Notes under the pieces: model-generated
The model's input: the letters and a program-made list of their open reading frames with translations, nothing else
Told to the model about the DNA's origin: nothing
Database searches by the model: none
NCBI RefSeq assembly: GCF_001507535.1
Contig: NZ_LQBN01000001.1
Span: 868,001-932,000, forward strand
From: Thiomicrospira sp. WB1
Lineage (GTDB): Bacteria; Pseudomonadota; Gammaproteobacteria; Thiomicrospirales; Thiomicrospiraceae
Reading direction: 5' to 3'
Length of the DNA stretch: 64,000 bases
Program-made: the position numbers and the translations under genes
Shown here: positions 1-64,000 of the stretch, piece after piece
Numbering within the stretch: the stretch's first letter is position 1
Layout of the letters: every line of letters starts with the position of its first letter

Positions 1-6
1 CATTTT

Positions 7-29
7 AAAGGCGCTTCGGCGCCTTTTTT
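7..29 (+). terminator. Rho-independent terminator of an upstream gene
   Basis: An 8-bp stem AAAGGCGC/GCGCCTTT closes a TTCG tetraloop and is followed by more T residues. It ends transcription entering from a gene left of the window. The stem is symmetric enough to have some activity in the other direction. Confidence 0.85.
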
Positions 30-84
30 ATTGCCCGTAATATGCAAACAATGTTCAAAGATGAGGTGTGCGGGTTGCTTTTTA

Positions 85-96
85 ACCAGGCCTGGT
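85..96. repeat. Palindrome ACCAGGCCTGGT, copy 1
   Basis: This is an exact copy of the 12-base palindrome, preceded by CTTTTTA and followed by AATG. It is intergenic, between the terminator at 7-29 and the chemoreceptor gene that starts at 181. I see no other clear signal in the rest of bases 30-180. Confidence 0.9.
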
Positions 97-180
97 AATG
101 ATGGCATTATTTCTGCTTATGCACTTAAAAATACTGAAACACTCTGAAACCGACACAATCATGACAAGCGAGGCACGATT

Positions 181-2763
181 ATGAGAAATAACCAGCCGGT
201 AACACAGGTAGAAACCCCCGTTCCAGAAGGGTTACGACTGGTTTCCTCCACCGATCTGAAGGGCACCATCACGCAATGCAACGATGCGTTTGAAGCGATC
301 AGTGGGTTTTCTCGCAACGAGTTACTGGGCGCCAATCACAATATTGTCCGTCACCCGGATGTGCCTGAGGCGGTGTTTGCCGACATGTGGGCCACTTTGA
401 AAGAAGGGTTGCCCTGGACGCAGGTGGTGAAAAACCGCCGCAAAGACGGGGGATACTATTGGGTGCAGGCCAATGCCACACCCGTGTATGACGATCAAGG
501 CCAGATCACCGGCTATCTTTCTGTGCGTGAAGCGGTGTCAAATTCTGCCAAGCAGGAAGCGACGCGTGCCTATGAACAGATCAAACAGGGCAAGTTAAAA
601 ATTTATCATGGGGAGGTTTATTCCGGTCTGCGTCGGAATTTTGTCACCTCCAAAATGGGCCCCCAAAGTCAGATGGTAGGTCTGGCCTTTCTGGTGGGGG
701 TGTTGCCGCTGATTCTGACTCACACCCTGGTCGACGAGATGCCGCTGTGGGGATTGCTGGCCTTGTCTGCGCTGATGTTGGGCGTGGCGTTTTGGATTGG
801 TTCCTTTCTACAGAATCGGATTTCTCAGGCCATCCGTTATTTGCGCCAGCTTTCGGGGGGCAAGCCCAAGCTGGACATGAGCATTCGCATAACCTATATG
901 GGGCGTTTGCGCGCAGCGATTCAATCCGCGGCGCTGGCCATTGGCGCTTACAGAGAAGACACTGAAAGCGAACGCGACCGGGGCAATCGCTTGCATTTTG
1001 CCGTGGATCAAGCCTGGACCAATATGATGATGATGGACAAGGACCACACCATTGTTTATGTAAATCAGCAGCTGGAGCGCTTTTTTAAAGCACGTGAGCC
1101 ACAGTTCAAACAAGTTCTGCCCCATTTTCAGCCCAATCATGTGGTCGGGCAGAACATTGAAATGTTTGATCACGAAGGCAATGCTCCGTTTTTCGAACCC
1201 GAAGACCAAACGCACTTCAGTGACATTGAGCTTGGCGGTCTGTATTTTAAATTAAAGTTTGTGCCGGTGACTAACCGCATGGGCATGCGCATCGGCACTG
1301 TGGTGGAATGGGCGGATAAAACTTCGGAGCAGGAACTGCTCAAAGAGGTGAGACACATCCATGAAGGCATTGTTGAGGGGAATCTTGATTATCGGGTGAA
1401 CCTGGAGTTGGCCTCGGACACGATTCGCCCGGTGGCGGAAGCGTTGAATATGACGCTGGATGCGATTGTGAAATCAATTGATATGGCCGCAAACGTGGCG
1501 ATTAATATGTCAGTGGGTCAGTTCAACCAGAAGATCGATGCCCACGCGCCGGGGTATTTTGGCGTGGTCAAAGAGGCGCTGACGGTCAGTATGGAAAACA
1601 TTTCCGATATTCTGGCGGGCGTGCAGGAAGTCTCCGGGTTTATTGATCAGGACTCGCGTCGGGTTCATACAGCCAGTTCGAACCTGAGTGAAAGCGCTCA
1701 GAATCAGGCTGCCTCGCTGGAGGAAACCTCGGCGTCGATGGAGCAGATTACCAGCGCGGTCGAAAGTAGCTCGGACAATGCCGTACAGGCCTCGCAAAAA
1801 GCCCAATCCGCTGTGGACCGAGCAAAGCGGGGAGTGACCGTGATGCAACAGGCGATTGAATCCATGGATTCGATCAATACCGCCAGTCAGAAAATCGGCG
1901 ACATCATCAGTCTGATCGATTCCATTGCCTTTCAGACCAATCTGTTGGCGCTCAATGCCGCGGTGGAAGCCGCACGGGCCGGTGAGCATGGGCGTGGATT
2001 TGCGGTGGTCGCTGGTGAGGTGCGCTCTTTGGCCGGTAAGTCATCGGATGCCTCCAAAGAGATTCGCGCTTTGATTGAAGACACCATCGAAAAAGTCGGG
2101 CAGGGCACTACTTATGTGAATGATTCCGGCGAGGCATTGAACGAAATTCAGACGGCGATCGAAGAGACGCTGTCGGTGATCGAAGAGATTTCGCGTTCCA
2201 GTCAGGAGCAAAGCAAGGGGTTGGCGCAGATTAACGAAGCCGTAGCCTCGATCGATGAGGGCGTGCAAAAAAATGCCGCCATGGCCGAGGACACGAATCA
2301 GTCGGCTGAACAACTGGAAATGCTGACCGCGGCCATGACCAAAAACGCCGACAGTTTCAAAATCCTGCCGCGCAATCATTCGTCTGCATTGGATTCCGAC
2401 GTCAACTTCGTGCGCATTCGTATGGCGCACCGTCAGTGGCGAGCCAAAGCCCGTGCGTTCATTCACGGGTTTGATGTGGGCGTGGTGCCGGAAAAAGCGG
2501 TGGATCCCAAAGCCTGTGAACTGGGCGCCTGGATTTATGGCAGTGGCCAGCAGTATCAGAGCAACCCGAAATTCCAGAAATTGGAACAGACCCATGCGGC
2601 CATGCACGCGCATGTGGGCAAAATCATTGAGTTGAAAAACCTGGGAGACACCAAAGGTGCGGAAGCGCAATTGGATGAGCTGGAACGACTCAGTAACAGT
2701 GTGGTGGACACTCTGAACCAGATGGAGGATGAGATGGCGGGCAACAACGGTCATTCGTCGTAA
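181..2763 (+). CDS. Methyl-accepting chemotaxis protein with PAS, transmembrane, signalling and CZB domains
   Basis: This chemoreceptor should control CheA kinase at the inner membrane. In order the 860 residues hold an Aer-like PAS domain (about 20-120), two closely spaced hydrophobic segments (about 166-210), a second PAS-like region (about 270-385), a HAMP-like linker, the coiled-coil signalling domain (about 495-720) and a C-terminal CZB domain (about 741-850). The signalling tip contains [15 protein letters not shown] and [12 protein letters not shown]. The CZB part shows [16 protein letters not shown] and HAAMHAHVG, which supply the His and Cys ligands expected to bind zinc. There is no large periplasmic loop, so sensing is probably cytoplasmic (redox or energy through PAS, zinc or oxidants through CZB); this is inference. 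GAGG at 170-173 precedes the ATG. The gene is transcribed alone and ends at a strong terminator. Confidence 0.95.
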
Positions 2764-2787
2764 GCGTCCCTGTCGCCTTTTAGTCAG

Positions 2788-2813
2788 CGCCCGATGCTTC
2801 ATCGGGCGTTTTT
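2788..2813 (+). terminator. Rho-independent terminator after the chemoreceptor gene
   Basis: A 9-bp stem CGCCCGATG/CATCGGGCG with loop CTT is followed by TTTTT. It lies 25 bases after the chemoreceptor stop and also separates it from the convergent gene ending at 2829. Confidence 0.9.
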
Positions 2814-2828
2814 GTTTGGGGCAGGCGG

Positions 2829-4670
2829 TTAATCAAACAGTTTGAAGCTCATGGCGGCAATAAACCCCAAGAGCGTGACCATGCCAATGATCGAGCCGCC
2901 TTTGCTATAGGCTTCGGGCAGCATGGTTTCGGCGATGACCGTCAGCATGGCCCCCGCGGCAATGCCACTGATCAATGCGGCGACAGCAGGGGCGGTGCCG
3001 GTCAGTAAGACCTGGCCCAAGGCTGCGCCCAACCCGGTCAGCAGCATGAGCAATGTCCAGGCCGCCAACACACGGTGAAACGCTATGCCCTGATCACGCA
3101 TGCTGGCGGAACTGGACAGGGCTTCGGGGTAGTTGGAAAGAAACAGCCCAGCAATCAGGCTCATGGAAATCATCTCGCCCTGGCTCAGGTGGGCACCAAT
3201 CATCATGGATTCGGGGATGCCATCCAGTAAAATCCCCAGCCAGATGGCGAAATAGGCGGCCTTTGGCATGGTGTGACGAGCCGAAGGAAAGGCCTCGGCC
3301 AGCGTCGGCAGTTGCCCCGGGAGCAGGTGTTTGATGGAATGGTTGACCCATTTTTGGGCCTGGAGTTGTTTCAGTTGCTGCTCCTGCGTCAGATATTGGC
3401 TGAGGTCATCGGTTCTTAGAAAGTCACGCACCCGGGCGTTGAGCAGGTCGATCTGGTTCAGCAATTGAATGAAGGTGTCTTTTTCGATGACCCAGAAGCG
3501 GCAGTCGGTGCGTGTGATCGCTGTGGTGGCATGTTCCCCGCCCACCACAAAGGCCATGACCCCAAAGAAATCGCCCGGCTTCAGCCGTTCAAAGTCCTGG
3601 CGCTTTTTCTTTGGGTCCACCAGTTCCACTTCACCGGCTTCGAGTAAATAGAGACGTTCGGCCGGACTTTTGTTTTTGAAAATGGCCTGACCCGCGGGCA
3701 AGGTGTGTTCGGTCATGCGTGAGGCGACCAGCCCCTGAATTTCCTCGGGCAGATTGGCGAGTACGGAAAAGCGTCTTGCCTTTTGCAGGCATCGCTGAGA
3801 GCGGGCCAGGTCTTTGGGGGGGGGCGGATGCAGTGGCAGAGTCTGTTGGCTCTGAAGCGTCGAGCGTAGTTCTGCCAGATGCGCCCGGCTTTCGGCTTCG
3901 GTCATTTGGTGGCGGGTTTGCAGATAGTGGCGCAACTCAGTGTCTTCGTCATAATAGCGACACAGGCTTTCGCGCAGGGCGGGTCGGCTTTTCAGCAGCC
4001 GGTTGAGTTGGTCTTTGTTGATTTCCCAAAGCACTGCATCGGTGGCGGCCTGGGCCAGGGTGGCGTTGTTGCGGTTGGTGAAAAACGCCATGCGACCAAA
4101 GGTATCTCCGGCATTGAGCTCCATGAAGGTTTTCAGTTCCAGCGACGGGTCCCGTAACTTGATTGTGCCCTGCTGAATGATGAAAAACCGGTTTTGCGCG
4201 TCACTGTGGTGGAAAACCATCTCCCCTTGTTTGACACGCCGGCGAACGGCCTGCTGAAGAAACAGTTCTTTGTCGTCGTCCGGCAGGCGGTTGAAAAAAG
4301 GAAGGCGATTGAGTGAGGCCTGAAACTGCATGCGCTGTTCGGTCTGCTTGCCTCGTAAATACTGAATGGTGGTGGCGGTTTTGCGCAAAAAGCCGCCTTG
4401 CTGGTTGAGCAGTGTATTCAAAGACAGATAAAAAGCACTGCCCAGAAACGCGCCGGTTGCGGTTTCGAGGAACAGGCCATTGCTCAGGCTCGGGGCGAAC
4501 AAATCAATGGTCACGGCCGAAAGCAGGGCGCCAGCACCGAATGCCATCAGCCAGGCGATGGCACGGTCCTGGGGTGTCCAGATGAGAGTGGTCAAGGCAC
4601 CGAGTGGTAATGAAACGGCACTGACCAGTCCAATGATCAGGGCCAGAAGCATCAGGTTGTCGATCGGCAT
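2829..4670 (-). CDS. ZIP-like metal transporter with two inserted cyclic-nucleotide-binding-type domains
   Basis: The 613-residue protein starts with three hydrophobic segments (about 1-100), continues with two successive Crp-type cyclic-nucleotide-binding (CNB) folds (about 125-250 and 310-430), and ends with five more hydrophobic segments (about 470-613). The last part contains LLDGIPESMMIG and NYPEALSSS, which resemble the metal-site helices of ZIP transporters, and IAETMLPEAY. The CNB folds show the typical GD.FG turns (AGDTFGRMAFF, PGDFFGVMAF), but I see no clear nucleotide-contact Arg pattern, so ligand binding is uncertain. ATG 4670 was chosen over the longer frame because AAAGGA stands 8 bases upstream. 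A likely role is divalent-metal transport gated by an intracellular signal; substrate and direction are not shown by the sequence. Confidence 0.75.
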   Translation of the reverse strand: MPIDNLMLLALIIGLVSAVSLPLGALTTLIWTPQDRAIAWLMAFGAGALLSAVTIDLFAPSLSNGLFLETATGAFLGSAFYLSLNTLLNQQGGFLRKTATTIQYLRGKQTEQRMQFQASLNRLPFFNRLPDDDKELFLQQAVRRRVKQGEMVFHHSDAQNRFFIIQQGTIKLRDPSLELKTFMELNAGDTFGRMAFFTNRNNATLAQAATDAVLWEINKDQLNRLLKSRPALRESLCRYYDEDTELRHYLQTRHQMTEAESRAHLAELRSTLQSQQTLPLHPPPPKDLARSQRCLQKARRFSVLANLPEEIQGLVASRMTEHTLPAGQAIFKNKSPAERLYLLEAGEVELVDPKKKRQDFERLKPGDFFGVMAFVVGGEHATTAITRTDCRFWVIEKDTFIQLLNQIDLLNARVRDFLRTDDLSQYLTQEQQLKQLQAQKWVNHSIKHLLPGQLPTLAEAFPSARHTMPKAAYFAIWLGILLDGIPESMMIGAHLSQGEMISMSLIAGLFLSNYPEALSSSASMRDQGIAFHRVLAAWTLLMLLTGLGAALGQVLLTGTAPAVAALISGIAAGAMLTVIAETMLPEAYSKGGSIIGMVTLLGFIAAMSFKLFD

Positions 4671-4880
4671 GTAATGTGTCCTTTGGATGAAAGCCAAGTG
4701 TGCTATGTTAATGACTGTCGTGCCCCGGGCATGGTCGCCTGTTTGTCGTAAGGCGCTCAACCGTTGATCCGGGATGGTGTTTTTGTTTTCATCCGCCGCT
4801 TTTGACGACTGTTATGTGTCATCGGGGCGGGTCATTCATTTTAATCGTCTGTTTTGTATCAGTTTGACGGTTTTATCACA

Positions 4881-6140
4881 ATGTTCGGAGGTCTTTTGAG
4901 CGCATCTTTGTCTCGACAGCCGCGTCTTTCACCGCGAGAGCTTGCAATCTGGCTGGGGGCGTTGATTGCCTTGACGCCGTTTGCGGTAGACACCTATTTG
5001 CCGTCTGTGCCTGCCATCGCCGAATCACTGTCGGCGAGCGTCAACCAGATCAGCCTCACGGTGCCGCTTTTTCTGCTCGGGTTTGGTCTGGGCCAGTTGC
5101 TCGGCGGCCCCTTGTCGGATCAGTTCGGGCGCAAACCGGTGGCTTTTGTGGGGTTGGGGACGTTTATGCTCGCCTCTTTGATGTTGGCACAGACACAGAC
5201 GCTGGAGGTGTTTTATGCCTGGCGCCTGGTTCAGGCATTGGGGGGCGGGTTTGCCACGGTGGTGTCGGCGGCGATGGTGCGAGATCTCTTCAGTGGGCGC
5301 GAAAGCGCCCGGGTGTTTTCCATGATTGCCTTGGTGATGTTGGTCGCACCTCTGATTGCGCCCGGTGTGGGCGCGCTGTGGCTGATGGTCGGGCAGTGGC
5401 CCTTGATTTTTGGCTTTCTGTCGGCGTATGCCTTGTTTTTGGTCTGGATGCTGTGGCAGAAGCTGCCTGAAACCCGACCGGTGGAGGTTCGAAACAAGGC
5501 AAAAGCCAACGGTGACTGGCTGGTAGGCCAAGCACTGAAAAGTTACGGTCGGATTCTGACGCATCGCCGGGCAGTGGGCTTTTTGGTGGCTCAGGGGTTT
5601 GCCAGTGGCTCATTGTTTGTGTACATCACTCAATCCCCGTTTGTGCTGATGGAGGTCTATGGGTTATCGGCTCAGCGATTCCCGCTTTATTTCGGTCTGG
5701 TGGTGCTGGGCGTGATGCTGTTTAACCGGGCCAATTTGTTTTTTCTGCGATTTTATTCGCCTCGTCAGATCCTGATACGGGTATTAGCTGTACAAGCGGC
5801 GCTGGCCGGAACGCTTTGGGGGTATGTGGCACTTGGTACGCCTGAACTGTTGGTGATTCTTGTGTTTTTGTTTTTTGTCATTGGGGTGCTGGGGGCGGTC
5901 ACGCCAAATATGCAGGCCAGCTTTATGCGCTTTTTCCCCGACGTGTCCGGCAGTGCCAGTGCATTGATGGGCACCACCATGTTTGCCTTTGGCGGCAGTC
6001 TTGGCTTGTTGATGGGGCGTTTGCATGACGGTCAGCTGACGACCACCTTTGTTGGGCTTTGGGCGATGATATTGCTAAGTGGCCTGGCGTTTCTATTTTG
6101 GGCCAAAGGGTATCAGCCCATTAAAACGGATCACATTTGA
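4881..6140 (+). CDS. Bcr/CflA-type multidrug efflux transporter (MFS)
   Basis: This is a 12-helix major facilitator protein of about 419 residues. The first helix carries FAVDTYLPSVPAIAESL, the signature of the Bcr/CflA drug:H+ antiporter group, and the helix 2-3 loop has GPLSDQFGRKPV. Such pumps export drugs or small metabolites through the inner membrane; the substrate is not predictable here. The start is uncertain: ATG 4881 has no good ribosome site, while a perfect GGAGGT at 4887-4892 lies just inside the frame and would fit a TTG start at 4896 (too close) or 4908 (rather far). The stop codon TGA overlaps the first base of a palindrome copy. It is divergent from the ZIP-like gene. Confidence 0.85.
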   Translation: MFGGLLSASLSRQPRLSPRELAIWLGALIALTPFAVDTYLPSVPAIAESLSASVNQISLTVPLFLLGFGLGQLLGGPLSDQFGRKPVAFVGLGTFMLASLMLAQTQTLEVFYAWRLVQALGGGFATVVSAAMVRDLFSGRESARVFSMIALVMLVAPLIAPGVGALWLMVGQWPLIFGFLSAYALFLVWMLWQKLPETRPVEVRNKAKANGDWLVGQALKSYGRILTHRRAVGFLVAQGFASGSLFVYITQSPFVLMEVYGLSAQRFPLYFGLVVLGVMLFNRANLFFLRFYSPRQILIRVLAVQAALAGTLWGYVALGTPELLVILVFLFFVIGVLGAVTPNMQASFMRFFPDVSGSASALMGTTMFAFGGSLGLLMGRLHDGQLTTTFVGLWAMILLSGLAFLFWAKGYQPIKTDHI

Positions 6141-6151
6141 CCAGGCCTGGT
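6140..6151. repeat. Palindrome ACCAGGCCTGGT, copy 2
   Basis: The exact 12-base palindrome begins on the last base of the MFS stop codon TGA and is followed by TAAAAAG. It lies between the convergent MFS and DUF2798 genes. Its right side matches the A-tract flank seen at most other copies. Confidence 0.9.
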
Positions 6152-6165
6152 TAAAAAGCCAATGT

Positions 6166-6396
6166 TTAGGGTTCGCGGCTGCAAAGTTGGGTGGTTAATT
6201 TCATGACGGGTTTGGCAATCAACAGAATCACGACGAAAGCAATGGGCCAGGCAATCAGAAATGCGTGCCACCAGCGTCCAGTGAAGCCGTCATTCATGCC
6301 GGTGTTGACCCAGGTGATGATAAACGTCATCAAAATTGTCATAAATAACGACATCAGAAATGACTGGACCGGTCGATGGAGCCTTTTTGAAAACAT
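6166..6396 (-). CDS. DUF2798 small membrane protein
   Basis: A 76-residue protein with two hydrophobic helices (about 10-32 and 44-62) separated by NTGMNDGFTGRWW. The arrangement FLMSLFMT, then VNTG, then FLIAWPIAF matches the DUF2798 family of two-helix inner-membrane proteins, whose function is unknown. GAGG lies upstream of the ATG. A perfect inverted repeat 29 bases upstream suggests a dedicated repressor site. Confidence 0.8.
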   Translation of the reverse strand: MFSKRLHRPVQSFLMSLFMTILMTFIITWVNTGMNDGFTGRWWHAFLIAWPIAFVVILLIAKPVMKLTTQLCSREP

Positions 6397-6424
6397 GAAA
6401 GGGGCCTCGATTCGTGCTGTAAAT

Positions 6425-6440
6425 GTTACTAAATAGTAAC
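6425..6440. promoter_or_regulatory. Inverted repeat GTTACT-N4-AGTAAC, possible operator
   Basis: A perfect 6-bp inverted repeat with a 4-base AT spacer lies 29 bases upstream of the DUF2798 start, where a promoter on the minus strand would be. This form fits the binding site of a small dimeric repressor, but no regulator gene is adjacent and the protein that binds is unknown. Confidence 0.45.
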
Positions 6441-6498
6441 GTTTTTGTCGGGTTGGAGCAAGTTGCCTGCAAGCCAGTGCTTTCTCGGACTTTTTCGG

Positions 6499-6527
6499 TG
6501 GACTTATCCGGGTGGATGCATTACAAT
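6499..6527 (+). promoter_or_regulatory. Possible promoter of the carAB leader
   Basis: A -10-like TACAAT at 6522-6527 stands 17 bases after TGGACT (6499-6504), which shares four of six bases with TTGACA. Transcription from here would start near 6534 and give a leader of about 190 bases before carA. This is the best candidate in the 326-base gap 6397-6722; it is a weak match. Confidence 0.4.
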
Positions 6528-6575
6528 CCGCGCAATAATTCGATTATGGCTTTTCGCTGATTGGGGTTCGATGAA

Positions 6576-6617
6576 ATGCCTGTAAGAGTGCTGAAGATTT
6601 GTAAAGAAACGGAGTGA
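6576..6617 (+). CDS. Putative 13-residue leader peptide of carAB
   Basis: ATG 6576 opens a 13-codon frame reading MPVRVLKICKETE and stopping at TGA 6615-6617. A GGGG stretch lies about 10 bases upstream. Its last codons form the 5' arm of the terminator hairpin at 6607-6648, so a ribosome reaching the stop would cover that arm and prevent the hairpin. That geometry is typical of transcription attenuators, but an ORF this short can arise by chance and its translation is not shown. Confidence 0.35.
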   Translation: MPVRVLKICKETE

Positions 6618-6648
6618 GTTCCTGAGAGGGAATTGGCTCCGTTTTTTT
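6607..6648 (+). terminator. Terminator hairpin in the carAB leader, possible attenuator
   Basis: The arms AAACGGAG (6607-6614) and CTCCGTTT (6637-6644) form an 8-bp stem, extended inside by a weaker AGTTCC/GGAATT pairing, and seven T residues follow at 6642-6648. No plus-strand gene ends nearby (the MFS gene stops 467 bases upstream), and the hairpin lies 75 bases before carA, so it most likely works as an attenuator rather than as the end of a gene. Confidence 0.65.
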
Positions 6649-6722
6649 ATATGCGGACGGCACAAATCGGTAACACGGCACCCCAATCTGACTGGGCGAC
6701 ATTGGGCAAGCAGGGCACATAC

Positions 6723-7868
6723 ATGACAGACACAGCAATACTCGCATTGGCAGACGGCACCGTTTTTCGGGGCACGTCACTGGGCGTGTCGGGGGAAACC
6801 GTGGGAGAGGTGGTATTTAATACCTCTCTGACCGGGTACCAGGAAATTCTGACCGATCCTTCTTATTACAAGCAAATTGTGACACTGACCTATCCGCATA
6901 TCGGGAATGTGGGGGTCAATGACGAGGATCGAGAGTCCGAGTCGATCATGGCACAGGGCCTGATTGTGAAAGACTGCCCCGCCCGGATGAGCAATTTTCG
7001 GGCGCAGCAGTCGCTGCCTGATTACCTGGCCGAGCAGAAGGTGGTGGCGATCGCGGACATTGATACCCGGGCGTTGACACGGATTCTTCGGGACAAGGGC
7101 GCGCAGTCGGGGGCGATTCTGGCTGGGAAAGACCTGACCGAAGACGATGAGCAGCGTGCGGTGGCACTGGCACAGGAGTTCAGCGGTTTAAAAGGGCTGG
7201 ATTTGGCCCAGGCCGTGACCACCGACCGTGTCTACGAATGGACTCAGGGCACCTGGTCTTTGGGAGGCGGGCACGCCGATCGCTCGGATCAGCAGCGCTT
7301 TCACGTGGTCGCCTATGACTATGGTATCAAGCACAATATTCTGCGTATGCTGGCCGACCGTGGCTGCAAGCTGACGGTCGTACCGGCCAAAACGCGGGTG
7401 GAAGATGTCTTGGCCTTGAACCCGGATGGGGTTTTTCTGTCTAACGGACCCGGTGATCCGGAACCTTGCGATTACGCCATTGAAGCGATTCAGGTGTTGC
7501 TGGAAAAACGTATCCCGCTGTTTGGCATTTGTCTGGGACACCAGTTGTTGGCACTGGCCGGGGGCGCAAAGAGTGTCAAAATGAAATTCGGTCACCATGG
7601 CGCCAACCATCCGGTTCAAAACCTGGCCGATAAGAAAGTCATGATCACCTCGCAAAACCATGGGTTTGCCGTAGAGGCCGATTCCCTCCCGGATCATGTC
7701 ACGGCCACCCATGTTTCCTTGTTTGACGGGTCGCTTCAGGGCATCCGCTTCAAAGATCAGCCGGCTTTCAGCTTTCAGGGGCACCCGGAAGCCAGCCCCG
7801 GCCCACATGACGTGGCCCCCCTGTTCGATGCTTTTATCAACGACATGACCCAGCACCAAAACGCTTAA
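6723..7868 (+). CDS. carA: Carbamoyl-phosphate synthase small (glutaminase) subunit
   Basis: CarA releases ammonia from glutamine and passes it to CarB for carbamoyl phosphate, the precursor of arginine and pyrimidines. The 381 residues have the CarA-specific N-terminal half ([23 protein letters not shown]) and a class I glutamine amidotransferase half with nucleophile Cys270 in FGICLGHQ and the His354/Glu356 pair in [11 protein letters not shown]. The start at 6723 matches family length; the open frame upstream runs into the leader and is ignored. carB follows after 16 bases. A terminator hairpin in the leader suggests attenuation control. Confidence 0.97.
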
Positions 7869-7884
7869 AAGGACGAAACGCAAG

Positions 7885-10800
7885 ATGCCAAAACGAACGG
7901 ACATTCAAAGCATACTGATTATTGGCGCCGGTCCCATTATCATCGGTCAGGCCTGCGAGTTTGACTACTCCGGCGTGCAAGCGTGTAAGGCCTTGAAGGA
8001 GGAAGGGTATCGCGTGGTGCTGGTCAACTCCAACCCGGCCACGATTATGACCGACCCTGAGATGGCAGATGCGACCTACATCGAGCCGATCGAGTGGGGC
8101 AGTGTCAAAAGCATTCTGGAAAAAGAAAAGCCGGATGCCATTCTGCCGACCATGGGCGGTCAGACCGCGCTGAACTGCGCGTTGGACCTGTATAACCACG
8201 GTGTGCTGGATGAGTTGGGTGTAGAATTGATCGGAGCCAATGCCGACGCCATCGATAAGGCGGAAAACCGGGAACGTTTTCGTGCCGCGATGGAGAAAAT
8301 CGGCCTGGACATGCCTGTGTCCGCCGTGGCACACAATATGGACGAGGCCTGGGAGATTCAGCAGCGCGTCGGTTTTCCCACCATTATTCGGCCCTCGTTT
8401 ACGCTGGGCGGCTCCGGTGGGGGCATTGCCTACAACAAGGAAGAGTTCGAGCAGATTTGCAAATTCGGTCTGGAATTGTCGCCGACCAATGAACTGTTGA
8501 TTGAAGAATCCATTCTCGGTTGGAAAGAATACGAGATGGAGGTGGTGCGCGACAAAAACGACAACAGCATCATTATTTGTTCGATTGAGAACCTGGATCC
8601 GATGGGCGTGCATACGGGGGATTCGATTACCGTGGCCCCGGCGCAGACGCTGACGGATAAGGAATATCAGATCATGCGTAACGCCTCACTGGCGGTGTTG
8701 CGTGAAATCGGTGTGGAAACCGGCGGCTCCAATGTGCAGTTTTCGATCAACCCCGAAACCGGGCGCATGATCATCATCGAGATGAACCCGCGGGTGTCGC
8801 GTTCGTCAGCACTGGCTTCCAAGGCGACTGGGTTTCCGATCGCCAAAATCGCAGCCAAGCTGGCGGTGGGCTACACCTTGGACGAGTTGAACAATGACAT
8901 CACGGATGGAGCAACGCCGGCGTCGTTTGAACCGACCATCGACTATGTGGTCACCAAGTTGCCGCGTTTTACTTTTGAAAAATTTGCGCAGGCGGACACG
9001 CGTTTGTCCACTCAAATGAAGTCGGTGGGCGAAGTCATGGCCATGGGTCGAAATTTCCAGGAGTCCCTGCAAAAAGCCTTGCGTGGCTTGGAAACGGACA
9101 AGGACGGTCTGGATGAAATCATGCCGTTGGCGCAGATGGATGACAAAGAAGTCAAAGACACCTTGCGTCATGAGCTGCGTGCCCCCGGGCCTGAGCGTTT
9201 GTGGTATGTGGCCGATGCATTCCGTGCTGGCTGGGACTTGGAGACGGTGCATGACATTTCACGGATCGATCCGTGGTTTTTGTCTCAAATTCAAGAATTG
9301 GTCGACTGTGAAGACGATTTGAAACAGCGAGGATTGGATGCGCTGGATGAGAGGATGTTGCGTCAGTTAAAGCGCAAAGGGTTTTCTGACAATCGGCTGG
9401 CCAAGCTTCTGGATACGGATGCGGCGTTCATCCGTAAGTTCCGCCATACGTTGAATGTGCGCCCGGTCTACAAGCGCGTGGACACCTGTGCGGCTGAATT
9501 TGAAACATCCACCGCTTACATGTATTCCACTTACGAAGAAGTGTGTGAAGCCGAGCCCACGGACAAGGAAAAAATCATGGTGCTGGGCGGCGGCCCCAAC
9601 CGGATCGGCCAGGGCATTGAGTTTGATTACTGTTGTGTGCATGCGGCGCTGGCATTGAGCGATGATGGCTATGAAACCATCATGGTGAACTGTAATCCCG
9701 AAACCGTGTCCACGGATTACGATACCTCGGATCGTCTTTACTTTGAACCCCTGACGCTCGAAGATGTGCTCGAAATCGTTGAACTGGAAAAACCCAGTGG
9801 GGTGATTGTTCAGTATGGCGGGCAGACACCCTTGAAATTGGCACGTGATCTGGAAGAAGCCGGTGTGCCGATTATCGGTACGTCGCCGGAATCCATTGAT
9901 CTGGCCGAAGACCGTGAGCACTTCCAGAAAATGCTGGCCGACCTGGGGCTGAAGCAGCCGCCGAATCGAACCGCGCGCAGTGAAGATCAGGCCTTGGCAC
10001 TGGCCAATGAGATCGGTTATCCGCTGGTGGTGCGTCCTTCGTATGTGTTGGGCGGGCGCGCCATGGAGATTGTCTATAATGACACGGACCTGCATCGTTA
10101 TATGACCGAGGCGGTCAAAGTGTCCAATGATTCACCGGTCCTGTTGGATCGCTTCTTGGACGACGCGGTGGAGTTGGATGTGGATGCGGTCAGTGACGGC
10201 GAAACCGTGGTCATCGGCGGGGTCATGGAGCACATAGAGCAGGCGGGGATTCACTCCGGTGACTCAGCCTGTTCTCTGCCGCCTTACAGCATTGCCATGC
10301 ATATTCAAGATGAGATTCGCCTGCAGGTCGAAAAAATGGCCAAAGCGCTGGGTGTGGTCGGCTTAATGAACACCCAGTTTGCGGTGAAAGGCGAAGAAAT
10401 CTATGTGCTGGAAGTGAACCCACGCGCTTCACGGACCGTGCCGTTTGTGTCCAAGGCCATCGGCCACCCGCTGGCCAAGATTGCTGCGCGATGCATGGTG
10501 GGGCAGAAGTTGGCGGACCAGCGTTTTACCACCGAAGTTCGGCCCAAGCATTATTCGGTGAAGGAAGCGGTGTTCCCATTCATTAAATTCCTGGGTGTGG
10601 ATCCGATTCTCGGGCCTGAGATGAAGTCGACCGGTGAAGTCATGGGTGTCGGCGATACGTTTGCTGAAGCCTACCACAAGTCACAACTGGGCTCGGGTAC
10701 GATTCTGCCTACTTCCGGCAAAGCGTTCCTCAGTGTGCGTCAGGCGGATCGTGAAAAAGTGGTGGGACTGGCCAGAGATCTGGTTGAGAAAGGGTTTACC

Positions 10801-11112
10801 ATCCTTGCGACGCGAGGCACGGCCAAAACCCTGGAAGAACATGACATCGAGTGTGAAGTGGTCAATAAAGTGACCGAAGGGCGCCCGAACATTGTGGACG
10901 CCATTGTCAATGAAGAGGTGGACCTCATTGTGAACACCTCCGACGGTTCGGTGAGCATCAAGGACTCATCCAGTATTCGCCGCGAAGCCCTGATGCACAA
11001 GGTGTGTTACACCACGACCATGGCGGGTGCGCTGGCGATGGTGTCGGCGATGGCCTATCAGGACAATACAAAAGTGACCTGTCTGCAGACCACGCACGCG
11101 GCATCGGTCTGA
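7885..11112 (+). CDS. carB: Carbamoyl-phosphate synthase large subunit
   Basis: CarB makes carbamoyl phosphate from bicarbonate, ammonia and two ATP. The 1075 residues show the duplicated ATP-grasp halves: the first with [17 protein letters not shown] and a pocket around [13 protein letters not shown], the second with [17 protein letters not shown] and [15 protein letters not shown]-terminal MGS-like allosteric domain (about 940-1075, [13 protein letters not shown]) is where UMP and ornithine act in related enzymes. Length is normal for the family. It is the second gene of the carAB operon. Confidence 0.98.
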
Positions 11113-11155
11113 GACCGGGCCGGCCTTTGCGGTTTAACAGAAATAAGGGGAATCT

Positions 11156-11632
11156 ATGCAAAGACATCCGATGACCAAAGATGGCGCCGATCAGCTGAAA
11201 AAAGAGCTGGAGAAGCTGAAAAAAGAAGATCGCCCTGCCGTGACCAATGCGATTGCAGAGGCACGAGAGCATGGGGATCTGAAGGAAAATGCGGAATACC
11301 ATGCCGCGCGTGAGCAGCAAGGATTGATTGAAGCGCGCATCAAGCAGATTGAATCCATTCTGGGCAGTGTGCAGATCATCGATGTGACCAAGTTAACGCC
11401 CAATGGCAAGGTGGTGTTTGGTTCAACGGTGACGGTCTTGAATGTGGACAACGATGAAGAAGTGACTTACAAAATCGTTGGCGAAGAGGAAGCCGATATT
11501 GAAAAAAATAAAATTTCGGTGAACTCGCCCATTGCGCGGGCCCTGATTGGCAAGGAAGACGGTGATGAAATCATTGTGAAGGCGCCAAGTGGTAACATCG
11601 ATTATGAAATTGTCGAAATTCAGTACATTTAA
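11156..11632 (+). CDS. greA: Transcription elongation factor GreA
   Basis: GreA rescues backtracked RNA polymerase by stimulating cleavage of the transcript 3' end. The 158 residues comprise the N-terminal coiled coil with [15 protein letters not shown], which carries the two acidic tip residues, and the C-terminal FKBP-like domain ending [20 protein letters not shown] strong ribosome site (AAGGGGA) stands before ATG 11156. carB ends 43 bases upstream, so carAB-greA may be one transcript, as in other gammaproteobacteria. Confidence 0.97.
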
Positions 11633-12127
11633 ATGACTGGCAGCGTCACTCATTCAACCGCTTCACCCTCCGCCGCTTTAATCTGGGGTCAGTGGCTGGT
11701 CAGCGCTTACGTGGTCTGGCACTGGGCCCTGGGATACGTGACGGGCGGTGTACTGTTTGGTCTTTTGCCATCAGGTGTGGCGGGCCAGCTCATGGCGCAT
11801 TTATTGCAAGCAGCCTATTTTGGTGCCTTTGTGGGCTTGATCGCGTTATGGGCGCTGGGTTGGCGTGCCCGTGAGATTCGGCGCCATCGTTCGCCTTTCT
11901 GGTTGCTGGTGGCCTTTGTTGCCTTGACGTTGAATGCCATGTGGGTGTCGCCTCTGATGACCACACTGAAGCAGCCCGAAACCATGCTTTACTGGGGCAT
12001 GAATTTTTCTTTCTGGCATGGCGTCTCGCAATTTCTGTATCTGGTCAGTTGGGGGGCGGTTGCCTGGTGGGGCCTCTCATTGATGCGTTTAAGTCGGCAG
12101 AGCCGTCCGACAACAACAAGCGTTTAG
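11633..12127 (+). CDS. DUF4149-type membrane protein
   Basis: A 164-residue protein with four predicted membrane helices. The order after greA, the overall helix pattern, and the TPLMT-like segment WVSPLMTTLK followed by FWHGVSQFLYL resemble the DUF4149 family, which has no known role. The ATG follows the greA stop with no gap (TAAATG), which points to translational coupling. Without a database search the family assignment is moderate. Confidence 0.65.
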   Translation: MTGSVTHSTASPSAALIWGQWLVSAYVVWHWALGYVTGGVLFGLLPSGVAGQLMAHLLQAAYFGAFVGLIALWALGWRAREIRRHRSPFWLLVAFVALTLNAMWVSPLMTTLKQPETMLYWGMNFSFWHGVSQFLYLVSWGAVAWWGLSLMRLSRQSRPTTTSV

Positions 12128-12170
12128 TCGATAAATAAAATTTATTGTGCCGCAATGATTTCTAGCCCCG

Positions 12171-12197
12171 GCAACCGGTTTTTTGGGTTGCATTTTT
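12171..12197 (+). terminator. Probable terminator after greA-DUF4149
   Basis: GCAACC (12171-12176) pairs with GGTTGC (12186-12191) across a 9-base loop, followed by ATTTTT. The stem is short but well placed, 43 bases after the DUF4149 stop and ahead of an independently expressed small gene. Confidence 0.5.
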
Positions 12198-12259
12198 GGG
12201 GGAAAAGAAAGAGAATAACTCGGGTAAATAATCAAGTCCTAATATTTGGAGTAGATGGA

Positions 12260-12631
12260 ATGAAGCAGTTAACACTAAAAACTCTTTTTGCCGGTGCCGC
12301 AATGACGCTGGCACTGAATGTTCAGGCCGCTGATTCGGTTTATGATCAGTGTGTGGCCGATGGCAACACCATCGTTGAGTTGACCAAGGAAAAAGGCACA
12401 ACAGCTGGCCGTGATTATGAGCAAAAGACGTCTTTGAAAGATTGTTATGCTGAGCTAAAAAGCATCGAAGCCAAATATGGGGACGCAACCAAAGGTGTCA
12501 ACCCTTATTCTGTCATGGATGCGGCGGATCGTAAAAAATGGGCCACCCTGTTTGATGCGATCGATGCCAAGCAGTATCGTGGTACGCCTTATTTGATGGC
12601 AAGTTACTATTTCGGTGACAAAAGCAAATAA
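12260..12631 (+). CDS. Small secreted protein of unknown function
   Basis: From ATG 12260 the frame codes for 123 residues that begin with a clear signal peptide (MKQLTLKTLFAGAAMTLALNVQA, cleaved about residue 23). The mature part has two Cys (DQCVADG and LKDCYAEL) about 32 residues apart, which could form a disulfide, and the end MASYYFGDKSK. I do not recognise the family. The start was chosen because GGAG lies 8 bases upstream and the signal peptide begins there; the longer frame upstream is not signal-like. It is a single-gene unit between two terminators, in the periplasm or released. Confidence 0.75.
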   Translation: MKQLTLKTLFAGAAMTLALNVQAADSVYDQCVADGNTIVELTKEKGTTAGRDYEQKTSLKDCYAELKSIEAKYGDATKGVNPYSVMDAADRKKWATLFDAIDAKQYRGTPYLMASYYFGDKSK

Positions 12632-12655
12632 GCCGATGCGCGTTTGATTTGCAAG

Positions 12656-12680
12656 AAAACCGGCTCAGGCCGGTTTTTTT
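12656..12680 (+). terminator. Rho-independent terminator of the small secreted gene
   Basis: AAAACCGGC pairs with GCCGGTTTT around a TCAG loop, ending in a run of seven T. It is 24 bases downstream of the stop at 12631. Confidence 0.9.
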
Positions 12681-12771
12681 GTGTCTGAAATTCGTGAGCG
12701 ATGGTTCATGATTGTTTATGAGAAAGGCCTTGCATGCTATGCGTGTGCTGGCCCGCTACCCAGGGATTTGT

Positions 12772-13602
12772 ATGAATTTGTTTGACGCCGCTTATCAGTG
12801 CCTGATGGAACCGGACCTTTCAGAAAAGGTGTCACAATTAGCGCAATTGCAGGTAGACTGGAGCGAAAAACGCTTTACGTTTGAGCCTACGGCGACGATT
12901 GAAAAAGTGCCGGATGCCGGGCGCCCCGCCCGCCCTGAGTTGGTGCCGCCCAAATCGCTGCCCAAGCGCCGATTGGGTTCACGCGAGGGGCATGCCGCGT
13001 TGATGCACTCGATTGCCCACATTGAATTCAATGCCGTTAATCTGGCGTTGGATGCTGTTTATCGCTTTCAGGACATGCCTTATGCCTATTATCAGGACTG
13101 GCTGGGCGTGGCCGGTGAAGAAGCCTATCATTTTCAGATCGTGCGCGAGCACCTGGCCCATCTGGGCTATGAGTACGGGGATTTTCCGGCCCATAATGGT
13201 CTTTGGGTGACCACTTTCGAGACCGACCATGATCCACTGGTGCGCATGGCGATGGTGCCTCGCACGCTGGAAGCTCGGGGGCTCGATGTCACGCCGCCAA
13301 TGATGCGTAAATTACGCTCCATGGGCGATAAGCGCGGGGTGGAGATCCTGAAGATTCTGTTGCGGGATGAAATCGGCCATGTCGAGGTCGGCACTCGCTG
13401 GTACCGTTATCTGTGCGAGCAACGAGGGTTGAATCCGTTCACCACGTTTACCGACCTGATTGGGGAATATTTTCATGGGGATTTGCGCGGCCCGTTTAAT
13501 TTTGATGCACGCAAAGAAGCCGGCTTCAGTGATGAAGAAATTGCCTGGTTACGTCAAGTGGATGAGCAGGCCGCGGCACAGCGAGTGCCGAATGGTGCCT
13601 GA
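12772..13602 (+). CDS. DUF455 ferritin-like protein
   Basis: A 276-residue cytoplasmic protein of the DUF455 ferritin-like family. Four helices carry acidic and His residues suited to a di-metal site: SIAHIEFNAVNLALDA, GEEAYHFQIVREHL, RTLEARGLD and RDEIGHVEVGTRW. The family is widespread and uncharacterised; an oxygenase-like or metal-storage role is only inference. ATG 12772 is preferred (AGGGA upstream) over an upstream ATG with no family match. The ROK kinase gene begins 4 bases after its stop, so the two are co-expressed. Confidence 0.85.
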   Translation: MNLFDAAYQCLMEPDLSEKVSQLAQLQVDWSEKRFTFEPTATIEKVPDAGRPARPELVPPKSLPKRRLGSREGHAALMHSIAHIEFNAVNLALDAVYRFQDMPYAYYQDWLGVAGEEAYHFQIVREHLAHLGYEYGDFPAHNGLWVTTFETDHDPLVRMAMVPRTLEARGLDVTPPMMRKLRSMGDKRGVEILKILLRDEIGHVEVGTRWYRYLCEQRGLNPFTTFTDLIGEYFHGDLRGPFNFDARKEAGFSDEEIAWLRQVDEQAAAQRVPNGA

Positions 13603-13605
13603 GAT

Positions 13606-14511
13606 ATGATGGAACCTTGGCAGCTGGGCATTGATCTGGGCGGGACCAAAATTGAAGCGATTTTGCTTTCGCACACCGGCGAAGTGATCTGGCAGAGACG
13701 TGTTTCCACGCCTCAAGGCCAATATGGTGCAACGGTGGCGACCATGGCTGCGCTGGTGAAAGAAGGCGTCGGCCATGCCAGAGGGTCGATTTCGCACGTG
13801 GGTATTGGCATTCCCGGTGCGGTTTCAGCCATGACTGGACGAATCAAAAATGCCAATTCCACCTGTTTGATCGGTCAGGATCTTGCTGCCGACGTTGAAG
13901 CTCAAATCGGCATGCCGGTTCGGCTTGCCAATGATGCGAACTGCTTTGCTTTGTCGGAGGCCTCGGATGGGACGGCGGCGAATGCCGCATCGGTTTTTGG
14001 CGTGATTCTTGGCACGGGATGTGGCGGCGGCCTGGTGATCAACGGTCAGGTGGTCACAGGCGCCAATGCCATCGCCGGAGAGTGGGGTCATAATCCGATG
14101 CCCTGGCTGACACAGGCCGACCAGGTGGATGCAGGCCCCTGTTATTGCGCTCAGGCCCACTGCATTGAAACTTATTTAAGCGGCCCCGGCTTTTCACGCT
14201 GGGCATCGGCTCGCATGAACCAATCAGTGACGCCGCCGTTGCTGGTCGAGCTGGCAGACGGGGGCGATGAACAGGCCGCGTTTTGCCTGGAACTTTATGC
14301 GGATCGTTTGGCTCGCGCGCTGGCTTGCGTGATCAATGTGTTGGACCCGGACTCAATTGTGCTGGGTGGCGGCTTGTCACAGATGGCGTTTTTGTATCAG
14401 CGGGTCCCTGAGTTATGGGACCGATATGTGTTTTCGGATCAGGTGGTAACGCGATTGCGTCCACCGAAATGGGGTGATGCCAGCGGTGTACGCGGGGCGG
14501 CATGGTTGTAG
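13606..14511 (+). CDS. ROK-family sugar kinase, fructokinase-like
   Basis: An ATP-dependent hexose kinase of the ROK family, 301 residues. The ATP loop is GIDLGGTKIEAI at residues 9-20; the sugar-binding catalytic region has LANDANCFALSEA; the zinc signature is GHNP...CYC...C in GEWGHNPMPWL and GPCYCAQAHCIETYLSGPG. The best guess is a fructokinase of the Mak type; glucokinase or N-acetyl-sugar kinase activity cannot be excluded. It sits between the DUF455 gene (4-base gap) and a thioredoxin-like gene. Confidence 0.9.
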   Translation: MMEPWQLGIDLGGTKIEAILLSHTGEVIWQRRVSTPQGQYGATVATMAALVKEGVGHARGSISHVGIGIPGAVSAMTGRIKNANSTCLIGQDLAADVEAQIGMPVRLANDANCFALSEASDGTAANAASVFGVILGTGCGGGLVINGQVVTGANAIAGEWGHNPMPWLTQADQVDAGPCYCAQAHCIETYLSGPGFSRWASARMNQSVTPPLLVELADGGDEQAAFCLELYADRLARALACVINVLDPDSIVLGGGLSQMAFLYQRVPELWDRYVFSDQVVTRLRPPKWGDASGVRGAAWL

Positions 14512-14524
14512 TGGAGGAATGAGG

Positions 14525-14854
14525 ATGGAAGCACTGAAATCAGCGGATCAGTGGTCGCAGCAGCTGGAAAATTCACCAGGCCTGGTGGTTTTGTATGGTG
14601 GGGCGCACTGTCAGGTCTGTCAGGTACTCAAACCTAAGTTGTCGCAATCTTTGAGTGAGCACTTTCCTAAGCTGGCGCAGCTTTATGTTGATTGTGAGGT
14701 CCATACCGCTCTGTGCGCGCAGTCGGGCGTGATGAGCCTGCCTGTGGTGGCGGTCTATTTTGAAGGGCAAAAGACGTTTGAGGCGGTGCGAACATTCAGT
14801 GTGGGGGAGGTGCTTGCCGCGATTGAGCGTCCCTACGGGCTTTTCTTTGATTGA
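14525..14854 (+). CDS. Thioredoxin-like protein
   Basis: A 109-residue thioredoxin-fold protein with a CxxC pair, Cys29-Gln-Val-Cys32, and the cis-Pro loop in VMSLPVVAVYF. It has no signal peptide, so it should be cytosolic. The motif CQVC differs from the CGPC of housekeeping thioredoxin, so a specialised reductase or chaperone role is likely. ATG 14525 has GGAGG 7 bases upstream. Codons 17-21 are built from a palindrome copy (Pro-Gly-Leu-Val). It follows the ROK gene and is probably co-transcribed with it. Confidence 0.8.
   Translation: MEALKSADQWSQQLENSPGLVVLYGGAHCQVCQVLKPKLSQSLSEHFPKLAQLYVDCEVHTALCAQSGVMSLPVVAVYFEGQKTFEAVRTFSVGEVLAAIERPYGLFFD
14575..14586. repeat. Palindrome ACCAGGCCTGGT, copy 3 (in a gene)
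   Basis: This exact copy lies inside the thioredoxin-like gene, 50 bases from its start codon, and is read as Pro-Gly-Leu-Val. Unlike most copies its flanks lack the T- and A-tracts. Confidence 0.9.
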
Positions 14855-14868
14855 GGTAGTTGGGCTGC

Positions 14869-15897
14869 CTATAACCAGCCGCCCAGTTGCACGCCAAAAC
14901 TCAATCGATTGCTTTTGACGTTGTAGTCGATCAAACTCTCCCCGTACCCGTAAAACCACTTTACATAGCCGTTTAGATTGCGATGGATTGGGTAGCTGTA
15001 GCCCAGTTCAATCGCCCCTTTGTTTTCGCCACTCAGTCGCAGATTGTTGCGCCCCATCAAGCTGAGCTGGTGATTGTCCTGGTTGGTCATGAAGCGAACC
15101 TCGCCATGCCCCATATAGGTGGTGATGTCAGGGTTGTCGTCCTGATTGCGGCTGTCGGGCAGACGAAGCCAGGGCTTAATCGTCATGGCGGAGTTGCCTT
15201 TTTCAAACACCGCGCGCAGATAAACGCGATTCCAGGAGCGGGAATAGGGTTCGGAACGGCCGTTGGATTGGTGGGATAACCCCAGGTCAATCATGCGATT
15301 GCGCCAGCCCAGCAGGTCCCATCGGTTTTCAAAACCGATCCAGATCTCCGGTTCGTGGTTGGTTTCGCGAAACGGAGACGACAAGCTTTGGTTGTAGGCT
15401 TGCCAGAAGGAGCGGTTGGTGTAGCCGACATAGAGGTGGTCGTTGAGTCCCAACAGGTTGTCGCCTAAAGGAATTTTCACGCTTAACTGGATTTCCACTT
15501 CCACATCGTCCAGCGATTCAGACCCTTCGGTCAGTCCCGCTGTGTTGGAGGTGCCCGCATGGTTGTAGCCGGCGACCATCAAGTAGTTGGGGTGGTGGGA
15601 TTGCAGGGAAAAACGATCCTGTTTTTGTTGCTCTTCTTCGGCGAGTCGCTTTGCCAGCTTGGTGTCGGTGCTTGGCGGCTGCTTTCGAGAGTGATCGGTC
15701 TCTGTGGGCGAAGACGTGGCCTGGGGGGGTTGTGTGTGACAGCGCTGGCGTAGGGTTTCAACCGTGGTGCCCGGTTTGCTTTGGTCGAGTTGCTGAATCA
15801 GACAGTCCAGATCCCAGGCGCCGGATGCTGCCCAGGTCGGCGAGGCAAGGAACCAGGCGAGCCCAGCCAGCCAGATCCGTCGATCAACGGCGACCAT
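14869..15897 (-). CDS. pldA: Outer membrane phospholipase A (OMPLA type)
   Basis: This hydrolyses phospholipids displaced into the outer leaflet of the outer membrane. From ATG 15897 the 342 residues start with a signal peptide (about 1-23, ending SPTWA), then a low-complexity Gln/Thr/Pro stretch (about 30-90), then a 12-strand barrel. The catalytic His and Ser are in SHQSNGRS, followed by the family's Asn region SWNRVYLRA. The C-terminus ends in an aromatic-rich strand, although the last residues are GGWL. The shorter start was chosen because the longer frame precedes the signal peptide. It overlaps the end of the SDR gene by 14 bases. Confidence 0.88.
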   Translation of the reverse strand: MVAVDRRIWLAGLAWFLASPTWAASGAWDLDCLIQQLDQSKPGTTVETLRQRCHTQPPQATSSPTETDHSRKQPPSTDTKLAKRLAEEEQQKQDRFSLQSHHPNYLMVAGYNHAGTSNTAGLTEGSESLDDVEVEIQLSVKIPLGDNLLGLNDHLYVGYTNRSFWQAYNQSLSSPFRETNHEPEIWIGFENRWDLLGWRNRMIDLGLSHQSNGRSEPYSRSWNRVYLRAVFEKGNSAMTIKPWLRLPDSRNQDDNPDITTYMGHGEVRFMTNQDNHQLSLMGRNNLRLSGENKGAIELGYSYPIHRNLNGYVKWFYGYGESLIDYNVKSNRLSFGVQLGGWL

Positions 15898-16735
15898 TGC
15901 CACCGGCCTTGAGTAGAATGCGGTCGAGCCAGAAAGTTGGCAGTAAACGTTTGAGCACGGCAAACAACTTGGTGGGGAAAGTGACTCGGTAGCGGGCCCT
16001 GGGCTGACGGTGATCGATTATTTTGACCAGGGCATCGGTGACGGCCTCCGGGCCCAGTGTAAAGGGCGCCGCATCGCCTTCTTTTTCCAGGCGCGCTTCC
16101 ATGGCCTGGTAGTTTTGTCGGTGTGCGCTGGGGCGGTCCTTGATCCAGCGCTGGTACTGCTCATAGGCATTGGCACGAAAGCGCGAACGGATCGGGCCCG
16201 GTTCAATCAGGCTGACGTGGATATTGGCCGGCTTGAGTTCCAGACGTAACGTATCAGCCAATCCCTCAATCGCAAATTTGCTGGCATTGTATGCCCCGCG
16301 ATAGGCCATGGCGGCAAAGCCGAGGACTGAGCTGTTGTAAACAATCTTTCCGCCGCCCTGTTGACGCATCAGCGGGATCACCAGGTTCGTCAGTTCCTGG
16401 GTGCCAAACACATTGGTATCAAACTGAAAGCCCAGAGCATCACGGCTCAGGTCTTCCACCGCGCCGGGAATGGCAAACGCGGCATTGTTAAACAAAACGT
16501 CAATGCGGCCCTGGCTGATGGCGCGGATTTTGGCAAAGCCGTTATGAATGGAAACCGTTGAGGAGAGGTCCATCAGTACGCTGCGAAGGCCCTGTGCTTC
16601 CAGGTGTTGGACATCCTGGTAGCGACGGCAAACGGCAATCACTTTGTGTCCTTTTTGGGCAAGCGAGGTTGCGGCGTGATAACCGATGCCGCTCGAGCAG
16701 CCGGTGATTAAAATCGTTTGAGTGCGGGCGTTCAT
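15884..16735 (-). CDS. Short-chain dehydrogenase/reductase
   Basis: A 283-residue classical SDR. It shows the NAD(P) motif TGCSSGIG near the N-terminus, the structural NNAA motif, the active-site Ser in NSSVLGF and the Tyr-x3-Lys in YNASK. The C-terminus is about 30 residues longer than a minimal SDR and rich in Arg and Leu, which suggests membrane association. The substrate is unknown. It overlaps pldA, so a lipid-related substrate is possible but only by association. Confidence 0.88.
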   Translation of the reverse strand: MNARTQTILITGCSSGIGYHAATSLAQKGHKVIAVCRRYQDVQHLEAQGLRSVLMDLSSTVSIHNGFAKIRAISQGRIDVLFNNAAFAIPGAVEDLSRDALGFQFDTNVFGTQELTNLVIPLMRQQGGGKIVYNSSVLGFAAMAYRGAYNASKFAIEGLADTLRLELKPANIHVSLIEPGPIRSRFRANAYEQYQRWIKDRPSAHRQNYQAMEARLEKEGDAAPFTLGPEAVTDALVKIIDHRQPRARYRVTFPTKLFAVLKRLLPTFWLDRILLKAGGNGRR

Positions 16736-16892
16736 GCGCGTCCTTGCGTTGAAAGGTTTGGCTCTGTTAAATCAATGCGGTCACAAAGTGCATGCAATTT
16801 TAGCAAAATCAAGCTCGTGTGTGGCCGATAGTTCATAAGGAAGAAGGCCTGGTTCGAGCAGAAAAAGCCGTCCTTGAGGAAGCAACAAAGCC

Positions 16893-16921
16893 GCCACAAA
16901 TCGGGCGTAATTCGATATAAT
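16893..16921 (+). promoter_or_regulatory. Probable promoter of DUF502-aspS
   Basis: A perfect -10 box TATAAT at 16916-16921 stands 17 bases after GCCACA, a weak -35. It lies 60 bases before the DUF502 start in the gap between the divergent SDR gene and this operon. Confidence 0.5.
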
Positions 16922-16981
16922 GTCGCGTTTGAACCAGACGGGTGAGCCTGGTCTGTGGTAAGAATGAGCCAAAGGGGCGAA

Positions 16982-17758
16982 ATGGGGTTTGTCAAACGCT
17001 ATATGATCGCCGGGTTGCTGGTTTGGTTGCCTCTTGGGGTAACCGTCGCCGCCCTGATCTTTCTGATTAACCTGTTTGATCGCAGTTTGCTGTTGCTGCC
17101 GGCCTCACTGCGTCCGGAACAATGGTTAGGCGTGGACATCCCCGGTTTGGGGATTATCCTGTCGCTGGTTCTGATTTTCTTTACCGGCATGCTGGTGGCG
17201 AATTTTTTTGGCCGGTACTTGTTTGGCTGGTGGGAAAAATTGCTCTCGCGAATCCCACTGGTCCGGTCCATTTATACCGCGGTCAAGCAGATTTCCGAGG
17301 CGCTGTTTGGGGAAGGGGCGCAAACCTTTCAGAAAGCGTACTTGATTGAGTACCCCCGCAAGGGGCTCTGGACCATTGGGTTTCAAACCAGTAAAACCGT
17401 GGGCGAAGCCCAGATTAAAACCGGATTTGGTGAGGTGGTGAACGTGTTTGTGCCCACCACGCCCAACCCGACTTCCGGCTTTTTTTTGATTGTGGATCGC
17501 CAGGAAGTGCACGAGCTGGACATGACCATTGATGAAGCCTTAAAAATGGTGATTTCAGGCGGGGTGGTGGTACCTCCCTGGCCGGAAGGTGGTCTGCAGC
17601 AGCCTATCCACCCGGAAAACGAAACACGTGAACACATGCAACAGCAGTTTGAACAAATCGGTCAGTCCCTGAGTCAGGAACATATGGGGCCATCAGGCCG
17701 TTCCGATGCGCCCGGGACTGAACCGGACAACGAAACAAAAAAGGAAAGCGATCGATGA
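16982..17758 (+). CDS. DUF502 membrane protein
   Basis: A 258-residue protein of the DUF502 family, which is often found just upstream of aspS. It has two membrane helices (about 8-30 and 58-80), the family signature [17 protein letters not shown], a soluble domain with [13 protein letters not shown], and a charged disordered tail. The function is unknown. The start at 16982 has AAAGGGGCG in front. Its stop overlaps the aspS start (ATGATG), indicating translational coupling. Confidence 0.9.
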
Positions 17759-19551
17759 TGCGCACACATTATTGCGGAGAAGTAACCGAGGCGCTGGAAG
17801 CGCAAACCGTGACCGTATCCGGCTGGGTTCACCGCCGTCGAGACCATGGTGGAGTCATTTTTATTGATTTGCGCGACCGTGAAGGCTTGGTGCAAGTGGT
17901 GGTCAACCCCACCGACGCGGCCATGTTTGAAGTGGCCGAACGTGTGCGGGCTGAGTTTGTGCTCAAAATCACCGGGCGTGTGACTTTGCGGACAGCGGAA
18001 ACCATCAACCCCAAAATGACCACTGGCAAGATTGAGGTGGTGGCCACACAGCTGGAGGTTCTGAGCCGCTGTGAGCCGATTCCATTTCAGTTGGATGATC
18101 CACATGTGTCTGAAGAGGTGCGCCTGACCTACCGTTATCTTGATTTGCGCCGTGAGCCGATGCAGCAGGCCATGCGCACGCGTTACAAGGTGACGCGCTC
18201 CATGCGTCGTTTTCTGGATGACAATGGCTTTATGGACATTGAGACCCCCATTTTGACCAAGTCCACGCCCGAGGGCGCGCGGGATTATCTGGTGCCCAGC
18301 CGCACCCATCCGAATCGTTTTTTTGCGTTGCCTCAGTCGCCTCAGCTGTTCAAGCAATTGCTGATGATGTCCGGGTTTGACCGTTATTATCAGATCACTC
18401 GCTGCTTCCGTGACGAGGATCTGCGTGCCGACCGTCAGCCGGAGTTCACCCAGCTGGACATCGAGACCTCTTTTATGGAGGAAGAGGAAGTCATGCAAAC
18501 CATGGAAGGGCTGACCAAAACCATCTTCCGAGAAGGTGTGGATGTGCATTTTGATGGCGATTTTCCGCGTATGACGTATGCCGAGGCGATCGAAAAATAC
18601 GGCATTGATCGCCCCGATCTACGAATTCCATTGGAATTGGTGGATGTTGCGGATCTGCTGCAGTCGATTGATTTTAAAGTGTTCGCCGGGCCAGCCAAAG
18701 ACCCGATGGGGCGCGTTGCCGCGCTGCGGGTACCGGGCGGCGGCAAGCTCACCCGTAAGGAAATTGATGAATACACCAAGTTTGTGGGCATTTATGGCGC
18801 CAAAGGCTTGGCTTACATCAAAGTCAATGACCTGTCCGCCGGGCTGGACGGTTTGCAGTCACCGATTGTGAAGTTTTTCCCGGATCAGGCCATGGAGATT
18901 ATGCAGCGGGTGGGTGCCGAAGACGGTGACATTGTGTTTTTCGGTGCTGACAAAGCCAAAGTGGTCAATGAGGCGCTTGGCGCCTTGCGCTGCAAGCTGG
19001 GCGAAGACCTGGGCATGATTGAAAAAGACTGGGCGCCCGTCTGGGTGGTGGACTTCCCCATGTTTGAAATGGATGAAGAAACCGCGCGCATGACCGCGAT
19101 ACACCATCCCTTTACCCAGCCCAAAGCGACCACCGAAGAAATTCTCAATCATGACGCGCCGCATCAGATGTTGTCTTGCGCCTACGACCTGGTGATCAAC
19201 GGGATTGAAGTGGGCGGCGGTTCGGTGCGGATTCACGACACCGAGATGCAATCGGCAGTGCTCAAATTGCTGGGCATCGGTCAGGAAGAGGCCGAAGAAA
19301 AATTCGGCTTCCTGTTGAACGCATTGAAGTATGGCTGCCCGCCGCATGCCGGTATGGCGTTCGGTCTGGATCGCCTGGTGATGCTGATGGCTGAACGTGA
19401 TTCGATCCGCGATGTGATTGCCTTCCCCAAAACTCAGTCGGCTGCCTGTATGCTGACCGATGCGCCCGGAGATGTGGATAACGCACAGCTGAAAGAGTTG
19501 GATCTGCGTTTCCGCAAGCCGCTAGGCAACGCCTCTGACGAGTCGGTCTGA
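17755..19551 (+). CDS. aspS: Aspartate-tRNA ligase
   Basis: Charges tRNA-Asp in translation. The 598 residues are normal for the bacterial type: N-terminal anticodon-binding OB fold ([13 protein letters not shown]), class II motif 2 around [16 protein letters not shown], the bacteria-specific insertion domain (about 280-420) and motif 3 [12 protein letters not shown]. An alternative start is the next ATG, one codon later. It is coupled to the DUF502 gene; nadA follows after 25 bases. Confidence 0.98.
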
Positions 19552-19576
19552 TTCCCGGTCAACAGAAGGATTTTGT

Positions 19577-20665
19577 ATGAGTCAGACCTTGGAGCAGACG
19601 ATTCCAGTTGAGCTGATGGGGCGTATTGATCGCCTGGCAGAGAACGCGCCACCGGCACGGTCTCTGAATCCGGAGCAAAAACAAGCTTTGATCAATGAAA
19701 TCAAAGCCTTGCTCAAGCAGCGTAATGCGCAGATCATCGCCCATTATTACGTGGATGCTGATATCCAGGCTTTGGCCGAAGAGACGGGTGGCAAGGTCGC
19801 TGATTCACTGGAAATGGCCAATTTCGGTGCGCAGAGTGAAGCCGATGTGCTGGTGGTGTGCGGCGTCCGGTTTATGGGCGAAACCGCCAAAATGCTCAGC
19901 CCGGAGAAGACGGTTGTGATGCCGGATCTTGGGGCGACCTGTTCACTGGATGAAAGTTGTCCACCCAAGGAATTCGCTGAGTTTTGCGCGCAACACCCGG
20001 ATCACACGGTGGTGGTGTATGCCAACACCTCAGCCGAAGTGAAAGCCATTGCTGACTGGGTTGTGACCTCGGGCAATGCGTTGGAAATCGTGCGTCATCT
20101 GAAAGCACAGGGCGAAAAAATCATTTGGGCCCCGGATCGGCATCTGGGACACTGGATTGAACAGGAAACCGGCATTGAGATGTTGCGCTGGCAGGGTCAC
20201 TGCATTGTGCACGATGAGTTTCAGAGCTACGGCCTGAAACAGTTGATTGACGAGCACCCTGAAGCCAAAGTGCTGGTGCACCCTGAATCTCCGGCGGAGG
20301 TGGTGGCGTTGGCCGATGTGGTGGGGTCCACCCGGGTCATGATCGATGCGGTTCAGACGCTACCGGATCAGCAGTTTATTGTGGCCACCGATTACGGGAT
20401 TTTTTACAAAATGCAGCAAGCGGCGCCTAATAAGGAATTGATTGTGGCGCCGACCTCCAGTCGTGCGGGTCAGCAGGGCTGTATTAGCTGTGCGCACTGT
20501 CCCTGGATGGCGATGAATGGCCTCGAGAATCTGGCGCAGTGTCTGCGTGATCTCAGTGGTGAAATTAAGCTGGATGAGTCGACTCGAACCAAGGCGCTGG
20601 CGTCCGTGCAGCGCATGCTTGATTTTTCACGCCAGCAGGGATTGATCAAGTCAGCGCAGGCTTGA
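19577..20665 (+). CDS. nadA: Quinolinate synthase
   Basis: NadA condenses iminoaspartate with dihydroxyacetone phosphate to quinolinate, a step of NAD synthesis, using a [4Fe-4S] cluster. The 362 residues include [17 protein letters not shown], a Cys in [10 protein letters not shown] (Cys122), one in HCIVHDEF and the C-x2-C-x2-C motif CISCAHC, whose last Cys is the third ligand in characterised NadA. AAGGA precedes the ATG. It may be part of the aspS transcript. A 32-bp perfect palindrome follows its stop. Confidence 0.97.
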
Positions 20666-20670
20666 GCCGG

Positions 20671-20702
20671 TGTCTTTTTAACCAGGCCTGGTTAAAAAGA
20701 CA
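20671..20702. repeat. Palindrome copy 4, extended to a perfect 32 bp
   Basis: The core ACCAGGCCTGGT at 20681-20692 is here embedded in a perfect 32-bp inverted repeat running from TGTC TTTTTA on the left to TAAAAA GACA on the right. It lies between nadA and ruvC. The T-tract is 5' and the A-tract 3', the wrong polarity for an intrinsic terminator on either strand, so it looks like a DNA-level site. Confidence 0.95.
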
Positions 20703-20737
20703 GCTTGCCTGTCCCATGCAGACGGAACCCCTTCATT

Positions 20738-21256
20738 ATGGTCAGTAAACAGCGTATTCTCGGGATTGATCCAGGCTCGCGCAAAGCAGGATTCGGCCTG
20801 ATCGAATCAGGCCGTTATCACCCCGCCTACGTGGCCAGTGGTGTGATTCGGGTGGAGAAGCTGAGTGGTTCCCAGCGACTGAAAACCATTTTTGAATCGG
20901 TGTGTCAGCTATTGGACCAGTATCAGCCCTCGATCATGGCGATTGAGAAGGTGTTTGTCTACAAAAACCCGAATTCAGCGATCAAACTGGGGCAGGCTCG
21001 AGGGGTCATTATTTGTGCCGCTGCCTTGCGCGATATTCCTGTGATGGAATATACCCCCACCCAGATCAAAAGCACGATTGTCGGACAGGGGCATGCCAAC
21101 AAAGACCAGATTCAATACATGGTTCAGAATCTTTTGAAGCTGACGGAGTCCCCTCAGGAGGATGCTGCGGATGCGTTGGCGGCGGCCTTGTGTCATGACC
21201 GCTACAGCTCCCTGGGTTTGGACCCAGAAGCCATGGCCAAGGGCACGCGTTTTTAA
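20738..21256 (+). CDS. ruvC: Holliday junction resolvase RuvC
   Basis: RuvC is the endonuclease that cleaves Holliday junctions. The 172 residues start at ATG 20738 with ILGIDPGSRKAGFG (catalytic Asp11), continue with MAIEKVFV (Glu) and end with the acidic pair in EDAADALAAALCH. The start at 20738 fits the family better than an earlier ATG within the palindrome flank. ruvA follows after 37 bases. Confidence 0.96.
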   Translation: MVSKQRILGIDPGSRKAGFGLIESGRYHPAYVASGVIRVEKLSGSQRLKTIFESVCQLLDQYQPSIMAIEKVFVYKNPNSAIKLGQARGVIICAAALRDIPVMEYTPTQIKSTIVGQGHANKDQIQYMVQNLLKLTESPQEDAADALAAALCHDRYSSLGLDPEAMAKGTRF

Positions 21257-21293
21257 TGATTCCCTCTGGGGATGTTAACGAAAAGGAATCGCT

Positions 21294-21896
21294 ATGATCG
21301 GTTTTCTGACCGGGCGTTTGCATGCCAAGCAGCCCCCCATGATTCAGTTGGATGTTCAGGGGGTGGGCTACGAACTGGAAGCGCCGATGTCCACCTTTTA
21401 CAAACTGGGCGGGCCGGGGGAAACGGTGACCCTGTTGACTTATTTGCACGTCCGCGAAGACGCCATGCTGCTGTTTGGCTTTGCCACCCAGGTGGAAAAG
21501 GATTTGTTTCGGACCTTGATCAAGGTCAATGGCATCGGCGCGCGCATGGCCATCGGCATTTTGTCGAGCATGTCGGCACAAGAGTTTGTCCGTTGCGTTG
21601 AGCAGGAGGACGCGACCTCACTGACCCGCATACCGGGTGTGGGTAAGAAAACCGCCGAGCGTTTGATGATTGAAATGCGCGACCGCCTAAAAAGCTGGGA
21701 CAGCGAGGGCGCCGCGTCACCGAACGTGTCTGAACCGCTGGCGACCGCTTCGATGTCGAATAAGGGTCAGGCGCGGGCCGCATTGGAATCACTGGGCTAT
21801 AAACCGGCTCAGGCTGAAAAGATGCTTGCCCCCGTGGCCGCGGATCTGACGCTGGAAGAAATGATCCGAACCGCCTTGAAATCAGTCAAACTCTAA
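21294..21896 (+). CDS. ruvA: Holliday junction DNA helicase subunit RuvA
   Basis: RuvA tetramers clamp the Holliday junction and dock the RuvB motors. The 200 residues begin MIGFLTGRL and contain the OB fold, the two helix-hairpin-helix motifs ([14 protein letters not shown] and [13 protein letters not shown]) and the flexible C-terminal domain III that binds RuvB (about 150-200). AAGGAA precedes the ATG. Confidence 0.97.
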
Positions 21897-21935
21897 GGGG
21901 TTACGACGGGGTCAGTTTCTGTTCAGCTTTTGCGC

Positions 21936-21963
21936 TTGCACCCCGTTTTCAGACCACTATAAT
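21936..21963 (+). promoter_or_regulatory. Promoter of ruvB
   Basis: TTGCAC (21936-21941) and a perfect TATAAT (21958-21963) are separated by 16 bases. The site lies in the 113-base gap between ruvA and ruvB, so ruvB can be expressed apart from ruvCA. I see no clear LexA box here. Confidence 0.65.
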
Positions 21964-22009
21964 CACATAATCAGTTCGTAATGCTGTTTGTCAGGAGAAG
22001 CCGGACCCC

Positions 22010-23041
22010 ATGATCGAAACCGACCGCATTGTTGGAGGCATTGAGACCGAGGAGGATATGACGGTCATGCCCTCGGTCCGTCCCGGGATGATGCGGGATT
22101 ACATCGGTCAGCAGGCGGTGCGTGAACAGTTGGAACTGTCCATTCATGCTGCCCGCCAGCGTCAGGAGCACCTGGACCATGTTCTCCTCTATGGTCCGCC
22201 GGGGCTGGGGAAAACCACGCTTTCCAATATCATTGCTCAGGAAATGGGCGTCACCCTGCGTCAGACGTCGGGGCCGGTCATTGAAAAGCCCGGGGATCTC
22301 GCCGCGATTCTGTCGCGGTTGGAACCCCATGATGTGCTGTTTGTGGATGAGATCCATCGGTTGAGTCCGGTGGTCGAAGAGGTGCTTTATCCGGCAATGG
22401 AGGATTTTCAGATTGATATTGTCATTGGAGAGGGGCCAGCGGCTCAGACGGTTAAAATCGATATTCCTCCCTTTACTTTGGTCGGGGCCACCACGCGGGC
22501 CGGCTTATTGACCTCTCCGCTGCGAGATCGTTTTGGCATTGTGCAGCGCCTGGAATTTTATTCCATTGATGAACTGACAGAGATTGTGATTCGCTCCGCA
22601 CAGATCCTGGGGCTGTCGGCTGAACCCAGTGGTGCGCGGGAAATTGCGCGGCGCTCTCGTGGGACGCCGCGTATTGCCAATCGATTGTTGCGTCGAGTGC
22701 GCGACTATGCGCAGGTACGTGGCGATGGTATTATTTCCCCTGACATCGCCGATGCAGCGCTGAATATGCTGGAAGTGGATCCTTCCGGGCTGGATAAAAT
22801 GGATCGCCGCCTGCTGGAATTGCTGATTCATAAATTTGAGAATCGTCCCGTGGGCATCGACAGCATTGCCACGGCCCTGGGCGAAGAACGCGGCACGATC
22901 GAGGATGTGATCGAGCCGTTTCTGGTGCAGGAAGGGTTTTTGGTGCGCACGCCCAGGGGGCGGGTTGTCACCGACATGGCTTACCAGCACCTGGGGTTAC
23001 CAGGCCTGGTCAAAACAGATAATGAATCAAACCGGCACTGA
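22010..23041 (+). CDS. ruvB: Holliday junction DNA helicase motor RuvB
   Basis: RuvB is the AAA+ ATPase that drives branch migration. The 343 residues have the Walker A motif [10 protein letters not shown], Walker [10 protein letters not shown], sensor GATTRAG, arginine finger region LRDRFG and the C-terminal winged helix. The last 14 codons include a palindrome copy read as Leu-Pro-Gly-Leu-Val-Lys. It has its own promoter. Confidence 0.98.
22999..23010. repeat. Palindrome ACCAGGCCTGGT, copy 5 (in ruvB)
   Basis: This exact copy lies 31 bases before the end of ruvB and codes for Pro-Gly-Leu-Val in the non-conserved tail. It is followed by CAAAAC. Confidence 0.9.
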
Positions 23042-23084
23042 TCAGACAGAGCCGATGACAGACGATTAACGAGAAGGAAGACGA

Positions 23085-23780
23085 ATGGAAAACGAATCAT
23101 TAATGCAATTGGTGCTCTCGGCCAGTGCGGTCGTGCAGGCAGTGATGATCCTTTTGCTGATTATGTCGGTGATGGCGTGGACGGTGACCATTGCCAAAAG
23201 CGTTCAAATTCGTCGTGCCAAACAGGCAGCGCAGGCGTTTGACCAGAAATTCTGGCAATCCAGTGAGTTGACGTCGCTTTATCACGAAGTCAGCCAACAG
23301 CCTCAGCCCATCCATGGTAACCAGGCGATCTTCGATGCCGGTTTCAGTGAGTTTGTGCGGTTGAAAAAGCAAGGCGTTGATGCGGCCTCCGATCTGATTG
23401 CCGGTACGCAACGCGCGATGAAAGTGGCATTTACGCGTCAAGTCGGTCGTCTGGAGAATCACGTCGCTTTATTGGCCACAGTGGGATCCTCTGCGCCTTA
23501 CATCGGCCTGTTTGGCACCGTCTGGGGGGTGATGCATGCCTTTACATCGCTGGGTGATGTGAAAAATGCGACACTGGCAGCGGTGGCGCCTGGGATTTCC
23601 GAAGCATTGATTGCGACCGCAATCGGTCTTTTTGCCGCGATTCCGGCGGTGATTGCCTACAACCGTTTGACGGTCAAGCTGGAGCAGGTCACCATTGAGT
23701 ATGAAAATTTTGCCGAAGGCTTTCTGTCGATCATCCAGCGTCAGGCGCATTCGGTGGAAGAGTCGCAGCTGTCGCACTGA
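23085..23780 (+). CDS. tolQ: Tol-Pal system protein TolQ
   Basis: TolQ is the inner-membrane channel partner of TolR, which uses proton motive force to energise TolA during cell constriction. The 231 residues have three membrane helices (about 10-35, 130-150, 165-190) and the conserved region ATVGSSAPYIGLFGTVWGVM. AGAAGG precedes the ATG. It starts the run tolQ-tolR-tolA-tolB-pal-cpoB; the ybgC thioesterase gene that often precedes tolQ is absent here. Confidence 0.97.
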   Translation: MENESLMQLVLSASAVVQAVMILLLIMSVMAWTVTIAKSVQIRRAKQAAQAFDQKFWQSSELTSLYHEVSQQPQPIHGNQAIFDAGFSEFVRLKKQGVDAASDLIAGTQRAMKVAFTRQVGRLENHVALLATVGSSAPYIGLFGTVWGVMHAFTSLGDVKNATLAAVAPGISEALIATAIGLFAAIPAVIAYNRLTVKLEQVTIEYENFAEGFLSIIQRQAHSVEESQLSH

Positions 23781-23792
23781 GAGTGCTCTGAT

Positions 23793-24272
23793 ATGATGCA
23801 AAGTAACTTTCGCCCTCAGGGCCGTAAAAAATTAATGGCCGAAATCAATGTGGTGCCTTACATCGATGTGACCTTGATTCTGTTGATCATTTTTATGATT
23901 ACGGCCCCCATTGTTCAGCAGGCGGTGACCGTTGATCTGCCTCAAACCCCTGAGGTGGTGGAAGAGGCGGACCAGACCATTGCCGATGGACCGCCGCCGT
24001 TTGTGGTGACCGTGACCCGGGACGGCTTTTATAAAACCTCTGCTGCCCCTGACCGGGTTTTGTCGCAGAAGGATCTGGCCACGTTGGTGGCCGAAGTGGT
24101 GGCCCGCTCACAGCTTCACCCGAATCAGGAATTTTACATTCAAGGCGATCGTCAGGCGGCTTATGGCAAAGTGGTGCACCTGTTTACCCTGTTTAAGAAT
24201 AACGGTGTCTCCCGCGTGTCGCTGATGACCGAACCGGAAGCCCGTGGCGGCTTTTCAGGGGAGGCGGCATGA
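23793..24272 (+). CDS. tolR: Tol-Pal system protein TolR
   Basis: TolR forms the stator with TolQ. The 159 residues show one membrane helix (about 23-42) with the proton-path Asp in INVVPYIDVTLILLIIFM, and a periplasmic domain ending in the FTLFKNNGVSRVSLMTEP region typical of ExbD/TolR. The stop overlaps the tolA start (ATGA). Confidence 0.96.
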   Translation: MMQSNFRPQGRKKLMAEINVVPYIDVTLILLIIFMITAPIVQQAVTVDLPQTPEVVEEADQTIADGPPPFVVTVTRDGFYKTSAAPDRVLSQKDLATLVAEVVARSQLHPNQEFYIQGDRQAAYGKVVHLFTLFKNNGVSRVSLMTEPEARGGFSGEAA

Positions 24273-25312
24273 TTCGCTTTATTGCACGACATCCTGTGGC
24301 CTTCTTGATTGCTTTGGCGTTGCATATCATTCTTTTGTGGTGGATGGCCACCAATCGATTCAGTGATTTTGAGCGTCTGACGCCGGTCAATGTGGCCGAG
24401 CCGACAAGCCAGACCGAAAGTGAACCATCGCCTTCGGTGGTGCCAGCCCAGTCACCTCCCATGCGCACGTTTGCGGTGGATGCGTCCGCTGTGCGAGCTC
24501 AGCTGGAAAAAATAAAACAAGAAGAAGCGCAGAAAAAGCGCGAAGCCGAACGTCTCAAGCAACAGGCTGAGGCAGAAAAGCAGCGGCTGCAGCAGCTTAA
24601 GGCCGAACAGAAAGAGGCGCTGGTTCTGACCGAGCAGGCAAAACGTCAGGCGGCGGCGCAGCGTAAAAAAGCCGAAGAAGCCCGTCAGCTGGCTCAGGTT
24701 GCGTCTGAAAAAGCCGAAGCCGAACGTCAAAAAATCGAGCAGGCCCGTCAGGCCGCTCAAGAAGCCAAGCAAGCCGCCGAACAAGCCAGAGCGCAACAGG
24801 CCCAGGCCCAGCAACTTCTGGAACAGGCGAAACAGGCAAAAGAAGAAGAAGAGGCCGAACGTCTGGCGTTGCAGGCAGAAATTCAGCAGCGCGAGGCGGA
24901 AAAACGCCGTATTGAGGCAGAAGCGTTGCAAGCCCGCTTGCAGCGTGAGCAGGAACAGGCCGAAGCGGAACTGGCCAAGCAGTTGGCCGAGGCCGAATCC
25001 CAGAAAAGAGCCGCCGCCAAAGCCCGTGAAATGCAGAATTTACGAGAGACTTACATTTCTTCCATCACCGCGGCGGTCAAAGACAATTGGCGCACGGCGG
25101 CCCGAGTTTCTGATGAAGCGCAGTGTGTGATTGCGATCACTCAGACACCCAAAGGCATGGTTTCCAAAGTCACGGTCAAAGGGTGTAACAGTGCGGCGGA
25201 TGAACAATTCAAAAAAGATGCCGAACGGGCCGTTCTTCGTGCGCAACCTTTGCCGCAACCGCCCGTGGAAGAGTTGTTTGAACGCAACATTGAATTCATC
25301 TTCAAGCCGTAA
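24269..25312 (+). CDS. tolA: Tol-Pal system protein TolA
   Basis: TolA connects the TolQR motor to TolB and Pal at the outer membrane. The 347 residues have an N-terminal anchor (about 8-27), a long Ala/Glu/Lys/Gln helical domain II (about 70-260) and a globular domain III (about 262-347) with one Cys pair (AQCVIAI and VKGCNSA), as in other TolA proteins. Domain II is low complexity, and length differences there are common. Confidence 0.95.
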   Translation: MIRFIARHPVAFLIALALHIILLWWMATNRFSDFERLTPVNVAEPTSQTESEPSPSVVPAQSPPMRTFAVDASAVRAQLEKIKQEEAQKKREAERLKQQAEAEKQRLQQLKAEQKEALVLTEQAKRQAAAQRKKAEEARQLAQVASEKAEAERQKIEQARQAAQEAKQAAEQARAQQAQAQQLLEQAKQAKEEEEAERLALQAEIQQREAEKRRIEAEALQARLQREQEQAEAELAKQLAEAESQKRAAAKAREMQNLRETYISSITAAVKDNWRTAARVSDEAQCVIAITQTPKGMVSKVTVKGCNSAADEQFKKDAERAVLRAQPLPQPPVEELFERNIEFIFKP

Positions 25313-25333
25313 GCATCAATGAGAAGGATTTTC

Positions 25334-26650
25334 ATGAAACCAACATTCAGGTACTGCCCGTCCCTTTTATCTTTCTGGTTTGCGTTGATGTTGTCTGCCA
25401 TCATCACGCCTGCCTCGGCAGATCTGACCATTGAGATCGATCAGAGTTCGGACATGGCGATTCCGGTGGCGATTTTGCCATTGGCGCATGATGAAGGGGT
25501 TGTGCCATCGCACCGACCGTCTGAGATCATTGCCGCGAATCTGTTTCGAAGCGGGAAGTTCCAAGCGCTGCCTGAGCGCCAACTCCCGGCACGTCCGCAA
25601 TCGATTGAAGAGATCGACTATGGTCAGTGGCTGGCCGAAGGCGTCGATAACCTGATGATGGGGCGCATTGATCAGGAAGAAGACGGCACCTATACCGTGG
25701 AAATGCGATTTGTGGATTTGCTCCGTCAGGAACAGGTCATTGGCAAGCGCTGGCGCAAAGTCAGTGAGACGGCTCTGCGGCGAGTGGCCCATAAAATGAG
25801 TGACTTGATTTATCAGGAACTGACGGGCAAAAAGGGGGCTTTTAACACGCGCATTGCCTATGTCACGGAACGGCGCCAGGGTGGAAAAAGGCTGTTCAGC
25901 CTTGAGGTGTCTGATTCGGATGGGTATGGTGCCCAATCGATTCTAAAATCCACCGATCCGATTATGTCCCCGGCCTGGTCGCCGGATGGGAAAAAGCTGG
26001 CGTATGTGACCTTTGAAAATGGTCGGTCAGAAATCGCTCTGCAATACCTGGACGGTTCGCGCCGTGACATCATTGCCAGTTTCAAAGGGATCAACGGGGC
26101 GCCAGCCTGGTCGCCGGACGGGCAGTCTCTGGTGTTTACCAACTCCAGAGAAGGGTCGGCGGATTTGTACCGGATGCACATGGCCACTGGAAAAGTCGAA
26201 CGTCTGACCCGCCATTGGGCGATCGAGACCGAGGCAGTTTGGGCGCCCAATGGTCGGTCACTGTATTTCAACTCCGACCGCCGTGGGCAGCCACAGATTT
26301 TTCAACTCTTTCTGGACACAGGGGAAACCCGTCGGATATCCTTTGAAGGACGCTATAACTCCAATCCGGCGATTTCACCGGACGGGCGTTATCTGGCGAT
26401 GGTCCATGTCAAACGGGGCTTTCACATCGCCATCAAAGATATGTACAAAGATGAGCTGAGCATCAAAACCAAAACTCGGTTGGATGAGTCCCCCACCTTT
26501 TCTCCGAACGGTGAAATGATTCTCTATGCCATGAATCAGGGGGGGCGCGGTAAGCTGGCCGTGGTGTCGGTGGATAACAATGTGACCCAGGTGCTGAGTG
26601 TCAAAGAAGGCGAAGTGCGCTCGCCTTCCTGGGGCCCTTATCTGGATTGA
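25334..26650 (+). CDS. tolB: Tol-Pal system protein TolB
   Basis: TolB is the periplasmic beta-propeller that binds Pal and competes with peptidoglycan. The 438 residues start with a signal peptide (to about residue 30, ending TPASA), then an N-terminal domain and propeller blades with repeated SPDG motifs (AWSPDGKKLAY, AWSPDGQSLVF, ISPDGRYLAM, FSPNGEMILY). ATG 25334 is chosen because AAGGA is 7 bases upstream; an ATG at 25319 lacks a ribosome site. Confidence 0.97.
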   Translation: MKPTFRYCPSLLSFWFALMLSAIITPASADLTIEIDQSSDMAIPVAILPLAHDEGVVPSHRPSEIIAANLFRSGKFQALPERQLPARPQSIEEIDYGQWLAEGVDNLMMGRIDQEEDGTYTVEMRFVDLLRQEQVIGKRWRKVSETALRRVAHKMSDLIYQELTGKKGAFNTRIAYVTERRQGGKRLFSLEVSDSDGYGAQSILKSTDPIMSPAWSPDGKKLAYVTFENGRSEIALQYLDGSRRDIIASFKGINGAPAWSPDGQSLVFTNSREGSADLYRMHMATGKVERLTRHWAIETEAVWAPNGRSLYFNSDRRGQPQIFQLFLDTGETRRISFEGRYNSNPAISPDGRYLAMVHVKRGFHIAIKDMYKDELSIKTKTRLDESPTFSPNGEMILYAMNQGGRGKLAVVSVDNNVTQVLSVKEGEVRSPSWGPYLD

Positions 26651-26681
26651 ATCAACCCTATTGCCACACAGGAGCGAAATT

Positions 26682-27302
26682 GTGATAAAGCAGAATTGGA
26701 TTGGATTGGCGCTGATGATCGGAGTCTTGGGCGGTTGCAGCAGTCCGCCGACGGTGCCGGAAGATCAGCGGATTCCTCAGGGAGAGGGCGACTATCGTGA
26801 TGTGGACGACCTGGTCAGAGCGTCTCAGGCGGAGGACGAGTCGGTGGAAGTGGTGGCTGAAGAATCAGCCACCGAGCTGGCAGAAGAGGATTTGACCCAG
26901 GGCGAGTCGCTCAATAAGGGGGAGTTGACACCGTTTGAACAAGCGATGGGCGAAACCTATGATCCAGTGATTTATTTTGGTTATGACCAGTCGCAACTGG
27001 ATGAAGCTTCTCTGGCAACCGTTCAGCATTTTGCCAATATCCTGGTGGACAATCCCAATGAGCGCATCAAGCTGATTGGCCACACCGATGAGCGTGGTTC
27101 GCAGGAATACAATCTGGCCCTAGGCGAACGTCGGGCGCAAGCCGTCGCAGAAGCTTTTATGCTGTATGGGGTCAGTGATGAGCGAATGGAGATCATTTCC
27201 ATGGGGGAAACCGAACCCGCTGCGGAAGGTCAGACTGAAAAAGCCTGGGCCCTCAATCGACGCGTTGAGATTGAATCGAACAATGAATCGAGCAATGATT
27301 AA
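26682..27302 (+). CDS. pal: Peptidoglycan-associated lipoprotein Pal
   Basis: Pal anchors the outer membrane to peptidoglycan. It starts at GTG 26682 with CAGGAG 7 bases upstream, giving 206 residues. The lipobox is VLGGC, so Cys19 is lipidated. A long acidic linker (about 25-85) precedes the OmpA-like domain (about 95-200) with VIYFGYDQSQLD, GHTDERGSQEYN and LNRRVEI. The acidic linker is longer than in E. coli Pal. Confidence 0.95.
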   Translation: MIKQNWIGLALMIGVLGGCSSPPTVPEDQRIPQGEGDYRDVDDLVRASQAEDESVEVVAEESATELAEEDLTQGESLNKGELTPFEQAMGETYDPVIYFGYDQSQLDEASLATVQHFANILVDNPNERIKLIGHTDERGSQEYNLALGERRAQAVAEAFMLYGVSDERMEIISMGETEPAAEGQTEKAWALNRRVEIESNNESSND

Positions 27303-27303
27303 T

Positions 27304-28161
27304 ATGTCAGGTTTTAAATCGGCCCATCGCACTGTCTGTGCTAAGGGGCTGCTGGCAATCGCGTTAGCGCTGCCGATGGTTGCGAGCGGTGCGCAATCAC
27401 TTGAAGAGCGGGTCGAGCGATTGGAACGCAAAGCCGACAACCCAATTCTGGTGCAGATGAGCCGCAAGCTGGGTCAGCAACAGCAGCAGATCCAGGAAAT
27501 CCTCAATCAATTGGACTTGATCAAGCATCGGGTCGAGGAGTTGAACCAGACTCAGACCCAGCGTTATCAGGGTAATGAAGAGCGCATCAGTCAGCTGGAA
27601 GCGCAGATTAAACGCCTGACGTCGCAAGCGCAATCACTCACCGATACAGCGGATTTGGATTCGGCCTCATCGACGTTGTCGGAAGAACCCCGGGAAACCG
27701 CTGGGGACACATCGAATACCGCCGCAGACAACAAACCGTCTGAATCAGTTGAGACGTCTTCTTCCGAGCAACCCGATGCCGAGGCGAAGAAGGCCTACGA
27801 TGCCGCTTTTGCTCTGCTGAAGGCTTCGAAGTATGAGGCCGCCGTGGAAGCATTGCGGGCGTTTGTGCAGGATTACGCGTCCCATCCTCTGGCCGCCAAC
27901 GCGGCGTACTGGCAAGGTGAGGCGCATTCGGTTCTGGGGCAGAAAGAAAAAGCGCTGGCCGCGTTTGAACACAGTTTTGAAACCTTTCCGAATGCAAGCA
28001 AAGCGCCGGATGCGATGCTGCGTTCGGGCGATACCTTGGATAATTTGGGGCAGGGCCAAGCCGCCAAAGCCCGTTATCAGGCGCTGATTGATGCGCATCC
28101 CGAAACCCGCGCGGCGGAAAAAGCCAGAGGGCGCCTTCAAGCTCTGCAGCAGGCATCGTAA
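27304..28161 (+). CDS. cpoB: Cell division coordinator CpoB (YbgF)
   Basis: CpoB coordinates peptidoglycan synthesis with Tol-dependent outer-membrane constriction. The protein (about 285 residues) has a signal peptide (ending MVASGA), an N-terminal trimerising coiled coil (about 35-110, [15 protein letters not shown] onward), a Ser/Thr/Glu linker and C-terminal TPR repeats (about 160-285). ATG 27304 lies directly after the pal stop; ATG 27295, overlapping pal, is the alternative. Neither has a strong ribosome site, so coupling to pal is likely. Confidence 0.93.
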
Positions 28162-28862
28162 TGGCAGGATCTTCTCAGCACAAAGCGGTGGTGCTGCTCT
28201 CTGGTGGCTTGGATTCGGCCACAGTGCTGGCCATTGCCCAATCCAAAGGATTTGAGTGTCATACCATTAGCTTTGATTACGGTCAGCGCCACAAGGCCGA
28301 ACTGCAGGCCGCCCAACGGTTGGCGCAGGCGCGCCATGTTAGCAGTCATCGAGTGATGCAGATGAACATGCAGGCCATTGGCGGTTCGGCTTTGACCGAT
28401 GCGGCCATCGACGTGCCCACTCAGGCCGGTGAGGAAGGTGAAATTCCAGTCACGTATGTACCGGCTCGCAATACGGTATTTTTGTCGTATGCGCTGGCGC
28501 TGGCGGAAGTGGTTGAAGCCGATGATATTTTTATCGGTGTGAATGCGGTGGATTACTCCGGCTACCCGGATTGCCGCCCTGAATACATCAAGGCGTATGA
28601 AGCGATGGCTAATCTGGCGACCAAGCGCGCCGTGGAAGGGCAATCGATGCGCATTCAAACGCCGCTGCTGACAATGAGTAAGGCCCAAATTATCCGGACA
28701 GGGCATCAACTGGGGGTCGATTATTCGAAAACGGTTTCCTGCTACCAGGCAGGTCCGCAAGGAGAGGCCTGCGGTGAGTGCGATGCCTGCCGTTTGCGCA
28801 AAGCTGGGTTTAAACAGGCCGGGGTCAGCGACCCGACTGTCTATCAATCTCCCCCTGCCTAA
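28161..28862 (+). CDS. queC: 7-cyano-7-deazaguanine synthase QueC
   Basis: QueC makes preQ0 from 7-carboxy-7-deazaguanine in the queuosine tRNA-modification pathway. The 233 residues have the PP-loop [15 protein letters not shown], the substrate region [14 protein letters not shown] and the C-terminal zinc ligands [17 protein letters not shown]. The ATG overlaps the last base of the cpoB stop (TAATG). It is the last gene of the tol run, a common neighbour in gammaproteobacteria. Confidence 0.97.
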
Positions 28863-28889
28863 AAATCCAAAAACAAAACCAAAAACGAC

Positions 28890-28917
28890 TTGCGTAAACG
28901 GCTACAACTTGTATAAT
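28890..28917 (+). promoter_or_regulatory. Promoter of the tRNA-Lys pair
   Basis: TTGCGT (28890-28895) and a perfect TATAAT (28912-28917) are separated by 16 bases. The tRNA starts 18 bases later. The tract just upstream (28861-28887) is A-rich, as in an UP element. Confidence 0.75.
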
Positions 28918-28934
28918 ACGCCCCATTCCAAACG

Positions 28935-29010
28935 GGGTCGTTAGCTCAGCTGGTAGAGCAGTTGGCTTTTAACCAATTGGTCGCGCGTTCGAATCGCGCA
29001 CGACCCACCA
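28935..29010 (+). tRNA. tRNA-Lys (anticodon TTT), first copy
   Basis: The 76 bases fold into a full cloverleaf: acceptor stem GGGTCGT/ACGACCC, D arm AGCTCAGCTGGTAGAGC, anticodon loop CTTTTAA with anticodon TTT, T arm GCGCGTTCGAATCGCGC, and an encoded CCA end. Confidence 0.97.
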
Positions 29011-29043
29011 TTTTGGATGTCTTTCCTGTTACAACTCGATTAT

Positions 29044-29119
29044 GGGTCGTTAGCTCAGCTGGTAGAGCAGTTGGCTTTTAACCAATTGGTCGCGCGTTCG
29101 AATCGCGCACGACCCACCA
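29044..29119 (+). tRNA. tRNA-Lys (anticodon TTT), second identical copy
   Basis: All 76 bases are identical to the first copy, 109 bases upstream. It has no separate promoter that I can see, so the two are probably made from one transcript. Confidence 0.97.
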
Positions 29120-29171
29120 TTTTTCCAAGTTTCTTTCTGTTTTTTCACCCCGTCTTAACGCACAATATCAT

Positions 29172-29210
29172 TGTGTCTGTGTCTGTGTCTGTGTCTGTGT
29201 CTGTGTCTGT
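29172..29210 (+). repeat. Hexanucleotide repeat (TGTGTC), 6.5 copies
   Basis: Six and a half perfect tandem copies of TGTGTC occupy 29172-29210, in the 161-base gap between the second tRNA-Lys and the minus-strand gene ending at 29282. Perfect hexamer arrays of this length can change copy number by slipped-strand mispairing. It is not in a credible gene. Confidence 0.95.
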
Positions 29211-29219
29211 GCCCCACGA

Positions 29220-29241
29220 TTTTTACCAGGCCTGGTAAAAA
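29220..29241. repeat. Palindrome copy 6, extended to 22 bp
   Basis: The core 29225-29236 is flanked by TTTTT on the left and AAAAAA on the right, giving a perfect 22-bp palindrome. It lies 9 bases after the hexanucleotide repeat and 40 bases downstream of the stop of the minus-strand reductase-like gene. Confidence 0.95.
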
Positions 29242-29281
29242 AGGCGGTTGCCAGCCTGATTAGACTGGCTTGGCCAGGCGT

Positions 29282-30049
29282 CTACAGATGCGCCTGAGCG
29301 ATCTTTCGCAATTGAGGCACCATCAGGCCCGCCTCGTCGGCAAAACTAAGCGCCCGTTTGAGACGGGCTGGCGCTGAGCGCCCCATGCATTTGTGCGCCG
29401 GGTCGCCGTCAAAGGCAGTCAGCATGCCTTCCATAAGCTGATCTCGATCGTTGGTGTGGTCGGTCAACCAATCCTGAATGTCTAAAACATCACTGGCCAC
29501 GCTTTTCATCAGTGCCGGGTGGGATTGGGCCAGGGTTTGGACGTCTCCGCCAACTTCCAGGCCTGCGATGTTGGTGGTAAGAATATACAGATTTTTTCTC
29601 ACCAGTTCATACAACAACTCTTCGGATGAGCCCAATTGAACCACGGGGATGTCGAGTGTGGCCATGGCATCAAAAATAAGCTTGCTGTGTTTGCCGTAAA
29701 CCGGGGAGGGCACCACAACCTTGGTGTCCATACCCGGCTTTTTTTCAAACCAGACACTGATGACAGTCGGACGTGGTATTTGTGAGGCCTGCCAGTCTCG
29801 GGGCAAGAGTTCGTTCTGAATCAATACGACGTCATGGGCCCAGGCTGCAGGAAAGTTTTGCATGACGCTGTGAATGTCGGCTTCGCCGACGGCCACAATC
29901 ACCGCTTGCGGGTTGGGGATGGCTTGTGCCATCTGTTGGAGAGAGTCCTCGCGGCGAACGCCCTGAACCGGATAGCCCAGTTTCAAGCAACCTCGTGCAA
30001 ACACGCTGCCGAGTTCGCCCATGCCGATCACAATGATTGGGTTTTGCAT
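29282..30049 (-). CDS. Rossmann-fold NAD(P)-binding protein, ketopantoate-reductase-like
   Basis: A 255-residue cytosolic protein. The N-terminus IIVIGMGELGSVFARG is a dinucleotide-binding loop, followed by VIVAVGEADI and a segment VLIQNELLPRDW resembling the 6-phosphogluconate/ketopantoate reductase superfamily. The C-terminal half is helical. I do not recognise the exact family and cannot name a substrate. It is a single gene divergent from the ntr operon. Confidence 0.6.
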   Translation of the reverse strand: MQNPIIVIGMGELGSVFARGCLKLGYPVQGVRREDSLQQMAQAIPNPQAVIVAVGEADIHSVMQNFPAAWAHDVVLIQNELLPRDWQASQIPRPTVISVWFEKKPGMDTKVVVPSPVYGKHSKLIFDAMATLDIPVVQLGSSEELLYELVRKNLYILTTNIAGLEVGGDVQTLAQSHPALMKSVASDVLDIQDWLTDHTNDRDQLMEGMLTAFDGDPAHKCMGRSAPARLKRALSFADEAGLMVPQLRKIAQAHL

Positions 30050-30127
30050 AGCCTTTCCTTTGGTTTTTTATCGTTGGTTTATTGTATCAAAGCTCGCAGG
30101 CAGAAGACTGCAACAAACGGCCAACAA

Positions 30128-30144
30128 TGCATTAAAATAGTGCA
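30128..30144. promoter_or_regulatory. NtrC-like binding site
   Basis: The 17-base sequence TGCATTAAAATAGTGCA has the length and outer half-sites (TGCA...GTGCA) of NtrC enhancer sites such as those of enteric glnA. It lies 45-61 bases upstream of the first gene of the ntrBC unit and partly covers where a promoter would be. NtrC autoregulation is a likely role, by analogy. Confidence 0.45.
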
Positions 30145-30188
30145 AGAAGTCACCGTATAGCTCCCTCAAAAAGGATGGATGAATCATT

Positions 30189-30437
30189 ATGGCCGAAAAA
30201 CGAACCAAAATGAGCTGGCATTATTACGCGATGGCCCTGGGCGTCCTGCTGGGACTGATGGCGGCGACCCTGTCAGCCTGGGGAGCGATGGTCAGTGGGT
30301 TTGCGTTTGCGATTCTCTGTCATCCGGTGTTGCCGTTTAAAGGGCTGACACGCGGGGCATTTTTATTGGCGTTTGCCATTCTTTATGTGTTTGCGTTTCC
30401 CGATCCCGAAGTGGTTCGGTCAATGATGAACACCTGA
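30189..30437 (+). CDS. Small two-helix membrane protein upstream of ntrB
   Basis: An 82-residue protein with hydrophobic helices at about 12-47 and 57-70 and a positively charged N-terminus (MAEKRTKMSW). I do not recognise it. It is 25 bases upstream of ntrB on the same strand and behind the NtrC-like site, so it is probably the first gene of the nitrogen-control operon. Confidence 0.7.
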   Translation: MAEKRTKMSWHYYAMALGVLLGLMAATLSAWGAMVSGFAFAILCHPVLPFKGLTRGAFLLAFAILYVFAFPDPEVVRSMMNT

Positions 30438-30462
30438 GCGGTGAATGAAACGAGGCAAGGCA

Positions 30463-31560
30463 ATGAGTCGTAAAGTCGGGCCGCCCGTGGCGGTCAGCGA
30501 GAAAGAAATTCTGGATGGGTTGACGACAGCGGTGGTCTGGATTGACTGTAACGAAAACATCGGTTACATCAATCTGTCGGCCGCGGAGTTGTTGCAGTTG
30601 AGCGCCCAGAGAGTCATTGGTGTCAATTGGCGGTACATATTGCCGCGGTTGCTGGATGATATCCGGGCCTGTGGCACCGGACGTCTGACCATTCACGAAT
30701 ACAGCATTCGTCTGCCGGATACGCAACGGCTGCATGTTACCTGCACCATTTCCTACTATGAGTTGGATGAGGCAGATGGCTGGCTGATCGAACTGTATGA
30801 CACTGAGCGTCACCACCGGATTGTGGAAGAGGACGAACGCTGGCATCAGTACGAAGCCGGCAATTTGCTGGTGCGCACGTTGGCCCATGAGATCAAAAAC
30901 CCGTTGGCGGGGATTTATGGCTCGACCCAGCTTCTACAGAAACGCTATCAGGACAATGATAAAGCTGGGCGTTATCTGTCTGTCATTTCAAAAGAGGTCA
31001 AGCGGCTGCAAAACCTGGTGGATCGAATGCTGGGGCCCAAAGGCGGCGAGGAGAAATCGCCTTTTAATATTCATGCCTTGATCGCTTATGTCTTGGACAT
31101 TGTTCGCGGTGAAAAGCCCGATCATGTGTTTATCAAGTTGGATTATGACCCCAGTATTCCGGAAATTTCCATGGATTTTGAAGCCATGGTGCAGGCGTTG
31201 CTGAACCTGGTTAAAAATGCCATGGAAGCGATGGCTCAGCATGGCGGTCTGCTCACCATCAAAACCCGCGTGGAATCCAAGTTTACCCTTGGCACCAAAA
31301 CATACCCACTGGTCGCGGTGATCAGTGTGATCGATGAAGGTGAGGGCATTCCCCCCGATGTGTTTGACTCTATTTTTTATCCGATGGTGACCAGCAAAGA
31401 ATCCGGAACCGGGCTTGGGTTACCCGTTTCGCAAAACATTGTGCGCCAGCACGGTGGGCTGATCGTGGCCGAAAGTGAGCCTGGCAACACCGTTTTTAAT
31501 ATTTATTTGCCGTTTGACCACAACCGACAGACGTCTCAGCGCAAACGCTACAAACGATAG
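30463..31560 (+). CDS. glnL: Nitrogen regulation sensor kinase NtrB
   Basis: NtrB phosphorylates or dephosphorylates NtrC under control of P-II. The 365 residues consist of an N-terminal PAS domain (about 15-120) and a kinase core with phospho-acceptor His142 in LAHEIKNPLAGIYG, the N box LLNLVKNAMEAM, and the G boxes DEGEGIPPD and GTGLGLPVSQNIV. There is no membrane helix. ATG 30463 follows AGGCAAGG. It is followed by ntrC after 11 bases. Confidence 0.95.
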   Translation: MSRKVGPPVAVSEKEILDGLTTAVVWIDCNENIGYINLSAAELLQLSAQRVIGVNWRYILPRLLDDIRACGTGRLTIHEYSIRLPDTQRLHVTCTISYYELDEADGWLIELYDTERHHRIVEEDERWHQYEAGNLLVRTLAHEIKNPLAGIYGSTQLLQKRYQDNDKAGRYLSVISKEVKRLQNLVDRMLGPKGGEEKSPFNIHALIAYVLDIVRGEKPDHVFIKLDYDPSIPEISMDFEAMVQALLNLVKNAMEAMAQHGGLLTIKTRVESKFTLGTKTYPLVAVISVIDEGEGIPPDVFDSIFYPMVTSKESGTGLGLPVSQNIVRQHGGLIVAESEPGNTVFNIYLPFDHNRQTSQRKRYKR

Positions 31561-31571
31561 GAACGAACATA

Positions 31572-33053
31572 ATGAGTGAACATAGCAATGCACAGGATGT
31601 GCCTTTAATCTGGATCGTGGACGATGACGCGTCCATACGCTGGGTCATCCGTGAGTCTCTGGATGAGCGCCCCTATGACGTTGAAGACTTTGGTTCCCCG
31701 CTGGAAGCCTTGCGTGAGCTCAAAACGGTCAAGCCCTCTGTGGTGATTTCTGATGTGCGCATGCCGGAAATGGATGGATTGGAGTTCATGGAGGCGATTC
31801 ATGAGGTCGATCCGCAGATCCCCGTGATTATTATGACGGCCCATGCGGATTTGGATACCGCGGTCAAATCCTTTCAGAGTCGGGCATTTGAGTACCTGCC
31901 TAAGCCGTTTGAAATTGACGACGCTCTGTCGTTGATCGATCGGGCGGTGAAGCGTCACTTGTCCGGGGGCAAACGCAGCCGAAAACCCCGTCAGAGTAAA
32001 CAACCGTTGAACATCATTGGTTCTGCTCCTGCGATGCAGGAGGTGTTTCGTATCCTGGGCCGAGTCTCACAGCTGGACGTCACTGTTCTAATTACGGGCG
32101 AAACCGGGACGGGGAAGGAATTGGTTGCGCGCGCCCTATATGAACTCAGTACGCGTGCCAGCGGTCCGTTTGTGGCGATCAATACGGCGGCCATTCCCAG
32201 AGATTTGCTGGAGTCGGAATTATTCGGCCACGAAAAAGGCGCGTTTACCGGGGCGCACACCCAGCGAATCGGTCGGTTTGAAGAAGCCGATGGGGGAACC
32301 TTGTTTCTGGATGAAATCGGTGATATGCCGGTTGATCTGCAAACCCGCCTGTTACGCGTTCTGAATGATGGCACCTTTTACCGGGTGGGCGGCAAAACCC
32401 CGATCAAAACCAATGTTCGGATAGTGGCCGCGACCCACCAGAATATGGCAGAACTGGTGCGCCAGGGACGTTTCCGTGAAGATTTGTTGTATCGACTGAA
32501 TGTAATTCGTATCAAGGTACCGCCACTGAGAGAGCGCCGGGAAGATATTTTGCCGATCGTTCGTTACTATCTGAGTGAGGAAGCCAAACAGTATGATCTG
32601 GAAGAAAAGCGCCTGAGCCGAGAAGTGGAAAAATACCTGGTTCATCAGCCCTGGCCGGGGAATGTGCGCCAGATTCGAAGTCTGTGCACCTGGCTGACCA
32701 TTATGGCGCCTGACAAGACGGTGCAAATGGATGATTTGCCATTGGAACTGCAACAGGGCAAGGAAAACTCTATGATGCTGGAGGCGATGGTGCAGACCGG
32801 TCAGTCCGATGAGCTCTCTGCGCAAGGAGGGGGGTGGCAAGCGCCGTTGCGTCAGTGGGCCGCTGAATTTCTACAATCCGGGCAAAAAGGGTTGCATACG
32901 CAGGCAGAGCCGCTGTTTGAAAAAGTGCTGATTGAAGAAGCGTTGCGTTACAGCCTTAATCATCGTCAGAAGGCGGCCGCGTTGCTGGGCTGGGGACGAA
33001 ACACCCTGACCCGTAAAACCCAGGCATTGGGGCTGGACAAAGACGCACCATGA
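31572..33053 (+). CDS. glnG: Nitrogen regulation response regulator NtrC
   Basis: A sigma-54 activator. The 493 residues have a receiver domain with the phospho-Asp in VVISDVRMPEMDG (about Asp58), an AAA+ domain with Walker A GETGTGKE, the sigma-54 contact loop GAFTGA, Walker B GGTLFLDEIGDM, and a C-terminal Fis-type helix-turn-helix (HRQKAAALLGWGRNTLTRK). The stop overlaps the next gene (ATGA). glnA is not in the window. Confidence 0.96.
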   Translation: MSEHSNAQDVPLIWIVDDDASIRWVIRESLDERPYDVEDFGSPLEALRELKTVKPSVVISDVRMPEMDGLEFMEAIHEVDPQIPVIIMTAHADLDTAVKSFQSRAFEYLPKPFEIDDALSLIDRAVKRHLSGGKRSRKPRQSKQPLNIIGSAPAMQEVFRILGRVSQLDVTVLITGETGTGKELVARALYELSTRASGPFVAINTAAIPRDLLESELFGHEKGAFTGAHTQRIGRFEEADGGTLFLDEIGDMPVDLQTRLLRVLNDGTFYRVGGKTPIKTNVRIVAATHQNMAELVRQGRFREDLLYRLNVIRIKVPPLRERREDILPIVRYYLSEEAKQYDLEEKRLSREVEKYLVHQPWPGNVRQIRSLCTWLTIMAPDKTVQMDDLPLELQQGKENSMMLEAMVQTGQSDELSAQGGGWQAPLRQWAAEFLQSGQKGLHTQAEPLFEKVLIEEALRYSLNHRQKAAALLGWGRNTLTRKTQALGLDKDAP

Positions 33054-33817
33054 TTCTGGAGGCCTGGCAATGGCTCACCACACCAGCGACACCCTTGGCG
33101 CGACGTTCTGGATTGCTCAAAGAAGCCATTGCCATGCAGGCTCGTTGCAAACGTTGTGAAGCGGCCTGGCAACCCCATTATCAGCGCTGCCAGCAAGCCA
33201 TTCGAGAAGCCATGGCACAATCAAAGCGAAAGCGCATTCTTATGGTCATGGGCGCTGGATTGTTGCAAGACATTCCGTTGCACCAGGCCAGTGAAGCGTT
33301 TGAGCAGGTGTGGTTGGTGGACATGGTTTTTTTGCGCTCGGCCCGTCGCCTTGTTCGGGATCTGCCCAATGTGCGCCTGATTGAATGTGACCTGACCGAA
33401 TCATTGACGGGTCTTTTTTCAGGCAGGACAGACATCGTTTCGCCGCAACGCTTTCTGGATGAACCGATCGATTGTGTGGTGTCTTTGAACGTGCTCACCC
33501 AGCTTCCCTTAACAGCCATTAGACCGGGATTGCACCGCAATCTTGAAGAAGCCGAACTCGAAAAAATGGGGCAAGCGCTGATTCAGGCGCATCTTGAATA
33601 CCTGTCCAAATTTGACGCGGTGCGGTGCCTGATATGCGATCGTTGGGTCGCTGAATACGATGCGCAAGGCCAATGCATTGATGAACTGGACCCCGCCTGG
33701 GGTGTCAGGCTCCCAGCACCTGACACCACTTGGCTATGGCAGGTCATTCCCAGAGGAGAGTCGACCCAGGCTCCCGGTCATGAACGAACCCACAAAGTTG
33801 GGCGTTCGATCTGGTAG
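33050..33817 (+). CDS. Conserved-looking protein of unknown function coupled to ntrC
   Basis: A 255-residue soluble protein. The middle has a Rossmann-like pattern, ILMVMGAGLLQDIPL then VWLVDMVFL then VRLIECDLTES, that could be a nucleotide- or SAM-binding fold, and a later segment CVVSLNVLTQLPL resembles the fourth strand of methyltransferases. A CxxC (RCKRC) occurs near residue 33. I cannot assign it. The start overlaps the ntrC stop by four bases, so it is translated with ntrC and may act in the same pathway. Confidence 0.7.
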   Translation: MILEAWQWLTTPATPLARRSGLLKEAIAMQARCKRCEAAWQPHYQRCQQAIREAMAQSKRKRILMVMGAGLLQDIPLHQASEAFEQVWLVDMVFLRSARRLVRDLPNVRLIECDLTESLTGLFSGRTDIVSPQRFLDEPIDCVVSLNVLTQLPLTAIRPGLHRNLEEAELEKMGQALIQAHLEYLSKFDAVRCLICDRWVAEYDAQGQCIDELDPAWGVRLPAPDTTWLWQVIPRGESTQAPGHERTHKVGRSIW

Positions 33818-33850
33818 GTGCCCGAGTCTGAAAGGTGTGACGTTTGCAGG

Positions 33851-33870
33851 AGAGGGGGCACTGCCCCTCT
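33851..33870. terminator. Stem-loop between convergent ntr operon and P-II gene
   Basis: AGAGGGGGCA is followed by a near-complementary TGCCCCTCT. It lies between the stops of two convergent genes (33817 and 33881). There is no T-run, so intrinsic termination would be weak. Confidence 0.4.
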
Positions 33871-33880
33871 TGAAAGTCTG

Positions 33881-35216
<1,336 letters not shown>

Positions 35217-35243
35217 GGTTCGGTGTCTCAGTGCTCAGAGTAG

Positions 35244-35273
35244 TTCTAAATTGGGTTGATTTTAAGGTATAAT
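35244..35273 (+). promoter_or_regulatory. Probable promoter of argG
   Basis: A perfect TATAAT at 35268-35273 lies 37 bases before the argG start. The -35 region is weak (TTCTAA with an 18-base spacer). I see no convincing ArgR box. Confidence 0.5.
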
Positions 35274-35310
35274 CGCGCAAATTTACAGCTTTGAATGCAA
35301 AGGAAGAATA

Positions 35311-36519
35311 ATGTCGCAAATCAAGAAAGTGGTGCTGGCGTATTCCGGCGGACTCGATACTTCGATCATCGCAAAATGGTTGCAGGACGCTTACGAGTGC
35401 GAAGTGGTCACCTTTACCGCTGACATCGGTCAGGGCGAAGAGGTGGAACCGGCCCGTGCCAAAGCCCAGGCAATGGGTATCAAGGAAATCTATATTGAGG
35501 ATTTGCGTGAAGAGTTTGCCCGCGACTTTGTCTTCCCGATGATGCGGGCCAATGCCATCTATGAGGGCGAGTACCGTTTGGGGTCTTCGATTGCCCGACC
35601 ATTGATTTCCAAGCGTCTGGTTGAAATCGCCAAAGAAACAGGGGCGGATGCGGTCGCGCATGGTGCGACCGGTAAGGGCAATGATCAGGTACGTTTTGAA
35701 TTGAACGCTTATGCTCTGATGCCGGATGTGAAAGTGATTGCGCCCTGGCGCGAATGGGATTTGCTGTCGCGTGAAAAGCTGATGGCGTATGCCGAAAAAC
35801 ACGACATCCCAATTGAAAACAAAAAAGGCAAAAAATCGCCTTATTCCATGGACGCCAATTTGCTGCATATCTCATACGAAGGCGGCATCATTGAAGATCC
35901 GGCCAATGAACCAGAGGAAGCCATGTGGTTGTGGAGCGTGGCCCCGGAAGCAGCCCCTGATACGCCGACTTATTTGGAATTGACTTATGACCATGGGGAC
36001 ATTGTCGCCATTGATGGCGAGTCCCTGTCGCCGGCAACGGTGATGGAGCGTTTGAACAAAGTTGGCGGGGCCAATGGCATCGGGCGTGATGATTTGGTTG
36101 AAAACCGTTTTGTGGGCATGAAAGCGCGCGGCTGTTATGAAACCCCGGGTGGGACCATTATGCTTAAGGCGCACCGCGCCATCGAGTCCATCACGCTTGA
36201 TCGCAATGCGGCCCACTTAAAAGACGAACTGATGCCTAAATACGCCGAGATGATCTACAACGGTTTCTGGTTCAGTCCTGAGCGTGAAATGCTTCAGGCA
36301 TTGATCGATCAGTCTCAGAAAGACGTCAGTGGCACCGTGCGCGTCAAACTCTACAAAGGCAATGTGACCGTGGTCGGTCGCTGGTCGGAAAAAAGCCTGT
36401 TTGATGAGGCCATCGCGACCTTCGAAGAGGACGGTGGCGCCTATGATCACAAAGACGCGGAAGGCTTTATCAAACTGAATGCGCTTCGTTTGCGTACTGC
36501 GGCGAAAAAGCGTCTTTAA
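35311..36519 (+). CDS. argG: Argininosuccinate synthase
   Basis: Joins citrulline and aspartate with ATP in arginine synthesis; carAB in the same window supplies the carbamoyl group of that citrulline. The 402 residues have the ATP-PP loop [11 protein letters not shown] near the N-terminus and the conserved [15 protein letters not shown]. Normal length. AAGGAAGA precedes the ATG. pgpA follows after 5 bases. Confidence 0.98.
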
Positions 36520-36524
36520 CGTCC

Positions 36525-37013
36525 ATGTCTGACGTTCTGCCTGCTCCCAGAGATGTTTTTCGACGTCTGGATCTCTGGCTTGCCTTTGGTCTGGGCAGTG
36601 GGCTGGCACCCAAAGCGCCGGGAACCTGGGGCACCCTCGTGGGGACCCTGATCTTCATTCCGCTGTTACTGGTTTCGCCGATACTTGCACTGATGGTGCT
36701 TTTGCTGGGCATGGCTGTGGGCAGCTGGTTGTGTCAGCGTGCCGCCGACTGGGCAGGGGTTCACGATCATGGCGGCATTGTCTGGGATGAGTTCGTGGGC
36801 GTCTGGCTGGCGCTGATGGCATTGCCTGAACAAAGTTGGACCTGGTGGCTGGCAGCGTTCGTCGGCTTTCGTTTTTTTGATATCGTTAAACCCTGGCCCA
36901 TTCGCTGGGTCGATCGCCATGTTCATGGTGGTGTAGGGATTATGCTGGACGATGTGCTGGCAGCCGTGATGACGGTCATTGTCATCTGGCTGGCGGTTGC
37001 TATTATTGGATAA
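36525..37013 (+). CDS. pgpA: Phosphatidylglycerophosphatase A
   Basis: Dephosphorylates phosphatidylglycerol phosphate. The 162 residues show the family motifs FGLGSGLAPKAPGTWGTL, HDHGGIVWDEFVGVW and RFFDIVKPWPIRWVD, with hydrophobic helices between them. The stop is followed directly by the next coding unit, a rhodanese. Confidence 0.95.
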   Translation: MSDVLPAPRDVFRRLDLWLAFGLGSGLAPKAPGTWGTLVGTLIFIPLLLVSPILALMVLLLGMAVGSWLCQRAADWAGVHDHGGIVWDEFVGVWLALMALPEQSWTWWLAAFVGFRFFDIVKPWPIRWVDRHVHGGVGIMLDDVLAAVMTVIVIWLAVAIIG

Positions 37014-37028
37014 ATGAGAGGTTACAAA

Positions 37029-37322
37029 ATGTTTACACCTTGTGACGAGTGTAAAGCCCTGATCAAAAATCAAAACGCGTATCTGGTGGATGTGCGAACC
37101 CCGCCGGAGTTTGAAGCTCAGCGCTTGCCCGGTGCCATCAACCTGCCTTTGCAGACATTGCAGCAGACGGCCGAACAAGCATTGGAAAAAGACCGTCCGG
37201 TGGTGGTGTTCTGTCGTTCCGGCTCGCGTTCGCAAATGGCCATGCAAATGCTCAATCAGATGGGCTATGAAGCGGTGTACAACATGGGGCCTTACCAGGC
37301 CTGGTATCAATGTGAGGATTGA
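37029..37322 (+). CDS. Single-domain rhodanese
   Basis: A 97-residue rhodanese-like sulfurtransferase. The active-site loop is CRSGSRS with the catalytic Cys in VVFCRSG, preceded by the DVRTPPEFEAQRLPGAINLP motif. There is no signal peptide. ATG 37029 is chosen because GAGAGG lies 6 bases upstream. Near its C-terminus a palindrome copy is read as Tyr-Gln-Ala-Trp. The substrate is unknown. It lies right after pgpA. Confidence 0.9.
   Translation: MFTPCDECKALIKNQNAYLVDVRTPPEFEAQRLPGAINLPLQTLQQTAEQALEKDRPVVVFCRSGSRSQMAMQMLNQMGYEAVYNMGPYQAWYQCED
37294..37305. repeat. Palindrome ACCAGGCCTGGT, copy 7 (in the rhodanese gene)
   Basis: This exact copy is 17 bases from the end of the rhodanese gene and is read in a different frame from the other coding copies (Tyr-Gln-Ala-Trp-Tyr). 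Trp in this place is common in rhodaneses, so this copy could be coincidental. Confidence 0.85.
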
Positions 37323-37361
37323 TTCCTTCGTTTTCTGATTGACTCAACAGCAGGCTACCTT

Positions 37362-38624
37362 ATGAAACTGGCATTGCATTGGCAAATTCTGATTGCTCTG
37401 GTTCTGGCCGCCATCGCCGGCGCGGCTGTGGATACCGACACCACGCTGCTTGGCCTTTCCGTGGTGGCGGTGTTTACCTTTATCGGAACGCTGTTTTTAA
37501 ATGCCCTGAAAATGATTGTGGTGCCGCTGGTGGTATCGGCCATTATCACCGGAATCAGCAAGGTCGGTTCTGCTGGCGGGTTTGAACGCTTGGGCGGTAA
37601 GACGCTGGGGTATTACTTGCTGACCAGTTTTATCGCCGTGTTGATTGGGCTCTTTTTTGTCAACACATTGCAGCCGGGGGTAACAGACGGTCCGGCACCC
37701 GTGCTGGAAACCGATCATGAAATGATGGCCGCCGTGGAAGGCAAAGGGGCAGGGGATGTGGTGGAAGTCTTTCTGCGCATGATCCCGGTGAATGTGGTGG
37801 ATGCCGCGGCCCAAGGACAAATGCTGGGGCTGATCTTTTTCAGTCTGTTGTTCGGCTTTTTTATGACGCGCCTCAAAGGGGAGCTACGCGATACGTTGAC
37901 CCGCTTCTGGGAAGGTGTGTTCGAAGTCATGCTGCTGATCACTCAACTGGTGATGAAGTTCTCCCCCATTGGGGTGTTTGGTTTGGTGGCGGCTTCCATT
38001 GCCAACACCGGGTTTGACCAGTTTGGTAATCTGGCGTTGTTTTTTATGACGGTGGTGTTAGCGCTGCTGGTGCATGCACTGATTGTGATGCCTCTGATTC
38101 TGTATTTTCTGGGGGGGGGCAAAAATCCGTGGCTGCATTATCAGGCCATGGCGCCTGCGTTGCTGACCGCCTTTTCTACCAGTTCATCGTCCTCCACTTT
38201 GCCGGTGACGTTGACATCGCTGGAAAAGCGTGCCGGGGTGTCCAACCGGGTGTCCAGTTTTGTTCTGCCGTTGGGGGCGACTGTTAACATGGATGGCACC
38301 GCCTTGTATGAGTGTGTGGCCGCCATTTTCATTGCGCAGTTGTTTGGTGTGCCGTTGGATTGGAGCACCCAGTTGCTGATTGTGGTGATTGCGCTGACCA
38401 CCTCAATCGGGGTGGCTGGCATTCCCTCCGCAAGTCTTGTGGCGATCAGCATCATTCTGGTGGCAGTGGGGTTGCCGGCGGAGGCGATTGGTCTGTTGCT
38501 GGTGGTGGATCGGCTGCTCGACATGATGCGTACCACGGTGAATGTGTTCAGTGACTCGGTCGGTGCCGTCGTGATTGCCCGCTCCGAAGGGGAAAAAGAC
38601 GTGCTCACGACCAAGGCGTTTTAA
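37362..38624 (+). CDS. Dicarboxylate/amino acid:cation symporter (SDF family)
   Basis: A 420-residue inner-membrane transporter with eight helices and two re-entrant loops. Signatures are the serine-rich [10 protein letters not shown] hairpin, NMDGTALYE in helix 7 and the GIPSASLVA hairpin. Members use Na+ or H+ to import glutamate, aspartate or C4-dicarboxylates; specificity cannot be read here. It is a single gene. Confidence 0.92.
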
Positions 38625-38627
38625 TCC

Positions 38628-38978
38628 ATGCAGACGCGTTTCCAATGGCCGGAACTTTCCGGTCTGATTCAGAAGTCGGACAGTGAAGCATCGCTGGCTC
38701 AGGCACTTTTGTCGGTGATGCAGACCCACCTGGATGAATTAACGCCATCCTTGATTCAAGACCTGTCTCACATCAGTCACTTTGCCCAATTTGATGGCGG
38801 CATGACAGTGTTATCAGTAGAGGCTTTGGCCAAGGATCGATTCAAGCTGCGTTACCAGTATGAATGGGCCTTAAACTGGAATTGTGCGGGCGAAACCGGT
38901 TCGGGGACGGTGACCGAATCCATGCGTTTCCGTCTGGATCGAGATCATCTGGAATTGCTACCGCTCAAGCTGGATTGA
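38628..38978 (+). CDS. Hypothetical protein, 116 residues
   Basis: A soluble protein with alternating charged and hydrophobic residues and one Cys (WNCAGE). Its end, MRFRLDRDHLELLPLKLD, is typical of a small beta-rich domain. It follows the symporter stop by three bases and is probably co-transcribed with it. I do not recognise the family. Confidence 0.6.
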   Translation: MQTRFQWPELSGLIQKSDSEASLAQALLSVMQTHLDELTPSLIQDLSHISHFAQFDGGMTVLSVEALAKDRFKLRYQYEWALNWNCAGETGSGTVTESMRFRLDRDHLELLPLKLD

Positions 38979-39007
38979 GCGTTCCCCCAACCGACAACTC
39001 GGTCGTG

Positions 39008-39739
39008 TCAATGATTGCCACGCCAATAATGCCACTGGGCACCCATTGGAGTGACTTCAACCCACCAGGCTTGTGGGCGCCAGTCACCCAGCACCCAACG
39101 TTTTCCATAGACCCCGGGACGGTGCGTATGTCCGTGAAGGATTCGCTGGGTATCCGGATAGGCCTGCATCAGTGCCTGCAGCGCTGAGTCATTCACATCT
39201 GTGATGTTTTGGGCCTTGCGGCCCCCGAATTTCTGCGACTGGTCTCGCATCTTACGTCCGATTCGTTGACGAGTCTGGGCCGGCAGTCGCAGGAATGCGC
39301 CCATGACCCAAGGGTGACGCAAAATGCGTCGCATGCGTTGATAGCCATGGTCCGACGTGCAGAGTTCATCCCCATGCAACAGAAGCCATTGTTCGCCGTT
39401 TAGGTTGAGTCGGTAGGGTGGGGTCAGGCGGGTGATGCCCGTGGCGTGATAAAAGTCGTGGCGCATCAGAAAGTCACGATTGCCTTCAATCAAGTTGACC
39501 TCAATGCCGCTTTGGGTTAAGGCTCGGAATTTGGCGATGCTTTGGGCGTAGTCCTGAAGACCGATGTCGTCGCCGACCCACATTTCAAACAGGTCTCCCA
39601 GAATGTAAAGCTGGTCCACCGACTGGGTCAGGCAATCGTCCAGGAAATGATGAAACGTGGCGTTGACCTCGGGCACAGCCTCGACTTCCGGCAAAAGATG
39701 CACATCGGCGACAAATCGAGTGCGGGGGCGGTCGTTCAC
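39008..39739 (-). CDS. lpxH: UDP-2,3-diacylglucosamine diphosphatase LpxH
   Basis: LpxH cleaves UDP-2,3-diacylglucosamine to lipid X in lipid A synthesis. The 243 residues show the calcineurin-type metallophosphatase motifs ADVHLLP, GDLFEMWVGDD, GNRDFL, HGDELC and HGHTHRP. It overlaps the cyclophilin gene upstream by four bases (ATGA), so the pair is coupled. Confidence 0.95.
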   Translation of the reverse strand: MNDRPRTRFVADVHLLPEVEAVPEVNATFHHFLDDCLTQSVDQLYILGDLFEMWVGDDIGLQDYAQSIAKFRALTQSGIEVNLIEGNRDFLMRHDFYHATGITRLTPPYRLNLNGEQWLLLHGDELCTSDHGYQRMRRILRHPWVMGAFLRLPAQTRQRIGRKMRDQSQKFGGRKAQNITDVNDSALQALMQAYPDTQRILHGHTHRPGVYGKRWVLGDWRPQAWWVEVTPMGAQWHYWRGNH

Positions 39740-40248
39740 GAGCTCTGCGTGGACTCAACGCGCGTGTTTTCGATCACGATGTCATCCACCGGCACGTCCT
39801 GATGCCCGCGTCGACTGGTGGTGTCCACTTTGGCCATCTCATCAATGACGTCCAGGCCGTCAGTAATGCGACCAAAGACCGCATAGCCCCAACCTTGCAT
39901 GTCTTTGCCGGTGTGGTCGAGAAAATCATTGTCCACCAGATTCATAAAGAATTGGGTCGTAGCCGAATGGGGATCCATGGTGCGGGCATAAGACAGACTG
40001 CCGCGTACGTTTTTCAAGCCGTTGTCGGCTTCATTCTGAATGGGCTCACCTGTGGGTTTTTGCTCCATGCCCGGCAACATGCCACCGCCCTGAACCATAA
40101 AGCCCGGAATGATGCGGTGAAAAATGGTGCCATTGAAAAAGCCGTCCTCAGCGTATTTCAGAAAGTTGGCAGCCCCGATGGGCGCGTTTTCATGGTCCAG
40201 TTCGACGGTGATGTTTCCCAGAGTGGTTTCAAACGTAACGCTCGACAT
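39736..40248 (-). CDS. ppiB: Cytosolic peptidyl-prolyl isomerase, cyclophilin type B
   Basis: A 170-residue cyclophilin with no signal peptide. FHRIIPGFMVQGG carries the catalytic Arg, and STQFF-like SATTQFFMNLVDN and GYAVFGRITDG follow. The longer C-terminus (VESTQSS) is not conserved. ATG 40254 two codons earlier is an alternative start. It is coupled to lpxH. Confidence 0.94.
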   Translation of the reverse strand: MSSVTFETTLGNITVELDHENAPIGAANFLKYAEDGFFNGTIFHRIIPGFMVQGGGMLPGMEQKPTGEPIQNEADNGLKNVRGSLSYARTMDPHSATTQFFMNLVDNDFLDHTGKDMQGWGYAVFGRITDGLDVIDEMAKVDTTSRRGHQDVPVDDIVIENTRVESTQSS

Positions 40249-40296
40249 AATCATGATATCCGTTTTTGTAAAAGTTCAGATGTGCCCGGCACAGAC

Positions 40297-40308
40297 ACCA
40301 GGCCTGGT
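40297..40308. repeat. Palindrome ACCAGGCCTGGT, copy 8
   Basis: This exact copy lies in the 73-base gap between two minus-strand cyclophilin genes and is followed by AAAAAAG. The left side (GACAG) lacks the T-tract. Confidence 0.9.
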
Positions 40309-40321
40309 AAAAAAGAAGGGG

Positions 40322-40894
40322 TTATTTGATCTGGACCACTTTTTCCATAATGATCGGTTCCAGAGGCACATCGCCCATGCCGTTTTTAAAGCCGGTTCGG
40401 GCGGTGCGGATTTTGTTAACGGTGCGCATGCCTTTGATCACACGCCCAAAAACGGCATATCCATAAGCGCGTGGCGTTTTTTCACGAAAATCAAGAAAGG
40501 TGTTTTTAGCCACATTGATGAAAAACTGGGAAGTGGCCGAATGCGGGTCGTTGGTGCGTGCCATGGCCACCGTCCCCACACGGTTGCGCAAGCCGTTGTC
40601 GGCTTCGTTGTGAATGGGGCCGTGGGTCAGTTTTTTCTGCAGATCCGGGGTGAAACCGCCACCCTGCACCATAAAGTCCGGGATCACGCGGTGAAAAATG
40701 GTGCCGTTGTAAAACCCTTCATTCACATAACGCAGAAAGTTCTCCACCGACTTGGGCGCCTTTTCCGGGTACAGTTCCAGGACAATATTACCCTGATTGG
40801 TCTCGATCAGTACCTGCGGCTTGTCAGCCGCCTGGGCTGGCCAGACAAGCAGGCTGGACAGAAACAGAATAAAAGCAGTAAGGCTTTGGCGCAT
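40322..40894 (-). CDS. ppiA: Periplasmic peptidyl-prolyl isomerase, cyclophilin type
   Basis: A 190-residue cyclophilin with a signal peptide (MRQSLTAFILF to about Ala22, ending WPAQA). It has FHRVIPDFMVQGG, SATSQFFINVAKN and GYAVFGRVIKG. It would catalyse proline isomerisation in the periplasm. It is about 60 % identical by eye to the cytosolic copy next to it, which suggests an ancient tandem duplication. Confidence 0.94.
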   Translation of the reverse strand: MRQSLTAFILFLSSLLVWPAQAADKPQVLIETNQGNIVLELYPEKAPKSVENFLRYVNEGFYNGTIFHRVIPDFMVQGGGFTPDLQKKLTHGPIHNEADNGLRNRVGTVAMARTNDPHSATSQFFINVAKNTFLDFREKTPRAYGYAVFGRVIKGMRTVNKIRTARTGFKNGMGDVPLEPIIMEKVVQIK

Positions 40895-40990
40895 GCGATT
40901 CTCCCGGTGGTTTTAAAACGAACGACATTTTAGCATGATCCGAGCCGATCGGGCAGTGGCATTTGTCTGTCCGGGATTCGCATGGGTGGC

Positions 40991-41018
40991 TTCTGCCATC
41001 GGTGCTTTATGCTATAAT
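40991..41018 (+). promoter_or_regulatory. Probable promoter of glnS-cysS
   Basis: TTCTGC (40991-40996) and a perfect TATAAT (41013-41018) are 16 bases apart, 52 bases before the glnS start. Confidence 0.55.
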
Positions 41019-41069
41019 TCGCCCTTTTCATGGCACGACACTAGACTAGCTCAAAGACAGGACCCATTC

Positions 41070-42764
41070 ATGACGAACGTGACGGATGACACCGCGACCG
41101 AAACGGTCAAACCCACCAACTTCATTCGCAATATCATTGATGAGGATTTGGCGAAAGGCAAACATGACCGGGTGGTGACGCGTTTTCCGCCAGAGCCGAA
41201 CGGTTACTTGCACATCGGGCACGCCAAATCGATCTGTCTGAATTTTGGGCTGGCGGAAGATTATCAGGGCGATTGCCATTTGCGTTTTGACGACACCAAC
41301 CCAATCAAAGAAGAGGCGCATTACATTGACGCCATCAAAAAAGACGTGGCCTGGCTTGGTTTTGAGTGGGCCGGGAATCCGCGTTTTTCTTCCGATTATT
41401 TTCAGACCTTTTATGACAGTGCCTGTGAACTGATCGACAAAGGTCTGGCCTATGTCTGTTTTCTCGATGCCGAACAAACCCGCGCCTATCGTGGTACCTT
41501 GACCGAAGCGGGGACAGACAGTCCTTATCGTGATACTTCGCCCCAAGAAAATCGCACTTTGTTTGAGCGCATGCGAAAAGGTGACTTTGCGGAAGGGGAA
41601 TGTGTTCTGCGCGCCAAAATTGATATGGCATCCAGCTTTATCTGTATGCGCGATCCCACCCTGTACCGCGTGCGCTTTGCTCACCACCACCAAACCGGGG
41701 ATCAGTGGTGTATCTACCCGATGTATGACTTTGCGCATTGTATCTCCGATGCCATTGAAGGGGTGACGCATTCCCTCTGTACGTTGGAATTTCAGGATAA
41801 CCGCCGCCTTTATGATTGGATCCTGGAACACCTGGATGCGTTCAACCGTCCGGATCGTCCGCATCAATATGAGTTCTCACGCTTGAATCTGGCTTATACC
41901 ATGATGTCCAAGCGTCGTCTGCAACAACTGGTTACAGAGGGCGTGGTGTCTGGCTGGGATGATCCGCGTATGCCGACTCTGTCTGGGTTGCGTCGTCGGG
42001 GTGTGACCCCGGCCGCCATTCGCGATTTTGCCGAGCGCATCGGTATTTCCAAAGTCGATTCGCTGACGGAGATGGCCATTCTGGAAGCGGCGATTCGTGA
42101 TGACCTCAATGTGGTGGCGCCGCGCACCATGGGGGTGTTGGACCCGATCAAGCTGGTGATCGAAAATTACCCAGCCGATCAGCTGGAAACACTGGAGGCG
42201 CCGATTCATCCCCAGAATGAAACAATGGGAACACGGACAATCCAGTTCGGACGTGAGGTCTATATTGATCGGGCCGATTTCATTGAGCAGGCTCCGAACA
42301 AGAAATGGAAACGTCTGGCGCTGGGCAAAGAAGTTCGCCTGCGTAATGCCTATGTGGTCAAGGCCGAGCGCATGGAAACCGACGAAAACGGTGAGGTGAC
42401 CACGGTGTATGCCACTTATGACCCGGAAACACTGGGGCAGAACCCGCCTGATGGACGAAAGGTCAAAGGCGTGATTCATTTTGTGGAGGCTTCGACTGCG
42501 GTGGCAGCGGAATTTCGTGAATACGATCGTCTGTTTCAGGTGCCGGAACCGGCTCGAGAGGACGATTTCAAGTCGGTTTTGAATCCGCAATCCTTGAGTG
42601 TTAAGCATGGTTTTGTGGAGCCGGGGATGGCGCAGGCGCAACCGGAGCAGTCTTATCAGTTCGAACGGGAAGGTTATTTCTGTCGTGACAATGCCGAAGA
42701 TTCGAGTGCGCTCGTCTTTAACAAAACCGTCGGATTGCGCGATACCTGGAGCCAGAAAGCATGA
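41070..42764 (+). CDS. glnS: Glutamine-tRNA ligase
   Basis: Charges tRNA-Gln directly. The 564 residues have the class I signatures [16 protein letters not shown] and MSKRRLQQL, the catalytic core and two C-terminal anticodon-binding barrels ([11 protein letters not shown] and after). The start is ATG 41070 with AGGA 7 bases upstream; the open frame before it is not conserved-looking. Presence of GlnRS is typical of beta- and gammaproteobacteria. Confidence 0.97.
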
Positions 42765-44152
42765 CATTGAAAATCTATAACACCGAAACCAAGCAGAAAA
42801 CGACCTTTCAACCGATTGAGCCGGGCAAAGTGGGTCTGTATGTATGCGGGGTCACCGTTTATGACTATTGTCATGTCGGCCATGCCAGGGTGATGGTGGT
42901 GTTTGATACGGTGGTGCGTCATTTGCGGGCACTGGGGTATGAAGTGACCTATGTGCGCAACATCACCGACATTGACGATAAAATCATTCAGCGAGCGCTT
43001 GAGAATCAGGAGCCGGTGCAGGCACTGACCGAGCGTTTTATTGACGCCATGCACGAAGACGAAGCGGCTTTGAATGTGCTGCGACCGGATCAGGAACCGC
43101 GTGCCACCGCTTTCATGGGACAGATTGAGCAAATGATTCAGACACTGATTGACAAAGGGCATGCCTACGCCGCTGACAATGGAGACGTGTACTTTCATGT
43201 GAAGTCGGACCCGGATTATGGTCGTCTGTCTGGCAAGACGCTGGATGAATTGGTGTCCGGATCACGTGTTGAAGTCAATTCGGCGAAGAAAGATCCACTG
43301 GATTTCGTGTTGTGGAAAGCGTCCAAGCCGGAAGAGCCGGCCTGGTCCTCACCCTGGGGAGAAGGGCGTCCGGGATGGCACATTGAATGTTCGGCCATGG
43401 CCACCCAGTGTCTGGGGCAGCACATCGACATTCATGGCGGCGGGTTGGATCTGAGTTTTCCACACCATGAAAATGAAATCGCGCAATCGGAATGTGCGAC
43501 CGGCGAACAGTACGTCAACACCTGGATGCACTGTGGTTTCGTGCGCATTGACGATGAGAAGATGTCTAAGTCGCTGGGCAATTTTTTTACCATCCGAGAG
43601 GTGCTCAAAGCCTATCACCCTGAGGTGGTGCGATACTTCCTGTTGGCGAGTCATTATCGAAGCCCGGTGAACTATTCCGAAGAGACGCTGGAGGCGGCCA
43701 AAGCGAGTCTGCATCGACTTTATACCGCTTTGGAGTCGGCACCTGCTTCCGAGACCAGTGAATCGGAACCGACCGATGCGTGGCGTCAGGCGTTTGATGA
43801 CGCCATGAATGATGATTTCAATACGCCACAAGCGCTGGCAGTGTTGTTTGATCTGTCCAAAGCCCTCAACAAAACGCCGAGCCATGCGTTGCATGAATGC
43901 TTGCAGTCTCTGGGTGGGCGTTTGGGCTTGCTGCAAGTGTCACCCGAGGCATTTTTCAAATGGCAGCCGTCCCAGTCCGCTGACGCGGAAGGTGCCCTGG
44001 ATGACGCCCGGATTGAGACGTTGATCGAGGAGCGTGCTCAGGCAAGACAGAACAAAGACTTTGCTCGGGCCGATGCGGTTCGCGATGAGTTGTTGGCTGC
44101 TGGCATTGAGCTGTTGGACGGGCCGCAAGGCACGACCTGGCGACGTGTTTAA
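42761..44152 (+). CDS. cysS: Cysteine-tRNA ligase
   Basis: Charges tRNA-Cys. The 463 residues have the zinc and ATP region [17 protein letters not shown], the second Zn ligands in [10 protein letters not shown] and the KMSKS loop [13 protein letters not shown]. The start overlaps the glnS stop (ATGA), so the two are translationally coupled. Confidence 0.97.
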
Positions 44153-44165
44153 ATGCGCATCTATG

Positions 44166-44210
44166 ATAAATAAAATCAATGGCGCAGACTGTCTCAATGA
44201 TTTTATTTAT
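44166..44210. repeat. 13-bp inverted repeat after cysS
   Basis: ATAAATAAAATCA (44166-44178) is repeated inverted at 44198-44210 with a 19-base loop. It is AT-rich, starts 14 bases after the cysS stop, and has no T-run after it. It may act as an mRNA 3' end stabiliser. Confidence 0.7.
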
Positions 44211-44218
44211 ATTATGGT

Positions 44219-44247
44219 TTGACAATATAAGGCTTTCCTAATAAGAT
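44219..44247 (+). promoter_or_regulatory. Orphan promoter in the cysS-slt gap
   Basis: A perfect -35 box TTGACA (44219-44224) is followed after exactly 17 bases by TAAGAT (44242-44247), four of six bases of TATAAT. No plus-strand ORF follows before the terminator at 44312-44340. Confidence 0.5.
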
Positions 44248-44253
44248 AGAAGA

Positions 44254-44340
44254 TATTCATGTTTCTTCATGAGTATCCTCCTCTGATTATTTCAAATTTG
44301 AAGTAATGTTCAGCCCCGTCTTTGAGCGGGGCTTTTTTTT
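44254..44340 (+). ncRNA. Candidate small RNA between cysS and slt
   Basis: A transcript starting near 44254 would hold a first hairpin (44252-44277, GATATTCATG with CATGAGTATC, loop TTTCTT; its first bases depend on the true start), then the single-stranded CCTCCTC (44277-44283), which can pair with Shine-Dalgarno sequences, then a second hairpin (44286-44307), then a Rho-independent terminator. The length would be about 87 bases. Base composition is visibly more AT-rich than the neighbours. It has no similarity that I recognise; an inactive remnant is the main alternative. Confidence 0.35.
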
Positions 44341-46358
44341 GCCTGCTTTTTTTGATGTCTGTCAGCGTCGAGTTGCTTGGGTGGGATGACCGGCATGACA
44401 TTCTGCAGTCGGTCATAACGGCCTTTGAGGTTGGACTGAAAGATCGTCGTGTATTCCAGGACCGCTTTCACGTATTTGCGAGTCTCATTAAAGGGGATGG
44501 TTTCCACCCAACGATCCGCTGGTAGGGCACGACGTTCAGGGCGCCAGGCGTCAACTCGTTTGGGGCCTGCATTGTACGCGGCGGTCGCCATGACACGGTT
44601 TCCCTGATACTTATCGATTAGATATCGCAGGTAAGCGCTGCCCAGTGCGATGTTGGATTCCGGCCGTGTCAGACGGGTATAGTCGCGTTTTTTAAAGCCA
44701 TTTTGCCGACCGATGTAACGGGCGGTCCGGGGCAGTAGTTGCATCAAGCCAATGGCGCCGGCGGGGGAACTGATGTCAGCGGAAAAAGCACTTTCTCTTC
44801 GAATGACGCCATAGACCCAGGCCGGATCAATCTGATTGTCATCGGCGGCCTGAAGCACGGGTTCTTTGTAAGGGGTGGGAAAACGCAGTGAGAGATCGTC
44901 CCATTTCTTGACGCGGGACACGGTCTGGATGGCCAGAGCATGCTGATTCCAGTTGGACATGAGTTGGGCGACGCCTTCGAAATCTGCCTCATCCAGGCGG
45001 TCCAGCAGATGATACCACTCCCGCTTGAAACTGTAACGCCAGCCAATCGCCTTGAGCTCTTCCAGGATGTTAATCTGGGGGTATTTCTGTTTCAGCTCGG
45101 GGAGTGGCGTCGGGTTGGTGGTGGCTGGATTGAACCGATAGGGAAGGTTCAGTCGATCGGCAGACAGAAAACCATAGTAACTGCGTGTTTTGGCCAGTGA
45201 CTGCCAGATACGAACGGCGGCCGGATCTTTGTTGAGTTCGTCCAGCGCCCGGGCAAGCCAGTACTGCCAGCGTTCATCCTGTTGTTCGGTTTGAGGTAAA
45301 CGCTCGTAAAGAGACAGGTAATGCTCCCAGTCGCCCTCACGAATAGTGGAGCGCATTTCCCAGTGCATGGCATCCACGTCTTTGTTTTCAACGTCAACCT
45401 GCTTTAAAAAATCTTTGGCTTTGGGGTGGTGGCGATAAGCCAGGCGTAAGGACAGGCGTGTATGAAGGGCATCGTGTTCTTTCTGATTGAGGCCGTATTG
45501 CTCGCGACGTTTTGCGAGTTCGGAGAGGGCGTTTTCAGGGTCCTGATAGCTCAAGCGTTGCAGGGCCTGCTTAAAAATCTCTTTTCGAATGACTGGGGTG
45601 ACAAATCCAGGCAAGGCCTGTTCGATGCGTTCGGGGTGACGATAGACCTTAATCCAGAAACGCAGTTGTTTCTGATCGGTTGCTGACAGGTCGCGAGCCA
45701 GGCGCTTGGCGGTACGGGTATGGCCTTTGTGCATGGCCCGGATCACTTTTTGCCAGACGCGGGCACCGGTGATCAAGTTGTGTTTTTTTAAATGCGCTGT
45801 GACGGGGTTGCACTGACGTGGCAAGGTGAGGTTGGTTTGCCAGAAGGCCAGCATGTCTTCGTTTAACGCGCTGTCTTGAGTCGAAACGTCCAGTCGAGCC
45901 CGATAATAGTAGCAGCTTAGATCTTTGGCGCGGTATTCGCCCGGACGATAGTGCGTCAGGAAGGTGTCCCATTTTTGCTGTTTGCCCAGTTTTCTCAGCC
46001 AGCGATCCTTCAGGCGCCTGGGTAGGGGGCTGTCGGGAGAGTAGCGTTCCAGAAAATAAGCCACAAGCCGGTCCGGGGTCACAGAGAGGTGGTGTTTGTA
46101 GTCCAGGTATACCAGATAGGGGTAGAGTGAATAGTCTTTGAGAGTCTGCTTGTATCGGGCGATTAAGGGCCGGTCATTGGCCTTGATGGCCTCGTAGGCT
46201 TCAAGAAATGACCGTTGCTCTTCTGTGAGCTGACTTCGGTCGACCGCAGCGTGAGAGAGAGAGGATGTCACAACCAGCACGAGACCCAGTGAGAGGGTAA
46301 AAGCCGATGTCAGACGTTTAAAGACCAGGCCTGGTAAAAAAGCCATTTTTCGGGTCAT
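44310..46358 (-). CDS. slt: Soluble lytic murein transglycosylase (Slt70 type)
   Basis: Cleaves glycan strands of peptidoglycan from the periplasm, releasing anhydro-muropeptides. The 682 residues have a signal peptide (to about residue 38, ending SLSHA), a long alpha-helical U domain with repeats, and a C-terminal lytic domain with the catalytic Glu in GVIRRESAFSADISSPAGAIGLMQLLP, then AAYNAGPKRVDAW. A charged tail (KKSPAQRRG) is encoded over the cysS terminator. ATG 46358, six bases past the mltD stop, was chosen; ATG 46346 is possible. A palindrome copy falls in codons just after the start and encodes Pro-Gly-Leu-Val. Confidence 0.93.
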   Translation of the reverse strand: MTRKMAFLPGLVFKRLTSAFTLSLGLVLVVTSSLSHAAVDRSQLTEEQRSFLEAYEAIKANDRPLIARYKQTLKDYSLYPYLVYLDYKHHLSVTPDRLVAYFLERYSPDSPLPRRLKDRWLRKLGKQQKWDTFLTHYRPGEYRAKDLSCYYYRARLDVSTQDSALNEDMLAFWQTNLTLPRQCNPVTAHLKKHNLITGARVWQKVIRAMHKGHTRTAKRLARDLSATDQKQLRFWIKVYRHPERIEQALPGFVTPVIRKEIFKQALQRLSYQDPENALSELAKRREQYGLNQKEHDALHTRLSLRLAYRHHPKAKDFLKQVDVENKDVDAMHWEMRSTIREGDWEHYLSLYERLPQTEQQDERWQYWLARALDELNKDPAAVRIWQSLAKTRSYYGFLSADRLNLPYRFNPATTNPTPLPELKQKYPQINILEELKAIGWRYSFKREWYHLLDRLDEADFEGVAQLMSNWNQHALAIQTVSRVKKWDDLSLRFPTPYKEPVLQAADDNQIDPAWVYGVIRRESAFSADISSPAGAIGLMQLLPRTARYIGRQNGFKKRDYTRLTRPESNIALGSAYLRYLIDKYQGNRVMATAAYNAGPKRVDAWRPERRALPADRWVETIPFNETRKYVKAVLEYTTIFQSNLKGRYDRLQNVMPVIPPKQLDADRHQKKQAKKSPAQRRG
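44312..44340 (+). terminator. Strong Rho-independent terminator in the cysS-slt gap
   Basis: AGCCCCG (44312-44318) pairs with CGGGGCT (44327-44333) around TCTTTGAG, followed by seven T residues. It ends plus-strand transcripts from glnS-cysS or from the orphan promoter. On the other strand the same bases encode the last codons of slt. Confidence 0.9.
46324..46335. repeat. Palindrome ACCAGGCCTGGT, copy 9 (at the start of slt)
   Basis: This exact copy is 23 bases from the slt start codon, in the region before the hydrophobic core of the signal peptide. It is followed on the plus strand by AAAAAAG. If slt actually starts further in, this copy would be intergenic. Confidence 0.9.
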
Positions 46359-46363
46359 GCGGC

Positions 46364-48037
46364 TTAACTGTTGATCCACACTTGCAGCTCGGTGCCGGGT
46401 TGCAGAACATCGTTGGCGCTCAAACCATTCCACTTGCACAAGTCATCGGTACTGACCTGATATTTTCTTGCCACGACCCACAGGCTTTCGCCTTTTTTGA
46501 GGGTGTAGGAAATTTTTCGGGAGGCGCTGCTGGTTTGGACGCGCAGAGTCTGTCCGGGACGTAAGGTGCTGTTGCGTGAAAGCCCGTTCCAGCGCGCCAG
46601 TTGATTGATGCTGGTGTCATAGAGGCGCGCAATCGACCACAGGCTTTCACCCCGGCGAACAGTGTGGCGATAAGTGTCCGCGCGATCGCTACGCGAAGCC
46701 ACTTGGCTGGTTGCCTGGCTGCCTGGTACGGGAATCAGCAGGGTTTTGCCAGCGCGGATGAAGTCAGAGCGCATGTTGTTGAGCTGTTTGATCAGGCCGA
46801 CCCGCGTACCGTATCGCTGAGCGATGAGTCCCAGGTTTTCTCCGGAGCGAATCTGGTGCCGACGCCAGTTAACCGCATATTGATTGGGCGCCTGCTCATA
46901 ATCCACTTTGAAGTGTTCGGCCACGTCCAAAGGCAAGACCAGTTTGTGGTGGCCGTTTGGCGGGGTTGCCTGGCGCAGGAACCCCGGATTAAGGTTCTTT
47001 AGCAGAGACGATGGCATATCGGTTTTTTGTGCCACTTTCTGCAGAGAAATCTGTCCCTGAATTTCGACGGTGGTGATGAATGGTTTGTTTGCCACCGGCT
47101 CCAGCGGAATATGATAACGGTCTTTATGGCTGATGATGTGCGAAATCGCCAGCAATTGCGGCACGTAATGGCGGGTTTCGCGGGGCAGATAAGGCTGAAG
47201 GTTCCAGAAGGTAGCAGGGGCGTCCGGGCGGGCTCGTTTTAGTCGGCGAGTGGCTTTGCGAACATTGCCATAGCCGGCGTTATAAGAGGCAAGCGCCAGG
47301 AGCCAGTCGTAGTTGTTTTGTTTGTAGAGCGATTGCAGGTAGTCCAGGGCGGCCAGAGTACTGCGGTAGACGTCGTGACGGCCATCGTACCACCAGCTGC
47401 GTTTGAGCCCATACATATAGCCCGTCGCGGGCATGAATTGCCAAAGGCCAGCGGCACTCATGTAAGAGCGTGCATAGGGGTAAAAACCACTTTCTACGAT
47501 GGGAAGCAGGGCCATTTCAAAGGGCATCTGCCGTTTTTGAATTTCCTGCAGAATGAAGTAAAGATAAGGTTTGGCACGCTTTGAGACACGCTGCAGGTAG
47601 GATTTCTTTTTCAGGTAGGACTGAATATAGTCCTGGTAATTATGTGTGTTGGCGGGCGTCAGGAATAAGTGGTCTCCAATGGTGTCCCAAAGGTTGTCAT
47701 AAATGGGTTTGGGTTCTGAAAACACATAAAACTGGTCCAGTGCCGTGGTTTGGGCAGTTTGGGTGGTCAGAGGCTGCAATCGGTAAAGCCCTTGCAGGGT
47801 GAGGGTTTCCAGTGTTTCGATTGACAGTGTCTGATAGGTCGCCGACAGGGGCGCTGCACTCACTGGAAGCTTGCCTGTGGTGCTGTCCACAGTCGTTTCA
47901 GAGGTCGATGCGGTTGGGTTGGCGAAGTTCGTGGATAATTGAGCACACCCGGTCATAAATGAAAGGGTGAGGGTCAGCCCAGCGCCGGCCAAAGACCGGG
48001 GAAGCCAGCTTGTTAAGCGAGTTGTGCGCCGTGTCAT
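46364..48037 (-). CDS. mltD: Membrane-bound lytic murein transglycosylase D
   Basis: An outer-membrane lipoprotein that cuts peptidoglycan. The 557 residues have a lipobox ending SFMTGC (Cys31), a transglycosylase domain with the catalytic Glu in ALLPIVESGFYPYARS and AGLWQFMPATG, and three LysM repeats (about 405-450, 465-510, 515-555) that bind peptidoglycan. The stop is 6 bases before the slt start, so both are co-expressed. gloB lies directly upstream with no gap. Confidence 0.95.
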   Translation of the reverse strand: MTRRTTRLTSWLPRSLAGAGLTLTLSFMTGCAQLSTNFANPTASTSETTVDSTTGKLPVSAAPLSATYQTLSIETLETLTLQGLYRLQPLTTQTAQTTALDQFYVFSEPKPIYDNLWDTIGDHLFLTPANTHNYQDYIQSYLKKKSYLQRVSKRAKPYLYFILQEIQKRQMPFEMALLPIVESGFYPYARSYMSAAGLWQFMPATGYMYGLKRSWWYDGRHDVYRSTLAALDYLQSLYKQNNYDWLLALASYNAGYGNVRKATRRLKRARPDAPATFWNLQPYLPRETRHYVPQLLAISHIISHKDRYHIPLEPVANKPFITTVEIQGQISLQKVAQKTDMPSSLLKNLNPGFLRQATPPNGHHKLVLPLDVAEHFKVDYEQAPNQYAVNWRRHQIRSGENLGLIAQRYGTRVGLIKQLNNMRSDFIRAGKTLLIPVPGSQATSQVASRSDRADTYRHTVRRGESLWSIARLYDTSINQLARWNGLSRNSTLRPGQTLRVQTSSASRKISYTLKKGESLWVVARKYQVSTDDLCKWNGLSANDVLQPGTELQVWINS

Positions 48038-48859
48038 TTAATCGTTCAGTCCTTTGTCTAATTCGTCGGTGGCGTCCAGGTCATCTTTCCAGGCCCGAAG
48101 CCGGGCAAAGTAGGTGGCTGGTGCCGCCTGTGCCAGTTCAGGTGAACGGGCTTGGAGTGTTTGGGATAAGGGCGCATCCAGATATCGCAGAAACGGATTG
48201 GTGACCTTTTCTTCACACAGCAATGAAGGTACGGTGCATTGCGCTTGACGACGCAAAGTGCGAACGCGTTCCAGACGTTCCGTGATCGCCTGATTATCCG
48301 GTTCGGCGATGTGTGCAAACATCAGGTTGGGATACGTGTATTCATGACCGCAATAGACCAGGCAATCGCCGGGCAAGGCTTTGATTTTCATCAGAGAACG
48401 ATGCATTTTTTCCGGGTCATGGTCCCAGATTTTGCCGCAACCGCCGGCAAAGAGCAGATCGCCGCTGAACAGTGCCTGCGGGTGATGGAAGCAGATGTGG
48501 TCATCGCAATGGCCGGGGGTTTCCAGGACGTCAAATCGCTCGCCTAATACGTTCAGCGCATCCCCTTCTGAGACCGGATGTGTGATGTGTTCGCCAAACG
48601 GTCCCTGTTTGAAGCCAATCACCTCGGCTTGTGGAAACTGCCCCTTCAAGGTGCGTACCCCATCGACGTGATCGTAATGGTGGTGCGTGATTAGAATGCC
48701 AGCAATGTTGAGCTGATGGGTTTCGCAATAAGCCAGAATGGGCGCTGCCTCCCCGGGATCAACCACATAACATTGGCTTTGCGCTGACACGGTTGGGTCG
48801 GCTTGCATGATGACCCAGCTGTAGTTGTCGGACAGTGTTGGCAGTCGGTGGATGTGCAT
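48038..48859 (-). CDS. gloB: Hydroxyacylglutathione hydrolase (glyoxalase II)
   Basis: Hydrolyses S-lactoylglutathione in methylglyoxal detoxification. The 273 residues carry the metallo-beta-lactamase metal motif THHHYDHVDG, then TPGHCDDHICF, and FSGDLLFAGGCGK. mltD follows with no gap. The run mltD-gloB and the divergent methyltransferase match the E. coli order. Confidence 0.95.
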   Translation of the reverse strand: MHIHRLPTLSDNYSWVIMQADPTVSAQSQCYVVDPGEAAPILAYCETHQLNIAGILITHHHYDHVDGVRTLKGQFPQAEVIGFKQGPFGEHITHPVSEGDALNVLGERFDVLETPGHCDDHICFHHPQALFSGDLLFAGGCGKIWDHDPEKMHRSLMKIKALPGDCLVYCGHEYTYPNLMFAHIAEPDNQAITERLERVRTLRRQAQCTVPSLLCEEKVTNPFLRYLDAPLSQTLQARSPELAQAAPATYFARLRAWKDDLDATDELDKGLND

Positions 48860-48918
48860 GCGTGAAAAAATGAGGTTGTTATAATGAATCTATTCTAACA
48901 AAACAATTGCGTTTGGGT

Positions 48919-49728
48919 ATGACGAATACGGCCTTTCAGAGCTTTTTGCTGCGCTGGTTTCAGCAAAAAAACAATCGCACGCTCCTGCAACAGGAACAGG
49001 CTTTACTTTCCCATGCTTTGTCGCATGTTTTTGGGCTCTATCTGCTTCAGCTTGGGCGGGTCTGTCCCGATTCGGTGCTGAAGGGTAATCGTGCGCGGCA
49101 TCATATTCTGATGGATCAGTCGTTGAAGCCTTTTCATTCTCAAGGGTTAGAGGGCATCGAAGCCGATATTGACTATTTGCCGCTCAAAGCCGACACGGTT
49201 GATGCCATGGTCCTGCCCCACACGCTGGAGTCGGTGCGAGACCCTTACCATCTGTTGCGCCAGATTGATCAGGTGCTGATCCCGGAGGGGCACTTGATTG
49301 TGACCGGCTTCAATCCCTGGGGGTGTCTGACTATGCGTCATCGTCTGGGCGAGCATCGCTCTGTTTTTGCGCAGGCTAATATGATTCGGGCGCATCGATT
49401 GGTGGATTGGTTAAGTCTGCTGGGCTATGACATTGAATGGCTCAATTATTCACCCATCACTTGCTTCAAACGGCCCAAATCCCTGGCCGAGTGGGAGCGC
49501 TCTCTGGATCAGGGAGAACGCCAATGGGGGCAGAGTTTTGGCAATCTTTATTGCCTGCACGCAAAAAAACGGGTATCCGCCCCAACGCCGGTTGGTCTGA
49601 ACTGGCGATTGACCGATTGGTTGGGTCTCAAACGGCCAGGGACCGTAACGGCGAACTCGAGCGGTGCCGGACGTTATGATCTGGGGGATTCGCCAGAGCG
49701 ACGTCCAGCCAGGAAGGAAATGAGTTGA
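48919..49728 (+). CDS. SAM-dependent methyltransferase-like protein (YafS position)
   Basis: A 269-residue class I methyltransferase-like protein. IEADIDYLPLKADTVDAMVLPHTLESVRDPYHLLR is split here as IEADIDYLPL, DAMVLPHTLE and VRDPYHLL, then VLIPEGHLIVTGFNP, typical of the SAM-fold C-terminal strands. The usual glycine-rich SAM loop (GxGxG) is weak, so activity is uncertain. It is divergent from gloB and followed by rnhA, the place of E. coli yafS. ATG 48919 is preferred to an upstream TTG. Confidence 0.8.
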   Translation: MTNTAFQSFLLRWFQQKNNRTLLQQEQALLSHALSHVFGLYLLQLGRVCPDSVLKGNRARHHILMDQSLKPFHSQGLEGIEADIDYLPLKADTVDAMVLPHTLESVRDPYHLLRQIDQVLIPEGHLIVTGFNPWGCLTMRHRLGEHRSVFAQANMIRAHRLVDWLSLLGYDIEWLNYSPITCFKRPKSLAEWERSLDQGERQWGQSFGNLYCLHAKKRVSAPTPVGLNWRLTDWLGLKRPGTVTANSSGAGRYDLGDSPERRPARKEMS

Positions 49729-49779
49729 GCTTGCCTGGCCGCTCACGCCAGTTAGAAAACAACAACACAAGAGAATCCT

Positions 49780-50223
49780 ATGAAGAAAGTTTATCTCTAT
49801 ACCGATGGTGGTTGCCGTGGCAACCCGGGTCCGGGCGGCTGGGGCGCGGTCCTGGAGTATGACGGTCACCAGAAATGCTTGAAAGGCAGTGCGCCGGAGA
49901 CGACCAACAATCAGATGGAGTTGACCGCCGCGATCAGAGGGCTGGAGGCGTTGACGCGCCCCTGTGATGTGGTGCTGACCACCGATTCGCAATATGTAAA
50001 AAACGGCATTACCCAGTGGATGGCGAATTGGAAGCGCAATCAGTGGCGCACCGCGGCAAAAAAGCCAGTGAAAAATAAAGCTTTATGGCAGGCCCTGGAT
50101 GAAGCAGTCGGGCGGCATAATGTGTCCTGGCACTGGGTCAAAGGGCATGCCGGCCATCCTCAGAATGAGCTGGCGGATGCGCTGGCGAATGAAGCGATGG
50201 ACGCGCTGTTGCACGCCGATTAA
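49780..50223 (+). CDS. rnhA: Ribonuclease HI
   Basis: Degrades RNA in RNA-DNA hybrids. The 147 residues show the catalytic acidic set in [16 protein letters not shown] (Asp9), NNQMELTAA (Glu), TTDSQYV (Asp) and the late Asp in NELADALAN, plus the basic handle NWKRNQWRT. It is followed by dnaQ on the other strand after 6 bases. Confidence 0.96.
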
Positions 50224-50229
50224 GAGGCT

Positions 50230-50925
50230 TTACCACTGGATGGACTGGCCGCTGCTCTCGCCAATTTCGCTCAGTTTTGACTGGTGAGCGCTCAATTCCT
50301 CTTCGCTGGCCTGAATCACTCTGAGTGGTTTTTTGCGTTGCACGCGTACGGTTTGAGCCGTGCCCTGGCTGGCCTCGTCGTCCTGACTCAGTCCCAGTGC
50401 GGTTTGTCCGCCGGTCATTCTTAAATAAACATCGGCCAGGATTTCCGAATCCAGCAAGGCGCCGTGAAGCGTTCGGTTGGAATTGTCGATCTCAAGCCGT
50501 TTGCACAAAGCATCCAGCGAGGCGCGCTGGCCCGGGTAATGTTTTTTCGCCAGCTTCAAGCTGTCTGTGATCTGGCAGTGGTCTTCGATTTTGCCCCAGG
50601 GGTTGTTGGGCAGTTGAGACAGTTCATGGTTGATGAAGCCGACGTCAAAGGGGGCATTGTGGATAATCAGTTCGGCGCCCTGGACGAAATGCATAAAGGC
50701 GTCGACGATGTCGGCAAAGACGGGCTTGTCTTTCAGAAATTCGTCGGTAATCCCGTGGATGGCAATGGCATCGGCGGGCACGCTTCTTTCCGGGTGCACA
50801 TACTGATGGTAGTTGTTGTGGGTGAGTTGGCGTTTGACCAGCTCGACCGCCCCGATTTCAATGATCTTGTCCCCTTGTTCCGGGTTGAAACCGGTGGTCT
50901 CGGTATCGAGCATAATCTGTCGCAT
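50230..50925 (-). CDS. dnaQ: DNA polymerase III epsilon subunit (proofreading exonuclease)
   Basis: The 3'-5' exonuclease of the replicative polymerase. The 231 residues hold the DEDDh exonuclease motifs LDTETTG, HNAPFDVGFIN and the His/Asp pair in HGALLDSE, and a C-terminal tail that binds the alpha subunit. It converges on rnhA, whereas the two are divergent in E. coli. Confidence 0.95.
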   Translation of the reverse strand: MRQIMLDTETTGFNPEQGDKIIEIGAVELVKRQLTHNNYHQYVHPERSVPADAIAIHGITDEFLKDKPVFADIVDAFMHFVQGAELIIHNAPFDVGFINHELSQLPNNPWGKIEDHCQITDSLKLAKKHYPGQRASLDALCKRLEIDNSNRTLHGALLDSEILADVYLRMTGGQTALGLSQDDEASQGTAQTVRVQRKKPLRVIQASEEELSAHQSKLSEIGESSGQSIQW

Positions 50926-50995
50926 GGGCTGTCCTTTCTTTTCACGGGCGCGTAAAATAATGCCACCATTTTAAACCAATCATGAAGGAAAACGC

Positions 50996-51421
50996 ATGCG
51001 AATCAAACCAGGCAGTCAAGTGACATTTCATTACGAGCTCCGAGATGAGAAGGGCCAATTGCTCGATAGCACCTTTGGGGGCGACCCGGTGCACTATGTG
51101 CATGGAGAAGGAGAGATTGTCACCGGCCTAGAGAAACTCTTCGAAGGGGAAGAGCCGGGGTTTGAAGCCAAAGTCACCCTAACACCGGAAGAAGCCTACG
51201 GGGTTCGCCAGGAAGAGTTGGTGGTCTATGCTTCACCGGAAAATTTTGATGACAACGTCACGCTGGAAATCGGCGAAGTGGTGGAAACCCAGGACCCAGA
51301 AGGGCAAGTGGTTCAGTTCAAAATTGTCGAAATTGACGAAGATAAAGTGTATCTGGATGGCAACCATCCTCTGGCGGATCAGACGTTGCAATACAAAGTC
51401 GAGATCATGGAAGTGGCCTGA
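50996..51421 (+). CDS. FKBP-type peptidyl-prolyl isomerase, SlyD-like
   Basis: A 141-residue FKBP with the inserted-in-flap domain: the core begins VTFHYELRDEKGQLLDST and the insertion includes LTPEEAYGVRQEELVV. It lacks the His- and Cys-rich metal-binding tail of E. coli SlyD, so it is nearer in layout to short SlyD/FkpB forms. It acts as a folding catalyst or chaperone in the cytosol. AAGGAAA precedes the ATG. Confidence 0.9.
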   Translation: MRIKPGSQVTFHYELRDEKGQLLDSTFGGDPVHYVHGEGEIVTGLEKLFEGEEPGFEAKVTLTPEEAYGVRQEELVVYASPENFDDNVTLEIGEVVETQDPEGQVVQFKIVEIDEDKVYLDGNHPLADQTLQYKVEIMEVA

Positions 51422-51429
51422 TTTGAGCA

Positions 51430-51449
51430 GAAGGGCAGAGCTGCCCTTC
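51430..51449. terminator. Stem-loop between convergent FKBP and ETHE1 genes
   Basis: GAAGGGCAG (51430-51438) pairs with CTGCCCTTC (51441-51449). It lies in the 40-base gap between the two stops. There is no T-run on either side, so it may protect transcript ends more than end transcription. Confidence 0.5.
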
Positions 51450-51461
51450 GTAGTGTAATGC

Positions 51462-52154
51462 TCAGTCGTCGAGGTCGCCGCATTTGAGGTTGCCGGGCAC
51501 GGCGATGTCGATGCGCTTGGGATTAGGCAGGTTCATCGCATCCATGATGGTTGAAAAATCCTGATAGGATTTCTGGTTACCAGCCCGCTGGTTGAATTGT
51601 TTTTCTTCACCGATGGTTGACTGGGTAAACCCGCGGTAATCATGGGCAGGGAAAACCATGGTGTCTTCCGGTAACTGGAACAGGATTTCGGTCAGTGAAT
51701 GGTACATGGCCTCGTTGGATCCCAGTTGAAAGTCGGTGCGACCGCAGTCCCGAACCATTAACGTATCGCCAGTGAAAACGGCCCCGTCGATCTGGTAGGT
51801 GATGTCATTGTTGGTGTGCCCGGGGGTGTGCAGCACGCCAACCCGCTGCGTGCCCAGAAAGAATTCATCGCCGTCAACGGCCAGAATGTCTGCGCATTCG
51901 GATTCGGAATTCTTATGCACCACCAGCTGGCCACCGATACGCTTGCGCAAAGGACCGGCGCCGGTGATGTGGTCGGCATGGATATGGGTTTCCAGTAAAT
52001 ATTTCACGTTCAGGCCCAACTCACGGATGTGCGTTTCATCCCGATCGACTTTTTCCAGTACGGAATCGATCACAGCGGCCTCGCGGGTCTGTTCATCCCA
52101 AATCAGATAGGTATAGGTCCAGGTGTCGGCATCAAACAGTTGACGGATTTGCAT
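51462..52154 (-). CDS. ETHE1-type persulfide dioxygenase (MBL fold)
   Basis: Oxidises glutathione persulfide to sulfite using one iron ion. The 230 residues have the MBL signature THIHADHITG, TPGHTNNDI, FTGDTLMVRDCGRTDFQ and HDYRGFTQSTIGEEK; the CGRTDFQ and HDYRGF strings mark the ETHE1 group rather than glyoxalase II. It fits sulfide detoxification or oxidation. A C-terminal CGDLDD tail is unremarkable. It has its own upstream region at 52155-52260. Confidence 0.9.
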   Translation of the reverse strand: MQIRQLFDADTWTYTYLIWDEQTREAAVIDSVLEKVDRDETHIRELGLNVKYLLETHIHADHITGAGPLRKRIGGQLVVHKNSESECADILAVDGDEFFLGTQRVGVLHTPGHTNNDITYQIDGAVFTGDTLMVRDCGRTDFQLGSNEAMYHSLTEILFQLPEDTMVFPAHDYRGFTQSTIGEEKQFNQRAGNQKSYQDFSTIMDAMNLPNPKRIDIAVPGNLKCGDLDD

Positions 52155-52260
52155 AAACGTCCTTCTCCTTGGTTGTTCAATTCATTATGCAGGTTTTTCG
52201 CTTGGACTCAATGCTGCTTATCATTAGATAAAAATATTTAATTATGAAGGGTGCGGGCAT

Positions 52261-52299
52261 AAAAAAACCCGATTTTCACCAGGCCTGGTAAAAATCGGG
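52261..52299 (-). terminator. Rho-independent terminator built on palindrome copy 10
   Basis: The arms CCCGATTTTCACCAGG and CCTGGTAAAAATCGGG differ from perfect inversion at one position. The core palindrome is at 52278-52289. On the minus strand the hairpin is followed by seven T residues (52261-52267), so it ends the DUF481 transcript. Here the A- and T-tracts next to the core belong to the stem. Confidence 0.85.
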
Positions 52300-52342
52300 T
52301 CAGAATGATTGAGTCGGTTGGCCAAAAGAGGCCGAAGACAGT

Positions 52343-53071
52343 TTAAAAATCGTATAACAGGGTCAATACGGTTTCGGTGTCTTCTTTTTTCTTGCCCTCG
52401 GCGGGTGTATCGTTGTAGCGATATTTATACGCCAGACGCAAATTCAGACTGCCATTGAGGTTTACTTTTAAACCGGTATGGGTTTCATAAATCGTTTGTT
52501 CGCCCCCTGAAAAAATGGACAGGTCCTGCAGAAAGCGCACGCGCTCGTTGAGTCCGTATTCAAAGTTGCCATAGAATTTGCCGATGATCTGACTGGTGTC
52601 GTCTTCACCGGATTCAGAAGTGTATTCAATGTTCTGATAACCGGCACCCAGTTCGGCTTGCAAGACCAGGTTTTTTTGTTTGTAAAAATTGTAACCCAGA
52701 CCGGCCAGGTAGTAAGTGGACAGGTCAATGGACGCAAACCGATCTTGCTCGGCACGGAACTGCCCAAACCCATAGGCTTTAGGGTGGCTGGAGATGAACA
52801 GGTTGGCTTGAAGATCGCCCAGATAGCGCTCCTGAGTTTTGTTGCCATCTTCTGATTTGTTGGAACCTTCAACCAGCCCCTTCAGTTCATAGGCTTTTTG
52901 CAGATAATTCAGCTTCAAAGCACCATAAATGGATTCGGTTTCGGTGTTGCCGGTGGTTTGAGAGTAACCGGCTTCGCCTGAACCGCTCAGGCCAAGTTCT
53001 TGTTCTTCGGCCATAGCGGCTGTCAAGCTGTTGGCCAGGAGCAGGCTGCTAGCAAGCAATGTCTTTTTCAT
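52343..53071 (-). CDS. DUF481 outer-membrane barrel protein (YdiY-like)
   Basis: A 242-residue protein with a signal peptide (MKKTLLASSLLLANSLTAAMA, cleaved about residue 21) and alternating amphipathic strands ending in an aromatic-terminated LTLLYDF, as expected for an outer-membrane barrel. GSGEAGYSQTTGNTET is the usual start of the DUF481 fold. The function of the family is unknown. ATG 53071 has GAGAGG upstream; the longer frame has no signal peptide at its start. Confidence 0.85.
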   Translation of the reverse strand: MKKTLLASSLLLANSLTAAMAEEQELGLSGSGEAGYSQTTGNTETESIYGALKLNYLQKAYELKGLVEGSNKSEDGNKTQERYLGDLQANLFISSHPKAYGFGQFRAEQDRFASIDLSTYYLAGLGYNFYKQKNLVLQAELGAGYQNIEYTSESGEDDTSQIIGKFYGNFEYGLNERVRFLQDLSIFSGGEQTIYETHTGLKVNLNGSLNLRLAYKYRYNDTPAEGKKKEDTETVLTLLYDF

Positions 53072-53162
53072 AAAACCTCTCGTCGATAACGTTGAAAATA
53101 TTGAAAGCACGCAGACATCCCCGGTCACAAAGCGCCCCGAGACGTTTGCAGAAATGGGGAAT

Positions 53163-54002
53163 TCAGTCTTTCGGGTTGGAAAGGTGGTGGACGTGCAGGT
53201 CCATCTGTGGGAAGGGAATGGACAGCCCCGCCTCGTCAAAGGCCAGTTTGACCTTTTCGTTCATGTCCCATTTGACCGGCCAGAGATCGTCTGTGTTGAC
53301 CCAGGGGCGTACGGCAAAGTTGATGCTGGAGTCGCCCAGTTCCGTGATGAATACCGTGGGCGCAGGGTCCTTGAGAATCCGTTCGTCTTCGGCCACCAGT
53401 TTTTCCAGTACCTGTTTGGCCACACGCACATCGTCGTCGTAGGCAATGCCGAACACCATGTCTGCCCGGCGTGTTGGTCGGGTGGAGTGATTGATGATGT
53501 TGTCCTGATAGATGTTGCCGTTGGGAATCAGAATTTCTTTGTTGTCGGTGGCACGAAACACCGTATTGAAAATGCTGATGTGCTCGACGATGCCAGCGGT
53601 GCCCGCCGCTTCAACAAAATCGCCCACCTTGAACGGTTTGTTGATCAGCAACATGACCCCGGCGGCAAAGTTTTGCAGTGAATCCTTCAGCGCCAGCCCG
53701 ACTGCCAGGCCGGCGGCACCGAGCAGAGCCACCAGTGATGTGGTATCGATGCCCAGCTGAGTCAAAGCGGCGATGATGACAAACAGGGTCATGACCGTGC
53801 GAGCAATCGACACCACGAATCGGGTCAGCATTTCGTCCATTTTGCTACGCTCAAGCGCGCGGTTGAGCAGACGGCTCAGACCTTTGACCACCCAGCGACC
53901 CACCACAAAGATCAACAGCGCGAACACAATGTTGGTGCCCCATGGCAGTATCACGGTGTTCCAGAGCGACTCGGCGTTCAGTTGATCAATGTTCCAGTTC
54001 AT
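53163..54002 (-). CDS. mscS: Small-conductance mechanosensitive channel MscS
   Basis: Opens under membrane tension to release solutes after osmotic down-shock. The 279 residues have three helices; the pore helix is LLGAAGLAVGLALKDSLQNFAAG, split as LLGAAGLAVGLALKD and SLQNFAAG, followed by the beta domain PFKVGDFVEA and NIYQDNIINHS. The length is close to E. coli MscS. It lies 91 bases upstream of the DUF481 gene and may be co-transcribed. Confidence 0.95.
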   Translation of the reverse strand: MNWNIDQLNAESLWNTVILPWGTNIVFALLIFVVGRWVVKGLSRLLNRALERSKMDEMLTRFVVSIARTVMTLFVIIAALTQLGIDTTSLVALLGAAGLAVGLALKDSLQNFAAGVMLLINKPFKVGDFVEAAGTAGIVEHISIFNTVFRATDNKEILIPNGNIYQDNIINHSTRPTRRADMVFGIAYDDDVRVAKQVLEKLVAEDERILKDPAPTVFITELGDSSINFAVRPWVNTDDLWPVKWDMNEKVKLAFDEAGLSIPFPQMDLHVHHLSNPKD

Positions 54003-54157
54003 GGTGAGGTCCTTGCGTTAGGGAGAGTGCGAATAAAGTGCCAAAATCATAGCAGAGCCGGCAAAAGGCATGCAAACGATTTTGTTATGAGGCGGTAACT
54101 TAGAGGCCGTATTGCAATGTTTTTGCATGGAACGGCCGTGACAGACCTTTATCAGTT

Positions 54158-55435
54158 TTATTTAACCACCTTGTAGGCAGAGAGCGCTTTGGGTTCGTGT
54201 TCAAAGTTTAGGGGGCGGATGGCGGGCAGGCCCTGGTGGTAAGGAATGGGGCGCTCGCCCTTGATCAGTGGCTGAAGGTAATCGATGGCTTCCTGGGTGA
54301 TGTCCATGCCATTTTCGGTGAGGTAGTGATCGGGAACGGTTTTTTCAAGATCGGCCACCTCCATCAGGTTGACATTGCGATAGCGCCAGACCAGCGGGTT
54401 GTGACCGATCACTTCAATCACCGGCAACACGCCGTGGTGACCGTCCAAAGCAGCCTGTACGGCCGCTTTTCCAGCGCGGTACGCCATCTCCCAATCGGTC
54501 TGGGAGACCATGTGACTGGCGGAGCGTTGCAAATAATCGGGCACGGCAAAGTGGGTTTTGCACTGTAATTGTTCGGCCACCAGATGTGACAGGGTGCTTG
54601 CCACGCCACCCAGTTGTGTGTAGTCCCGGTTGTGCGTGTGTTCGACGTTTTCGATCGAAAGGTATTGGCCGTTTTCATCGGTCAAACCTTCCGAGGCCAC
54701 GCAGACGCAGTACCCTTTGTCTTCGATGAGGGATTGCACGCGCTTGAGGAAGGCATCGCGGTCAAACGTGCGTTCAGCGGGCAGGATCAGAAGCGGCACA
54801 TCGGGGATGATGGTTTTGATCAGCCCGCCGGAAAGCGCCAGCCAGCCGACATTGCGTCCCATGGCTTCCAGACAAAAAAAGCGCGTGGAGGTGTTATGCA
54901 TGGAAAACAAGTCCAGGGTCGCTTCCAGCAAACTGGTGGCCAGATACTTTGCCGCACTGCCGAAACCGGGGCTGCAATGAGACAGCGCCAGGTCGTTGTC
55001 AATGGTTTTGGCCACACCAATGCAGGTCACAGGGTGTCCCTTGGCCGAGCAATAGTCAGCGACTTTTTGTGCCGTGACCATGGACCCGTTGCCACCGTTA
55101 TAGAAAAAATACCCGATGTCGTAGTGTTTGAAGACTTCGAGCACGCGTTCATACTGCCCAGGATTTTCTTCCAGCCCATCCAGATCAAACCGGCACGCCT
55201 GAAAGGCCGCGCCGGGTTGGGTTTTGAGACGATCCAGTACGTCTTCGGACAGAGCGGAGACATTGATTAATGACTCTTCCAGGACGCCGACCACACCGTT
55301 GACGGCGGCGTAGATGGTGCCAAATGTTTCCGGGTGACGGCGGACCATTTCGATGACGCCCGCCGCACTGGCATTGATGACGGCGGAGACGCCGCCTGCC
55401 TGGGCATAGATCACATTACGAGGAGAATGACTCAT
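54158..55435 (-). CDS. 6-phosphofructokinase, PfkA superfamily, donor uncertain
   Basis: Phosphorylates fructose 6-phosphate at the head of glycolysis, with either ATP or pyrophosphate. The 425-residue length and the Lys in VAKTIDNDLAL fit PPi-type or group II enzymes, but the donor loop reads NGGNGSM: Gly where PPi enzymes carry a second Asp, and Asn in place of the first Asp of GGDGS. MGRNVGWLAL and GGVASTL are conserved. It is a single gene between mscS and rnd. PPi dependence is likely by length, not proven. Confidence 0.85.
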   Translation of the reverse strand: MSHSPRNVIYAQAGGVSAVINASAAGVIEMVRRHPETFGTIYAAVNGVVGVLEESLINVSALSEDVLDRLKTQPGAAFQACRFDLDGLEENPGQYERVLEVFKHYDIGYFFYNGGNGSMVTAQKVADYCSAKGHPVTCIGVAKTIDNDLALSHCSPGFGSAAKYLATSLLEATLDLFSMHNTSTRFFCLEAMGRNVGWLALSGGLIKTIIPDVPLLILPAERTFDRDAFLKRVQSLIEDKGYCVCVASEGLTDENGQYLSIENVEHTHNRDYTQLGGVASTLSHLVAEQLQCKTHFAVPDYLQRSASHMVSQTDWEMAYRAGKAAVQAALDGHHGVLPVIEVIGHNPLVWRYRNVNLMEVADLEKTVPDHYLTENGMDITQEAIDYLQPLIKGERPIPYHQGLPAIRPLNFEHEPKALSAYKVVK

Positions 55436-55519
55436 GCAAACCCTTTTTTGCTCGATGATTCTAGAAAAACAATGCGTTGTATTGTAAAAAGCTTGGCCAT
55501 TGGATGCATGACAAATTTT

Positions 55520-56668
55520 TTAAGTTGAACGCTTAACCAGCACAAGCTCGTCCTCGCACCAGCGCAAGTCAGCCTTTTGCGCAAAAAAATCGCGCAGCGG
55601 TGCCTCCAACAATAGGCGGCGCCAACCTTTAAGCGTGGCGGACTCTTCATGGCGCAGGATGGCGAGCAGTTCGGTTTTCCCGACCCAGTTGCCTGTATTA
55701 ATGCCGTAAGTTTGGGTGACCTGGTCCCGAAAGGCCAGCATCAGGTTCAGGGCAATTTGCTCGCGGTCAGTGACCGGGGGCGGTTTCGGGGCTTTTTCGG
55801 GCCAGGTCTTAGGGGATTGAAAGACCCGGTCAATCAGTTCAATCCATGTTTCGCCAAATTCACGAACGCTGGAAGCTTTGATATTGGGCACTTTATACAG
55901 TGCTTTGACGGTTTTGGGTGGGCGTTTGGCAATGGCAACCAGCGTGTCATCGCTCAAAACCCAGCGTCTCGGACGGTCGTGTTCGATGGCATAGGTTTCC
56001 CGCCAGGCCGCCAGTGACAGCGCGATGGCCTGGCTTTTCGGGCTGAGTCGGTTGAGCGCTTTCAGGCGGTGCCCGGCCTCATCCGGGGTGACCTGATAGA
56101 GGCTGGGATCCTGCAACTGTTCGAAATCTTCATTGAGGGCCTGTTGCTGCGCGGTGCTGAGCTTGGCTAAAACATGCGGATACAGTTGGGTGAGGCTGGT
56201 GACGTCCTCCTGAGCGTAGCGCAACTGGTCCGCCTGCAAGGGGCGCTGAGACCAGTCGGTTCGTGTCTGGTCCTTGCTTAATGTCCAATCAAGTTCTTCC
56301 TGCATCAACCGGGCCAGTCCGGCCAAGTGACCGTAACCCAGAAACACAGCGGCCACCTGGGTGTCAAAAATCGGGCTCGGCAGGCAGCCTTGCTGCACCA
56401 ATACTTCCATGTCCTGGCGGGCGCTGTGGAAGACTTTCACGATGCTCGGGTCTGTGAAAATGCGCCAAAGGGGCGAAAGGTCGTGCAGGGTCAGGGGGTC
56501 AATCAGTGCAACCTCGCCCTGTGGGGTGGCAATCTGGATCAAGCATAATTTAGGGTAATAGGTGTTCACGCGCAAAAATTCGGTGTCTACGGCAATCCAT
56601 GACAAGGAGGTCAGGGCTGAGCAGAAATCCGTTAGCGCGGCTTGGGTGGTGATCAGAGGCTGGGTCAT
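55520..56668 (-). CDS. rnd: Ribonuclease D
   Basis: A 3'-5' exoribonuclease that trims tRNA precursors. The 382 residues have the DEDDy exonuclease motifs AVDTEFLRVNTYYPKL, FHSARQDMEVL and LRYAQEDVTSL and the HRDC domain (about 215-295). Normal length. It is divergent from mpl. Confidence 0.95.
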   Translation of the reverse strand: MTQPLITTQAALTDFCSALTSLSWIAVDTEFLRVNTYYPKLCLIQIATPQGEVALIDPLTLHDLSPLWRIFTDPSIVKVFHSARQDMEVLVQQGCLPSPIFDTQVAAVFLGYGHLAGLARLMQEELDWTLSKDQTRTDWSQRPLQADQLRYAQEDVTSLTQLYPHVLAKLSTAQQQALNEDFEQLQDPSLYQVTPDEAGHRLKALNRLSPKSQAIALSLAAWRETYAIEHDRPRRWVLSDDTLVAIAKRPPKTVKALYKVPNIKASSVREFGETWIELIDRVFQSPKTWPEKAPKPPPVTDREQIALNLMLAFRDQVTQTYGINTGNWVGKTELLAILRHEESATLKGWRRLLLEAPLRDFFAQKADLRWCEDELVLVKRST

Positions 56669-56838
56669 GCAGGCAGTTTATTCGACCCGCGCGAGCTTGG
56701 CAAGTGAGAGCCGGCTGGGACGGGCAGAGACATGTGATCGTTTGCACTGACGGTTCTCTACCCTACCCTATAGAGGGATATTATTGGCGCCAGGGCGTTT
56801 TTTCGTTTATATTGGGCGGTTTTCGGGCATCTGCCTTG

Positions 56839-56850
56839 ACCAGGCCTGGT
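56839..56850. repeat. Palindrome ACCAGGCCTGGT, copy 11
   Basis: This exact copy lies 41 bases before the mpl start, between the gene and a possible -10 box TATTAT near 56779. It is followed by AAAAAGGG. Left flank is CTTG. Confidence 0.9.
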
Positions 56851-56890
56851 AAAAAGGGCAAAAAGCTGAATCGAAGGACCGCCAAAAACC

Positions 56891-58285
56891 ATGGACAATC
56901 CCTCTCATCTGCATATTTTAGGCATCGGAGGCACCTTTATGGGTGGTTTGGCTCAATTGGCCAAAGCCATGGGGTATGTGGTGACCGGTTCCGATCAGGC
57001 ACTTTATCCGCCGATGAGTACACAACTGGCTCAGGCGGGCATTGATGTTACCGATTATGGTCAGGATCCTTTGGCAAATGCGCCGGATCAGATCGTGATC
57101 GGCAATGCATTAAGCCGGGGCCATCCCGCCGTCGAGACGGTGTTGAACGCGCAACAGCGCTATACGTCGGGCCCGCAGTGGTTGTCGGATCATCTTTTGC
57201 AGGATCGTTGGGTGGTGGCCGTTGCCGGCACACACGGTAAAACCACGACCTCGGCCATGGTTGCCTGGATTCTTGAGTATGCTGGCCTGAACCCCGGGTT
57301 TCTGATCGGCGGTGTGCCGGAAAATTTCGGGGTTTCAGCTCGTCTGGGTGCTTCGCCTTTTTTTGTGATGGAAGCCGATGAATATGACACCGCGTTTTTC
57401 GATAAACGCTCCAAATTTGTGCACTATCGCCCCAGAACCTGCGTTTTGAATAATCTGGAGTTTGATCACGGTGATATTTTTGCCGACCTGGCCGCCATTC
57501 AAACCCAGTTTCACCACCTGGTACGAACCGTTCCCGGCAATGGTCTGGTGATTGCTCCTCAAGCGGACGCCGCACTGGATGGGGTCTTGGCGCAGGGGTG
57601 CTGGTCCGAGTTAAAGCGTTTTTCTCAAGGTGAGGGCGTTGCGAATTCAGGCCACGAAGCAGGGTGGACCTATCAGCCATTGCGCGAAGATGGCGGGCAT
57701 TTTGCTATCAGCCTGGACGGCGAGCGGCTGGGAGAGGTGGCATGGCCGCTGACTGGGCACCACAATATGCAAAATGCGGTGGCCGCGGTGATTGCGGCAC
57801 AAAATTGTGGCGTATCGGCCAAACTGGCCGTTACAGCATTAAACCACTTTGAAGGCGTAAAGCGTCGTTTGACCAATTTGGGTGAGGTCAATGGCATTCG
57901 GGTGTACGATGATTTTGCTCATCATCCGACGGCGATTAAGAGCACGCTTGAAGGCCTGCGCGCACGCATGCAGCGTGAGCAACAATCGGGGCGCTTGATC
58001 GCCGTGTTTGAACCGCGTTCAAACACGATGCGCCTGGGCATGCATCGTCAACGGCTGCCCCAGGCCTTTGATGCGGCCGATCAAGTGTTTGCCTTTATTG
58101 ATCCGGATTGGGGCTGGCAGTTGCCCGTGGAAGCATTCAGGCCTACGGTTAGTGTGAACGAAAGTTATGATGCGTTGCTGGCTGCCTTGAAAGCCCAGTT
58201 GCAGCCGGGTGATCAAGTGGTGTTAATGAGTAATGGGGGATTTGGTGGTCTGCCCCAGAAACTGCTAACCGAATTAGAACGATAG
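56891..58285 (+). CDS. mpl: Murein tripeptide ligase Mpl
   Basis: Joins recycled L-Ala-D-Glu-meso-DAP tripeptide to UDP-MurNAc. The 464 residues have the Mur ligase order: LGIGGTFMGGLAQLAKA (UDP loop), AGTHGKTTTSAM (ATP loop), the central ATPase region MEADEYDTAFFDKRSKF and the C-terminal domain with VYDDFAHHPTAI. It fits the two lytic transglycosylases at 44-48 kb, which feed the recycling pathway. AAGGA precedes the ATG; a GGDEF-like gene follows after five bases. Confidence 0.95.
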   Translation: MDNPSHLHILGIGGTFMGGLAQLAKAMGYVVTGSDQALYPPMSTQLAQAGIDVTDYGQDPLANAPDQIVIGNALSRGHPAVETVLNAQQRYTSGPQWLSDHLLQDRWVVAVAGTHGKTTTSAMVAWILEYAGLNPGFLIGGVPENFGVSARLGASPFFVMEADEYDTAFFDKRSKFVHYRPRTCVLNNLEFDHGDIFADLAAIQTQFHHLVRTVPGNGLVIAPQADAALDGVLAQGCWSELKRFSQGEGVANSGHEAGWTYQPLREDGGHFAISLDGERLGEVAWPLTGHHNMQNAVAAVIAAQNCGVSAKLAVTALNHFEGVKRRLTNLGEVNGIRVYDDFAHHPTAIKSTLEGLRARMQREQQSGRLIAVFEPRSNTMRLGMHRQRLPQAFDAADQVFAFIDPDWGWQLPVEAFRPTVSVNESYDALLAALKAQLQPGDQVVLMSNGGFGGLPQKLLTELER

Positions 58286-58290
58286 GATGA

Positions 58291-59334
58291 ATGACGGTGT
58301 CGGAAATGAATAATGCAGCAGCCGTGCATAAGGCAATGGAAACCATTGAACAGGAAGGCATTCCCTTGTCGCACGTGACGTTGACCATCTGGTATCTGTA
58401 TTATGCGGGCACAAACGATCCGCTGAATGCGCGGTTGAAGTCCCTGATGTCAACGGGACAGCCGATCTCGGAATCGGCGTATGAAAAACTTTACGAAAAC
58501 TTTGTTCTCAAGGCTCATTTCAACCAGAGTCTGGGGATCGATCACCAGACCACCTCCATCATCGACCGGGCCAATGATTTAAAAAGCAAAATTCATGATT
58601 TTGTCGGACTGGTTCAGCAGCATCAGATCAATCTGGGAGACATGCGAGATAGCCTGTCGTTGGCCAGTACGCGCGAGTCGGTGGAAATCATTCTGTCCGA
58701 AGCGGTGGCCGAACTGAAATCGGTGGAAAATAATTCAGTGGAAACCACGCTCTGGATGCAGCAGAACCTGGATGAGCTGGAAACCATCCGTCAGGAAGTG
58801 ATTGAAATTGAGCAAAGCCTGACGCGCGACTTTCTGACAGGCCTGCCGGACAAGGATTACTTCGAGAAAACCATGCTGGATGTGATCGATCAGTCCATGT
58901 CGGGCGTGGTGAGCAAGCGTCACCTGGTGGTCTTTGACATCAAACAGTTGAGTTACTACAACAACAAATACTCCTGGTTGCTTGGGGACAGCATTATTCG
59001 CCTGGTCGTGAAAATGATTCAGGCGCAGACACTGAAAGACTGGCAGATGATGCGCTACGAAGAAGACGCGATTGCCGTTTTGCCACCCGCCAGTGTGCCG
59101 GGCCATCAGCTGCCTGATTACATTGAATCGATCATGGACGCACTCAAAAAGAAAAAAGTGCTGGTCAAAGGCACAGACGAAGCCATTAAGAACATCGAAT
59201 TGAACGCGGTGATTGTTCAGGTGTTTGTCTATGATGAGACGCGCACCATCGCACAGAAAATTCACCTCGGGCTGCAAAAGCTCAAAGAAGACGATGACCT
59301 GCACCTGGTGCAGATTGATTCACCGGAAGGGTAA
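58291..59334 (+). CDS. Degenerate GGDEF-domain protein
   Basis: A 347-residue cytosolic protein. The N-terminal 110 residues (TIWYLYYAGTNDPLNARL) resemble the helical domain in many diguanylate cyclases; a coiled coil (about 125-180) follows, then DFLTGLPDKDYFEKTM starts a GGDEF fold. The catalytic motif reads RYEEDAIAVL, so two Gly, the Glu and Phe of GGDEF are lost. It cannot be a normal cyclase; a c-di-GMP or protein binding role is inferred. ATG 58291 lies close to the mpl stop. Confidence 0.75.
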   Translation: MTVSEMNNAAAVHKAMETIEQEGIPLSHVTLTIWYLYYAGTNDPLNARLKSLMSTGQPISESAYEKLYENFVLKAHFNQSLGIDHQTTSIIDRANDLKSKIHDFVGLVQQHQINLGDMRDSLSLASTRESVEIILSEAVAELKSVENNSVETTLWMQQNLDELETIRQEVIEIEQSLTRDFLTGLPDKDYFEKTMLDVIDQSMSGVVSKRHLVVFDIKQLSYYNNKYSWLLGDSIIRLVVKMIQAQTLKDWQMMRYEEDAIAVLPPASVPGHQLPDYIESIMDALKKKKVLVKGTDEAIKNIELNAVIVQVFVYDETRTIAQKIHLGLQKLKEDDDLHLVQIDSPEG

Positions 59335-59342
59335 AAAGCCGC

Positions 59343-59435
59343 ATGTTCGCGCTGATTGAAATCGGTCTGTTGCTTCTGATCGTCGGTGTGATTGTCTGGG
59401 CCATTCGGCCTTCCAGAAAAAAACCTCCCAAATAG
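59343..59435 (+). CDS. 30-residue single-helix membrane peptide
   Basis: ATG 59343 opens a 30-codon frame that begins 8 bases after the GGDEF-like gene. One hydrophobic helix (about 4-21, IEIGLLLLIVGVIVWAI) is followed by the basic tail RPSRKKPPK. GAAGGG lies about 12 bases upstream. Such peptides are often regulators or subunits of membrane proteins. No homologue is known to me; a chance frame is possible, though the helix-plus-basic-tail pattern argues for a real gene. Confidence 0.5.
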   Translation: MFALIEIGLLLLIVGVIVWAIRPSRKKPPK

Positions 59436-59458
59436 CCTCTTTCGCTTGGGCAAAAATC

Positions 59459-59470
59459 ACCAGGCCTGGT
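59459..59470. repeat. Palindrome ACCAGGCCTGGT, copy 12
   Basis: This exact copy lies between the 30-residue gene and the convergent epmC stop, 24 bases after the former. It is preceded by AAAAATC and followed by TAAAACG. Confidence 0.9.
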
Positions 59471-59493
59471 TAAAACGTCGGTTGCCGTTGTGT

Positions 59494-60051
59494 TTATTCC
59501 GCGCCTGAGTCTCTGGGCAACGTGAACTGGTCCCGTGACGGGAAGCACCCCTGACGGTAATGATCGGCTAATACCTGTGTCCAGCGATGGGCACGAGAGG
59601 GTAAGCCTTCGCTTAGCAGTGTCTGCACGCATTCCCAGACATTTTGTTTAAAGGCGGAGGAGGGGCCGGTACCGCCTTCCAGGTTATCGGCGCTGAAATG
59701 AAAGCGAAATCCGGCCGCCTGGGAAAAAATCCATTCAAATGCCTGAGGTCTGACCTCAACCTGTTCAAACAAGGCCTGTTGTTCGGGGCTGCGGCCATCC
59801 GGCTGGTACCAATAACCAAAATCTTCTTTCAGGCGACGCGCTTTGCCTGCCACGCACCAGTGTGCAATTTCATGCAATGCGCTGGCAAAAAAACCATGAG
59901 CAAACACGATGCGGTGGTAGGGGTGACGGTCATCGGCGGGTCGATAGATTGGCTCGGGTTCACAGCAAACCAGGCGCGTGTTTTCGCTCTGAGAAAAGGT
60001 TTGGTTGAACAGGGTGATCAGATCATCGGACCGATGTATGGGCTGAGGCAT
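59494..60051 (-). CDS. epmC: Elongation factor P hydroxylase EpmC (YfcM)
   Basis: Hydroxylates the lysylated residue of elongation factor P. The 185 residues begin MPQPIHRSDDLITLFNQ and carry the family motif ALHEIAHWCVAGKARR (metal-binding HExxH) and DFGYWYQPDGR. The upstream part of the frame is on top of hemL and not EpmC-like, so ATG 60051 is the start. No good ribosome site is seen. EpmA and EpmB are not in the window. Confidence 0.92.
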   Translation of the reverse strand: MPQPIHRSDDLITLFNQTFSQSENTRLVCCEPEPIYRPADDRHPYHRIVFAHGFFASALHEIAHWCVAGKARRLKEDFGYWYQPDGRSPEQQALFEQVEVRPQAFEWIFSQAAGFRFHFSADNLEGGTGPSSAFKQNVWECVQTLLSEGLPSRAHRWTQVLADHYRQGCFPSRDQFTLPRDSGAE

Positions 60052-60103
60052 AGATAAGAGAGAGAGGTAGGACCGACTCGAAACACGAGCCGGCAGGACA
60101 GAT

Positions 60104-61387
60104 TTACAGGTTTGCCATGACTTTACGGGCCGCCACAATGGTGGCTTCAATATCTTCATCGCTGTGCGCTGCGGAGACAAAGCCGGTTTCAAATGCGGAA
60201 GGGGCAAGATAGACCCCTTCATCCAGCATCCCATGATAAAACTGCTTGAAGCGCTCCAGGTCACACTGGCTGACTTGAGCAAAACGGCGAATTGGGTTGG
60301 CGTCTTCGGTAAAGAAATAACCGAACATGCCTCCGACCGTGTTTGTAGCCAGTGGCACGCCGTTCTCTTGAGCCGCGGCGGCAAACCCGTTCATCAGTTT
60401 GTTGGATTTGGCTTCCAGATCCTCAAAGAAACCGGGTTTGGCAATCAGCTCGAGGGTTTTGAGTCCGGCGGCCATGGCAATCGGATTGCCCGACAGGGTT
60501 CCGGCCTGATAAACCGGGCCCAGCGGGGAAATGTGCTCCATCACCGATTTTTTGCCACCAAAGGCCCCAACCGGCATGCCGCCGCCAATGACTTTTCCGA
60601 AGGTGGTCAAATCCGGCGTGATGCCATAGCGTTCCTGTGCCCCACCCAGTGCGACCCGAAATCCGCACATGACTTCATCAAAAATCAAGACCGCGCCGGA
60701 TTGATCACATACCTCACGCAGGGTTTCCAGAAAGCCTTCTTCGGGCGGGACGCAGTTCATGTTACCGGCGACCGGCTCGACGATGATGCAGGCGATTTCA
60801 TGACCGATGTCGGCAAAAACCTGACGGACCTGCTCACTGTCGTTGTGGGTTAGAGTGATGGTTTGGCTGGCCAAAGCTTCTGGCACACCGGGAGAAGAGG
60901 GCTCGCCCAGCGTCAGCGCGCCAGACCCCGCTTTGACCAGCAGAGAGTCAGAGTGACCATGATAATCGCCCTCGAATTTGATGATCTTGTCCCGTCCTGT
61001 GGCGCCGCGTGCCAGGCGGATGGCGGTCATGGTGGCCTCGGTGCCGGAGTTGACCATGCGAACCATGTCCATCGAAGGCACCAGTTCGCACATTTTGTCC
61101 GCCATGGTGGTCTCGATTTCGGTTGGAGCGCCAAAAGACAGGCCGTTTTCGGCCTGGTCTTGAACCGCTTTGATCACTTCCGGGTGGGCATGACCGACAA
61201 TGGCCGGACCCCAGGAACCGACGTAATCAATGTATTGACGGTCGTCTTCATCAATTAAGTACGGGCCGGTGGCCTTTTTGAAGAAGACCGGATCCCCGCC
61301 GACGCCTTTGAAGGCGCGAACCGGAGAGTTGACCCCGCCGGGAATGTGAATCTGTGCTTTTTCAAAAAGACTGTGGGAGCGTTTCAT
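60104..61387 (-). CDS. hemL: Glutamate-1-semialdehyde 2,1-aminomutase
   Basis: Makes 5-aminolevulinate for tetrapyrroles by the C5 pathway. The 427 residues begin [23 protein letters not shown] and bind PLP through the Lys in [16 protein letters not shown], with [17 protein letters not shown] and FDEVMCGFR conserved. Normal length. Confidence 0.97.
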
Positions 61388-61439
61388 AGACCTTCCTGTT
61401 GGTTTGGTAGCGCCCTCTGTGGGGGCAAACGTTCAAAAA

Positions 61440-61943
61440 TTATAAATCGGGCGTCATGCGATCGATTTTGTCACGAACCAGATCAAAATCCACTTCGCCA
61501 ATTTTCTGGTAAACAATGTTGCCATTGGGGGCAATCAGAAAACTGGTGGGCGTCAGCTGTATTTCGCCGAAGGCTTTGGCCAGTTCACCCTGAGAGTCCA
61601 TAACATAGGAAAAGGGATAAGGGTTGTTTTCGATGAATTTCTGGACTTGTTCGGCTGGGTCGTAATCCATGGAAATGGCGATCAGCTCGAAGTCATCGCC
61701 AAAATCGCGCTTGATCTCAGCGAGGTGCGGCATTTCGGCAATGCAGCCCGGACAGGTGGTGGCCCAGAAATTGACCAGCACCGGTTTTTTGGGCTGGTTG
61801 AGTGCCAGCTCTTCACCGGAATTGGTTTTGACCGTGATCGCCGGCGCTTTGCCCAGCCCTTGTGAAAACAGCGTTAAATAAATCAGCGTGCCCAGCAGGG
61901 CCAAGACCACGATCACAAAGAGTTTGCGTCCAAGCTGTTGCAT
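61440..61943 (-). CDS. TlpA/ResA-type membrane-anchored thioredoxin
   Basis: A 167-residue protein with one N-terminal helix (about 7-27) that anchors it to the outer face of the inner membrane and a thioredoxin fold with Cys64-Pro-Gly-Cys67 in FWATTCPGC and a cis-Pro in LTPTSFLI. It fits the redoxins that keep apo-proteins or cytochrome c reduced. It lies between hemL and rpiA on the same strand. Confidence 0.88.
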   Translation of the reverse strand: MQQLGRKLFVIVVLALLGTLIYLTLFSQGLGKAPAITVKTNSGEELALNQPKKPVLVNFWATTCPGCIAEMPHLAEIKRDFGDDFELIAISMDYDPAEQVQKFIENNPYPFSYVMDSQGELAKAFGEIQLTPTSFLIAPNGNIVYQKIGEVDFDLVRDKIDRMTPDL

Positions 61944-61973
61944 GCGTTTTTCCTGCCGTTGTGAGTGAAAGAG

Positions 61974-62639
61974 TTATTGTGCCGTCAGTGTTTCCACGCC
62001 ATTGGCGGTGCCGCACAAAAACACATCGGCCGGACGGGCGGCAAAAAGGCCATTGGTGACCACACCCACAATCGAATTGAGTTCGTTTTCCATGGCAACC
62101 GGATCGGTGATCTGCAGGCCGTGAATGTCCAGAATCACATTGCCGTTGTCGGTGGTGAAACCCTCGCGTAGGACGGGTTCCCCGCCAAAGCGTTTGACGA
62201 TTTCACGCGCGACGTAGCTGCGCGCCATGGGAATGACTTCGACCGGTAAGGGGAACTTGCCCAGAATATCGACTTTTTTGCTGTCGTCGGCAATGCAGAC
62301 AAATTTTTTCGCCACCGCCAGTACGATTTTTTCCCGTGTCAGGGCGCCGCCGCCGCCTTTGATCAGGTGCAGATGCGGGTTGGCTTCATCGGCGCCATCA
62401 ATGTAGACCGACATTTCGTCGACACTGTTGAGGTCCAGAACCGGAATGCCATGCCCCTGCAAACGTTCCGCCGTGGCTTCGGAGCTGGCGACCGCGCCCT
62501 TGATCTGGCCTTTGATCTTGGCCAGTTCATCAATGAAGAAATTGGCGGTCGAGCCGGTGCCTACCCCGATATAGGTGTCTGCTTCAACGTATTCGACGGC
62601 GGCTTTGGCCACGGCTTGTTTTAATTCGTCCTGTGTCAT
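61974..62639 (-). CDS. rpiA: Ribose-5-phosphate isomerase A
   Basis: Interconverts ribose 5-phosphate and ribulose 5-phosphate. The 221 residues have [39 protein letters not shown], split as [10 protein letters not shown] and [11 protein letters not shown], and the active-site region VDEMSVY. Normal length. The tlpA-like gene follows 30 bases later on the same strand. Confidence 0.97.
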
Positions 62640-62776
62640 AGTCAGCTCTTTTCTTAGTGTTGTTTTTGGATGGGGCGCATGACGAAACCTTTGTGCCGGT
62701 CAGGCGGTTTTGGCCTGCCATGCGCTCAAGAATGCCGTTATTTTAGTTTTTTGGCTGCAAAATGTATAGGCGGGAT

Positions 62777-62804
62777 CAAAAACGACCAGGCCTGGTCGTT
62801 TTTG
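62777..62804. terminator. Bidirectional terminator built on palindrome copy 13
   Basis: The core is at 62785-62796, inside a perfect 28-bp inverted repeat CAAAAACG...CGTTTTTG. On the minus strand it is 9 bases after the stop of the secreted hypothetical gene and gives a GC-rich stem followed by TTTTT, so it can end that transcript. The A- and T-tracts have the opposite order to copies 4 and 6. Confidence 0.8.
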
Positions 62805-62812
62805 GGGGGCAT

Positions 62813-63313
62813 TCAGTGCGGTGTCTGATGGGTGCCGCCGGGCGCATTGAAAATAACGGGCGGCCCTTCACGACGCGGCTTGTCGGCCGTCAGTTTTGGC
62901 GGCATTTTGCCTTCGATCCGTTCAAATTTTTCCATGACCAGACCCGATTGGGTCACATAATAGTGATCCGGGTAGACGTGCACGACTTTATAGACCATGG
63001 GGCGCAGCTGTCGACCTTCTTCCTGCAAAGGTTTTCCCAGCGCCATGTACATGCCGCAGGCGGTCGCTCCCGGTTCCACGTTGATGGTGTCGAGATTGTC
63101 ATGATCGGTGACACTCAATTGCGCCCGGCGATCAAGCTCTGTCAGGTAACGTTTCTTTTCGTTTGCGTCGGTCAAGCCGTTGTACTCAAGGCAAAGTTTG
63201 AGGGTTTGCTCTTTGCTCAGGTCAGCGTCAACGGCATAGGCGTTTGAGATGGTAAGGCCTGTCAGACTTGCGGCAAGCAAAAGGGGACGAAATTTGGCAA
63301 ATGTTGGCATCAT
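62813..63313 (-). CDS. Secreted protein of unknown function
   Basis: A 166-residue protein with a signal peptide (to about residue 25, ending SNAYA). The mature part has two Cys (LKLCLEYNG and TACGMYMALG) and a Pro-rich tail without other motifs. The family is not recognised. The start was placed at ATG 63313 with AGG upstream; ATG 63310 or 63322 are alternatives. It ends at a palindrome-based terminator. Confidence 0.65.
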   Translation of the reverse strand: MMPTFAKFRPLLLAASLTGLTISNAYAVDADLSKEQTLKLCLEYNGLTDANEKKRYLTELDRRAQLSVTDHDNLDTINVEPGATACGMYMALGKPLQEEGRQLRPMVYKVVHVYPDHYYVTQSGLVMEKFERIEGKMPPKLTADKPRREGPPVIFNAPGGTHQTPH

Positions 63314-63442
63314 GCAATACACCTGAGTTGTTTAATCTGAATGGAGAACCGTCATCAAGTCGCAGTGATTGATGGTATGCGTTTGGCATAACTATAAGGA
63401 TTGAAAGGAAGGATTCAAGCGTTAAGCGTGGATAAAGTGTGA

Positions 63443-63465
63443 AGCCCGTTACGGATGAACGGGCT
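63443..63465 (-). terminator. Stem-loop after the PCuAC gene
   Basis: AGCCCGTT pairs with AACGGGCT around a 7-base loop, 12 bases after the PCuAC stop on the minus strand. The base run after it (TTCAC) is a poor U-tract, so termination may be partial. Confidence 0.55.
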
Positions 63466-63476
63466 GTTAAACTGGA

Positions 63477-63971
63477 TCAGTGCATGGAATGCTTCATGTT
63501 TTTGTGACCGGAATGGCCGCCGCGCATGGATTGAACCGGAGCGGTCACGGTTTTTTTACTGCCATCGCTGAATTGCAATGTCAGGGTCACGTCTTCCCCG
63601 GCCTGCATAATACGGGGCATGTCAATCAGCATGATATGCAGCCCGCCGGGCTTGAGTTCCGTGGTGCCATGGGCGGGAATGTCGATTTTTTCAATTTCTC
63701 GCATTTTCATGATGCCGTTGTCATGGATGTGCGTGTGCAGTTCCACGCGATTGGCGACTTCTGAGCCGGCTTTTACCAGTGAAATGGTCTGGTCACTCCG
63801 GTTGTGAAACACCATAAAGCTGCCTGTGGCCATGGCACCGGGAGGTACTTCACGGACATAGGGCGCGTCGACGGTGATCTGATCCGCATCATTGGCTTGA
63901 ACGGGCAAGGTGGTTGCGCTTAGAGCGACGGCAGCGGCAAGTGTCAGTTTGTGTAAGGCATTCAATCTCAT
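63477..63971 (-). CDS. PCuAC copper chaperone
   Basis: A periplasmic copper-binding protein thought to deliver Cu(I) to cytochrome oxidase. The 164 residues have a signal peptide (to about residue 26, ending PVQA), the metal motif with VELHTHIHDNGIMKMR and GLHIMLIDM, and a His/Met-rich tail GGHSGHKNMKHSMH that could hold extra copper. AAGGAAA precedes the ATG. Its promoter region reaches past the window edge. Confidence 0.93.
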   Translation of the reverse strand: MRLNALHKLTLAAAVALSATTLPVQANDADQITVDAPYVREVPPGAMATGSFMVFHNRSDQTISLVKAGSEVANRVELHTHIHDNGIMKMREIEKIDIPAHGTTELKPGGLHIMLIDMPRIMQAGEDVTLTLQFSDGSKKTVTAPVQSMRGGHSGHKNMKHSMH

Positions 63972-64000
63972 GGCAGTTTCCTTAAGTTTATGGGGTCGTA

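Follow-up and report, generated by a model that had tools for sequence, protein, structure and literature searches.

The interval between cysS and slt, in the 64,000-nucleotide stretch of DNA analysed here (the window), raises the question of whether it holds a gene for a free-standing regulatory RNA and, if so, which mRNAs such an RNA would act on. The upstream neighbour cysS (plus strand, with glnS further upstream) ends at 44152, and slt, on the minus strand, ends at 44310 with its stop codon at 44310-44312. An initial annotation had placed a complete small RNA (sRNA) gene within a gap of 157 bases; that length applies to 44153-44309, provided that the long slt frame is correct, but the terminator lies beyond the gap. 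In this genome the last codons of slt overlap the terminator on the opposite strand (44310-44340). This overlap is not general: the slt tail is not conserved, and in relatives slt mostly ends further off.

The sRNA gene occupies about 87 nt of the plus strand (44254-44340), its 5′ end being placed from the -10 box and its 3′ end from the T run. It follows a sigma-70-type promoter, TTGACA-N17-TAAGAT, on the same strand (44219-44247; -35 box at 44219-44224 and -10 box at 44242-44247), which matches 10 of 12 consensus positions and lies where the initial annotation had it. Between the two boxes is an operator-like inverted repeat, ATAAG-N6-CTAAT (44227-44242), which is kept in homologs of three genera and is the only site of its type in the 64-kb window. 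Directly upstream of the promoter, a self-complementary match marks an imperfect inverted repeat (44166-44210) at which the cysS mRNA possibly ends and whose conservation in relatives is not general.

When folded, the 87-nt RNA forms exactly the three hairpins that had been described, with an energy of -28.8 kcal/mol (z = -5.95) that none of 200 dinucleotide shuffles equalled. Hairpin 1 (44255-44274), AUUCAUG-UUUCUU-CAUGAGU with the loop UUUCUU, is defined by the fold and by the alignment of homologs. It is followed by an unpaired anti-Shine-Dalgarno seed, UAUCCUCCUC (44274-44283), which includes the CCTCCTC stretch (44277-44283) already noticed between the hairpins. An AT-rich second hairpin (44286-44307), indicated by the fold and by compensatory changes, precedes an intrinsic terminator (44312-44340) with a covarying stem (44312-44333) and an 8-U tail (44333-44340); all of these elements are on the plus strand. 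On the single sequence, promoters (3 found, 0.7 expected) and terminators (1 found, 1.0 expected) are little above chance, so the case for a gene is made by conservation, with 47 homologous promoters. A search of the window with Rfam at gathering thresholds gave two tRNAs alone and no family for the sRNA; the tRNA genes are in tandem (28935-29007 and 29044-29116) and have identical scores.

The window belongs to a Hydrogenovibrio genome; among named organisms, Hydrogenovibrio halophilus DSM 15072 is closest at this locus. BLAST detects the element in 10 of 11 further congeners, flanked by cysS and slt in every case where the contig shows its neighbours. In a species-level genome collection, the pattern TTCATG-N6-8-CATGAGTATCCTCCTC returned 16 records, all from Hydrogenovibrio, Thiomicrorhabdus, Thiomicrospira or relatives (Thiotrichales/Piscirickettsiaceae MAGs); we infer from the record names that our genera g1, g5 and g6 correspond to these three names, in that order, and that the family is Thiomicrospiraceae. 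A covariance model built from 11 sequences found a single copy per genome in 51 of 63 family genomes and in six of seven genera, and a model of 47 sequences again gave 51 of 63. Nearly all genomes with the element carry it adjoining cysS and in the same direction. Among other gammaproteobacteria, the 47-sequence model detected the sRNA in 0 of 365 (4 of 369 matched, all four within the family). The seventh genus (g2) was initially taken to be without the RNA, a reading dropped when a more sensitive pass gave diverged, relocated copies in the genus's four genomes; the statement 'absent RNA, absent site' is therefore not made for g2. In these copies a core, UUUUCUUCAUGAGUAUCCUCUUAU, lies behind a different gene with a terminator directly after it and without hairpin 2. 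Six g5 MAGs, most of them incomplete, gave no convincing copy in the sensitive search.

Selection can be followed in the promoter, the fold and the core. The 17-nt spacer is kept in 47 of 47 homologs, and 46 of the 47 promoters score 10-12 of 12. Between the -35 and -10 boxes, 34 of 35 distinct promoters of g1, g5 and g3 carry the palindrome ATWAG-N6-CTWAT, either perfectly or with one to two deviations (match 0.83 in register, 0.13-0.50 in slid registers); it is missing in g6 (Thiomicrospira) and g4. Across the 47 homologs, in an alignment that was fitted to the structure of the covariance model, 96.6% of pair cells are standard, compared with 83.0% after shuffling and no more than 53.0% when the register is slid. 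The covariation score of 0.377 exceeds both the shuffled value (0.119) and every slid one (0.099 or less). Changes on both sides occur in 12 of 26 pairs. For each of the nine terminator pairs there is at least one homolog in which both partners have changed, with 99% of cells paired; hairpin 2, which one diverged genus lacks, has both-side changes in three of ten pairs and 92.9% of cells paired. Hairpin 1 is near-invariant and thus allows no covariation test, and since both it and the seed barely vary, sequence, rather than fold alone, is under selection. Relatives thus retain promoter, core and all three hairpins through the family, the opposite of a loss of the hairpins with the cysS terminator alone kept. 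On this comparative evidence we consider it beyond reasonable doubt that the sRNA gene is real as a conserved element.

What the RNA might pair with can be read from its core, AUUCAUGUUUCUUCAUGAGUAUCCUCCU, which is almost invariant among homologs. Within the core, UAUCCUCCU is identical in all 47 aligned homologs and unpaired in both the fold and the consensus. The complement of the core, GAGGAGGAUACUC-AUG-AAG-AAA, has the make-up of a translation start: a Shine-Dalgarno site, spacing, a start codon and two lysine codons, with the loop and 3′ arm of hairpin 1 complementary to AUG-AAG-AAA start regions. We searched genomes with two patterns, both chosen after the core was seen. AGGAGGATA occurs seven times in the 2.28-Mb home genome, once in the sRNA itself and once as the ribosome-binding site of soxX, the first gene of soxXYZA; two of the sites, soxX being one, are well spaced from the start codon of a long frame. 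The profile scores of three of the operon's products exceed their cut-offs (SoxX 90.6 bits against 61, SoxY 171.1 against 125 and SoxZ 109.9 against 76). Among 37 matches to AGGAGGATA-N1-8-ATG in 17 relatives, the site that recurs, the sRNA aside, is that of soxX, in each of the six congeners tested as well as in g7. The second pattern, GGAGG-N4-9-ATGAARAAA, gave 23 matches in six genomes of four genera: six in the sRNA, six at a SoxK-like lipoprotein gene (one in every genome), four at soxA and seven elsewhere. The home genome has the site at two loci, one near 153-155 kb and one near 316 kb of C3, which between them hold soxA, soxX and the SoxK-like gene. A site at an alpha/beta-hydrolase gene was rejected as a target; it is not recurrent and ranks 51st of 225 by duplex energy.

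Counts over larger sets of starts agree with these searches. GGAGGA precedes 28 of 30 soxX starts, 28 of 30 soxA starts and 26 of 29 SoxK-like starts, compared with 9 of 223 background genes of the home genome; it is found at 0 of 30 soxY and 0 of 26 soxZ starts of the same operon. One Thiomicrorhabdus SoxK-like leader reads GGAGGATACTC-A-ATGAA, an 11-base match that extends past the Shine-Dalgarno site, and several other SoxK-like leaders carry GGAGGATAC. A separate motif of the AAGCTC/AGAGCTC type lies just upstream of the Shine-Dalgarno site in 19 of 30 soxA and 23 of 29 SoxK-like leaders (4 of 225 background genes; 0 of 56 soxY and soxZ together), and it has no partner in the sRNA.

Pairing energies were ranked against a set of 225 genes, drawn from 264 kb of home-genome sequence, using simple gene calls and energies and with the sox operon included on purpose. 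Although soxA had not been chosen for complementarity, it ranks first of 225 by duplex energy, soxX ranks first by co-folding, and the SoxK-like gene would rank eighth by either measure. Over 30 species the median for soxA lies within the best 2-3% of duplex energies in the background; the median background percentiles are 2% for soxA, 10% for both soxX and the SoxK-like gene, 48% for soxY and 98% for soxZ. In those examined of the g5 MAGs that gave no convincing copy, the pairing energy of soxA is weaker on average. Holding CCUCC fixed and shuffling the rest of the core leaves a strong signal for the SoxK-like gene (z -4.0, fourth of 225), a modest one for soxA (z -2.7, tenth) and a weak one for soxX (z -1.9, 32nd); other genes score equally well in this test. 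Energies computed across genera indicate that co-adaptation of target and sRNA is slight. In individual leaders, sRNAs with CCUCC-UCUGA accompany soxA leaders of the form UCGGA/UCAGA-n-GGAGG, which is suggestive of co-adaptation; Thiomicrospira has an sRNA with CCUCC-UUUAG and a different soxA leader.

A genuine sRNA that uses its anti-Shine-Dalgarno core for pairing could instead act mainly on other genes, in which case the sox matches would reflect no more than how strong ribosome-binding sites are in genes for abundant proteins; we consider this unlikely. Abundant exported proteins can be expected to have MKK starts and strong Shine-Dalgarno sites, the latter being expected at highly expressed genes generally, and part of the complementarity may therefore merely reflect high expression. 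Judged by either duplex energy or shuffled-core z-score, other home-genome genes do rank equally high, in a background drawn from about 264 kb. Against this, both searches returned rare sites, and these came back repeatedly at the genes for three subunits of a single complex, one of which is encoded at an unlinked locus, and soxY and soxZ of the same operon are without the site. The extended match GGAGGAT, found in 22 of 30 soxA, 17 of 29 SoxK-like and 6 of 30 soxX leaders but in only 1 of 223 background genes, continues from the Shine-Dalgarno site into AU and fits the sRNA better than it fits the 16S tail. The idea that CCTCCTC pairs with ribosome-binding sites thus gains candidate targets that are recurrent and biologically coherent, and we regard the Sox genes as the likely target set.

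The SoxK-like gene encodes a lipoprotein of about 110 amino acids, is unlinked to soxXYZA and occurs in 57 of the 61 family genomes. Six of six members match the SoxAX-binding protein family SAXB/SoxK (NCBIfam NF052674), at best with an E value of 9.4e-8, but their scores all fall far short of the 95-bit cut-off, as do those of the mature part by itself, which retains a match (best E 1.9e-6, 28.3 bits). A PDB profile search with the lipoprotein gave weak helical-repeat matches alone. By its sequence it looks like a remote SAXB/SoxK, which makes it a candidate for the SoxK subunit reported as not found in Thiomicrospira-type bacteria (PMC4891895).

Because the element follows cysS directly and shares its orientation in almost every genome, it could also be chiefly the tail of the cysS transcript, a terminator from which a fragment is incidentally processed. 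We consider this very unlikely. The element has its own promoter, kept in 46 of 47 homologs; conservation is strongest in the 39-nt core and the -35 region, and the terminator letters vary freely with pairing retained. Moreover, one genus, the seventh, has moved the core behind another gene while retaining promoter-like sequence (near 1501-1630 of the loci).

Still less probable is a tiny gene on the minus strand, GAGGAGG-ATACTC-ATG AAG AAA CAT GAA stop (MKKHE, 44267-44302), of which the core would be the initiation region. The Shine-Dalgarno site, spacing and ATG are perfect in the homologs examined, but the frame mostly stops after about 4-10 codons with no conservation past them, and promoter and T-tailed terminator point the opposite way in 47 of 47 homologs; we read the frame as a by-product of a core directed against initiation. 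An RNA that sequesters proteins, as CsrB and RsmY do, or one that resembles 6S RNA would likewise be small, structured and single-copy, but either reading is hardly credible here: the RNA contains zero GGA motifs, where the CsrB/RsmY type has several in loops, and it has no Rfam match at threshold.

Hfq-dependent trans-acting sRNAs of the CyaR and RyhB class occlude ribosome-binding sites with a C/U-rich seed, and a U-tailed terminator is the usual 3′ docking feature for Hfq. The RNA resembles this class in its size, own promoter, unpaired, pyrimidine-rich and conserved seed, U-tailed terminator and single copy, and in the presence of hfq in the genome (PF17209, 100.4 bits). It differs in having no sequence family match, in having Sox thiosulfate-oxidation genes as candidate targets and in a seed that includes the AUG-AAG-AAA complement inside hairpin 1. 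Relaxed Rfam searches gave weak matches driven by the terminator and CCUCC. Anti-hemB (RF02837; 30.0 bits, E 1.2e-5, threshold 49.5) and the Betaproteobacteria toxic sRNA (RF02278; 23.2 bits, E 0.0059, threshold 50), both far under threshold, likewise place a CCUCC seed ahead of a hairpin and end in a U-tailed terminator, but the first hairpin, genomic site and organisms differ; the suhB/mmgR model scored 15.2 bits against a threshold of 41. NfeR1, presented as an alphaproteobacterial anti-Shine-Dalgarno sRNA with a CCUCCUC-type motif (PMC10746234), shares that motif with no homology detected. The RNA thus appears to be a new family of trans-acting sRNA, absent from Rfam 15 at threshold, and by analogy it is probably Hfq-dependent, as had been proposed for a transcript of about 87 bases, given the family-wide promoter, core and hairpins and the hfq gene.

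In our judgement the evidence is best, and probably correctly, explained by a free-standing Thiomicrospiraceae sRNA that has its own promoter and blocks translation initiation of soxA, soxX and the SoxK-like gene, which we take as its putative main targets. The sRNA would be made from that promoter, with its conserved operator-like repeat in several genera, and end at the intrinsic terminator; the operator would link it to a signal. The loop and 3′ arm of hairpin 1, together with UAUCCUCCU, would pair with the Shine-Dalgarno site of a target, and opening of hairpin 1 would extend the pairing over the start codon and codons 2-3. With both sites covered, ribosomes could not start. Hfq, whose gene is present and for which the 8-U tail is suited, may assist the sRNA on the soxA, soxX and SoxK-like mRNAs. 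Repression is most likely, rather than activation, given the position of the sites and the known behaviour of such RNAs. The outcome would be less SoxAXK, the complex of SoxA, SoxX and SoxK that loads thiosulfate onto SoxYZ; the carrier proteins SoxY and SoxZ, encoded in the same operon, would be less affected.

Sox genes are known to be controlled transcriptionally by the ArsR-type repressors SoxR and sHdrR in an alphaproteobacterium (PMC10451225, PMC12423496). Like these repressors, the sRNA would act on thiosulfate oxidation genes, but at the level of translation and by RNA. In the papers searched, neither this RNA nor an sRNA that acts on sox genes is described. We tentatively propose that one family-wide sRNA coordinately sets the translation of all three SoxAXK subunits from two unlinked loci, one target being the SoxK reported missing. 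If true, this would be the first known case of RNA-level control of the Sox pathway; to our knowledge there is no earlier one. The Sox system is a core energy pathway of these sulfur oxidisers, and its regulation in the group is hardly known. The invariant core matches the starts of the SoxAXK genes, and the sRNA therefore probably tunes the energy gained from sulfur. A single-copy, near-invariant RNA that points at the enzyme starting thiosulfate oxidation would thus offer a testable post-transcriptional control of chemolithotrophy.
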